Assembly: GCA_026196275.1 (NCBI GenBank)
Contig: JAPHTQ010000007.1
Span: 1-42,381, forward strand
Length of the DNA: 42,381 nt
Direction of reading: 5' to 3'
Origin: Gammaproteobacteria bacterium
Lineage (GTDB): Bacteria; Pseudomonadota; Gammaproteobacteria; Thiohalomonadales; Thiohalomonadaceae
In this document: piece after piece, positions 1-42,381 of the stretch
How the letters are laid out: each line of letters begins with the position of its first letter
Numbering within the stretch: the stretch's first letter is position 1
Notes under the pieces: model-generated
What the model saw: the letters and a program-made list of their open reading frames with translations, nothing else
What the model was told of the DNA's origin: nothing
Databases searched by the model: none
Made by a program: the position numbers and the translations under genes

Positions 1-404
1 GCACGTCCCTGCACCCTGGGCTTGAGCTGGCCCATGACCTTACCCATGTCTTTCATGGCTTCGGCGCCTGTAGTGCTGATGGCCTCGTTGATCAGGCTGT
101 CCAGCTCTGCATCACTGAGCGCCTCGGGGAGGTAGTGCTGGATGATCACCAGCTCGGCCTCTTCTCTGGCAGCCAGTTCCTCACGACCGGCATCCCGGTA
201 CTGCGTGATGGAGTCACGGCGCTGTTTGACCATTTTGTCCAGCACAGCCAGGACCTGCTCATCATCCAGTTCAATACGCTCATCCACCTCACGCTGTTTG
301 ATCGCAGCCTGAATCAGGCGGATCGTGCCAAGACGGTCTTTGTCTTTGGCACGCATGGCCTCCTTCATCTCGGCCATGATGGTCTCTTTCAGCGTATCAG
401 CCAT
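1..404 (-). CDS. yqeY: GatB/YqeY domain protein, C-terminus cut by window edge
   Basis: The minus strand stays open from an ATG at 404 to the window edge, giving 134 codons of a family usually near 148 residues, so only the last few residues are missing. The N terminus (MADTLKETIMAEMKEAMRAK) and the later IIQHYLPEALSD segment are typical of YqeY. The family resembles the tRNA-binding tail domain of the GatB amidotransferase subunit, but its own role is not well defined. It lies 37 nt downstream of rpsU on the same strand. In related bacteria rpsU-yqeY precedes dnaG and rpoD, so those genes probably continue off the left edge; this is inference. Confidence 0.93.
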   Translation of the reverse strand, partial: MADTLKETIMAEMKEAMRAKDKDRLGTIRLIQAAIKQREVDERIELDDEQVLAVLDKMVKQRRDSITQYRDAGREELAAREEAELVIIQHYLPEALSDAELDSLINEAISTTGAEAMKDMGKVMGQLKPRVQGR

Positions 405-441
405 ATCGGAGTGGTTGTCCCGGGTGGTGAGCGGGAAGCGC

Positions 442-657
442 TTAGTACAGGCGCTTGGAACGGTTCAGCTCGCGCGAATTCTTCTTCTGCTGGCGCTTGA
501 CGGCAGCAGCGTGCTTGCGCTTGCGAACAGCAGTGGGCTTCTCGTAAGCCTGACGACGGCGGACCTCTGACAGGACGCCTGCCTTTTCACAGCTGCGCTT
601 GAAACGGCGCAGGGCAACGTCGAAGGGTTCGTTCTCTTTTACGCGTACGGCTGGCAT
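442..657 (-). CDS. rpsU: 30S ribosomal protein S21
   Basis: Encodes 71 residues, the normal length of S21, beginning [20 protein letters not shown] and ending in a very basic tail ([18 protein letters not shown]). S21 joins the 30S subunit late and helps initiation at the anti-Shine-Dalgarno end of 16S rRNA. The open frame extends four codons upstream, but the ATG at 657 matches the family start and has GAGGTG about 8 nt upstream. It is divergent from tsaD, a common gammaproteobacterial arrangement, and heads the transcription unit that continues into yqeY. Confidence 0.97.
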
Positions 658-771
658 ATGCCTAATCACCTCGTTATATACGGTTCAAATTCTGTCTAAA
701 TTGCCCCGGCAGGGGCAGGGAACAGGCAATTCTAATTATTCGGGAGGAAAAAAGCAAAGGGAAGATAAGCT

Positions 772-913
772 GGAAGTTGAAAGTTCCAGGTTGAAGGTTC
801 ATAGAGGAGAGTCCGGATCACCTCGGATGGTCGGCCGCCATGCTACCGTTCCTTGAACCTTGAACCTTGAACCTTGAACCTGGAACCTGGAACCTGGAAC
901 CTGGAACTTGGAA
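772..913. repeat. Inverted pair of heptamer tandem arrays (copy A)
   Basis: The right arm (851-913) is nine consecutive 7-nt units: four CCTTGAA, four CCTGGAA and one CTTGGAA. The left arm (772-799) is four looser units of the complementary sense (GGAAGTT, GAAAGTT, CCAGGTT, GAAGGTT). The two arms can pair around a core of about 50 nt. It sits between divergent rpsU and tsaD and ends about 45 nt before the tsaD start. The same heptamer family recurs at 19902-20065 and 23556-23895. Confidence 0.9.
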
Positions 914-958
914 CAATAGTTCTTGAACCTCCCTCGCCTTGCGGGGAAAATGCCCGCC

Positions 959-1972
959 ATGCTTATTCTGGGAATCGAAACCTCCTGTGACGAGACCGGC
1001 GTTGCCCTCTATGACGGCGAGCGCGGGTTGCTGGGTCACACCCTCTACAGCCAGGTCGCCATGCACGCCGAGTATGGCGGCGTGGTGCCGGAGCTGGCCT
1101 CGCGCGACCATGTGCAGAAGCTGCTGCCGCTGATCAGCGAGGTGCTGGCGCAGGCCGGGGTGACACGCGCCGAGATCGACGGGGTGGCCTATACTGCCGG
1201 CCCCGGCCTTATCGGCGCCCTGCTGGTGGGCGCCTCGGTGGGGCGCAGCCTGGCCTGGGCCTGGGGCGTGCCTGCCATAGGTGTGCACCACATGGAGGGC
1301 CACCTGCTGGCGCCGATGCTGGAGGAGAACCCGCCGGTCTTCCCCTTTGTTGCGCTGCTGGTCTCCGGCGGCCATACCATGCTGGTGAAGGTCGAGGGGG
1401 TAGGGCGCTACGAGATCCTCGGTGAATCGCTGGACGATGCCGCCGGCGAGGCCTTCGACAAGACCGCCAAGATGCTGGGGCTGGGCTATCCCGGCGGGCC
1501 GGTGTTGGCGCGACTGGCAGAGAGCGGCGACCCTGAGGCCTACCGCTTCCCGCGGCCGATGACCGACCGGCCCGGCCTCGACTTCAGCTTCTCCGGCCTC
1601 AAGACCTTCACCCTTACCACTTGGCAACAGAGTACCCAGACCGAACAGGACAAGGCCAACGTTGCCCGTGCCTTCCAGGATGCGGTGGTGGATACCCTGG
1701 CGATCAAGTGCAAACGTGCACTGGAAAAAACCGGCCTCAAACGGCTGGTGATCGCCGGCGGCGTGAGTGCCAACAAGGGGCTGCGCGAGCGGCTGTCGAA
1801 GATGGGCGGGGAGCTGGGGGCTGAGGTCTATTACCCGCGCCCCGAGTTCTGCACCGACAACGGCGCGATGATCGCCTACGCCGGCCACCTGCGACTGCAG
1901 GCGGGTCAGCACGAGGAGCTTGCCTTCACTGCCACCCCGCGCTGGCCGTTGGAGACCCTGCCGGCGATCTAA
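959..1972 (+). CDS. tsaD: tRNA N6-threonylcarbamoyladenosine transferase TsaD
   Basis: Encodes 337 residues. With TsaB and TsaE this ASKHA-fold enzyme transfers the threonylcarbamoyl group from TC-AMP to A37 of ANN-decoding tRNAs. The N terminus [19 protein letters not shown] is diagnostic. The metal-binding HMEGH motif falls at residues 111-115, the same numbering as in E. coli, and a later [13 protein letters not shown] segment closes the nucleotide site. The frame is open back to a TTG at 923, but that would add 12 residues encoded next to the heptamer repeat, so the ATG at 959 is preferred. It converges on plsY across a repeat element. Confidence 0.96.
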
Positions 1973-1980
1973 AAAATATC

Positions 1981-2137
1981 TCACCGCAAAGACACAAAGG
2001 GCGCGAAGGAACTGCCTTGGTGTCTTTGTGCAGTCTAGATGGCGGCTCGCGACTGCCATCAGGAGAAGGCGCGCACGGTACGCCCTATTCCGGTTTTTCT
2101 CAGGATTTCCTTTGCGTTCTTGGCGCCTTTGCGGTGA
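1981..2137. repeat. Inverted CACCGCAAAG-type repeat pair (copy D1)
   Basis: A 30-nt arm at 1981-2010 starting TCACCGCAAAG and its imperfect inverse at 2108-2137 ending CTTTGCGGTGA flank a core of about 97 nt. The arms are built from degenerate 8-10-nt units around CGCAAAG. The element fills almost the whole gap between convergent tsaD and plsY and stops 1 nt from the plsY stop codon, so it may act as a bidirectional transcript-end hairpin. Related pairs lie at 3776-3958 and 7251-7366. Confidence 0.88.
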
Positions 2138-2138
2138 A

Positions 2139-2732
2139 TTAGTTTTTCCCGATCTTCCCCTCCGCCCCGGACACCAGCTTGCGGATATTGCTGCGGTGGC
2201 GCCAGATGAGCAGCAGACTCATCAGCGCCAGCATGATTATGTATTCACGCTGCGGTGTCAGCAGCCAGCAGTAGAGGGGGGTGAGCACCGCGGCGATCAA
2301 CGCCGATAGCGAGGAGATCCTGAACACCTTGGCCGCCACCAGCCAGGTGAGCAGGGCGGCCAGCGCCACCTGCCAGGAGAGACCCAGGATCACCCCCAGC
2401 GCGGTGGCGACCCCCTTGCCACCCTGGAAACCGAAGAAGACGGGATAGAGATGGCCGAGGAAGGCGGCCATGGCGATCAGCGCCAACACCAGCGGTTCGA
2501 CCTCCAGCAGTCGGCCGATAAGCACCGGCACAAGCCCCTTGAGAAAGTCACCAAACAGGGTGACCGCTGCAGCCTTTTTATTGCCGATGCGCAGCACGTT
2601 GGTGGCGCCGGGGTTTTTCGAACCTTCGGTGCGCGGGTCCGGCAGTCCCATCAGCTTGCAGGTGATGATGGCGGCGGAGACGGAGCCCAGCAGGTAGGCC
2701 AGCACGATAAGCGCGATTTCCAGTACGGTCAT
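2139..2732 (-). CDS. plsY: Glycerol-3-phosphate acyltransferase PlsY
   Basis: Encodes 197 residues of a multi-pass inner-membrane protein. PlsY transfers an acyl group from acyl-phosphate to the 1-position of glycerol-3-phosphate, the first step of phospholipid synthesis with PlsX. The conserved cytoplasmic motifs are present: EGSKNPGATNVLRIG near residue 36 and YPVFFGFQGGKGVATALG near residue 95. Hydrophobic segments occur at the N terminus and throughout. The gene is convergent with tsaD and divergent from folB, with about 115 nt between the two starts. Confidence 0.95.
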   Translation of the reverse strand: MTVLEIALIVLAYLLGSVSAAIITCKLMGLPDPRTEGSKNPGATNVLRIGNKKAAAVTLFGDFLKGLVPVLIGRLLEVEPLVLALIAMAAFLGHLYPVFFGFQGGKGVATALGVILGLSWQVALAALLTWLVAAKVFRISSLSALIAAVLTPLYCWLLTPQREYIIMLALMSLLLIWRHRSNIRKLVSGAEGKIGKN

Positions 2733-2789
2733 GTTGGGACGTTCTTCTTTATGTTGAGTGGGGCGATTATACGGCCTTGGCCGGTCTGC

Positions 2790-2818
2790 TTCGAGCGTGA
2801 CGCGGTTTGAGGTATAGT
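2790..2818 (+). promoter_or_regulatory. Possible sigma-70 promoter for folB-folK
   Basis: A good -10 (TATAGT, 2813-2818) lies 17 nt after a weak -35 (TTCGAG, 2790-2795). This places a transcription start near 2825, about 23 nt before the folB ATG. The -35 is poor, so this is a tentative call. Confidence 0.4.
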
Positions 2819-2847
2819 GTGCCCCTCGTAAACCTCATGGACAGCGC

Positions 2848-3276
2848 ATGGATATCATCTACATCACTGACCTGAAGATCGACACCGTGATCGGTATCTA
2901 CGACTGGGAGCGGCGGATCAAGCAGACCGTCAGCTTCGACCTGGAGATGGCCACCGACATCCGCAAGGCCGCCGCTTCCGATACCATCGAGGATACCCTC
3001 GACTACAAGGCGGTCTCCAAGCGCCTCATTCAATTCGTCGGTGAGAGCAAGTTCCAGCTGGTGGAGACCATGGCCGAGCAGGTGGCCGAGATCATCCTCA
3101 ACGAATTTAACGTGCCGTGGGTCCGCCTGCGCCTGAACAAGGGCGGTGCGCTGCGTCACGCCTCGGCGGTGGGGATTGTCATTGAACGTTCCGCCGGGAG
3201 CGGAACGTGTCATCCGCAGGATGCCGGTACGGGGCAGGCCAGGGAGGGCCGGCAACAGAGGGGCGCGCGCCCCTGA
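2848..3276 (+). CDS. folB: Dihydroneopterin aldolase FolB
   Basis: Encodes 142 residues. FolB cleaves dihydroneopterin to 6-hydroxymethyl-dihydropterin in folate synthesis, and may also epimerise it. The sequence has the family start MDIIYITDLKIDTVIGIYDWER with the conserved glutamate, and RLNKGGALRHASAVGIVIER with the catalytic lysine. Typical FolB ends soon after that motif, near 120 residues. Here about 25 extra low-complexity, charged residues follow and the stop overlaps the folK ATG by one base, so the two are probably translationally coupled. No strong ribosome binding site is visible. Confidence 0.95.
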   Translation: MDIIYITDLKIDTVIGIYDWERRIKQTVSFDLEMATDIRKAAASDTIEDTLDYKAVSKRLIQFVGESKFQLVETMAEQVAEIILNEFNVPWVRLRLNKGGALRHASAVGIVIERSAGSGTCHPQDAGTGQAREGRQQRGARP

Positions 3277-3767
3277 TGGCGAAGGTCTACGTCAGCATCG
3301 GCAGCAATATCGATCGTGATGCCAACATCCGTGGCGGGGTGGCCGACCTGCAAAAGTGGTTCGGCGAACTGGCGCTCTCCCGGGTCTATGAGAGTGAGGC
3401 GGTGGGCTTCGATGGCGACAACTTCTTCAACCTGGTGGCCGCTTTCGATACTGACGAGGATGTCCTGACGGTGGCGAAGATCCTCCGCGAGATCGAAAAC
3501 GACCACGGACGCACTCGCGAGGGGCCGCGCTTCTCCTCCCGTACCCTCGACATCGACCTGCTGCTCTTTGATGACCTTGTCATGCAGCAGGGCAAGCTGG
3601 AGTTGCCGCGGGAGGAGATCACCAAAAACGCCTTCGTCCTCTGGCCGCTGGCCGAGATCGCGCCGCAGCTTAAGCACCCCGTGCTGCATAAAAACTACGC
3701 CGAACTGTGGGCTGCCTTCGACAAGAACAAACAGCCGCTGTGGCCGGTGGAGTTTGAATTTTGCTGA
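3276..3767 (+). CDS. folK: Hydroxymethyl-dihydropterin pyrophosphokinase FolK
   Basis: Encodes 163 residues. HPPK transfers pyrophosphate from ATP to 6-hydroxymethyl-7,8-dihydropterin, the step after FolB. Recognisable parts are the start MAKVYVSIGSNIDRDANIRG, the pterin loop ESEAVGFDGDNFFN, and TLDIDLLLFDD, whose two aspartates bind Mg2+. The open frame extends 23 codons into folB, but the ATG at 3276 gives the family N terminus and an ATGA-type overlap with the folB stop. FolB and FolK adjacency is common and supports a two-gene folate operon. Confidence 0.95.
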   Translation: MAKVYVSIGSNIDRDANIRGGVADLQKWFGELALSRVYESEAVGFDGDNFFNLVAAFDTDEDVLTVAKILREIENDHGRTREGPRFSSRTLDIDLLLFDDLVMQQGKLELPREEITKNAFVLWPLAEIAPQLKHPVLHKNYAELWAAFDKNKQPLWPVEFEFC

Positions 3768-3775
3768 AAGGCGGA

Positions 3776-3958
3776 TTCACCGCAAAGGCGCAAAGTGCGC
3801 AAAGGAAATCTCAAGGTCGGATTAGCCGCCAAGCGGCGTAATCCGACGTATCGCGAAGTGGCTCGGTGTGTTGTGTCGTCGGGTTACGGCCTCCCGGCCT
3901 AACCCGACCTGGATAACAGCAATAAAATCCTTTGCGCCCTTTGCGTCTTTGCGGTGAA
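3776..3958. repeat. Inverted CACCGCAAAG-type repeat pair with inner palindromes (copy D2)
   Basis: Arms at 3776-3807 (TTCACCGCAAAGGCGCAAAG...) and 3928-3958 (...CTTTGCGGTGAA) enclose a core with two further hairpins. One is centred on a GTCGGATTA / TAATCCGAC pair near 3816-3846, the other on a CGGGTTA / TAACCCG pair near 3879-3908. The element fills the convergent gap between folK and the pteridine reductase gene and ends 3 nt from the latter's stop codon. Confidence 0.88.
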
Positions 3959-3961
3959 CAT

Positions 3962-4714
3962 TTATGAGTTCAAAGACCGACCGCCGTCGACTTTGAGGAC
4001 TTGGCCGCTGGTGTAGTCGGCGTCGCGGATCAAAAACAGCGCGGCACGGGCGATGTCCTGCGGACTGCCCTGGCGTTTGAGAAAGGTGCGTTCGAGGATC
4101 TTCGCCTTGGTGTCATCGTCCATCTCGTTCTCCGGCCAGAGGATGGCGCCGGGGGCGATGGCGTTGACTCGCACCTCGGGGCCCAGTTCGCAGGCCAGCG
4201 ACTTGGTCATCATCACCAGCCCCGCCTTGGCCATGGAGTAGACCGGGTGCGCCTTGAGCGGCCGGTCGGCGTGGATGTCGACGATGTTGACGATGCAGCC
4301 GCGTTCTCTCTTCAGGTGCGATGCGGCGGCCTGGGAGAGGAAGAAGGGGGCCTTGAGATTGGAGCCCATCAGGTCGTGCCATTGCTCCTCGGTCACCGTG
4401 CCCACCGGTGTGGGGTAGAAGGTGGAGGCGTTGTTGATCAGTACATCCAGCCGGCCCCAGGCGGCGTGGGCCTGCTGTACGATTTTCGCCAGACTCGGGG
4501 TGTCGAGCAGATCGCCCTGCACCAGAGTGGCCGAGTCGGCGCGCAGGGCGTTAAGCTCCTGCTGCAGCGCCTCGGCAGCGGTGGCAGAGTTGCGGTAATG
4601 GAGTACGATGTTCGCCCCGGCGGCGTGCAGGGTACGGGCGGTGGTGGCGCCGATGCGGTGTGCCGCACCGGTGATGAGGACGACCTTGCCTTCCAGGGTG
4701 TTATTCTCGCTCAC
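3962..4714 (-). CDS. folM: Pteridine reductase, FolM/PTR1-type SDR
   Basis: Encodes 250 residues of a short-chain dehydrogenase/reductase. The NADPH motif reads TGAAHRIG, matching the TGxxxRxG variant of pteridine reductases rather than the general TGxxxGxG. NNAS follows near residue 95. The catalytic aspartate, tyrosine and lysine lie in VDIHADRPLKAHPVYSMAK, with 13 residues from Asp to Tyr as in Leishmania PTR1. The family reduces dihydromonapterin or dihydrofolate. Proximity to folB and folK, though on the opposite strand, supports a pterin role. The exact substrate cannot be read from sequence, so the gene symbol is a family-level call. Confidence 0.85.
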   Translation of the reverse strand: MSENNTLEGKVVLITGAAHRIGATTARTLHAAGANIVLHYRNSATAAEALQQELNALRADSATLVQGDLLDTPSLAKIVQQAHAAWGRLDVLINNASTFYPTPVGTVTEEQWHDLMGSNLKAPFFLSQAAASHLKRERGCIVNIVDIHADRPLKAHPVYSMAKAGLVMMTKSLACELGPEVRVNAIAPGAILWPENEMDDDTKAKILERTFLKRQGSPQDIARAALFLIRDADYTSGQVLKVDGGRSLNS

Positions 4715-4732
4715 GGGTATCTCCGGGGGTTA

Positions 4733-4856
<124 letters not shown>

Positions 4857-4893
4857 ATAGGTTTTTTTCATATTAACGCAATTGGACGGATGG

Positions 4894-6108
4894 ATGTTTT
4901 CTGAGGGTAAACAGGGCGGATTCAAGGGGCAGGGCGTCTCGGCGCACGATCTGCCGGTACCGTCCGAGGCGGCGCTGGCGCACAGCGAGCGGCTGCAGGC
5001 GCTGATCCGCAGTGAGATCGAACAGGCCGGCGGTCACATCGGTTTCGAACGCTTCATGGAGCTGGCGCTCTATGCGCCGGGGCTGGGTTACTACAGCGCC
5101 GGCAGCGGCAAGTTCGGCGAGACGGGGGATTTTGTCACCGCACCGGAGCTCTCGCCGCTCTTCTCCCGCTGCCTGGCACGCCAGTGCGCCGAGGTCCTCT
5201 CCGGTATCGGCGGTGGCGATATCCTCGAGTTCGGCGCCGGCAGCGGTGTGATGGCGGCGGATATTCTCGCCGAGCTGGCGCGGCTAGAGGCCCTGCCCGG
5301 GCAGTACTTTATCCTCGAGCTGAGCGCCGACCTGCGCCAGCGCCAGCAGCAGGCCATTGAGCAGAAGGTACCGCAGCTGACAGGACGTGTGGTATGGCTC
5401 GACGCCCTGCCCGAGCCGGGTTTTTGCGGCGTGGTGCTGGCCAACGAGGTGCTCGATGCGATGCCGGTGCACCGCTTTGTTATCGACAACGGCGAACCCC
5501 GTGAACTGTGCGTGGTGTGGGACGGAGAGCAGTTCGAACTGCAGAGCGGTCCTGCCGATGCGGCGCTCTACACCCGTCTCAAACAGCTGCAGCAGGAGTA
5601 TGCCCTGGCCGACGGTTACAGCTCGGAGCTCAATCTGCACGCAGAGGAGTGGGTGCGCAGCCTGGCAGACTTTCTTGCCCAGGGGGTGGCGCTGCTCATC
5701 GATTACGGTTTCCCGCAACGGGAGTTCTACCATCCGCAGCGCAGCGGCGGCACCCTGATGTGCCACTATCGGCACCGTGTTCATGACGATGCCTTGCGCC
5801 TCATCGGGCTGCAGGACATCACTGCCCATGTCGATTTTACCGCCGTGGGCGAGGCGGCGCTGGCGGCGGGACTTGATGTGCGAGGCTACACCAGCCAGGC
5901 CAATTTCCTGGTCGCCAATGGCCTGACCGAGCTGCTGGCCGGTGCGGGCGGCGACAGTCGGCAACAACTGACGCTCTCGGCCCAGGTCAAACGGTTGACC
6001 ATGCCGGGAGAGATGGGGGAGCTGTTCAAGGTGATGGCCCTGAGCCGGGAGTGGCGGCGGCCGTTGCAGGGTTTTTCCCTGCGGGATGAGCGGAGAAAGC
6101 TGGGTTAG
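4894..6108 (+). CDS. SAM-dependent methyltransferase, MidA/NDUFAF7 family
   Basis: Encodes about 404 residues of the DUF185 family. The mitochondrial relative NDUFAF7 dimethylates an arginine of complex I; the bacterial substrate is not established. Recognisable blocks are HIGFERFMELALYAPGLGYY, GETGDFVTAPELSPLF, the SAM-binding EFGAGSG near residue 115, ANEVLDAMPVHRF and LLIDYGFP. The frame runs back to a TTG at 4882; ATG 4894 is the first ATG and leaves the usual short, variable N-terminal lead. Its 3' end overlaps the small convergent gene at 6105 by 4 nt. Confidence 0.9.
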   Translation: MFSEGKQGGFKGQGVSAHDLPVPSEAALAHSERLQALIRSEIEQAGGHIGFERFMELALYAPGLGYYSAGSGKFGETGDFVTAPELSPLFSRCLARQCAEVLSGIGGGDILEFGAGSGVMAADILAELARLEALPGQYFILELSADLRQRQQQAIEQKVPQLTGRVVWLDALPEPGFCGVVLANEVLDAMPVHRFVIDNGEPRELCVVWDGEQFELQSGPADAALYTRLKQLQQEYALADGYSSELNLHAEEWVRSLADFLAQGVALLIDYGFPQREFYHPQRSGGTLMCHYRHRVHDDALRLIGLQDITAHVDFTAVGEAALAAGLDVRGYTSQANFLVANGLTELLAGAGGDSRQQLTLSAQVKRLTMPGEMGELFKVMALSREWRRPLQGFSLRDERRKLG

Positions 6109-6311
6109 TTTCTGATATCGGCCAGCTGGCGGCGACGGGCGCGTAGCAGTTCGGTGTAGCTGCGGGCGAGGGATCTTTCATAGGCACAATCGCCGGTCTG
6201 GCCGATGGCCACCAGTCGTGCTTCCAGGTAGGCGATCTCCTCCAACAACCGGGTATGGCCCTGGTCAGGGTGGGGACGTGCCAGCGAATAGTTCTGTATC
6301 AGTTCCTGCAT
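6105..6311 (-). CDS. Small hypothetical protein, 68 residues
   Basis: A short charged protein starting MQELIQNYSLARPHPDQGHT and ending RARRRQLADIRN, with a predicted helical body (LLEEIAYLEARLVAIGQ). The start at 6311 has an AGAGAAGAGG purine tract a few nt upstream, better than the further start at 6344. It overlaps the end of the MidA gene by 4 nt in convergent orientation. I do not recognise a family. A well-placed ribosome binding site and a plausible helical composition argue that it is real. Confidence 0.6.
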   Translation of the reverse strand: MQELIQNYSLARPHPDQGHTRLLEEIAYLEARLVAIGQTGDCAYERSLARSYTELLRARRRQLADIRN

Positions 6312-6545
6312 GATGCCTCTTCTCTCTTTTCTGTGTGATGACACGCTGAAGCCTAGTCAGGACTAGTGAAGGTTGTGTTACAGCAGGATGAAGATTGGGT
6401 GAACCGTGCCGGCGCAGTGATGGCTTCTCCTCGCGCGCGGCCGCGGCCACTGTGGCGATCACCGTTTTTCGCTGACTTCGCGCTGCTGTCACGAACGGGC
6501 GAACGCGGTATCATGGCGCCCTCACAGAATCACAGCGAGGTGGAT

Positions 6546-7241
6546 ATGTCCGAACGAATCAAGCAGACCCAGGCGATGCTGGCGGCACATCACCGCGACG
6601 GCGAGCGCTTTGCCGAGATGATGAAACAGGGCTTTGCCGAGCGTTTTAACGATGATTTCTGGGCCGAGTGGGATCACTGGATCAAGCCGGTCTACTCGGC
6701 ACAACCGCGGGTGCTGGATCTGGGTGCCGGCCCCGGGATGTTCCTGCAGGCACTGGCAAAGCGTACCCCGGGGATCCACGCGATCGGCGTCGAGTGTGCG
6801 CCCTATATGCTGGAGGCGAAGGTCGAGCTGCCCGAGGGTTGCGAGATGATCACCGAGGACCTGCACGAGCCGAAGCTACCACTGGAGGATGGTTCGGTGG
6901 ATGCGGCGATGGCCTCGGTGGTGCTGCATGAGATGAAACAACCGCTGCGTACCCTGCAGGAGATGCAGCGTTGCCTCAAGCCGGGCGGTCGGCTCTACAT
7001 CCTCGACTGGGTGCGGGCACCGCTGGAGGTCTATATCCATGCGCAGACTGAGGAGGCGCGGGTGTTTGACCGTGAGACGCCGGTGGATGAACTGGATGAT
7101 CTCTTCATCCACTTTATCGAACACAACCGCTTCAGTCGCGAGGACCTCATTTATATGCTCAATATGAGCGGTTTTTCCGTATTGCACAGCCGCATCATGA
7201 AAGAGGGACGCTACGCCCAGATCGTGGCGGAGAAGCGGTAA
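6546..7241 (+). CDS. Class I SAM-dependent methyltransferase
   Basis: Encodes 231 residues with a Methyltransferase-11/25-type core. Motif I reads VLDLGAGPGMFL near residue 57, the acidic ribose ligand is in GVECAP, and motif IV/VI regions ASVVLHEMKQP and CLKPGGRLYILDW follow. The substrate is unknown; small-molecule or quinone-type methyltransferases look similar. The open frame continues upstream to 6366, but ATG 6546 is preceded by GCGAGGTGGAT, a clear ribosome binding site. It stands alone between the small minus-strand gene and uppP, with repeat copy D4 behind it. Confidence 0.85.
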   Translation: MSERIKQTQAMLAAHHRDGERFAEMMKQGFAERFNDDFWAEWDHWIKPVYSAQPRVLDLGAGPGMFLQALAKRTPGIHAIGVECAPYMLEAKVELPEGCEMITEDLHEPKLPLEDGSVDAAMASVVLHEMKQPLRTLQEMQRCLKPGGRLYILDWVRAPLEVYIHAQTEEARVFDRETPVDELDDLFIHFIEHNRFSREDLIYMLNMSGFSVLHSRIMKEGRYAQIVAEKR

Positions 7242-7250
7242 AAAGATAAC

Positions 7251-7366
7251 TAACCGCAAAGGCGCGAAGAGCGCAAAGGAAGTAATGCGCTGTAAACGCA
7301 GGCGAACCTTCACTCTCATGATGGGGGGAGATTTTTTCTTCGCGTGCTTTGCGCCTTTGCGGTGAA
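7251..7366. repeat. Inverted CACCGCAAAG-type repeat pair (copy D4)
   Basis: Arms at 7251-7282 (TAACCGCAAAGGCGCGAAG...) and 7336-7366 (...GCGCCTTTGCGGTGAA) enclose about 53 nt. It begins 9 nt after the methyltransferase stop codon and ends 21 nt before uppP, in a co-directional gap. The fold could terminate the first gene or insulate uppP. Confidence 0.87.
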
Positions 7367-7387
7367 CGGATTTTATTGGGATAAACA

Positions 7388-8185
7388 ATGGAACTGATTC
7401 AGATTGTTTTGCTGGCCCTGGTGCAGGGGTTGACCGAGTTTTTGCCCATCTCCAGTTCGGCGCATTTGATCCTCTTCCCCGTCCTCAGCGGTTGGGCGGA
7501 TCAGGGACTGGCCTTCGATGTGGCGGTGCACGTGGGCACGCTTGTGGCGGTGGTAGGGTATTTCCGCCACGAGCTGCGGGTGATGGTGCGTGACTGGCTC
7601 GCCTCGATCCGCCAGCGCCGTCGGGTGGGCGACAGCAATCTGATGTGGGCGGTCGGTTTCGGCACCATCCCCGCCGGGCTTGGGGGGCTGTTGTTCAACG
7701 ATATTATCGAGACCGTGTTGCGCTCACCGCTGGTGATCGCCGCAACGACGGTCATCTTCGGTCTGCTGTTGTGGTGGGCGGATGCACAGGGCAAGCGCGA
7801 ACGCAGTGAGCACACCATCGGCTGGCGCGATGTGCTGGTGATCGGCCTGGCCCAGGCGCTGGCGCTGATTCCGGGCACCTCCCGCTCCGGCATCACCATG
7901 ACTGCCGGGCTGATGCTGGGCTTGAGCCGTGCCGGCGCAGCGCGTTTCTCCTTTCTGCTCTCGATACCGATCATCCTGCTTGCCGGTGGTTATAACGGGG
8001 TAAAGCTGGCGCAGTCCGGGCAGGCAGTGGAGTGGGCTGCGTTGGGACTCGGTGTGCTCTTCTCTGCCCTGAGCGCCTATCTGTGCATCCACCTCTTTCT
8101 CAAAGCGCTGGAGCGAATCGGCATGTTACCGTTTGTGATCTATCGTCTGCTGCTCGGTACGGTACTGTTCTGGATCTATCTTTGA
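7388..8185 (+). CDS. uppP: Undecaprenyl-diphosphatase UppP/BacA
   Basis: Encodes 265 residues of a multi-pass inner-membrane enzyme that dephosphorylates undecaprenyl pyrophosphate so the lipid carrier can be reused for peptidoglycan. Both active-site signatures are present: EFLPISSSAHL at residues 17-27 and PGTSRSGITM near residue 160. The stop codon shares one base with the ATG of the VanZ-like gene, indicating coupling. The start at 7388 has only a weak purine stretch upstream but gives the canonical MELIQIVLLALVQGLTEF terminus. Confidence 0.96.
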   Translation: MELIQIVLLALVQGLTEFLPISSSAHLILFPVLSGWADQGLAFDVAVHVGTLVAVVGYFRHELRVMVRDWLASIRQRRRVGDSNLMWAVGFGTIPAGLGGLLFNDIIETVLRSPLVIAATTVIFGLLLWWADAQGKRERSEHTIGWRDVLVIGLAQALALIPGTSRSGITMTAGLMLGLSRAGAARFSFLLSIPIILLAGGYNGVKLAQSGQAVEWAALGLGVLFSALSAYLCIHLFLKALERIGMLPFVIYRLLLGTVLFWIYL

Positions 8186-8562
8186 TGCGGGATTTTCGCT
8201 ACCCGAAAACCTGGTTGATTCTCGGTTGGTCGGGTATCGGCCTGCTGGTCTGGTTTTCACTGGCCAGCCTCACGCTGCATATCGATGTCGAGTATGGTGA
8301 TAAGTGGATGCACCTGCTCACCTATGCCTTGCTGATGGGGTGGTTCGTGCAGCTCTATTCTCGTTGGCCGCTGATCCTGCTGCATGCATTGCTGCTGATG
8401 CTGCTGGGGGTGATGTTAGAGTTTCTGCAAACGCAGACCGGACGCCACTTCGAGGTTGCCGACATGCTGGCAAATACTCTGGGGGTGACACTTGGAGGCA
8501 TCACGGTACTGACTCCGCTGCGCGATCGTCTGCTGTGGCTTGAACGGAAATTGTTTGTCTGA
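8185..8562 (+). CDS. VanZ-like family membrane protein
   Basis: Encodes 125 residues with four hydrophobic segments. The pattern DKWMHLLTYALLMGWF, then EFLQTQTGRHFEVADMLANTLGV, is that of VanZ-like proteins, a family named after the teicoplanin-resistance gene but mostly of unknown function. The start overlaps the uppP stop (TGATG), and the TSUP gene follows after 3 nt, so the three genes are likely co-transcribed. The longer upstream frame is inside uppP and is not used. Confidence 0.85.
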   Translation: MRDFRYPKTWLILGWSGIGLLVWFSLASLTLHIDVEYGDKWMHLLTYALLMGWFVQLYSRWPLILLHALLLMLLGVMLEFLQTQTGRHFEVADMLANTLGVTLGGITVLTPLRDRLLWLERKLFV

Positions 8563-8565
8563 ATC

Positions 8566-9300
8566 ATGCTCGAATCACTCTCATCTCTGGAACTGCTGCT
8601 GGCGGCGCTGATCATTATCACCGCCTTTTTTGTCCGTGGCATTGCCGGCTTCGGCTCGGGACTGATCGCCATTCCGCTACTGGCGCAGATGCTGCCGCTC
8701 TCGGTGGTGGTGCCGCTGGTGGGACTGCTCGACTATCTCGCCTCCACCAGTCATGGGGTGAAGCATCGCCAGGCGATCAGCTGGGGGGATATTCTGCCGC
8801 TGTTGCCGTTTACCTTCACCGGGGTACTGACGGCGCTCTATCTGTTCCATACCCTGGATGCGGAGCTGCTGCGCAAGGCGTTGGGCGGCTTTATCGTGCT
8901 CTACGCCCTCTACACCCTGCTTAGCTCCGGCCCCGGTTTTCACGGCAGCCGCTGGTGGGCGATCCCGGGCGGGGCCCTGGGGGGATTGATCGGCACCCTG
9001 TTCGGTACCGGCGGGCCGTTCTACGTGATCTACCTGCGGCTGCGCCACCTGCAGAAGAGCTCCTTCCGCGCCACGATTGCCATCGTTTTTCTTATCGACG
9101 GCGGCAGCCGCATCATCGGCTACTTCTTCTCCGGTTTTTACACCGGCGACACCATGTACCTGCTGGCCGCGGCGCTGCCGATCATGGTGATCGGTCTGTA
9201 TGTCGGCGGACATATCCACACCACGATCAGCCAGCAGAGCTTCCAGCGTGGTATCGGTCTGCTGCTGGTCGGCAGTGGCCTGGCGCTGCTGTTGCGTTAA
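8566..9300 (+). CDS. TSUP-family (TauE/SafE) membrane transporter
   Basis: Encodes 244 residues with about eight hydrophobic segments and the internally repeated glycine-rich motif of the TauE/SafE family (FVRGIAGFGSGLIAIPLL near residue 22, GGLIGTLFGTGGPFYVIY near residue 140). Members export sulfite, sulfoacetate or other organosulfur anions. In a putative sulfur oxidizer sulfite export is attractive, but the substrate cannot be assigned from sequence. The gene follows the VanZ-like gene after 3 nt and precedes ychJ by 12 nt. Confidence 0.88.
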   Translation: MLESLSSLELLLAALIIITAFFVRGIAGFGSGLIAIPLLAQMLPLSVVVPLVGLLDYLASTSHGVKHRQAISWGDILPLLPFTFTGVLTALYLFHTLDAELLRKALGGFIVLYALYTLLSSGPGFHGSRWWAIPGGALGGLIGTLFGTGGPFYVIYLRLRHLQKSSFRATIAIVFLIDGGSRIIGYFFSGFYTGDTMYLLAAALPIMVIGLYVGGHIHTTISQQSFQRGIGLLLVGSGLALLLR

Positions 9301-9312
9301 TTGGCGGATGTA

Positions 9313-9726
9313 ATGAAGAGGTGTCCCTGCGGCTCGGACAAGGCATATCGGGATTGTTGCGCACCACTGCATCACGGTGCAGCCTTGGCGGCAAGTGCCG
9401 AGGCGCTGATGCGCTCCCGTTACTGTGCCTACGTCCTCAAGCTGGGCGATTACCTCTCCGCCACCTGGCACCCCTCCAGCCGACCACAGGGTCTGGATAT
9501 CAGTCACGACGAAACCCCATGGCAACGCCTGCAGATCATCGACACCGTCGCCGGTAGTGAAAATGACGATGAAGGTGTCGTGGAGTTTGCCGCCTACTTT
9601 GCAGGCGGGCAGTTGCACGAACGCAGTCGTTTCGTCAAAGAGGGCGGGCAGTGGTTCTACGTCGACGGAGAACTCCTGCCGCCGGTGGCTGCCGCAAAGG
9701 TTGGGCGAAACGAATGGCTGGAATGA
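9313..9726 (+). CDS. ychJ: YchJ-family SEC-C protein (UPF0225)
   Basis: Encodes 137 residues. An N-terminal SEC-C zinc motif (CPCGSDKAYRDCC, residues 4-16) is followed by the YchJ middle domain with SAEALMRSRYCAYVLKLGDYL and ATWHPSSRP. The same zinc motif is found at the SecA C terminus; YchJ's own role is unknown. The frame opens with TTG at 9301, directly after the TSUP stop, but ATG 9313 gives the family start MKRCPCGSDK. It is the last gene of the uppP run before the accessory island. Confidence 0.88.
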   Translation: MKRCPCGSDKAYRDCCAPLHHGAALAASAEALMRSRYCAYVLKLGDYLSATWHPSSRPQGLDISHDETPWQRLQIIDTVAGSENDDEGVVEFAAYFAGGQLHERSRFVKEGGQWFYVDGELLPPVAAAKVGRNEWLE

Positions 9727-9800
9727 CCGACATCCGCAGGCTGGGAGCAGACATAGATCCCGTATATCTGCAGCCCACCAACAACATTGTCGCAACTGCC

Positions 9801-9824
9801 AAGCGGTGAGCTTGGGCGTTATGT
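9801..9824 (+). other. Possible integron recombination half-site at 5' end of higBA cassette
   Basis: GGGCGTTATGT (9814-9824) resembles the R' core (GTTRRRY) of integron attC sites and is preceded by a small CCAAGC / GCTTGG hairpin (9799-9816). A complementary R'' box upstream is not clear, so this may be a half-site or a secondary target. Its main support is the better attC-like site at 10484-10561, which has the same GGGCGTTAT ending. Confidence 0.35.
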
Positions 9825-9842
9825 AGTCTTCCTTAAGTCTTG

Positions 9843-9871
9843 TTGACAAGCGTCACGTGACGCGCTACACT
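9843..9871 (+). promoter_or_regulatory. higBA promoter with embedded palindromic operator
   Basis: TTGACA (9843-9848), a 17-nt spacer and TACACT (9866-9871) form a near-consensus sigma-70 promoter. The spacer holds the perfect 14-bp palindrome GCGTCACGTGACGC (9850-9863), well placed for repression by HigA or the HigBA complex. Transcription would start at about 9878, so the toxin mRNA is nearly leaderless (ATG at 9879). Confidence 0.75.
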
Positions 9872-9878
9872 TCTCCGC

Positions 9879-10160
9879 ATGATCAAATCCTTCGCCGACA
9901 AACGAACCCAAGAGCTTTACTCCAAGGGCAGGTCAAAGAAATTTCCTGCGGATGTTTCATCGAGAGCCGCTAGAAAACTTGAATACGTGGATCTGGCCTT
10001 ACAGCTGGAGGATTTGAAAGTGCCGCCCGGCAACCGCCTTCACCCGCTGTCAGGAAACAGGCAGGGGCAGCACGCAATTTCAATAAATGACCAGTGGCGT
10101 ATCTGTTTTCGTTTTGAAGATGGCGATGCGTATGAAGTCGAAGTGTGTGACTACCACTGA
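9879..10160 (+). CDS. higB: HigB-type toxin (RelE/HigB superfamily)
   Basis: Encodes 93 residues. The pattern SFADKRTQELYSKGRSKKFP, RAARKLEYVDLALQLEDLKVPPGNRLHPLSG, HAISINDQWRICFRF and a C-terminal EVEVCDYH is typical of HigB ribosome-dependent mRNA interferases. The basic residues and the C-terminal histidine match those needed for cleavage in the family. Toxin precedes antitoxin, as usual for higBA. Third-position GC is lower than in the neighbours, consistent with acquisition. The gene lies inside a putative integron cassette. Confidence 0.9.
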   Translation: MIKSFADKRTQELYSKGRSKKFPADVSSRAARKLEYVDLALQLEDLKVPPGNRLHPLSGNRQGQHAISINDQWRICFRFEDGDAYEVEVCDYH

Positions 10161-10174
10161 GTGAGGTGATGACT

Positions 10175-10489
10175 ATGACTATTCCTAATACCGCCGGCAT
10201 ACAACGCAAGCCGACTCATCCTGGCGAAATGCTAAGGGAGGATTTCCTTCCGGACTATGGCCTGTCCGTTGCCGGGTTGGCTGAATCTCTAGGTGTTTCT
10301 CGCCAATCAGTTAACGAATTACTGCGCGAACGTCGTGCTGTCAGTCCTGAAATGGCGCTCCGACTTGCTCGTTTGTTTGGTAACTCGCCAGAGTTCTGGC
10401 TGAATGCGCAGCGATCTGTTGATCTTTGGACGGCCGCTCAATCGGTTAAGGAAGAAGTGAATCGGATCAAGCCGCTACATGCGGCATAA
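10175..10489 (+). CDS. higA: HigA antitoxin, HTH-type repressor
   Basis: Encodes about 104 residues of an Xre-type HTH antitoxin. Diagnostic parts are KPTHPGEMLREDFLPDYGLS, the helix-turn-helix LAESLGVSRQSVNELLRERRAVSPEMALRLARLFG and SPEFWLNAQRSVDLW. It neutralises HigB and represses the operon through the upstream palindrome (inference from the family). In-frame GTG 10166 and ATG 10169 are possible, but GAGG at 10163-10166 is best spaced for ATG 10175. The stop codon TAA lies within the first box of the attC-like site, as in compact integron cassettes. Confidence 0.9.
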   Translation: MTIPNTAGIQRKPTHPGEMLREDFLPDYGLSVAGLAESLGVSRQSVNELLRERRAVSPEMALRLARLFGNSPEFWLNAQRSVDLWTAAQSVKEEVNRIKPLHAA

Positions 10490-10561
10490 CCATGCCATGC
10501 GCCGGATGTCAAAACCTCCGCTTTGCTGCGGTTCTGACACCGGTGATGGCGGGCGTTATAT
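10484..10561 (+). other. attC-like integron recombination site
   Basis: A 78-nt imperfect palindrome bounded by GCATAAC (10484-10490) and GTTATAT (10555-10561). Inside, GCCAT pairs with ATGGC. CCGG pairs with CCGG beyond one unpaired A (10506), followed by TGTCA/TGACA and a GC-rich tip stem (CCGC/GCGG). Complementary outer and inner boxes with an extrahelical base and a variable end loop are the structural signature of attC. No integrase gene is in the window. Confidence 0.65.
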
Positions 10562-10575
10562 GTCTGCTCCCGACA

Positions 10576-10654
10576 GGCGGATTCAATAGGTCAACGCAAC
10601 ATACTACATTCTACATAGGTAGAAGGAGTGTTGCGTTGACCTATTGAATCCGCC
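10576..10654. repeat. Perfect 26-bp inverted repeat with 27-nt loop
   Basis: The arm at 10576-10601 (starting GGCGGATTCAATAGG) is matched exactly in inverse at 10629-10654 (ending CCTATTGAATCCGCC). The 27-nt spacer has a weak inner CTAC/GTAG pairing. The lack of any mismatch implies recent origin or selection, and it could be two abutting terminal repeats left by an insertion sequence. Between here and the terminator at 10794 is about 140 nt with no intact gene, only a possible 3' gene remnant (about 10690-10795). Confidence 0.85.
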
Positions 10655-10793
10655 ACCCTATAGCTCAATGCATACGTGTAGACGGTTGACTTCCGCTTTG
10701 ATCGCTTATCAGACTACATCGCTGGTAATTACAAACTGATGGGTAAAGGGCGTATTCGCTTAAATCCAACTGTCGTGCTATCGGTGCATCATT

Positions 10794-10827
10794 AAAAAAG
10801 GCAGAGACCTTGCGGTCCCTGCCTTTT
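10794..10827 (-). terminator. Rho-independent terminator of tusE/dsrC-like gene
   Basis: Read on the minus strand: GGCAGGGACC, loop GCAA, GGTCTCTGCC, then six T. The 10-bp stem has one G-U pair and a GNRA tetraloop. It starts about 30 nt after the tusE/dsrC stop. A shorter T run on the other side could make it partly bidirectional. Confidence 0.9.
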
Positions 10828-10854
10828 CACATTACACACCAGGAGAGCGGTAAC

Positions 10855-11187
10855 TTAGCTGCAGCCCTTCGGACGCGGCAGACCGGCAATCTTGTTGGCG
10901 GATTTGATCAGGCCGTAGGGAAAGAGGGAGTAGATGTACTGCTGTGAGCTGCGCTCAGCGCCATACTTCTTTTTCATCAGCTTGGAGAAGACACGCGGCT
11001 CGGCCACGGTGCCGTACTCGGTGAAATACTCACGGGCTTCGTTGATGATGTCCCAGTGTTCATCGGTGAGCTCGACCTTCTCATTGGTGGCAATGCCTTC
11101 GGCGATCTTTTCGTTCCACTCGCTCAGGTCCTCAAGCCAACCGGCCTCACTCAGCAGAATGGTTTTGCCGTCGATTTGCAGTTCCAT
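10855..11187 (-). CDS. TusE/DsrC-family sulfur-carrier protein with single C-terminal Cys
   Basis: Encodes 110 residues starting MELQIDGKTILLSEAGWLED, with EHWDIINEAREYFTEYG and the ending KIAGLPRPKGCS. DsrC/TusE proteins carry persulfide sulfur, to tRNA thiolation in TusE or to dissimilatory sulfite reductase in DsrC. Only the near-terminal cysteine is present. The second cysteine of true DsrC, just before the IAGLP motif, is replaced (ANKIAGLP), as in TusE. The upstream extension to 11304 is the promoter region; ATG 11187 has a GAGGAAAG ribosome binding site. It is monocistronic, with its own promoter and terminator. Confidence 0.88.
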   Translation of the reverse strand: MELQIDGKTILLSEAGWLEDLSEWNEKIAEGIATNEKVELTDEHWDIINEAREYFTEYGTVAEPRVFSKLMKKKYGAERSSQQYIYSLFPYGLIKSANKIAGLPRPKGCS

Positions 11188-11275
11188 GTTTCTTTCCTCA
11201 TTGAATACGTGTTTAACAGGGTAGATCCCGTATCGGGACGCTCCACTCGAATAATAGCGAGTGAATTTGTAGGGG

Positions 11276-11304
11276 ATTATGCAATAGCATACAAAAACAG
11301 TCAA
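11276..11304 (-). promoter_or_regulatory. Sigma-70 promoter of tusE/dsrC-like gene
   Basis: On the minus strand, TTGACT (11304-11299), exactly 17 nt, then CATAAT (11281-11276). The predicted start near 11269 gives a leader of about 80 nt that includes a small CGTCCCGATACGGGA hairpin before the GAGGAAAG ribosome binding site. Close to consensus, so the gene is probably well expressed. Confidence 0.7.
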
Positions 11305-11348
11305 GTAATTTTTGATGTTTATCAGATTCCGCGCTCGCCCGGAATTGT

Positions 11349-13502
11349 TCAGGCCGGGGCGCGAATTTTCCAGCAGCGGTGGATATGGGGGTTGCGGGCG
11401 AAATCCCTGGGCAGGGTCCGTTCGGAGAGTTCCTCGATATTCAGCCCGCTGAGCGCCTCACGGTCGAGTTTGAAGCGGCGGAAGTTGTTGGAAAAGATCA
11501 ATAGCCCCCCCGGGGATAGCAGGGCCATGGCATTGCGGATCAGGCTGACGTGGTCGCGCTGGATGTCAAAGCTCTCCTCCATCCGCTTGGAACTGGAGAA
11601 GGTGGGCGGGTCGAGAAAGATGAGGTCAAAACGCTGTTTCCCGCGTTTGGCCTCCTGTTCCAGCCAGCGGGTGCAGTCTGCCTGGATGAAGCTGTGCTGT
11701 TGGCCGCGATAGCCGTTCAGTGCCATGTTCCGCCGCGCCCACTCCAGGTAGGTGTTGGACATGTCCACCGTGGTGGTGGTGCGGGCACCGCCGACGGCGG
11801 CATGGACGGTGGCAGCGCCGGTGTAGGCGAACAGGTTGAGGAAATGCCTGTCGCGCGCCTCCTCCTCGATCATCTGGCGGGTGATGCGGTGGTCGAGGAA
11901 CAGACCGGTATCGAGGTAGTCGGTGAAGTTGACCAGCAGGCGGCAGTTACCCTCGCGCACCTCGTGGAAGTGGCGTGTGTCGGCCTGCTTCTCATATTGG
12001 GCGCTGCCCTTTTGCTTGCGCCGTACCTTGAAGTGGATCTGTTCGCGGGGGATCTGCAACACCTCCGGTAGCACCGCCAGCGCCTCCTGCAGGCGCTGCA
12101 TTGCCTTGTCCGGATCGACAGTGCGCGGTGCCTGGTACTCCTGCACGTGGGCCCACAGCTTGTCTCCCTGGTAGAGATCGATGGCCAGGGCGTACTCGGG
12201 CAGGTCCGCATCATAGAGGCGGTAGCAGTCGATGCCCTCGCGCCGCGCCCACTTGCCGAGGTTTTTCAGGTTCTTGCGCAGGCGGTTGGCAAACATCTGT
12301 GCCCCCTCGCTGGCGCTGGCCGCAGGCTGTGCGCTCTCAGCCCCCCGGGCTGCTGTCGTTTGTGCGGGATCGTAGCGGAAGAGCTGGCACTCAAGCGGGC
12401 CGTTGAACAGGGTCAGCGGCTTTCTGCCGCGCAGGCCCACATGCGCGGCCAGTTCGGGGTTGGCGGTAAAGAGGGCCAGTTGCCAGCCGGGCAGAGCGTG
12501 CATCAGCTCGCCGATGCGGCTGTAGAGGCTGCGCAGCGCCTGCACCTCGCCGAGGCGCTCGCCGTAGGGAGGATTGGTGGCAATCAGGCCGTGCTCGGCG
12601 GGCGCCTCGGGCAGCTGCTGCTCCAGATCCTGCAGTGATACCTTGATATGGCCCTCCAGTCCGGCGCGGAGGATGTTCTCCTCACTGGCGCGCAGCGAGG
12701 CCGGATCGGCATCGTAGCCGATGATCGGAGGCAGTTGCTTAACCCCCGCCGTACGTCTCTGTTCCGCCTCCTCCAGCAGCTTCTGCCAGAGCGTTTCGTC
12801 GTGGCGGCGCCAGCGGAGAAAGCCGTAGTAGTCGCGGTAGAGTCCGGGGGCGATATCGGCGGCGATCAGCGCCCCCTCGATGAGCAGGGTGCCGGAGCCG
12901 CACATCGGGTCGAGCAGCGCACCGCCGTTGCGGGCGATGCCGGGCCAGCCCGCCTCCAGCAGGATCGCCGCGGCGAGGTTCTCCTTCAGTGGCGCGAGTA
13001 CCCCCTCCACCCGGTAACCGCGGCGGTGCAGGCTGCTGCCGGAGAGATCCAGGCTGATACGGGCGCGGTCCAGGCGCAGCTGCAGGTGGATGCGAATATC
13101 CGGGCTCTCCAGCTCCACCGAGGGGCGTTCATCGAACCGTTCACGGAAACGGTCCACCACCGCATCCTTGACCGTCAGTGCCGCATACTTGCTATGGCCG
13201 ATGGTGGCGTTGGCGCTCTTGACCTCCACCGCAAAACTGCCGTCGGAGAAGAGGTGTTTTTCCCAGCGGATCGCCCTGATCTCTTCATACAGCTGCTCCG
13301 GGGTGGCCGCCTTGACCGTGGTCAGCGGTAGCAGGATGCGGCTGGCGGTGCGTGACCAGAGGCAGGCGCGGTAGGCCGTTTCCAGACCGCCCTCGAAGGC
13401 GACGCCGGTATTGGCGGGGACCACCTTGCTGGCGCCGAGGCGGTGCAGCTCGGCGGCAAGCAGTTGAGGCATGCCTCGGGCGGCAGTGGCGAAGAATTTC
13501 AT
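11349..13502 (-). CDS. rlmL: Bifunctional 23S rRNA methyltransferase RlmKL
   Basis: Encodes 717 residues, the full fused length. RlmKL makes m2G2445 and m7G2069 in 23S rRNA. The order is: N-terminal ferredoxin-like/THUMP region (MKFFATAARGMPQLLAAELHR to about residue 160), first methyltransferase (DPMCGSGTLLIEGALIA; catalytic ATNPPYGERLGE), then the RlmK half (NLFAYTGAATVHAAVGGA; DPPTFSSSKRM). It lies 7 nt downstream of slyX on the same strand, with no terminator between, and is followed by the tusE/dsrC-like promoter region. Confidence 0.95.
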   Translation of the reverse strand: MKFFATAARGMPQLLAAELHRLGASKVVPANTGVAFEGGLETAYRACLWSRTASRILLPLTTVKAATPEQLYEEIRAIRWEKHLFSDGSFAVEVKSANATIGHSKYAALTVKDAVVDRFRERFDERPSVELESPDIRIHLQLRLDRARISLDLSGSSLHRRGYRVEGVLAPLKENLAAAILLEAGWPGIARNGGALLDPMCGSGTLLIEGALIAADIAPGLYRDYYGFLRWRRHDETLWQKLLEEAEQRRTAGVKQLPPIIGYDADPASLRASEENILRAGLEGHIKVSLQDLEQQLPEAPAEHGLIATNPPYGERLGEVQALRSLYSRIGELMHALPGWQLALFTANPELAAHVGLRGRKPLTLFNGPLECQLFRYDPAQTTAARGAESAQPAASASEGAQMFANRLRKNLKNLGKWARREGIDCYRLYDADLPEYALAIDLYQGDKLWAHVQEYQAPRTVDPDKAMQRLQEALAVLPEVLQIPREQIHFKVRRKQKGSAQYEKQADTRHFHEVREGNCRLLVNFTDYLDTGLFLDHRITRQMIEEEARDRHFLNLFAYTGAATVHAAVGGARTTTTVDMSNTYLEWARRNMALNGYRGQQHSFIQADCTRWLEQEAKRGKQRFDLIFLDPPTFSSSKRMEESFDIQRDHVSLIRNAMALLSPGGLLIFSNNFRRFKLDREALSGLNIEELSERTLPRDFARNPHIHRCWKIRAPA

Positions 13503-13509
13503 CGCTAAT

Positions 13510-13719
13510 TCAGTAGTGCGGTGGCGGGGTTTCGTCGGCCCGGGAGGCCACGGCGGAGGGCGCTACCTCCCGCACTACCGACTTGAGGTAGTTGAGCTGG
13601 TCACGCAGCTCTTCGATAGTCTTCTGCTGTGCCAGCAGCATCAGGGTCAGCTGCTCCTGCTCGGCCTCCAGATGGGCCGAGCGGATCTCCAGGTCGTCGA
13701 GGCGTGATTCCATGGTCAT
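13510..13719 (-). CDS. slyX: SlyX protein
   Basis: Encodes about 69 residues. The body is a coiled coil (SRLDDLEIRSAHLEAEQEQLTLMLLAQQ, TIEELRDQLNYLKSVV) and the tail ends ETPPPHY, the SlyX hallmark. Function is unknown. The frame reaches a GTG at 13770 that overlaps the stop of the DUF748 gene, which would suggest coupling but adds 17 non-family residues. Two closer ATGs (13719, 13713) fit the family better. Neither has a good ribosome binding site, so the start is uncertain. Confidence 0.85.
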   Translation of the reverse strand: MTMESRLDDLEIRSAHLEAEQEQLTLMLLAQQKTIEELRDQLNYLKSVVREVAPSAVASRADETPPPHY

Positions 13720-13766
13720 CGTCGTGGTTGATTCGGTTGCGGCGATTGTAGCATGCGCCACGATCT

Positions 13767-16514
13767 TCACAGTTGCAGTTGCACCCGCGGCTCGGCCCCC
13801 GCTTCACGATCCAGGGTCGGGTTGCAGATAAAAAGCTGCCCCGGGGCGAGCTGGTACTGTTCGACCAGCTGCTGTTTGAGTGCCGCGGCACGGGCTCGCG
13901 CCAACTCCTCCAGCTGCTCATTGGGGCCGGGCGGGATCGTCTGCTGCTGGCCCTTGCTGAGCGCTATCAGGTCGGCCGTGGTGGCAATGCCACAAAGGCG
14001 CAGTTGCAGATTTTTGCGTTCGGCGAACAGCTTGGCCAGGCGTTCGAGATAATCGGCTGTATCGGCGCCGGGCTCGGCACTGCCGGCAGTAAACAGGACG
14101 GGGTCGAGCTGGACCCCTCCGCCGGCCTTGCCGGCCAGCTGCACCAGCGTAATCACGCTGCCGTAGGGTTGCAGCAGATACTTGAGATAACTGACGCTGG
14201 CGCTGCGCATCGCCTTGGCCAGGGCGGTGTTGATGGCGTCACTGAGGTCGAACTGCGGGTCGTCGAGCGCGCCGGAGAAGGGGATAGTCAGCTCAATATT
14301 GCCCTGTTTATCGCGTAGCAGCCCCAGTGCGGTGTTGAGCGGCAGGGTGGACTTCTGCTCAAAGGCTGCGATCCGATCAGGGTCCTCGGGCTGCATTTGA
14401 AGCTGCCGTGCCTTGATCTGTGTCTCGCCCTGCAGGCTATTGTCGGCAAGGGTGAGGGTGAGCGTGTTGTCGAGCTGGCCGCTGTTGATACGGTAACCGA
14501 GCAAGCGCACCAGATAGGGGCTCAGTGGCGGCATCTCATAGTCCTGCAGGGTCACCTCAAGGCCGGCGCCGGGAGGTGTGGCAAAGGGGGTCACCTGACC
14601 CGTGGCGGACAGCTGACTGTGCGCCCCCAGCCGTGCCTGCAGTGCCAGTGGTGTGGTGCGGGCAGGCTGGTGGCTGTCGAGCGCGCCGAGGGTGAGCGTG
14701 TTCACGGTCAGGGTTTCTGCAAAGCGCGGGCTGACGGTGGTGTCCTCGAAGTGGATCAGGGTATCGCCGTCGAGGCTTAGGCCGGCGAGGCGCAGGCGGG
14801 GTGGCTCGGCAGGTTCGCTTACCGCGGTGGCGGTGCCCGTACCGGCTCCGCTCTGAGCCTCCGGAAGGTGCTGCTGCAGCGGCTCCATGCCCTCCGCGGT
14901 CAGCCGTAGGCGGGTCTGCAGGTTCTGCAGCTGAAGTGTGCCCAGTTCGATATCCTGGAGCCCGTCGATGCGGATTTGTGGTATCAACAGACGCGCCAGA
15001 ATGGTGTGTGGTGGCTCCTTATCGAGGGTGCCCAGCGCGGCCTGCTGCAGTTCCGCCTCACCCTGGAGCCGGATATCGGGGGTCTCAGCTGCCGAGATCG
15101 CCGCGCTGCCCTGCCAGGAGAGTCTCTCGCCACTGAAGTCGAGTGCGCTGCCGGGCAGCTGTAGTGCCAGCCTGTCACTGCGCAAACTCCCTTCGGTGAC
15201 GCTGCGGCTCCCCTGCGGTTCGAGGGTGATCCGGGTGGTCCCCTGCCAGTTGAGATGCCCTGTCGTCGCTGTGTTGCCGTTACCGGGCTGTTTCAGCGCC
15301 AGCGTCTCGCCGTCCAGGCTGCCCTCAAGAGTGACTCGGGTGGCCGTCTCATCAAGCTGTAGCGCGCTGCTGCCTTGCCAACTGAGCTTGCCCGTTGCCA
15401 CCTCGGTGTCGGTGTCAGTGCCGGGCAGTCTCAGGGCGAGGCCGTTGGTGCTGAGAGCGCCGTTAAGGGTGTTGCGGATCCCCTGCCCATCAAGCTGCAG
15501 CGTGCTCTTGCCTTGCCAGAGGAGATCCCGACCCTCTGCTTCGGTGCCATTGGCGGTCAGTTTTATCGTGAGCTGGTCACCGCCAAGGGTGCCGTCAAGC
15601 AGGAGGCGGGTGCTCTCTGCATCGAGCAGTAGCTCGCTGCTGCCCTGCCAGCGGAGGTTCTGGCCGGTCAGCTGTTGCAGGGGGTGGACCAGCTGTAGCC
15701 CCTGCAGTGTGAGATTGCCGCTTTGCCGCAGCGAGAGCTGATCCCGGCGCTGGTTCAGGCTCAGTTCGAGCTCAGCAGAGAGCTGCCCCGACACTGTGCC
15801 AGCCGTTGGCGGCAGCAGGGGTTGTGCCGTGGCCAGCTCCAGCGGCGAGAGCTGCAGCCTGAGGGTGCCGGCCGGCTCTGCCGCCAGCGGGGTGGCGGAG
15901 GCCTCAAGTTGCAGTTGGGTTTCGTTGAGGTGCAGCAGTGCCTCGAGTGGGCTGGGCGTGTCTGCCTCCCAGCTCTTGAGCGGACCGAAATCGAACCGTT
16001 CGATCACCAGGGTCTGGGCCAGTCCGGGACGGATGAGGTGGATGCGGTTGTGCTCGAGTTGCAGCGCATCAATAGCGAAGCCCCAGTCGGAGGAGGTGGC
16101 GTCGGCAGCGGGCTCCGGGCTATCGCTGCCGGTAGGGAGGGCGAAGCCGGCGACACGCAGCGGTGCCCGGGGTGACTGGGAGAGGGTTAGCGAGAGCCCC
16201 TGCAGGCTGAGGTGGCGGATTTGCAGCCGTTTTTGCAGCAGCGCGCGCCATTCGAAATCGAGCTCACCGTGCTCCAGGTGCAGCACCTGCGCCGCGGAGC
16301 GGTAGAGACGCAGTTCATCAAAAGCTACCCGGCCGCTGAACAGGTTGAGATCGATGTTGCCGACCTCGATCCCACCCATGCCGTAGCGGGGCAGGGTGAA
16401 GCGCAACGCCTGGCCGATGAACGGTGGCAACAGCAGCAGCAACAGGGTAATGCCGATGATGCCGTAGACAGTGATATGAAACAGCGGGCGTGAGCGTTTG
16501 TGTTTTCGTGACAT
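13767..16514 (-). CDS. DUF748 / AsmA-like large envelope protein
   Basis: Encodes 915 residues. An N-terminal membrane anchor (HITVYGIIGITLLLLLLPPFIG, about residues 13-34) is followed by a long, beta-rich periplasmic region. That region holds repeated GxLxWQGxxxLxLD-type units between about residues 240 and 480, and a C-terminal region (PLNTALGLLRDKQGNIELTIPFSGALDDPQFDL) typical of DUF748 proteins, which are distant AsmA-like relatives. AsmA-type proteins are linked to lipid transport across the periplasm; here that is only inference. The internal repeats suggest domain duplication. A CTAG-ended element begins 15 nt upstream of the start. Confidence 0.85.
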   Translation of the reverse strand: MSRKHKRSRPLFHITVYGIIGITLLLLLLPPFIGQALRFTLPRYGMGGIEVGNIDLNLFSGRVAFDELRLYRSAAQVLHLEHGELDFEWRALLQKRLQIRHLSLQGLSLTLSQSPRAPLRVAGFALPTGSDSPEPAADATSSDWGFAIDALQLEHNRIHLIRPGLAQTLVIERFDFGPLKSWEADTPSPLEALLHLNETQLQLEASATPLAAEPAGTLRLQLSPLELATAQPLLPPTAGTVSGQLSAELELSLNQRRDQLSLRQSGNLTLQGLQLVHPLQQLTGQNLRWQGSSELLLDAESTRLLLDGTLGGDQLTIKLTANGTEAEGRDLLWQGKSTLQLDGQGIRNTLNGALSTNGLALRLPGTDTDTEVATGKLSWQGSSALQLDETATRVTLEGSLDGETLALKQPGNGNTATTGHLNWQGTTRITLEPQGSRSVTEGSLRSDRLALQLPGSALDFSGERLSWQGSAAISAAETPDIRLQGEAELQQAALGTLDKEPPHTILARLLIPQIRIDGLQDIELGTLQLQNLQTRLRLTAEGMEPLQQHLPEAQSGAGTGTATAVSEPAEPPRLRLAGLSLDGDTLIHFEDTTVSPRFAETLTVNTLTLGALDSHQPARTTPLALQARLGAHSQLSATGQVTPFATPPGAGLEVTLQDYEMPPLSPYLVRLLGYRINSGQLDNTLTLTLADNSLQGETQIKARQLQMQPEDPDRIAAFEQKSTLPLNTALGLLRDKQGNIELTIPFSGALDDPQFDLSDAINTALAKAMRSASVSYLKYLLQPYGSVITLVQLAGKAGGGVQLDPVLFTAGSAEPGADTADYLERLAKLFAERKNLQLRLCGIATTADLIALSKGQQQTIPPGPNEQLEELARARAAALKQQLVEQYQLAPGQLFICNPTLDREAGAEPRVQLQL

Positions 16515-16528
16515 AACCGGCCGGGTCC

Positions 16529-16797
16529 CTAGTGTAGTGCTTCATACTGATTGGCGCTTTCAGAGGCCCGCAAATGCCCCAAGACAAGGCGCAGCCCGCA
16601 GGGAATGGCCCGTCCTTTTCAAGGGCTGCAATGCAGGATTGGGGCATTTGCGGGCCTCCCTGCGGGCGCGGCGAGAAGCCCTCATCTGCGGCGTTGCGTT
16701 GCTTGGAAAGGGCGCGCCATTCCCTGCACAACGCGCCTTGCAGCTAACGGCTTCTCGTCACGCTGAAAACGTCAATCAGTATGAAACACTACACTAG
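16529..16797. mobile_element. Palindromic CTAG-ended element, full copy (E1)
   Basis: A 269-bp element with 35-nt terminal inverted repeats (16529-16563, 16763-16797; three mismatches) starting CTAGTGTAGTG and ending CACTACACTAG. Inside, a 19-bp perfect inverted pair (AGGCCCGCAAATGCCCCAA) encloses one half. Both halves carry a similar GCAGGGAATGG...CCTTT block in opposite orientation. No transposase frame is present, so it looks MITE-like. Its right 95 bp match 42284-42381 with about one difference. From 16798 to 17010 I see no gene, only a short ATCAGGCTT direct duplication near 16918. Confidence 0.85.
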
Positions 16798-17010
16798 ATA
16801 CGAAAAATGTTCCTGTCATTATGGATTGCGTCGGTGCCGGGAAAAGGGCCGGCAGATCCGGTAGGTGCAGGCCACTGTGTCCGAATATCGACAGCTCTTT
16901 TCAGTATAGAGAATATATCAGGCTTATCAGGCTTATCGGTCGAAGCGGTAGTGTTTGCATCCCGGTGTGATATCTCCTGTTCGAGCCCTTTGATGCTCAG
17001 GCCCGTGGCA

Positions 17011-18912
<1,902 letters not shown>

Positions 18913-19014
18913 GGCCGGCGCAGTGTATCAGCGGCGCCTGAGCAAGCCAACGTCTGTGCGCCGCAGATCCACGGTGGCGTTTGCGGTGAGAATATTGAGG
19001 TGAAACCTCACGGC

Positions 19015-19842
19015 TCAGCCGGGCTGAGCGTAGCCGTTGCAGGGGAGGCTGTGCACCGAACCGCTTTCCAGCTCGAGTGCGGTGAGGCGTCCGCCCCAGA
19101 GACAGCCGGTATCGATGGCGTGGACGTTGTCCTGCTGGTAGAGGCCGAGGGTGGACCAGTGACCGAAGACAATCGGCAGGTCGCGGCTTTTACGTTGTGG
19201 CAGGGCGAACCACGGCAGGTAATCGTGTTCGCCGCTGCCTGGTATCCCCTTGTGGAGGAAGTCGAGCTTGCCGTCATGGGTGCAGAAACGCAGGCGGGTG
19301 AAGCAGTTGACGATAAAGCGCATCCGGTCCCAGCCGCTGAGGTTGTCGGACCAGAGGGCCGGTTTGTTGCCGTACATGTGGCCGAGAAACTCATGGAATT
19401 TCGGTCCGCGCAGAACCGCTTCGACCTCGGTGGCGCAGGCCAGGGCCTGGTCCCTGTCCCACTGTGGCGGCAGACCGGCATGCACCATGGCCATGTTCAT
19501 CCCGGCATCAAAGTGCATCAGCGGACACTGGCGCAGCCACTCCATGAGCTCATCGCCATCATCGGCACGGAAGATCGCCGCCAGGCTGTCGTTGCTCTTG
19601 AGGTGGCGTTGCCGATTCTGCCATACCGCCAGCAGGTGCAGGTCGTGATTGCCCAGCACGGTGATGGCGCTGTCGCCCAGCGCGCGGACAAACCGCAGCG
19701 TTTCCAGCGATTTGGGGCCACGGTTGACCAGGTCGCCGGTGAACCAGAGCCGATCCATGACGGGATCAAAGTTAAGCTGTTGCAGCAGTTGCTGTAACTC
19801 GTCGAAACAGCCCTGAATGTCACCGATGGCGTAGGTGGCCAT
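19015..19842 (-). CDS. apaH: Bis(5'-nucleosyl)-tetraphosphatase, symmetrical (ApaH)
   Basis: Encodes 275 residues of a calcineurin-like phosphoesterase that splits Ap4A into two ADP and decaps Np4-RNA. The metal-site motifs appear in order: GDIQGCFDEL (residues 7-16), GDLVNRGP, GNHD and FGHWSTLG. The GDIQG variant is usual in ApaH. It is the last member of the apaG-apaH pair but is separated from apaG by 223 nt containing heptamer copy B, an unusually large gap for these coupled genes. Confidence 0.95.
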   Translation of the reverse strand: MATYAIGDIQGCFDELQQLLQQLNFDPVMDRLWFTGDLVNRGPKSLETLRFVRALGDSAITVLGNHDLHLLAVWQNRQRHLKSNDSLAAIFRADDGDELMEWLRQCPLMHFDAGMNMAMVHAGLPPQWDRDQALACATEVEAVLRGPKFHEFLGHMYGNKPALWSDNLSGWDRMRFIVNCFTRLRFCTHDGKLDFLHKGIPGSGEHDYLPWFALPQRKSRDLPIVFGHWSTLGLYQQDNVHAIDTGCLWGGRLTALELESGSVHSLPCNGYAQPG

Positions 19843-19901
19843 TGCATCTCCGGTCGGAAATCGAGGATGGCGGGTATGGTAGCAGATTTAGGGGGGATTC
19901 G

Positions 19902-20065
19902 AAGGTCAAGGTTCAAGGTTCAAGGTTTAAAGAACATCGAGTTTTCAATTGGGCTGCATGGGCCTGGCGAGGTATGCCGGGCGCTGGTGCCGTCCGGTAG
20001 GACAAGCAACCCAAATGCGCCACTTTCAATCTTGAACCTTGAACCTTGAACATTGAACCTTGAAC
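19902..20065. repeat. Inverted pair of heptamer tandem arrays (copy B)
   Basis: Left arm 19902-19929: AAGGTCA, AGGTTCA, AGGTTCA, AGGTTTA. Right arm 20031-20065: five units of CTTGAAC (one ATTGAAC). They can pair around a core of about 100 nt. The right arm ends on the base before the apaG stop codon. It lies between co-oriented apaG and apaH, so apaH must be read through it or have its own promoter. Confidence 0.9.
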
Positions 20066-20449
20066 TCAGTGCAAGGTATGCGGCAGTGACAGGGTGAATA
20101 CCGGAATCATCGCCTCGAATTCGCTGCCGTCGTCGGCGCGCATACGGTAGCTCCCCTCCATGGTGCCCACCGGGGTTTCCAGCACGGTGCCGCTGGTGTA
20201 GCGGAAATAGTCGCCGGGACCGATGTGCGGCGTTTCGCCGACCACCCCCTCTCCCCGGACCTCCTGGGTGTTGCCGTCCCCGTCGGTGATGATCCAGTGG
20301 CGATTGAGCAGTTTCGCCGGTTGTTCGCCATTGTTATGGATAGTGATGGTGTAGGCGAAGACGTAGCGATTTTCCTCCGGCAGTGATTGTTCTTCGATGT
20401 AGTGGGTTTCGACGTTGATGTCGATTTGATTGATCAGCTGATCTGTCAT
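20066..20449 (-). CDS. apaG: ApaG protein (Co2+/Mg2+ efflux-linked, DUF525)
   Basis: Encodes 127 residues of the immunoglobulin-like ApaG/DUF525 fold. The family patterns RYVFAYTITIHNNG, LLNRHWIITDGDGN, GEGVVGETPHIGPGDYFRYTSG and PVGTMEGSYRM are all present. Biochemical role is unclear; mutants in enterics affect metal-ion resistance. The ATG at 20449 has GGAGAAACC upstream; longer frames to 20503 run into glk. It follows glk by 11 nt. Confidence 0.95.
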   Translation of the reverse strand: MTDQLINQIDINVETHYIEEQSLPEENRYVFAYTITIHNNGEQPAKLLNRHWIITDGDGNTQEVRGEGVVGETPHIGPGDYFRYTSGTVLETPVGTMEGSYRMRADDGSEFEAMIPVFTLSLPHTLH

Positions 20450-20460
20450 CGGTTTCTCCA

Positions 20461-21474
20461 TTACAGGCGGGCGGCAAAGTGGGCCGCCCCAAGTAGTCCA
20501 CAACGGGGGTTGGTGATCACCTGCACAGGAAAGCCGTGTACCAGCGCACGCATGCGCCCTTTATCGAGGAACGCCTCCATAAAGGTACCATCCTGCAGGT
20601 AATCAAGCATTTTCGGGGCGATGCCTCCGGCGATATAGATCCCGCCGGCGGGCAGGGTTGCCAGTGCCAGGTCGCCGGCCACCGCTCCGTAGATACGGCT
20701 GAACAGGCTGATCGCATCGACCGCCACGGAGTGTTTTCCTGTCAGTGCCTGCGCACCGATTGCGGCGGCCGGGTCCGGCTGCGCCAGCAGGGGATCGCTG
20801 CTCCGCTGCTCCGGCGGCAGCAGAAAACGGTAGATATTTACCAGTCCCGCGCCGGAGACCAATCGTTCGCAGGAGACACGTCCGTACTCCTGTTGCAGGA
20901 ACTGCAGTAGCTGCGCCTGCTGTGCATCACGGGGGGCGAAGGCGATATGGCCACCCTCGGAAGGGTAGCTGATGTAGCGGCCGCTGTCCGGGAACAGGGT
21001 GCAGACACCGAGCCCGGTGCCGGCTCCGACCACCAGGCGCGGGGCACCTTCCCGGGCCGGCGACCGGTTCAGGGGGACCAGGTCGTCCTCGTCGAGCTCA
21101 TCCAGGCTGTAACCGATGGCCTGAAAATCATTGAGCAGGACCAGACGGGGGATCGCCAGACGGGTGGCCATGCGCCGGCTGTCGAGCTGCCAGGGCAGGT
21201 TGGTCAGGCTGGCGCTTTGACACTCACCCTGTTGCTGCACCGGACCGGCGACGGCAAGACAGGCGCTGTCGGGGCGACGTGCGCCGTGCTCGTCAAGAAA
21301 TCGCTCAATCAACGATTCCAGCGAGTCGAAATCCTCGCTCGGATAACGTTGTTCGGCTTGCTGCGTGGCATGGCCGTCGGCATCTATGGTGCGCAGTTGT
21401 AGCAGGGTTTTGGTGCCGCCCACATCGGCGGCAAGGAGTAACCGCTGTGGGCTTGAGCTGCTTGGTGTTTTCAT
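20461..21474 (-). CDS. glk: Glucokinase
   Basis: Encodes about 337 residues of the bacterial Glk family (ROK-like ASKHA fold), phosphorylating glucose with ATP. Seen: the phosphate-binding AADVGGTKTLLQLR near the N terminus, NLPWQLD, LLNDFQAIGYSL, VVGAGTGLGVCTL, the sugar-binding PSEGGHIAFAPRD and GGIYIAGGIAPKML. An upstream in-frame GTG at 21495 overlaps pgl; ATG 21474 is preferred, though its ribosome binding site is weak. Together with pgl it suggests entry of glucose into the oxidative pentose phosphate or Entner-Doudoroff route. Confidence 0.93.
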   Translation of the reverse strand: MKTPSSSSPQRLLLAADVGGTKTLLQLRTIDADGHATQQAEQRYPSEDFDSLESLIERFLDEHGARRPDSACLAVAGPVQQQGECQSASLTNLPWQLDSRRMATRLAIPRLVLLNDFQAIGYSLDELDEDDLVPLNRSPAREGAPRLVVGAGTGLGVCTLFPDSGRYISYPSEGGHIAFAPRDAQQAQLLQFLQQEYGRVSCERLVSGAGLVNIYRFLLPPEQRSSDPLLAQPDPAAAIGAQALTGKHSVAVDAISLFSRIYGAVAGDLALATLPAGGIYIAGGIAPKMLDYLQDGTFMEAFLDKGRMRALVHGFPVQVITNPRCGLLGAAHFAARL

Positions 21475-21482
21475 GCTTGGAT

Positions 21483-22223
21483 TCAGGCCTCGCACTCCTC
21501 ATCAAGAAAGCGCGCCGCATCGGCATCCAGATACCACTCTACCTTGTCGTGATCGAGCATCTGCACCGGCAGGGGTTCGGCCGTGCCCGGACCGTGGAAG
21601 ACGTGGCGTACCACATCGGCCTTCTTCGCGCCGCTGACCAGCATGATGATGTGGCGGGCATTGTTCAACACCGGCAGGGTGAGGCTGTAGCGCCAGCACT
21701 CGAGTTTATCGACATAGCTGGCGCCAATGCCCTGCTGCTGTTCCTGCAGCAGGGGTGTGTTGGGAAACAGCGAGGCGATGTGGCCATCGGCGCCGATACC
21801 GAGCAGCACCAGATCGAAACGGGCGGTGCCGTTCTCCTGGGGCAGCTGTTCCAGCGCCTGGCGGTAATGGGAAACCGCCTCCTCAGGGGAGAGCTCTCCC
21901 CTGATCCGCTGGATGGCGGAGTCCTTGATCTGCAGGGGCTGGAACAGTGACTCCCTGACCATGCGGTAGTTGCTCTGCTGGTGGTCGGGGGGGACATTAC
22001 GCTCATCGCCGAAGTAGAAGCGTACCCGGTCCCAGTGGGGGAATTCCTCGCTGTGCAAACGGCTCAGTTGCTGGTAGAGGGCTCGGGGGGTGGTGCCGCC
22101 GGCTAGCGCGATGTGAAAATAGTCCTGTGTCTGCAGGGTACTGGCCGCCAGCTCCAGGATGCGTCTGGCGCATTGCCGGAAGAGTGTTTCGGGTGCCTGG
22201 TAGATATGTGTTTTGGTGCCCAT
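21483..22223 (-). CDS. pgl: 6-phosphogluconolactonase (DevB/Pgl type)
   Basis: Encodes 246 residues of the glucosamine-6-phosphate-isomerase-like fold that hydrolyses 6-phosphogluconolactone. Motifs are IALAGGTTPRALYQQL, FYFGDERNVPPDHQQSNYRM and LVLLGIGADGHIASLFPN. It starts 36 nt after the comFB-like gene and ends 8 nt before glk, suggesting one transcript. No glucose-6-phosphate dehydrogenase gene is in the window, although it is usually next to pgl. Confidence 0.95.
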   Translation of the reverse strand: MGTKTHIYQAPETLFRQCARRILELAASTLQTQDYFHIALAGGTTPRALYQQLSRLHSEEFPHWDRVRFYFGDERNVPPDHQQSNYRMVRESLFQPLQIKDSAIQRIRGELSPEEAVSHYRQALEQLPQENGTARFDLVLLGIGADGHIASLFPNTPLLQEQQQGIGASYVDKLECWRYSLTLPVLNNARHIIMLVSGAKKADVVRHVFHGPGTAEPLPVQMLDHDKVEWYLDADAARFLDEECEA

Positions 22224-22259
22224 GGTCGGAATTCCTGTAATGTCTATTTCAGTGTCGAC

Positions 22260-22538
22260 TCAGGGCCCGGTTTTCGTCGGGGTACCCTCCCGGATCTGCT
22301 GTGCGGCATGGAGTACGGCCTCGTTAACCCGATGCTGCATCTTCTCCCGCTCACGGGTGGAGAGAAAGAGGGCCATGTCTACATCGTGTCTTACATAGCG
22401 AGCAGGCAGCTGATTCAGGGCCAGGCAGGCAATATCCTCCAGCAGTTCCTGATCCAGTTCAGACTCCCTGGCCAGGGTGTTGACTATGCGCTCAAGCACC
22501 AAGGCTTCGTAGTAATTGTGCATATTATCGAAGGTCAT
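22260..22538 (-). CDS. ComFB-like late competence family protein
   Basis: Encodes 92 residues. NMHNYYEALVLERIVNTL, followed by DIACLALNQLPARYVRHDVDMALFLS and a helical C terminus (EREKMQHRVNEAVLHAAQQIRE), matches the ComFB family. Named after a B. subtilis competence operon gene, related cyanobacterial proteins have been reported as cyclic-di-GMP receptors. Whether this copy binds the nucleotide is not known. It stands between rsmA and pgl; the roughly 205 nt between rsmA and this gene hold no obvious feature. Confidence 0.82.
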   Translation of the reverse strand: MTFDNMHNYYEALVLERIVNTLARESELDQELLEDIACLALNQLPARYVRHDVDMALFLSTREREKMQHRVNEAVLHAAQQIREGTPTKTGP

Positions 22539-22743
22539 GCTCGGTACCTTCCCGCACAGATTTTTGCAGCGACAGTATGAGCTTAGACAGAGGGGCGGGC
22601 TTATTCAACCACAGTTAATCGACCGTGCTCGATGTCATTACAGAACACGGTGTTTTTCGTTCGGTTTTGGGGTTCAACGCCGAGGGTTTGGAGGGGTAGG
22701 TGAGGAGCCTGCGAACATCGCACTCGCCAGGGCGTCAGACTGT

Positions 22744-23532
22744 TTACGTCTGTTCCACCACGGCATTGGCCAGTGCCACGAACTGCTGTAGTGAGAGGGT
22801 TTCGGGGCGTGCCCCCGGGTCGATGCCGAGGGACTCGATAGTCGCGGTGTCGAGTACCTTTTTGAGGTTGTTGCGCAGGGTCTTGCGGCGCTGGGAGAAG
22901 GCCTGGGCGACCAGCCGGGCAAAGACCTTTTCATCACGTGCAGGGTGCGGGAGTTCGCTGTAGGGGGTGAGCCGTACGATCGCCGAGTACACCTTGGGCG
23001 GAGGGTTGAAGGCGCCGGGTGGGACGGTAAACAGTTTTTCCACCCGGCAGTGGTACTGCACCATGACGCTGAGCCGGCCGTAGTCGCCGCCTCCAGGGCC
23101 GGCGGCGAGGCGCTCCACCACCTCCTTCTGCAGCATGAAGTGCATATCCTCAATGCAGTGCGACTGCTCCAGCAGGTGGAAAATAAGCGGAGTGGAGATG
23201 TTATAGGGCAGGTTGCCGACGACTCGCAGTAGTGTGCTGTCCGCACCAAGCAGTGAGCAGAAGTCGAACTTCAGTGCGTCGGTGTTGTGGATACGCAGTT
23301 CACCCCGGTTGGTGAACAGTTGTTGCAGATGAGGGACGAGGTCGCGGTCCAGCTCCACCGCATCCATCTCGCCGAGCAGCTCCAGCAATGGCTCGGTCAG
23401 CGCCCCGAGTCCGGGACCGATCTCCACCAGGTGCTCTCCCGAACGCGGGTGGATGGCGGCAATGATGCCGCGGATCACCCCGGTGTCATGGAGAAAGTTC
23501 TGGCCGAAACGTTTGCGGGGACGATGATTCAA
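22744..23532 (-). CDS. rsmA: 16S rRNA (A1518/A1519-N6)-dimethyltransferase RsmA/KsgA
   Basis: Encodes 262 residues. RsmA dimethylates two adjacent adenosines in the 3' hairpin of 16S rRNA and serves as a late 30S checkpoint. The start HRPRKRFGQNFLHD, SAM motif EIGPGLGALTEPLL, catalytic NLPYNISTPLIF (NLPY) and the C-terminal domain beginning VPPGAFNPPPKV are all canonical. In the common cluster pdxA-rsmA are tightly linked. Here a 372-nt gap with a nested repeat element separates them. Confidence 0.96.
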   Translation of the reverse strand: MNHRPRKRFGQNFLHDTGVIRGIIAAIHPRSGEHLVEIGPGLGALTEPLLELLGEMDAVELDRDLVPHLQQLFTNRGELRIHNTDALKFDFCSLLGADSTLLRVVGNLPYNISTPLIFHLLEQSHCIEDMHFMLQKEVVERLAAGPGGGDYGRLSVMVQYHCRVEKLFTVPPGAFNPPPKVYSAIVRLTPYSELPHPARDEKVFARLVAQAFSQRRKTLRNNLKKVLDTATIESLGIDPGARPETLSLQQFVALANAVVEQT

Positions 23533-23555
23533 TGTTGCTCCGTTGGGATCAGTTT

Positions 23556-23895
23556 AAGGTTCCAAGTTCCAAGTTCCAAGTTCCAAGGTAACTACTCGCC
23601 CCCTTGACGCAGCTTCCTATTCCCGGCCATTGTGCGGCGGCCATGGGCCGCCTTATATGCCGGGATCCGGGAAACCCTATGGGACTCTCGCCAAGCCGCC
23701 AAGAAAGGGCTTGTTTCTCTTTGCGCGCTTGGCGGCTTGGCGAGAGTATTGGGTAGGGGCATAGGGTGTGTCGTGCACGCCATGAGAAATGCAAACAGGG
23801 GCGAGTAGTTACGTTCAAAGTTCAAAGGGGCGTATTCCCCCTTCGAGTCCTGACACACGATCCGCGCCCATAGCACGGAGCTGGAACTTGGAACC
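23556..23895. repeat. Nested inverted repeats with heptamer outer arms (copy C)
   Basis: Outer left arm 23556-23588 is AAGGTTC plus three CAAGTTC units. The right side has GTTCAAA twice (23813-23826) and CTGGAAC, TTGGAAC (23881-23894). Inside are a 15-nt pair (GTAACTACTCGCCCC near 23588 and its inverse at 23798-23812) and a perfect 20-bp pair (23684-23703 with 23728-23747, starting ACTCTCGCC). This fills the rsmA-pdxA gap of 372 nt; no gene is seen in it. Confidence 0.85.
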
Positions 23896-23904
23896 GTTTT
23901 GCTC

Positions 23905-24891
23905 TCACGTTTTCGCGACCATCTGCAGCGCCACCTTGATGGCATACTCCAGGCTACCGGTTTCGGCCTTGCCGCTGCCGGCAAGATCGAGCGCGGTGCC
24001 GTGATCCACCGAAGTGCGGATAAATGGCAGGCCGAGGGTGATGTTGACGGCGCGCCCGAAGCCCATGTGTTTGAGCACCGGCAGCCCCTGGTCGTGGTAC
24101 ATCGCCAGTACCGCATCGGCTTCATTGAGGTAGCGGGGGGTGAACAGGGTATCGGCCGGCAGCGGGCCATAAAGCTGCATCCCCTCGCCTCGCAACTGCT
24201 CCAGCAGTGGGGCGATGATCTCCAACTCCTCGCGGCCAAGGTGGCCGCCTTCGCCGGCATGGGGATTGAGGCCGCAGACCATGATGCGTGGCGAGTCGAT
24301 GCCGAAGTGGTTGCGCAGGTCGTGGTGCAGGACGCGCAGTACCTCATCGAGCAGCGGTCGGGTGATCGCTCCGCTGACCTCGGCCAGTGGCAGGTGGGTG
24401 GTGGCCAGGGCCACCCGCAACCCCTCGGTGGCGAGCATCATCACTACCCGTGGTGTGGCGGTACGCTCGGCCAGAAACTCGGTGTGACCGGTAAAGGGGA
24501 TGCCGGCGTCATTGATCACCCCTTTGTGTACCGGGCCGGTGACCAGGGCTGCGAAGTGGTCGTTGCAGCAGCCGTCCACGGCAAGGCGCAGGGTCTGCAG
24601 CAGATAGTCGGCATTGGCCGGATCGAGATGCCCGGGCCGTGCCGGGTTGGCCAGGGCAACGGGCAGTATAGTCAGCTCGCCGGCCTTATTGGCGGCAGCA
24701 GGTGTACCGGATTCAAACTGCCGCAAGCTCAGCGGCAGTCCAAGCTGTGCCGCCCGTTGCTGCAACAGCTCCGGAGCGGCGATCGCCACCAGCTCCGCCG
24801 GCTGCGGCTGTTGTGCCAGCTGGATGCACAGGTCGGGGCCGATCCCGGCCGGTTCTCCGGGGGTGAGGGCCAGGCGAGGGGGAGTGGTCAT
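23905..24891 (-). CDS. pdxA: 4-hydroxythreonine-4-phosphate dehydrogenase PdxA
   Basis: Encodes 328 residues, the usual length. PdxA oxidises 4-phosphohydroxy-threonine in the DXP-dependent pyridoxal phosphate pathway. Start [20 protein letters not shown] is canonical; [37 protein letters not shown] and [14 protein letters not shown] carry the metal-binding histidines. The open frame runs upstream through surA in another phase, but the ATG at 24891 is certain. It begins 4 nt after the surA stop. Confidence 0.95.
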
Positions 24892-24895
24892 TGCG

Positions 24896-26191
24896 CTAGC
24901 GCTCGAGGCGGTACTCCACATAGGCCTCGTCACGCAGGCGTCGGATCCAGGCCTGGGTCTGCTCCTCGATCTTGCGCTCGCGCAGCGTCTTGAAGGCCTG
25001 GTTACGCAGCATCTCGTCGGTGTTGTCGTGATCGCGCCAGCCCAGCGGTTGCACGATATGCCAGCCGAACTGGCTCTGGAAAGGCTGGCTGAGCTGGTCC
25101 ACCGGGGTCTCCTTGAGGGCTTCAGTGAAGGCGCCGACGTAGATCGCCGGATCCGCCCAGCCCAGCTCTCCCCCCTTGGTGGCGGAACCGGGATCATCGG
25201 AGTTGGCACGCGCCAGGGCAGCGAAGTCTTCGCCGCCGACGATGCGTTCACGCAGTCTTTGCAGCCGCTCGCGCGCCTCGTTATCGGAGACCAGCTCACT
25301 GGTACGGATCAGAATGTGGCGGGCGTTCACCTGGCGGATGATCGCCTTCTCCTCGCCCCGTTTCTGTTCCAGCTGCAGGATGTGAAAACCGCTGCTGCTG
25401 CGGATCACTGGACTGAGTTCGCCCGGCTGCATCTGCATCACGATATCGGCAAACAGGGTTGGTAACTGGCCGGCGCGTCGCCAGCCCAGATCGCCCCCCT
25501 CCAGTGCCTGCTGGCCGTCGGAGTGGGCCATGGCGACCTGACGGAAATCCTCACCCTGTTGTAGCCGGCTCAGCAGTCCTTCCGCCTTTTTCCCCGCCTG
25601 CGTAACCTGTTCCGGTGAGGCGTTGCCGGGCAGCGAGACCAGGATGTGACGAAGCCGGTACTCGGTGTCCTTCTCATCCTGCTGCTGACGAGCCTCAAGA
25701 AAGGCGTCCACCTCGTGTGGCGCAACATTGACGCGATTATCGACCTGTTTGCTTTTCAGCTGTGAGATCAGTACCTCGTTGCGGATCTGCTCGCGGAAGA
25801 AGGCGAAACTCATTCCATCGGCTTCCAGCGCGGCGCGAAACGCCTCCAGCGACAGACCGTTCTCGGTGGCGATATTGCCGATGATCGTGTTGAGCTGCTC
25901 ATCATTGACCTTGAGACCAACCTCACGGGCGTGGTTCAGTTGCAGTTTCTCGATAATCAGCCGCTCCAGAATCTGACGTTCAAGGATCTCCCTCGGCGGA
26001 AGTTGCAGGTTGCCTCGCTGGCGCAGTTGGGCGCTGATACTCTCTACCCGCTTGTTCAGTTCGTTCCAGGTGATGACATCGTCATCGACCACGGCGGCGA
26101 TACCGTTGAGCTCCTGCACGGCGGCATGAAGCGGGCTAAAGAGGGCGAATAGCAGAAGGAAGAGTGGAGTCAGTCGCATAGTGCTCATCAT
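24896..26191 (-). CDS. surA: Periplasmic chaperone / peptidyl-prolyl isomerase SurA
   Basis: Encodes 431 residues. A signal peptide (about residues 1-23, ending SPLHA) is followed by the SurA N-terminal chaperone region ([19 protein letters not shown]) and two parvulin domains ([11 protein letters not shown] and [22 protein letters not shown]). SurA escorts outer-membrane beta-barrels such as LptD to the Bam complex, so its position directly downstream of lptD is functionally coherent. Two ATGs occur in tandem at 26191/26188; no strong ribosome binding site is visible, which suggests coupling to lptD 19 nt upstream. Confidence 0.95.
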
Positions 26192-26210
26192 TGTCGGTTA
26201 GTCGTGCAGG

Positions 26211-28412
26211 TTAGTCATAGCCAAGGATACCACGCTCGATGGTCTCATCGAGACCACGGCCGAGGCTGGCCAGTCCCTTGAGTTCGAGTGTCAGGTAGAC
26301 GCTATGGTTCAATTCGTCGTCGACGGTGTCGCGCTGGGCCCGTGCCAACAGCTGAACGCTCCAGCAGCAGCTCTCATACTCCAGCCCGCCGATGGTGTCG
26401 AGTGAGATCTCGTTCTCCAGGTCGTACTGGTAACGACCGATCATCCGCCATTGCCGTGCCACCGGCCAGAACAGCGCCACATCGGCCTGCTCCAGGGCAT
26501 CTTCCCGGTTGTAGCGGTAGCCCATACTGATGATCTTGCGCTGCCCGGGTGAATAGCGCAGTTGTGTATTGAGCCGTTCTACCTGTTCCAGCTCCGGGTT
26601 CCACTGCTCGGTGACTCGAAAGTTGAGGGCATCGATGGGGCTCAGGGAGAGTTCGCCGATGATGTCCGAGGTGGTGCGGGTTTCCGCCTCACTTCCGCTG
26701 GTTAGTGTGACCCGGCGGTCTTCGAAGTAGTGGATCTGGCCGATGGCCGCCCGCGCCCGTTCCCTGCCGCTGCGCTCATCGAGCAGGCGGCTGGTGAGGG
26801 CAACGGTCAGCTGATCCGCATCGCCCTGACGGTCGGCGCCGCTGAAGCGGTTATCACTGAACATCTGACTGAAGCTGAAGTCGGGTGAACCGGTGTCGAA
26901 GAGCGGTAGCTCGTCCTGGTTCTCATAGGGGACCTTGAGGTAGAACAGGCGTGGTTCGAGGGTCTGCCTCAGGGGGGTATCACCCGCTTTCAGAGAGCGC
27001 TCGAAGAACAGTCCGCCATCTAGGGAGGCGATCGGCAGGGAGCGCTCAAGCTGTTGTTCTGTGTCCGCGCCATCATCCACCTGGTATTGCGTGTGTCGCC
27101 ATGCCGCTTTGGGGGTGAGGAACCATGCCGGTCCGCCCAGCGGCAGGCTTAGTGAGGGCTTGAGGTCTACCCGGTCTGCGGTGGGGGTGAGGGTTTCGTG
27201 GCGGAAGCGGACCGCCTCGCTCTCCAGGCCATAGCGCAGCTGGTTAAGACGATTGGGACTCTGGCCCTGCAGCTGTAACTGCGGCAGTCGCTGGTAGGGG
27301 GCAGTACCGCTCAGGGTCTGGTAGTCCTGGGCCCGGGCGAGGAATTGCCAGTAGCGATCGTTGTACTGCAGCTCGGCGCGTCGCTCCAGGTGGGTCTGGT
27401 TGCTGCTCTCATCGACATCGGCCAGGTCGTCGAGGAAAAACTCACTGTCAGAGGTGCGCCGGTAGGTCAGGGCGCTGTGCCAGCCGGCACTGAGGCGGGC
27501 GCTGTGCTGCAGCGAGAAATAGCTGCGGTCATCGCCGAAGAGCTTGTCATCATCCAGGTAGCTGCCGTTGAGCTGGCCACGGCTATTTTGGGTCAGAAAG
27601 CGGTACTCCCCTGTCAGCATGGGACCCCGGCGTGAGATGGACCGCGGGGTCAGGGTGGCGTCCTGGTTGGGGGCGATATTCCAGTAGACCGGCAGACTGA
27701 TATCGGTACCGTCACGCTCCGAGGTGCCGTAAGTGGGTGGGAGCAGGCCGCTTTTTCGCCCCTCCAGCGGAAAGTTCAGGTAGGGGCTGTAGAAAAACGG
27801 GACCCCCTTGAAGGAGAGGGTGGCATGGCGGGCCTCGCCGGTGTTGCTCGATTGATCCAGGCTCAGTTCGCTGGCCTTGAGTTCCCAGTCGGTCTGGCCG
27901 GGGTTGCAGGTGGTGTAGCGAAGCTCCTCAAGGCGCAGGTGTCTGGGGTCATCCACCTCGATGCGTGCGGCGCTGCCAAAGCCGTGGGTCCCCGGCAGGT
28001 AGAAACGGGCCTGCTCGAAACTGCCGCGCTGTGCCTCCAGCATGAATTTTGCCTGCTCGCCCTCGATCTCCAGGGCATCGCCGCGGTAGCTGATGTGGCC
28101 CTGCAGCAGCAGACGGTCCTCGCTGCGGTAGTACTCCGCCTGATCACCCAGCAACGTGGCCTGGTCGCGCTGGATCACCACATCACCCAGTAGCCGGGTG
28201 ACCTGATCCGCTTCGGCAAAGACCTCATTGGCGCTGGCCTGGGTGGTCCCCGGTGTCGCCGGCTCATAGGGGGGGAGCGCCGGGGCGCGACTGTCCACCA
28301 CCGGCGGACAGAGAGCCCACCGCTCATCGGTCTCTGCCGCGGCAAGCGCCATCGGCAGACTCAATGCGGCCGCGCTGGCAAGGCTAATGGCTGTAATCGC
28401 AATTCGTTTCAC
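26211..28412 (-). CDS. lptD: LPS-assembly outer-membrane protein LptD
   Basis: Encodes 733 residues: signal peptide (about 1-26), periplasmic OstA-type beta-jellyroll with ATLLGDQAEYYRSEDRLLLQGH, then a large C-terminal barrel. With LptE it inserts lipopolysaccharide into the outer leaflet. Four cysteines are conserved at 35, 169, 682 and 683 (ESCCW), matching the non-consecutive disulfides needed for E. coli LptD maturation. First gene of the lptD-surA-pdxA cluster and divergent from the gene at 28686; the 273-nt gap must hold both promoters. Confidence 0.95.
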   Translation of the reverse strand: MKRIAITAISLASAAALSLPMALAAAETDERWALCPPVVDSRAPALPPYEPATPGTTQASANEVFAEADQVTRLLGDVVIQRDQATLLGDQAEYYRSEDRLLLQGHISYRGDALEIEGEQAKFMLEAQRGSFEQARFYLPGTHGFGSAARIEVDDPRHLRLEELRYTTCNPGQTDWELKASELSLDQSSNTGEARHATLSFKGVPFFYSPYLNFPLEGRKSGLLPPTYGTSERDGTDISLPVYWNIAPNQDATLTPRSISRRGPMLTGEYRFLTQNSRGQLNGSYLDDDKLFGDDRSYFSLQHSARLSAGWHSALTYRRTSDSEFFLDDLADVDESSNQTHLERRAELQYNDRYWQFLARAQDYQTLSGTAPYQRLPQLQLQGQSPNRLNQLRYGLESEAVRFRHETLTPTADRVDLKPSLSLPLGGPAWFLTPKAAWRHTQYQVDDGADTEQQLERSLPIASLDGGLFFERSLKAGDTPLRQTLEPRLFYLKVPYENQDELPLFDTGSPDFSFSQMFSDNRFSGADRQGDADQLTVALTSRLLDERSGRERARAAIGQIHYFEDRRVTLTSGSEAETRTTSDIIGELSLSPIDALNFRVTEQWNPELEQVERLNTQLRYSPGQRKIISMGYRYNREDALEQADVALFWPVARQWRMIGRYQYDLENEISLDTIGGLEYESCCWSVQLLARAQRDTVDDELNHSVYLTLELKGLASLGRGLDETIERGILGYD

Positions 28413-28685
28413 AACAGTGGTTTAAAGGTAGTGGCAAAATACGGGGCCAGTGATTATGGCTATTTTCATCGATTGCGCAGGCCGCTATTGTTTGCGAACA
28501 TCGGCCGGATCCATGCAACACGCGGCTCAGGGCGGCTAAAATCGCACAGATCCCGGGCAGCATCAACGGGATTCTCTCCCTTTCCGTATTTGTAGCGTGT
28601 TGCATTTCGCATTTGTGGCACCAGGGGATCTGGCATACTCTGCAGCCAATCCGGATCAATGTCGTTTCAACCAAAGGAAACTCTT

Positions 28686-29402
28686 ATGCCTAAAGTTCTC
28701 TATGCCCTGCCACTGTTGTCGCTCTTTGCTTCACCGCTGCTGGCGGACGACATCGATGCCCTGGGCAGTCTCAGTCAGGCACAGTTCAGGGCCCTCTCCG
28801 AGGATTTGGGGGCTGCGCTAAGCTACAAGGCGCTTAGCCCGGCAGAGCCGCTGGGGGTCACCGGTATTGACGTCGGTATGGAGGTAAGCGCAACCGACAT
28901 TGAGAATACCGCTGCCTTCGATGCGGCCTGTGGCGGCTGCGGCACGGAGACACTGGTTATCCCCAAGCTGCACCTGCACAAGGGGTTGCCCGCCTCATTC
29001 GACATCGGCCTGGTACTCGGTTCGGTGCCCGGCAGTAACGTCAAACTCAGCGGGGTGGAACTGCGCTACGCCTTGATCGATGGTGGTATGGCGCTTCCCG
29101 CCGTGGCGCTGCGTGCCAGTTACAGCGAACTCAGCGGGGTGGATGAGCTGTCAATGAACAGCAGCGGGATGGAGCTGACCGTCTCCAAGGGGCTGACCAT
29201 GGTTACCCCTTACGCCGGCATCGGCCGGCACTGGATCAACAGCAATCCTGCAGGCAGTACCGGACTGGCGGATGAGGAGTTCACCCAGGACAAGCTCTTC
29301 GCCGGGGCCAATCTTAATCTGGGTCTGATGAACCTGGCCTTTGAGGTGGACCGCAGCGGCGACAGTGAAAGCTACAGCGCCAAACTGGGTTTCCGTTTCT
29401 AG
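28686..29402 (+). CDS. Putative outer-membrane beta-barrel protein (DUF6588-like)
   Basis: Encodes 238 residues. A clear signal peptide (MPKVLYALPLLSLFASPLLA, cleavage near residue 20) precedes an acidic region and alternating hydrophobic strands. The final segment ends in phenylalanine (SYSAKLGFRF), the signature of Bam-inserted barrels. A CGGC motif near residue 83 could form a disulfide. The family resemblance is from memory and function is unknown. ATG 28686 has AAAGGAAA upstream. amgK follows after 8 nt, so this gene shares its transcript and may have an envelope role. Confidence 0.72.
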   Translation: MPKVLYALPLLSLFASPLLADDIDALGSLSQAQFRALSEDLGAALSYKALSPAEPLGVTGIDVGMEVSATDIENTAAFDAACGGCGTETLVIPKLHLHKGLPASFDIGLVLGSVPGSNVKLSGVELRYALIDGGMALPAVALRASYSELSGVDELSMNSSGMELTVSKGLTMVTPYAGIGRHWINSNPAGSTGLADEEFTQDKLFAGANLNLGLMNLAFEVDRSGDSESYSAKLGFRF

Positions 29403-29410
29403 AGGATAAT

Positions 29411-30412
29411 ATGTCGCAACGTCTGGAGCAGTTGAATCACTGGCTGAGCAACGCCGTGGGCTTGCCGGAATACCGCATCGCCCCTGCCTCCTCCGATGCC
29501 AGTTTTCGCCGCTATTTTCGCATCCGCTTTGCCGGCGAGAGCCGCATCGTGATGGATGCCCCACCGGAGAAGGAGGACAGTCGGCCCTTTGTGCGTATCG
29601 GTCGGCAACTGCGGGAGATCGGTCTCAACGTGCCGGAGATCCTGGCCGAGGATCTGGGGCAGGGTTTTTTGCTGCTCAGTGACCTGGGCGAGAGGCAGTA
29701 TCTCGATGTGCTCGATGCGCAGAACGTGGAGCGGCTCTATGGCGATGCCATGGGGGCGCTGGCCACGCTGCAGGCCTGTGGGCCCGATGCGCAGGCGCTG
29801 CCGCCCTATGACCGCGAGTTGCTGTGGCGGGAGATGGTGCTGTTCCGGGAGTGGTACCTGGAGAGACACCTGGGGCTGGTCCTCAGTGACAGTGAGCAGA
29901 GGGTGCTGGATGAGACCTTCGAGCAGCTGGTGACCAGTGCGCTGGAGCAGCCGAAGGTGAGCGTGCACCGTGACTACCATTCGCGCAACCTGATGGTCAG
30001 CGAACACAACCCCGGTATCCTCGACTTCCAGGATGCGGTGCACGGACCCATCACCTACGACCTGGTCTCTCTGCTGCGCGACTGCTATATCGCCTGGCCG
30101 CGTGAGCAGGTCGAGGAGTGGGTCAGGGGCTACCACGATATCGCGATCGATCACGGCATCCTGCGTGAGCACCAGGAGGAGCGCTTCCTGCGCTGGTTCG
30201 ATCTGATGGGGGTGCAGCGTCACCTCAAGGCGACGGGTATCTTTGCCCGTCTCAACCACCGTGACGGCAAGCCCGGCTATCTCAACGATATCCCGCGTAC
30301 CCTCGGTTATGTGGCGGAGGTGAGTGGGCGTTATCCACAGCTGCGGCCGTTTATGCACCTGCTGGAAGATAAAGGTGTTTTAGGTTACATATCGAAGCCG
30401 GCTTTTTTGTAG
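29411..30412 (+). CDS. amgK: N-acetylmuramate/N-acetylglucosamine kinase AmgK
   Basis: Encodes 333 residues of the aminoglycoside-phosphotransferase-like kinase fold. HRDYHSRNLMV (catalytic loop) and ILDFQDAVHGPITYDLVSLLRD (metal site) are typical of AmgK, which phosphorylates the anomeric hydroxyl of MurNAc during peptidoglycan recycling. The start has GAGGATAAT as ribosome binding site. The partner MurU is encoded at 31065, but a minus-strand Sel1 gene sits between them, so the pair is not contiguous here. Divergence from lptD is conserved in pseudomonads. Confidence 0.9.
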   Translation: MSQRLEQLNHWLSNAVGLPEYRIAPASSDASFRRYFRIRFAGESRIVMDAPPEKEDSRPFVRIGRQLREIGLNVPEILAEDLGQGFLLLSDLGERQYLDVLDAQNVERLYGDAMGALATLQACGPDAQALPPYDRELLWREMVLFREWYLERHLGLVLSDSEQRVLDETFEQLVTSALEQPKVSVHRDYHSRNLMVSEHNPGILDFQDAVHGPITYDLVSLLRDCYIAWPREQVEEWVRGYHDIAIDHGILREHQEERFLRWFDLMGVQRHLKATGIFARLNHRDGKPGYLNDIPRTLGYVAEVSGRYPQLRPFMHLLEDKGVLGYISKPAFL

Positions 30413-30822
30413 TACTCTTTCGCCTTCTCCTCGTCCTGCTCCACACCGTTGCCCTCCTGGTACATCATCCCCAGGGTGGTCAGGGAGCCGACCAGTCCCT
30501 GTGCCGCAGCAAGCTCAAACCACTTCATCGCCTCGCTCGGGTCCTTCTCCACCCCCTCGCCCTCAAGGTACATAAAGCCCATGCCGTGCTGCGCCATGGC
30601 GTGTCCCTTTTCGGCGGCGGCGCGCATCATCCTGACCGCCTCAGGCAGGTTTTGCGCGCCCAGCAGACCATTCTGTTGCATGATGGCGACGCGGTACTGG
30701 GCCTCGAGGTTACCCTCCTCGGCCAGAGGTGAGAGCAGCTGCATCGCGGTGCCGAAGTGCTTGCCCTCGAAGGCCGTAATGCCGCTGTTCAGGTCCATAT
30801 CATTATTGCTGATGTCATTCAC
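30385..30822 (-). CDS. Sel1-like repeat protein
   Basis: Encodes about 145 residues, mostly three Sel1/TPR-like repeats (EAQYRVAIMQQNGLLGAQNLPEA, MAQHGMGFMYLEGEGVEKDPSEA, GSLTTLGMMYQEGNGVEQDEEKA), a protein-binding solenoid with no signal peptide. A GTG at 30822 is chosen because AGGAG lies 7 nt upstream; TTG 30837 and ATG 30798 are alternatives. Its 3' end overlaps amgK by 28 nt in convergent orientation, and it splits amgK from murU. The partner protein is unknown. Confidence 0.85.
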   Translation of the reverse strand: MNDISNNDMDLNSGITAFEGKHFGTAMQLLSPLAEEGNLEAQYRVAIMQQNGLLGAQNLPEAVRMMRAAAEKGHAMAQHGMGFMYLEGEGVEKDPSEAMKWFELAAAQGLVGSLTTLGMMYQEGNGVEQDEEKAKEYYKKAGFDM

Positions 30823-30989
30823 GCTGCTGCTCCTCAATCTTGTAGGATGTCTGATGCCCGCCGGGCAATGCTACACATTCAAATGGAGGGGACGTCGGTG
30901 CTTTTCAAGGCAAGGGCCTGCCGCTGGCGGGGGGCGTCTGCTACCGGTTCGCCTGTGCGGTTGTGGTTGAGGGCCAGTTTTGCCAATAA

Positions 30990-31736
<747 letters not shown>

Positions 31737-31738
31737 AC

Positions 31739-33172
31739 ATGGGCCAGGAGATTATTGCCTCACGTTTCAGGAAACAGGACTTCACCCGCTTTGCCCGGGC
31801 GCTGGCGCAAGAGACCGCGCTGTTGCAACAGTGGCACGAGCAAGGGAGGCTGTCAGGTCGTCGCGGCATCGGCGGTTTCGAGCTCGAGGCCTGGTTAGTG
31901 GATGCCGAGGGTAATCCTGCACCGATCAATGAAGAGTACCTGGCGCTGCTCGGTGACAGCGCCCTTTACAGTCCCGAGTTGTCGCGTTTCAATGTCGAGC
32001 TCAACAGTTCGCCGCTGGCGCTGGAGGGCGATGCACTGGCGCGGATGCAGCGTGAGCTGGAGACGAACTGGCAGCGCTGCCGCGCGGTGGCGCAGCAGCT
32101 GGATGCGGATCTGGTGATGATCGGCATTCTGCCGACGGTGCGCGATACCATGCTGAGTCTGCAGAATATGTCGCAGATGGAGCGCTACCGGGCACTCAAT
32201 GAACAGGTGTTGCGTCTGCGCCAGGGACGACCGCTGGAGCTGAATATCGTCGGTGAACAGCACTTGGAGGCGCTGCACGGTGATGTGATGCTGGAGGCGG
32301 CCACCACCTCGTTCCAGCTCCACCTGCAGGTGGAGCCTGAAAAAGCGGTGCGTTATTACAATGCCATGCAGATCCTCTCCGCACCGATGGTGGCGATCAG
32401 CGCCAACTCACCCCTGCTGTTCGGCAAGCGGCTGTGGCAGGAGACCCGCATCCCGCTGTTTGAGCAGGCGGTGGCGATCGGCGGTATCGCCGGCGGCGCC
32501 TTCGGTCCGCTCAGGCGGGTCTCCTTTGGTAGTGGCTATGCCCGCTACAGCTTGATGGAGGTATTTGAGGAAAACGCCGAGCACTTTCCGCTGTTGTTGC
32601 CCGTGGAGCTGGGGGATGAACCTGCGCAGCTGAGCCACCTGCGTCTGCACAACGGTACCATCTGGCGCTGGAACCGGCCGCTGATCGGTTTTGATGAGGA
32701 TGGTACGGCACACCTGCGTATTGAGCACAGGGTGATCCCCGCCGGCCCGACAATTATCGATGCGATAGCCAATGCCGCGCTGTTTTACGGCCTGGTAGAG
32801 GCACTGGCGGGGCAGAGTACCCCGGCGGAGCAGCAACTGGAGTTCTTTCAGGCAAGGGATAACTTCTATGCCGCCGCGCGTTACGGGCTTAATGCCCAGG
32901 TTACCTGGCTGGACGGGCGTCGTGGTCGCATGGCGGAGTTGCTGCAGCGGCTGCTGCCGCTGGCCCGCCAGGGGCTGGTGCAGCTGGGTTGTGAGCCTCG
33001 GCTCAGTGAATACTATCTATCTGTGATCGCGCAGCGGCTGCATAGCGGCCAGACCGGCAGCGCCTGGCAACTGGGCTATCTGGATCGCCATGGCGAGGAT
33101 CTGGCGGCGATGCTCGCTGCCTACCGCGAAGGACAGGAGAGCGGCAAGCCGGTGCATGCGTGGCGCCTGTAG
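31739..33172 (+). CDS. GCS2-type glutamate-cysteine ligase-like carboxylate-amine ligase
   Basis: Encodes 477 residues of the glutamine-synthetase-like fold. GIGGFELEAWLVD near residue 44 supplies the metal-binding glutamates, FNVELNSSPL and SFQLHLQV follow, and the C-terminal LRIEHRVIPAGPTIIDAIANAALFYGLV is characteristic of the family. Members form amide bonds between a carboxylate (often glutamate) and an amine. Whether cysteine is the substrate is unknown. AGGAGTAAAC precedes the start. Coupling to murU (2-nt gap) and the M14 gene downstream suggest a modification pathway. Confidence 0.8.
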   Translation: MGQEIIASRFRKQDFTRFARALAQETALLQQWHEQGRLSGRRGIGGFELEAWLVDAEGNPAPINEEYLALLGDSALYSPELSRFNVELNSSPLALEGDALARMQRELETNWQRCRAVAQQLDADLVMIGILPTVRDTMLSLQNMSQMERYRALNEQVLRLRQGRPLELNIVGEQHLEALHGDVMLEAATTSFQLHLQVEPEKAVRYYNAMQILSAPMVAISANSPLLFGKRLWQETRIPLFEQAVAIGGIAGGAFGPLRRVSFGSGYARYSLMEVFEENAEHFPLLLPVELGDEPAQLSHLRLHNGTIWRWNRPLIGFDEDGTAHLRIEHRVIPAGPTIIDAIANAALFYGLVEALAGQSTPAEQQLEFFQARDNFYAAARYGLNAQVTWLDGRRGRMAELLQRLLPLARQGLVQLGCEPRLSEYYLSVIAQRLHSGQTGSAWQLGYLDRHGEDLAAMLAAYREGQESGKPVHAWRL

Positions 33173-33272
33173 CCGACCAGCGGGCCCGAAGGCCCGTGTG
33201 AACAGGCCGTTCGGCACAACCATGGCGATCCCTTGTGATCTCGGTGGTGAACAATCAACTACAGGAGAATCC

Positions 33273-34268
33273 ATGCTGACAGAACTGAACGCCATCCCCG
33301 AGGGGCTGCTGGAACTGCCCGCCGGACGGCTGCATGAGCGACTCGATGGCCCGACCCTGATCCACCTGCCGGGGCGCCAGCCGCGGCCGCTGTTCGTCTC
33401 GGTGTTGTTACATGGTAACGAGGACACCGGTTGGGAGGCGATGCGTCTGCTGCTGCAAAACTACGCACACAGGACCTTGCCGCGGGCCCTGTCGCTGTTT
33501 ATCGGCAATATCGAGGCGGCCCGCGAGGGGGTGCGTCATCTGGAGGGCAAACCGGACTACAACCGCATCTGGAAGGGGGGCGAGAGCGAGGAGGCGAAGA
33601 TGGCGCAGGCGCTGGTCGGGAAGATGCGCGAGCGCAACGTCTTCGCCAGTATCGACATCCACAACAATACCGGTCTCAATCCGCACTACGCCTGCATCAA
33701 TCTGCTGCAACAGCCGTTCCTGCAGCTGGCCACGCTCTTCAGTCGCACCATCGTCTACTTCATCCGCCCCGACAGCGTACAGTCGATGGCCTTCAGCAAG
33801 CTCTGCCCGGCGGTGACCGTGGAGTGTGGCAAGGCGGGGCTGAGTCACAACACCGAACACGCCATGACTTTCGTCGAGGGGGCGCTGCACCTGGATCATT
33901 TTCCTGAGCACGCGGTGCCCGATACCGATTATGAACTCTATCACACCGTGGTGACGGTGAAGGTGCCGCAGACGATGCGCTACAGTTTCAGTGATCCGAG
34001 CGCCGATCTGGTTTTTCCAGGCGACCTGGATCATATGAACTTTCGCGAACTGCCGGCAGGTACCGAACTGGCGCGCATTGGTGGCGGCGCCCGACTGGAG
34101 GCGTGGGATGAGCGCGGTGAGGATGTGGCGGAGCGTTACTTTGATCTGGAAAACGGGCGACTCACCACCCGCCTGCCGGTGATGCCCTCAATGCTGACCC
34201 TGAACGAAGAGGTTATTCGTCAGGATTGTCTCTGCTACCTGATGGAGCGCTTGCCACCGATTAGCTAG
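33273..34268 (+). CDS. M14 / succinylglutamate desuccinylase-aspartoacylase family hydrolase
   Basis: Encodes 331 residues. The zinc site of the family is visible: LLHGNEDTGWEA (HxxE) near residue 47, then IDIHNNTG with the third histidine ligand, and VTVECGKAG with the catalytic glutamate. KPDYNRIW matches the substrate-carboxylate binding region. Such enzymes remove acyl or amino-acid groups from amides. ACAGGAGAATCC gives a strong ribosome binding site for ATG 33273; the longer frame overlaps the ligase gene and is rejected. The 100-nt gap makes co-transcription with the ligase likely. Confidence 0.82.
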   Translation: MLTELNAIPEGLLELPAGRLHERLDGPTLIHLPGRQPRPLFVSVLLHGNEDTGWEAMRLLLQNYAHRTLPRALSLFIGNIEAAREGVRHLEGKPDYNRIWKGGESEEAKMAQALVGKMRERNVFASIDIHNNTGLNPHYACINLLQQPFLQLATLFSRTIVYFIRPDSVQSMAFSKLCPAVTVECGKAGLSHNTEHAMTFVEGALHLDHFPEHAVPDTDYELYHTVVTVKVPQTMRYSFSDPSADLVFPGDLDHMNFRELPAGTELARIGGGARLEAWDERGEDVAERYFDLENGRLTTRLPVMPSMLTLNEEVIRQDCLCYLMERLPPIS

Positions 34269-34449
34269 CCGCAACATCCCTCAGTGAGGAGGGGCAGCAG
34301 AAACTCCAGCGTATTTTCGATAGCCTGGTTTACCTAAATGTGGTAAATCTGAAAACTCCGTCACAGATAAATGGGCAGTGATCGTCCATGGTTATTCCCA
34401 ACACGGTTGATTTCCCCGACGTATTTGCGAAAGAAAGAGAGATGCCGCT

Positions 34450-34833
34450 ATGAACGACAAGCGCTATCAGGTGATCTACACAGGCAGGCTCAAGCCGGGG
34501 CTTGATGCTGATACGGTCAAGAGCAACCTCGTCCTTTTACTCGGTATCGATGAGGTGAAGGCTGCGAAGCTGCTGCAGAGTGGGCCGCTATTGCTCAAGC
34601 GTTGCAACAGCGCGGTCGAGGCGCAGGTGCTGGCGGAGAAGTTCGAGCAGGCCGGGATTCTGTGTGGCGTGCATAATGGTGTTGCCGGCAGCGACAGCAA
34701 TCCGGGTGTTGAGGCCGGTGGTGAGAGCTCCCTGGTGCGCATGCTCCGGCATGTCTCCCCTTCGAGTGGCAGCGATAGTCCATCGCTGTTCAAGCGCCTC
34801 ATCGGTGGCGACCGGAAGCACCGTCGCGCCTGA
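34450..34833 (+). CDS. Small protein with modulator-like N-terminal domain, unknown function
   Basis: Encodes 127 residues. The first about 75 (RYQVIYTGRLKPGLDADTVKSNLVLLLGIDEVKAAKLL to AEKFEQAGILCGVH) resemble a compact alpha/beta domain that I recall at the N terminus of various membrane proteins. The rest is serine/glycine-rich, low complexity and basic at the end (GGDRKHRRA). No membrane segment is seen. A GAGAG tract lies about 10 nt upstream. In the 181-nt upstream gap an imperfect TTTACC/GGTAAA palindrome occurs near 34328. Confidence 0.6.
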   Translation: MNDKRYQVIYTGRLKPGLDADTVKSNLVLLLGIDEVKAAKLLQSGPLLLKRCNSAVEAQVLAEKFEQAGILCGVHNGVAGSDSNPGVEAGGESSLVRMLRHVSPSSGSDSPSLFKRLIGGDRKHRRA

Positions 34834-35019
34834 AACCGTCCATTTTGTAGCCATGGCACCCGCCCTGTAAAATGTCATTTTGTCGGGCCTCGCCTGGGCG
34901 GGCCCAAGCTGAAGTTCCCTGAATCTTCGCCCGTCTTCCCTTTCGCGACACTCTCCTGACTCCCTCTCCTCTACTGCAGGCCAGCGTCCCATCGGGCCTG
35001 TCGAGGGGACTCTTTGCTG

Positions 35020-35059
35020 CTGTCATTAACTCTTCACTGCCGCGTCACCCCTCTGTCAT
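35020..35059 (+). promoter_or_regulatory. Tandem PhoB box (four half-sites, 11-nt spacing)
   Basis: Four 7-nt half-sites begin exactly 11 nt apart: CTGTCAT (35020), TCTTCAC (35031), GCGTCAC (35042) and CTGTCAT (35053). The PhoB consensus is direct CTGTCAT-type repeats on an 11-nt period. A weaker fifth (CTGTCGA, 34998) is also in phase. A possible -10 (CACTCT, 35070-35075) lies 10 nt after the last half-site, as in known Pho promoters, giving a start near 35082 and a short leader to the ATG at 35105. Confidence 0.72.
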
Positions 35060-35104
35060 GGAATCGAGGCACTCTGTTCTGCGTAGAGACGGGCAACCGA
35101 GTGT

Positions 35105-36298
35105 ATGAGGATGGGTAGAGAGCTTCGAATCAGTCTGGTGAGCGAGACCTGGCCGCCGGAGATCAACGGTGTGGCAATGACCCTCTCACACCTGGCCGGG
35201 CAGCTGGCCCGGCGCGGCCACCGGTTGCAACTGGTGCGACCGCTTCAGCCGCAGGAGGGCGGTCATGATCCGGCCATCATGCAGACCCTGCGCGTACGCG
35301 GCATGGCCATTCCCGGCTATCCGGAGCTGCGCCTGGGATTGCCCGCCGGACGCCTGCTGCGTCGGGCATGGCGGTTGCAGCGCCCCGATGTGATCTACGT
35401 TGCTACCGAGGGACCGTTGGGTTGGTCGGCGGTGCGGCAGGCCGCACGGCTGGGTATCCCCGTGGTCAGCGGTTTTCACACCCAGTTTCACCACTACAGC
35501 CGCTACTACCGGGTCGGCTGGTTGCAGCCACTGGTCTACCGTTACCTGCAGTCTCTGCACAACCGCACGGCCTGCACCCTGGTGCCGACCGAGACGATGC
35601 GCCGGCAGATGAGTGCCAATATCCCTGCGGTAGAGGTGTTGAGCCGCGGCATCGATACCGAACTATTTCATCCGGCCAAGCGCAGTGAGACGCTGCGCCG
35701 CGAGTGGGGCGTCGGGCCCGCAGACAAGGTCTTTCTCTATGTGGGCCGTCTGGCCAGGGAGAAAAATATCGAGCTGGCGCTGGAGACCTTTCTTACCCTG
35801 CGCCAGGGATCCCCCACGGCACGCCTGGTACTGGTGGGACATGGCCCGGACTATGCGCGCCTCTATGCTCGCCACGAAGGGATCATCTTCGCCGGCAGCC
35901 ACGTCGGCGAGAAGCTCGCGTGCCATTACGCCTCAGCGGACATCTTTCTCTTTCCCAGTATGAGTGAGACTTTCGGTAACGTGGTGCTCGAGGCGATGGC
36001 CAGCGGGCTGGGTGTAGTTGCCTTCGACGAGGCCGCAGCCGGCATCCACATCAGCCACGGTAACAACGGCATGCTCTGCCCTGTAGGGGACGGGAGTGTC
36101 TTTTTACGCCACAGCAAGACGCTGCTGGCCAATCCGCCCTACCTGCAGACGCTGCGCAAACAGGCGCGACGTGCCATGGAGGGGGTTTCCTGGGAGAGGG
36201 TGGGGGCGGAGTTCGAGCGCATCCTTCGGAGTCAGGTTGAGAACCTGGAGGTGAGAGATGAGTCAAGCGAACGTATGGCAGCGGATTTCAGCCGTTGA
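35105..36298 (+). CDS. GT-B glycosyltransferase (GT4), probable glycolipid synthase
   Basis: Encodes 397 residues. N-terminal RISLVSETWPPEINGVAMTLSHLAGQL and C-terminal VGRLAREKN plus PSMSETFGNVVLEAMASGLGV (the E-x7-E nucleotide-sugar site) define a GT4 enzyme of the type that includes diacylglycerol glycosyltransferases such as Agt, SqdX and MgtA. ATG 35105 and ATG 35111 are both possible; no strong ribosome binding site. The PhoB-type array upstream and the overlapping PAP2 gene suggest it glycosylates diacylglycerol during phosphate starvation. The acceptor is inference. Confidence 0.85.
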   Translation: MRMGRELRISLVSETWPPEINGVAMTLSHLAGQLARRGHRLQLVRPLQPQEGGHDPAIMQTLRVRGMAIPGYPELRLGLPAGRLLRRAWRLQRPDVIYVATEGPLGWSAVRQAARLGIPVVSGFHTQFHHYSRYYRVGWLQPLVYRYLQSLHNRTACTLVPTETMRRQMSANIPAVEVLSRGIDTELFHPAKRSETLRREWGVGPADKVFLYVGRLAREKNIELALETFLTLRQGSPTARLVLVGHGPDYARLYARHEGIIFAGSHVGEKLACHYASADIFLFPSMSETFGNVVLEAMASGLGVVAFDEAAAGIHISHGNNGMLCPVGDGSVFLRHSKTLLANPPYLQTLRKQARRAMEGVSWERVGAEFERILRSQVENLEVRDESSERMAADFSR

Positions 36299-36809
36299 CG
36301 GCAGGCTCTGTCTGTTGCTCAACCGCATGTCGCGCCGCCACCTGCTGGTGTTGCTGTTCCGTTTTATTTCACGCATCGGCGACGGCATATTCTGGTATGC
36401 GCTGATGGCTGTGTTGCCGTTGCTCTATGGTGAGCGCGGTCTTGTCGCTGCGGGGCTGATGGTGCTTGCCGGCCTTATCAACCTGCAGGTCTACCGCTTG
36501 TGCAAACATCGTTTCGCCCGTGAGCGGCCCTTTGTCAGCATGCCGCGGATCAACCTCGCCGGCGTACCGCTGGATCGCTACAGCTTCCCCTCCGGCCACA
36601 CACAGCATGCCGTGGGGTTCTCGGTGGTGGCGGTGGCCTTCTTCCCGCACCTGGCGATGGCGCTCTTTGTGCTGGCCGCACTGGTGGCGCTGTCGCGACC
36701 ACTGCTCGGTCTGCACTACCCCTCGGATGTGGTGCTGGGTGCGGGACTGGGCTTTGGTGTGGCGCAATTGCTGCTGGGTGTGGCAGCGCTGTCGGGATGG
36801 ATGGCGTAA
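36258..36809 (+). CDS. PAP2-family membrane phosphatase
   Basis: Encodes 183 residues with about five hydrophobic segments. The three PAP2 motifs are present: KHRFARERPF near residue 73, PSGHTQHAV near residue 110 and SRPLLGLHYPSDVVLG near residue 147. Such enzymes dephosphorylate phosphatidate, phosphatidylglycerol phosphate or undecaprenyl pyrophosphate. Its start overlaps the glycosyltransferase gene by 41 nt and has GAGGTGAG upstream, so the two are co-translated. Supplying diacylglycerol to the glycosyltransferase is a simple hypothesis. Confidence 0.9.
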   Translation: MSQANVWQRISAVDGRLCLLLNRMSRRHLLVLLFRFISRIGDGIFWYALMAVLPLLYGERGLVAAGLMVLAGLINLQVYRLCKHRFARERPFVSMPRINLAGVPLDRYSFPSGHTQHAVGFSVVAVAFFPHLAMALFVLAALVALSRPLLGLHYPSDVVLGAGLGFGVAQLLLGVAALSGWMA

Positions 36810-36849
36810 CGTATTGGAATATTTGTGTATTTTAATTTATTAACGCTCG

Positions 36850-36878
36850 TGGTCAGCACAATAATGGGCGTCTATACT
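36850..36878 (+). promoter_or_regulatory. Promoter and leader of cold-shock gene
   Basis: TGGTCA (36850-36855), 17 nt, TATACT (36873-36878), with an AT-rich stretch (36816-36842) upstream that could be an UP element. Predicted start near 36885 gives a leader of about 105 nt containing a perfect GCACGG/CCGTGC hairpin (36911-36927), as expected for cspA-like mRNAs. Confidence 0.65.
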
Positions 36879-36989
36879 TGATCCCGCGCCCGCCTTTAGG
36901 TGCTCGGGAGGCACGGGATCGCCGTGCAGATGTTGAGCGAGCAAAGCGGCGCGCAAGGAGATATGTTCCACTTGTTTGAGGTTTTATCT

Positions 36990-37196
36990 ATGCGTACTGG
37001 TACAGTTAAGTGGTTTAACAACACCAAAGGTTTCGGTTTTATCGCACCGTCCGAGGGGGGAGAAGATGTCTTCGTGCATTTCTCGGTGATTCAGGGCGAG
37101 GGCTACCGCACCCTTAATGAAGGACAGAACGTCAATTTTGAAATGGAGCAGGGCCCCAAGGGGCTTCAGGCGACTCAGGTTAGCGTTACCGGCTGA
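36990..37196 (+). CDS. CspA-family cold-shock protein
   Basis: Encodes 68 residues of a single cold-shock domain. [32 protein letters not shown] holds both nucleic-acid-binding motifs (RNP1 KGFGFI, RNP2 VFVHF). It binds single-stranded RNA/DNA and acts as an RNA chaperone. The frame is open 30 codons further upstream, but those codons lie in the structured leader; ATG 36990 gives the universal family start, with GAGG 9 nt upstream. It faces rhlE, another RNA-remodelling gene, in convergent orientation. Confidence 0.95.
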
Positions 37197-37219
37197 TCTC
37201 ACCCAGCGCCGCCAGACAG

Positions 37220-37252
37220 CAGGGCCACGCTCCCCGGCGCGGCCCTGTTTTC
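37220..37252 (+). terminator. Rho-independent terminator of cold-shock gene
   Basis: CAGGGCC (37220-37226) pairs with GGCCCTG (37241-37247), extended by CGC/GCG, followed by TTTTC. A second, weaker candidate ends in GGTGG plus six T near 37380. The rest of the 345-nt gap to rhlE holds no gene that I can support. Confidence 0.8.
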
Positions 37253-37468
37253 ATTTCAGGACTGATCGCTTTCGACCGCCGCCCGGGGAAGTTCAAGAAG
37301 CACAGTGCAGAGGTTGCCGGTGTTTCCATCGACACCCACCACACCCATAACGGGTGGTGCAACACCGCCGGTGGTTTTTTGTCTCTGGTGGTCTTGCTAG
37401 CAGGGAGTGTTGCCTGAAAAAGCAGTAGCTTGCGCGGAGTGTGTCATGTTGCCCGGGTTCGCGGACAG

Positions 37469-37493
37469 AAAAAAACCGGGCTGAGTAGCCCGG
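37469..37493 (-). terminator. Rho-independent terminator of rhlE
   Basis: On the minus strand, CCGGGCT, loop ACTC, AGCCCGG and seven T. It lies about 50 nt after the rhlE stop codon. Confidence 0.9.
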
Positions 37494-37541
37494 TCTCTTT
37501 ACGGCCTTCCCGTTGCCTCAGGCAAGGGAGAGGGGAGGGGG

Positions 37542-38858
37542 TTAACCCTGTCCATTACCTGCACTGCGCGGCCGGCCACCGACAGCAGGGCGCTTGTGGT
37601 GAATAGTCGGCTTGCGGCCGTTACCACCACCGGGCTTGTTGTTACCACCGAAGCGGCGTTTCTGGCCATAACCGCCGGGACGCCCCCCTTTGCCTCGCTG
37701 GGCAAAGGGTTTCGGTTCGGGCTGGCGCGGCTCCAGGCCGTCGAGAACCAGGCGGTTGAGCTTGCAGCCGGTCAGTTTCTCGATGCGTGCAACCTTGTCC
37801 CACTCCTGCGGACCGACCAGCGACAGGGCGGTGCCGGATGCGCCGCCACGACCGGTACGGCCGATGCGGTGGATGTAGTCCTCGGCGGCCATCGGCAGAT
37901 CGAAGTTGAATACGTGGCTCAGGCCTTTGATATCGATCCCGCGTGCGGCGACATCGGTGGCAACCAATACGCGACACTGGCCGCGACGCATCTGCTCTAC
38001 GGTGCGACGACGAGCGCCCTGACTCATGTCGCCGTGCAGCGCAGCGCTACGGTGGCCCTGCTCGCGCAGTTGCTTGGCCAGATCATCGGCGCCGCGCTTG
38101 GTGGCGGTGAAGACGATGGCCTGACTGACTGCCTCCTGTCCCAGGTGGTGGGCCAGCAGCGCCTGTTTGTGGCGGAAGTCATCGGCTTGGTGGATGTGCT
38201 GATCGATAGAGTCGTGATTGGTCTTCACACCGGCGATCTGGATGCGCTGGGGCTCCTTCAGCAGGCGACGGGCAACGTTACGCACCTCGCCTTCCAGGGT
38301 GGCGGAGAACAGCAGGGTCTGGCGCTGCTCAGGCAGGGCGGCGGCGATGCGCTCGACATCGTCGACAAAGCCCATGTCGAGCATGCGGTCGGCCTCATCC
38401 AGCACCAGCATCTCCAGACGGCCGAAGTCCAGGCGGCCGCTCTCGAAATGGTCGATCAGCCGTCCGGGGGTTGCCACCAACAGGTCCAGCGGCTGACGCA
38501 GCATCTTGATCTGCGGCGGGTAGGGCATTCCGCCCACCACGGTGGTCGAGCGCAGACGGCTGAACTTGCCAAGATCACGGATCGCATCGGTTACCTGGGT
38601 AGCCAGTTCGCGGGTCGGGGTGAGGATCAGTACCCGCGGGCCATGGCCGGGTGCGGGTTCATTGTTCAGCAGTCGCTGCAGGGCGGGCAGGACGAACGCG
38701 GCGGTCTTGCCGGTGCCGGTCTGCGCAGAGGCCATCAGGTCATGGCCCTCAAGGGCAACAGGAATGGCCTGTTTCTGAATGTCGGAAGGCGAGGTGAAGC
38801 CACAGGCCTGGATAGCACGCAGCAGTTGTTCGTCGAGATTAAGGTCTGTAAAAGACAA
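37542..38858 (-). CDS. rhlE: DEAD-box ATP-dependent RNA helicase RhlE
   Basis: Encodes 438 residues. The start MSFTDLNLDEQLLRAIQACGF with the Q motif (SDIQKQAIP), ASAQTGTGKTAAF (motif I), DEADRMLDMGF (II), FSATLEG (III) and HRIGRTGRGG (VI) are complete. The C terminus is basic and glycine-rich (GRKPTIHHKRPAVGGRPRSAG), typical of RhlE and suited to RNA binding. RhlE works in ribosome maturation and RNA decay and is often cold-induced. It is convergent with the cold-shock gene and has a long upstream region. Confidence 0.92.
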   Translation of the reverse strand: MSFTDLNLDEQLLRAIQACGFTSPSDIQKQAIPVALEGHDLMASAQTGTGKTAAFVLPALQRLLNNEPAPGHGPRVLILTPTRELATQVTDAIRDLGKFSRLRSTTVVGGMPYPPQIKMLRQPLDLLVATPGRLIDHFESGRLDFGRLEMLVLDEADRMLDMGFVDDVERIAAALPEQRQTLLFSATLEGEVRNVARRLLKEPQRIQIAGVKTNHDSIDQHIHQADDFRHKQALLAHHLGQEAVSQAIVFTATKRGADDLAKQLREQGHRSAALHGDMSQGARRRTVEQMRRGQCRVLVATDVAARGIDIKGLSHVFNFDLPMAAEDYIHRIGRTGRGGASGTALSLVGPQEWDKVARIEKLTGCKLNRLVLDGLEPRQPEPKPFAQRGKGGRPGGYGQKRRFGGNNKPGGGNGRKPTIHHKRPAVGGRPRSAGNGQG

Positions 38859-39077
38859 AATAGCTCCTTATCCATCCACAACGGGACGGAAACATAGGCG
38901 GGGATGGTTACCCGTACAGGTGATAGGTTCGCGCCCCGGTTGACCGGGGTTGGCGCCGCTGTTCAAATTCGCCCGATGGTATGTCGGGTCGGGTTGTCGC
39001 TAACCCTTGGGCGGTGAACATCACGGCGGGAGGTCAGAGACGATGGATACGCAATCCTTGCGCTGGGGGCGACTATA
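38859..39077 (-). promoter_or_regulatory. Probable long 5' leader of rhlE
   Basis: The gap between rhlE and the ydcH-like gene is 416 nt. On the minus strand a -10-like TATAGT (39077-39072) is the best promoter candidate, with a weak -35. It would give a leader of about 205 nt containing a CCCCGG/CCGGGG hairpin (38934-38949) extended by GCGCC/GGCGC. Long structured leaders are common on cold-induced mRNAs. No coding sequence is seen in this stretch. Confidence 0.4.
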
Positions 39078-39274
39078 CGCATGCTTTGACAGAAAAGCCA
39101 GATAAATGTATGCCACAAGCACTGACGGTGTTGGGGTTGAGACAGGGCTTCCCGTGGCAGGGGGTTTACGGCTAGTATTGCCTGCATGCCCCGGACACGG
39201 GTGGTCGTCGGTATGGGAACTGTCGACCGATACCCGTTTATTCCCCCTTATTTTATCCCTGAGGAGAACTACTG

Positions 39275-39514
39275 ATGTTTGGTGAACACCACGACCTGAT
39301 CCATGAACTGCCGGAATACCGTGAACAGATCCATGAGATGAAACTGAATAATGCCCACTTCTCCAGGCTGTTCGATGAGTACCATGAGGTGGATCACGAG
39401 ATTCGTCGCATCGAGCAGGAGATTGAAACCCCTTCAGACGAATATACCGAGGAGTTGAAAAAGAGACGTCTCAGCCTGAAGGACGAACTGCTCGGGATGC
39501 TCAAGGCGGCCTGA
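39275..39514 (+). CDS. YdcH-family (DUF465) small coiled-coil protein
   Basis: Encodes 79 residues, strongly charged and helical: NAHFSRLFDEYHEVDHEIRRIEQEIE and KKRRLSLKDELLGMLK. HFSRLFDEYHEVDHEI matches the DUF465 core. Function unknown. CTGAGGAGAACTACTG gives a clear ribosome binding site. It is separate from neighbours on both sides. Confidence 0.85.
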   Translation: MFGEHHDLIHELPEYREQIHEMKLNNAHFSRLFDEYHEVDHEIRRIEQEIETPSDEYTEELKKRRLSLKDELLGMLKAA

Positions 39515-39552
39515 TCAGGGCAGACTTGTATGGATGAACGATCCGACGGGTA

Positions 39553-40233
39553 TCAGCCGTTGTGGTAGTGGCGCTGGAGCAGGGCGCGGGTGAAGGCGGG
39601 TCGCAGGTAGTAGCCACGGGGGTTGGTCACGATCGCCTCACCGTCGGCGCCAACGCTGCGGCAGCGTACCGCTGAGTTGGCAGCCTTGGGCCGGATCTGC
39701 AGTACTGTGCCCATACGTGCGGTGATCTGCTCCAACTCACCCATGCAGATCATCTCGCCCAGCTCTTCCCAGTCCTGGCGCAGCAGTGTCTGTTCATCCT
39801 CATCGGGACTCCAAAGCAGGGCGCTGCCAAGGCGCCGTGCTGCAAGCGGAATGGCCGGATCGGCCTCCACCGGCAACCATAATACCCGTGAGAGTTTGCG
39901 GCAGACCCAGCTCTCCTCCCATCGCGGTTCCAGTCCCTCTTCCAGTGGTACAGTACAGACGTAGGTCGATTCCCGCGGCATACCCTTACTGTCGACAGGC
40001 ACGGTTTTCAACTCTACTCCGATGGCGCGAAAATCGGGTTCGGCCAGCGACTGGGCGTCAGCCCCCAGCGCCAGTTCCACCAGTTGTCCAACCCAGCCTT
40101 TGTGCCGCCTGAGGTCCGGCGGGATGGCGATGGCATAGCGTTCTGCAAGCTGCTGCAGTGTCAGGCCGGCAAGGCTGCGGCAACGTTGCAGTAGCTCTGT
40201 TTCGCTTTGTGGTGGGGCGACTTGGGGTTGCAT
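39553..40233 (-). CDS. mutH: DNA mismatch repair endonuclease MutH
   Basis: Encodes 226 residues. MutH nicks the unmethylated strand at hemimethylated GATC after MutL activation. The catalytic set is intact: E53, D67, E74 and K76 (DFRAIGVELK), with the same spacing as E56/D70/E77/K79 of E. coli. MutH occurs only in some gammaproteobacteria that also have Dam methylation, so it helps place the organism and implies GATC-directed repair. Convergent with the ydcH-like gene and divergent from the nitroreductase. Confidence 0.95.
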   Translation of the reverse strand: MQPQVAPPQSETELLQRCRSLAGLTLQQLAERYAIAIPPDLRRHKGWVGQLVELALGADAQSLAEPDFRAIGVELKTVPVDSKGMPRESTYVCTVPLEEGLEPRWEESWVCRKLSRVLWLPVEADPAIPLAARRLGSALLWSPDEDEQTLLRQDWEELGEMICMGELEQITARMGTVLQIRPKAANSAVRCRSVGADGEAIVTNPRGYYLRPAFTRALLQRHYHNG

Positions 40234-40343
40234 CGGGTTATGATGGCGGGACTCTGCCGTGCTGTCCAGAATGACACTTGAAGCACTGCTCCATCATTGC
40301 TATCTCATGTCTAACTATCACAATCACGATCCAAGGAGTAGTC

Positions 40344-40937
40344 ATGACATCCCAACCCCTCTCAGATCAGGCGCTAGATCAGCTGTTTCGTGAGGCGCGC
40401 AGTTTCAATGCCTGGCAGGATAAGGCGGTCAGCGATGCGCTGCTACATGAGCTTTACGAGTTGATGAAATGGGGACCGACCAGTGCCAATAGCAGCCCGG
40501 CACGCATCGTCTTCGTCAAAAGCGCTGAGGCGAAAGAACGGCTCAAGCCCTGTCTTAACGAGGGAAATGTGGAAAAGTCGATGACGGCACCGGTGGTGGC
40601 GATCATCGCCATGGACATGGAGTTCTACGAGAAACTGCCCACGCTCTTCCCACATACCGATGCCCGTTCATGGTTTGCCGGTAAGCCGGAGAAGATTGAG
40701 GAGAACGCGATGCGCAACAGCTCGCTGCAGGGGGCCTACCTGATGCTGGCGGCGCGCGCCCTGGGGCTGGATTGCGGGCCGATGTCCGGCCTGGATTACG
40801 ACAGGCTCAATACCGCCTTTTTTCCCGAGGGGAAGGTCAAAGCCAACTTTATCTGCGCGCTTGGCTATGGCTCTAGTGACAAACTCTATCCACGGGGACC
40901 ACGTCTGAGTTTCGCTGAGGCCTGCCGTATCGAGTAG
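40344..40937 (+). CDS. RutE/HadB-type nitroreductase (malonic semialdehyde reductase family)
   Basis: Encodes 197 residues, about the length of E. coli RutE (196). [49 protein letters not shown] and [23 protein letters not shown] are typical of the FMN-binding subfamily, which reduces malonic semialdehyde in pyrimidine breakdown. No other rut genes are present, so the natural substrate here is uncertain. CAAGGAGTAGTC precedes ATG 40344; the frame extending to 40278 is not needed. Confidence 0.88.
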
Positions 40938-41022
40938 ATTCTGTCGGCGGCGTCGGCGCTCTTGCCGGGGTGGATCTCCTGCAGAGCATGGATCTTGGCC
41001 AGTTCACGGCGCGGCAGGCGCC

Positions 41023-41496
41023 TCAACGTTTCCAGTGTCCCGATTTGCCGCCAGCCTTCTCCAGCAGGTGAACTCCTTCCATGGTCATTCCTTTGTCCAC
41101 CGCCTTGCACATATCGTAGATGGTCAGCAGGGTGACCTGGACAGCGGTCAGGGCTTCCATCTCCACGCCGGTCTGGCCACTGGTCTGTACTGTGGCGGTA
41201 CAGTGTACGGCGCTCTGCTGCTCAACAGGGGTCAGTTCGATGCTGACCTTACTCAGCATTAGCGGATGGCACAGGGGGATAAGGTCGGCGGTTCTCTTCG
41301 CCCCCATAATCCCGGCGATGCGCGCCACACCCAGCACGTCGCCTTTTTTCGCCTCGCCCTTGAGGATAAGGGCAAGGGTTTCGGGTTGCATGGTGATGCG
41401 TCCTTCGGCCACGGCGATACGCTGGGTGACATCCTTGGTGCCGACATCGACCATGTGTGCCTCACCGGCACTGTTGAAATGGGTCAGTTTGCTCAT
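41023..41496 (-). CDS. moaC: Cyclic pyranopterin monophosphate synthase MoaC
   Basis: Encodes 157 residues. MoaC converts the MoaA product to cyclic pyranopterin monophosphate in molybdenum-cofactor synthesis. [55 protein letters not shown] and [28 protein letters not shown] are canonical. Frames extending upstream cross moaD on the other strand and are not used. It is divergent from moaD-moaE, with about 109 nt for both promoters. An open stretch of coding-like composition follows its stop (see findings). Confidence 0.95.
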
Positions 41497-41605
41497 AGTG
41501 GTCTGGATTGAGGATAGAGTCCGTCGTTGGTTGCAATTGGCAATCATGATAGGCTGAGGGCTTGCATGGCGCAAACCAATGCGCCGATTTTCGAGGAAAA
41601 AGCTG

Positions 41606-41839
41606 ATGACGGTCCGGGTTAAGTTTTTCGCCAGCCTGAAAGAGCAGATGGGGTGCGACGGCGCCACGGTGGAGATCGGGGAGGTGGCCACCGCCGCCGA
41701 TGTCTGGCTGGCTGCCTCCGGCGGCAAGGCGTTACCGAATAATGTGCTGGTGGCGGTCAACATGGAGTACTGCGATCCCAATCAGGAGGTCAGTAGTGGC
41801 GATGAGGTGGCCTTTTTCCCGCCGGTGACCGGAGGCTGA
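41606..41839 (+). CDS. moaD: Molybdopterin synthase small subunit MoaD
   Basis: Encodes 77 residues of the ubiquitin-like sulfur carrier, ending in the essential Gly-Gly (FPPVTGG) that is thiocarboxylated. [18 protein letters not shown] and the [15 protein letters not shown] tail are typical. GAGGAAAA gives a good ribosome binding site for ATG 41606. MoaE follows after a 1-nt gap, forming the molybdopterin synthase pair that adds the dithiolene sulfurs. Confidence 0.95.
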
Positions 41840-41840
41840 G

Positions 41841-42287
41841 ATGCGTGTCGAGGTCCACGATACCCCCTTCCACCCGTGGAAAGCATTGCAACAGTATGAG
41901 AATGATGTCATTGCCCGGGAGTATCCCGGCAAATATGGCGCCAGCGCGGTCTTCGTCGGCACCATGCGTGATTTCAACGAGGGTGATGAGATCACCGGCA
42001 TGACCCTGGAGCACTACCCGGGGATGACCGAAAAGGAGCTGGCTAATATCGTCGGCGAGGCGCGTCAGCGTTGGCAGTTGCTTGAGGAGTTACTGCTTCA
42101 CCGTGTCGGTGACCTCGCTCCCAACGATCCCATCGTGCTGGTGGCCGTCTGGTCTGCCCACCGCAAGGATGCCTTTGAGGCGTGTCGCTACATTATGGAG
42201 GCACTCAAGTCCCGCGCCCCGTTCTGGAAGAAGGAGCAGCTGGATGAGGGTTATCGCTGGGTGGAGAAGAACACCGACGGTTACTAG
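41841..42287 (+). CDS. moaE: Molybdopterin synthase catalytic subunit MoaE
   Basis: Encodes 148 residues. GASAVFVGTMRDFNEGDEI, LEHYPGMTEKELANI, VWSAHRKDAFEACRYIMEALK and APFWKKEQLDEG match MoaE, including the catalytic lysines of the KKE region. It pairs with MoaD encoded just upstream. The stop codon TAG (42285-42287) is part of the CTAG end of element copy E2, so the insertion sits exactly at the gene's 3' boundary and may have set its last codon. Confidence 0.95.
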   Translation: MRVEVHDTPFHPWKALQQYENDVIAREYPGKYGASAVFVGTMRDFNEGDEITGMTLEHYPGMTEKELANIVGEARQRWQLLEELLLHRVGDLAPNDPIVLVAVWSAHRKDAFEACRYIMEALKSRAPFWKKEQLDEGYRWVEKNTDGY

Positions 42288-42381
42288 TGTAGTGTTTCAT
42301 ACTGATTGACGTTTTCAGCGTGACGAGAAGCCGTTAGCTGCAAGGCGCGTTGCGCAGGGAATGGCGCGCCCTTTCCAAGCA
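42284..42381. mobile_element. Palindromic CTAG-ended element, partial copy (E2)
   Basis: From CTAGTGTAGTG at 42284 to the window edge the sequence is the inverse of 16797-16700 with about one difference in 98 bases. The copy is therefore in opposite orientation to E1 and nearly identical, which implies recent mobility or strong conservation. The remainder lies outside the window. Confidence 0.88.

Follow-up and report, generated by a model that had tools for sequence, protein, structure and literature searches.

A predicted PhoB-regulated glycosyltransferase–PAP2 operon suggests a second source of diacylglycerol for phosphate-sparing lipid remodeling in proteobacteria

The window analyzed here, a 42,381-nucleotide stretch of DNA from a gammaproteobacterial genome, contains a two-gene operon in which a GT4 glycosyltransferase is followed by an overlapping PAP2-family phosphatase, and which is preceded by an array of PhoB boxes. 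On balance, we favor a reading, drawn from the sequence and its comparative context, in which PhoB activates this operon at low phosphate to make phosphorus-free glycolipids, with the PAP2 phosphatase feeding the glycosyltransferase. Lipid remodeling is a main bacterial means of cutting the need for phosphorus, and many marine bacteria swap phospholipids for glycolipids when phosphate is scarce, usually with PlcP and Agt. In heterotrophic bacteria, the first remodeling step has been credited to PlcP, and plcP has served to chart this trait in metagenomes. Below, the glycosyltransferase of the window and its orthologues are referred to as GT-A, and a second lipid-type GT4, encoded on contig 17 in the genome of the window, as GT-B.

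In the proposed mechanism, PhoB would bind to the tandem 11-nt half-sites upstream of the GT-A start codon when phosphate is scarce and turn the operon on. The PAP2 phosphatase would then dephosphorylate phosphatidate, yielding diacylglycerol and recovered phosphate, and GT-A would move a sugar from a UDP-sugar onto that diacylglycerol, as its clade and gene neighborhood suggest. The sugar is perhaps glucuronic acid, since GT-A is apparently a member of the Agt2 lineage (see below), and a UDP-sugar dehydrogenase, whose gene is present in the same genome, could be the source of UDP-glucuronate. A separate, Pho-boxed PlcP/GT4 divergon of this genome would provide diacylglycerol from the breakdown of existing phospholipids. 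The presence of the operon in addition to this divergon makes it probable that the cell has two sources of diacylglycerol, namely turnover through PlcP and diversion of new phosphatidate through PAP2.

PhoB binds CTGTCAT repeats spaced 11 nt apart. The array in the window (35020–35059, + strand) consists of the half-sites CTGTCAT, TCTTCAC, GCGTCAC and CTGTCAT, which start at 35020, 35031, 35042 and 35053, in steps of exactly 11 nt, and it precedes the start codon (ATG at 35105) by 46–85 nt. With a simple matrix for PhoB half-sites, built manually from the known consensus, the array reaches 31.3 bits (11.3, 3.5, 5.1 and 11.3 bits for the single half-sites, in order), compared to 18.6 bits for the runner-up within the window and 14.9 bits for the top array in 120 simulated strands. 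The four phased half-sites reported in the initial annotation are, thus, borne out. The fifth half-site that it had added (CTGTCGA, 34998–35004, + strand) does share the 11-nt register but is weak, at 2.5 bits, and is separated from the array by a slot (35009, ACTCTTT) that scores −11.6 bits; it therefore lies outside any continuous array and adds little. As a loose two-half-site pattern was no commoner than its reversed control (68 versus 78 matches), a lone match of this kind says little, and the case for a PhoB site rests on the four-site array and its conservation.

The runner-up is a second, weaker array of four half-sites in the PhoB register (6366–6405, − strand), which also exceeds the simulated maximum; the genes on either side of it are both on the + strand, and no obvious gene follows it on its own strand. 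Just upstream of the main array is a small ORF of 127 residues (34450–34833), for which no Pfam or NCBIfam match was found. Also nearby on the same strand (29411–31736), a nucleotidyltransferase (NTP_transferase) accompanies a kinase-like ORF, and the two resemble the AmgK-MurU pair of cell-wall recycling.

Comparison of orthologous promoters indicates that the phasing of the array is conserved. Two-half-site matches that reach 10 bits or more are found upstream in 14 of 16 promoters (that of the window and those of 15 orthologues, 44–55% identical), compared to 4.8% of random stretches. Such matches are also present at 57% of the 79 loci from a scan of the genome collection (3.9% for random stretches) and in 60% of 45 class-wide orthologue promoters (4% for random stretches). 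Independently of any matrix, pairs of NN(G/T)TCA(C/T) half-sites on the coding strand of 123 GT-A-orthologue upstream regions are separated by 11, 22 and 33 nt in 43, 44 and 22 regions, respectively, versus 0–5 regions for each of the other distances between 5 and 45 nt. An in-phase pair occurs in 23 of the 45 class-wide promoters, whereas shuffling gives 0.3 on average and 3 at most. On the opposite strand, a half-site pair at 11 nt is seen in 15 of the 123 regions, which perhaps stems from divergent Pho-regulated neighbors.

PhoB itself is encoded in the genome of the window (TIGR02154, 353 bits; cut-off 296), and its gene is itself preceded by a Pho box at −70 (16.2 bits). The conserved 11-nt phasing, together with a phoB gene that carries its own Pho box, makes PhoB control of the operon very likely as a predicted regulation, in agreement with the initial annotation, which had proposed it from the half-sites of the window. 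In-phase sites are rarer in genomes that lack PlcP (3 of 14) than in those that have it (20 of 31; p = 0.011). Control of the pair by PhoB is therefore less certain in the former set, where PAP2 would be the sole evident source of diacylglycerol, and the pair may be regulated differently there. Pho phasing is often absent from the GT-A promoters of these PlcP-less genomes (L308 of G145, L309 of G228, L310 of G379 and others).

GT-A of the window (397 residues; 35105–36298, + strand) contains the Pfam domains Glyco_transf_4 and Glycos_transf_1. Its predicted structure (pLDDT 88.7) adopts the fold known as GT-B, and the nearest solved structures are of the MshA, BshA and PimA types. The PAP2 ORF (183 residues; 36258–36809, + strand) overlaps that of GT-A by 41 nt, so that both the gene order and the overlap described previously agree with the ORFs and the Pfam assignments. 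In a tree of 49 glycosyltransferases, GT-A, the PlcP-adjacent Agt-type enzymes and GT-B form three supported groups. The GT-A clade (support 99/99) is sister to the PlcP-adjacent Agt clade (99/97), in a tree that is unrooted apart from midpoint rooting and includes no characterized sequence by name. Within that sampling, the position of GT-A next to the Agt clade favors the earlier view of a lipid-type GT4.

The gene neighborhood of GT-A in Pseudomonas provides a further indication of its lineage. In Pseudomonas seleniipraecipitans, the genes downstream of GT-A are gpx, slyD and ackA (confirmed by Pfam), and a separate glycosyltransferase of the Agt group is located beside plcP in this species (L196). 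In P. aeruginosa, we take PA0836 and PA0838 to be ackA and gpx, respectively. PA0837 is slyD and PA0842 is a glycosyl transferase (PMC12431658). The latter is Agt2, which has a Pho box and gives rise to glucuronosyl-diacylglycerol when expressed in E. coli (PMC8528852). Since the synteny of the Pseudomonas GT-A gene with gpx-slyD-ackA is in keeping with the neighborhood of PA0842, and given the clade, GT-A of the window is probably of the Agt2 lineage, with P. aeruginosa outside the sample from which this is deduced. A P. aeruginosa-specific primer pattern had no match in 398 Pseudomonadaceae genomes.

The PAP2 protein (Pfam PAP2, 6.5e-19) contains the complete set of KX6RP, PSGH and SRX5HX3D motifs (Lys83, Arg90-Pro91, PSGH at 111–114, Ser146-Arg147, His153 and Asp157), with catalytic residues that are invariant across 10 orthologues, and has the PAP2 fold, which identifies it as a member of the PAP2 superfamily. 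Its model (pLDDT 91.5) is closest to Aquifex LpxE among solved structures (Z 21.9, rmsd of 1.7 over 160 residues, 26% identity), followed by B. subtilis PgpB (Z 20.0); LpxE is also the top sequence match among solved structures. Neither its fold nor its sequence tells whether the substrate is phosphatidate, PGP, undecaprenyl pyrophosphate or lipid A 1-phosphate. This PAP2 family also occurs immediately ahead of GT-B in seven loci (G327, G141, G382, G248, G107, G295 and G242), with a Pho-box dimer of at least 10 bits ahead of PAP2 in five of them (9.9 bits in G107, none in G295), and near plcP in G072, G218 and G249. As PAP2 partners two different lipid-type glycosyltransferases as well as PlcP, it is best read as the supplier of their common acceptor, diacylglycerol, and we infer that it acts on phosphatidate. 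The parallel PAP2–GT-B module, often with Pho boxes of its own, was observed at L270, L271, L280, L285, L286, L287 and L290.

According to the initial annotation, this would be a remodeling operon without PlcP. That is true of the operon itself, from which plcP is absent, but not of the genome, where plcP is encoded on contig 17 (27627–28442), divergently from GT-B. The assignment as PlcP is based on a bimodal distribution of PlcP/LpxH scores, with a clear gap from LpxH. The plcP/GT-B intergenic region (8444–8646 of locus L031, contig 17) contains two Pho-box dimers, one oriented toward plcP (CTGTCACCGCAACGTCAC) and one toward GT-B (TTGTCATCAAAGCGTCAC), both scoring 14.9 bits. In relatives, the genes are brought together in single clusters with a shuffled arrangement, in the orders PlcP, GT-A, PAP2 (G015); GT-A, PlcP, PAP2 (G054, G324 and G389); GT-A, PlcP, PAP2, GT-B (L156); GT-A, PAP2, GT-B, PlcP (L157); and PlcP, GT-B and then GT-A (G034). 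These shuffled clusters, together with the Pho-boxed plcP/GT-B pair, suggest that the GT-PAP2 operon belongs, as one module, to a broader lipid system for phosphate starvation.

Among 370 gammaproteobacterial genomes, GT-A is present in 45, PlcP in 107 and both in 31. PlcP is, thus, found in 31 of the 45 genomes with GT-A, compared to 76 of the 325 others (odds ratio 7.3), for which the p value of 3e-9 is optimistic as the genomes are related to one another. The pairing noted in the window is conserved, with PAP2 adjoining GT-A in 39 of the 45 genomes, as judged from coordinates. The six genomes with no adjacent PAP2 all have PlcP, and in one of these (G177) GT-A is located at a contig end. 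The 14 GT-A genomes that lack PlcP all retain the adjacent PAP2, compared to 25 of the 31 with PlcP, a difference that is not significant (p = 0.16). A point against the proposed mechanism is a P. fluorescens genome that encodes GT-A but lacks both PlcP and a PAP2 next to it. Overall, the GT-PAP2 pair with Pho sites is found across many proteobacteria, in some of which PlcP, the usual enzyme of the first step, is missing.

Several other explanations of the operon need to be weighed. PlcP alone could make the diacylglycerol, with the PhoB-regulated PAP2 acting as a helper on undecaprenyl pyrophosphate or PGP, which it would dephosphorylate, or in phosphate salvage, rather than feeding GT-A. We consider this unlikely, although it is in keeping with the Pho-boxed plcP of this genome and with the presence of PlcP in all six GT-A genomes that have no adjacent PAP2. 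The best NCBIfam match of PAP2 is also to an undecaprenyl-diphosphatase, with 59 bits, far under the cut-off of 250, and E. coli PgpB is dual-function (PMC7413402). However, recycling of undecaprenyl pyrophosphate does not need the PAP2 of the window, because a BacA/UppP-like ORF (named from its sequence rather than from a database match) is already present at 7388–8185. In addition, PAP2 tracks lipid-type glycosyltransferases and PlcP, and its retention in all of the PlcP-less GT-A genomes points the same way, without significance in the comparison given above. An LpxE-like role, in which PAP2 would remove the 1-phosphate of lipid A to spare phosphate in the outer membrane and would be co-regulated with GT-A without acting in series with it, is improbable. 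The proximity to Aquifex LpxE in both fold and sequence would fit such a role, and lipid A dephosphorylation would suit the Pho regulon, but B. subtilis PgpB is nearly as close, and a lipid A enzyme would not be expected to share operons with glycerolipid-type GT4s and PlcP.

Doubts about the glycosyltransferase and the promoter carry less weight. GT-A could instead act on phosphatidylglycerol, as GpgS does, or in exopolysaccharide synthesis, and its best NCBIfam match is indeed N-acetylglucosaminyl phosphatidylglycerol synthase (NF053787). This match of 146 bits is far below the cut-off of 480, whereas true GpgS orthologues from P. fluorescens and Cobetia score 613–627 bits and are distant from GT-A in the tree; an identity with GpgS was rejected on the basis of the score and the separate branch. 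Moreover, a phosphorus-containing product makes little sense under Pho boxes, and no exopolysaccharide cluster was seen beside the pair among the ORFs of the window, so that we regard either of these activities as quite improbable. That the half-sites reflect chance or a non-PhoB element is hardly credible: the array is missing from some orthologous promoters, mainly of PlcP-less genomes, but the phasing of half-sites in multiples of 11 nt is overwhelming among the orthologues and refutes chance, and the genome of the window carries the same element in its phoB, plcP and GT-B promoters. We therefore return to the reading in which PAP2 would supply diacylglycerol to GT-A under PhoB control.

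Pho-boxed remodeling through PlcP and Agt is established (PMC4796936, PMC8528852), and plcP-agt is also described in PMC9239053. The system of the window resembles the P. aeruginosa pathway (PA3219-PA3218 and PA0842/Agt2; PMC8528852) in its PhoB boxes, its lipid GT4s and the location of PlcP elsewhere in the genome. It differs in that the Agt2-type gene shares an operon with PAP2, which the published model does not include; no PAP2 was found beside GT-A in the retrieved flanks of the Pseudomonas loci examined. In marine heterotrophs such as Phaeobacter and SAR11, phospholipids are likewise converted to glycolipids via diacylglycerol under Pho boxes, but the species studied appear to lack phosphatidate phosphatases and to obtain diacylglycerol via PlcP (PMC4796936), whereas the glycosyltransferase studied here is linked to a Pho-boxed PAP2, whether or not PlcP is present. 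The diacylglycerol for cyanobacterial glycolipids is probably derived from phosphatidate phosphatases (PMC4796936), which is the same source as proposed here, although the lineage is different and the operon of the window is Pho-boxed and includes the glycosyltransferase. The PAP2 of the window shares its fold and full set of catalytic motifs with LpxE (Aquifex) and PgpB (B. subtilis, E. coli), but is only 21–26% identical to them in structural alignments and has a different operon context.

What is already known is, thus, the Pho-boxed PlcP-Agt remodeling, and what is new here is the coupling of a Pho-boxed PAP2 to an Agt2-type glycosyltransferase. Our survey of the open-access literature found no PAP2 in Pho-regulated bacterial lipid remodeling and no Pho-boxed PAP2 tied to an Agt2-type gene, which is weak evidence of novelty with subscription papers outside its scope. 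The conserved Pho-boxed GT-PAP2 operon suggests a second source of diacylglycerol. More tentatively, it is possible that many proteobacteria possess a PhoB-controlled glycolipid route that is independent of PlcP, in which a dedicated PAP2 would divert new phosphatidate to a co-transcribed Agt2-type glycosyltransferase, operating beside PlcP in some species and replacing it in others. Such a route would run against the published view of reliance on PlcP for diacylglycerol. If the second source is real, surveys based on plcP only would miss some remodeling bacteria, as 14 of the 45 genomes with GT-A have no plcP.
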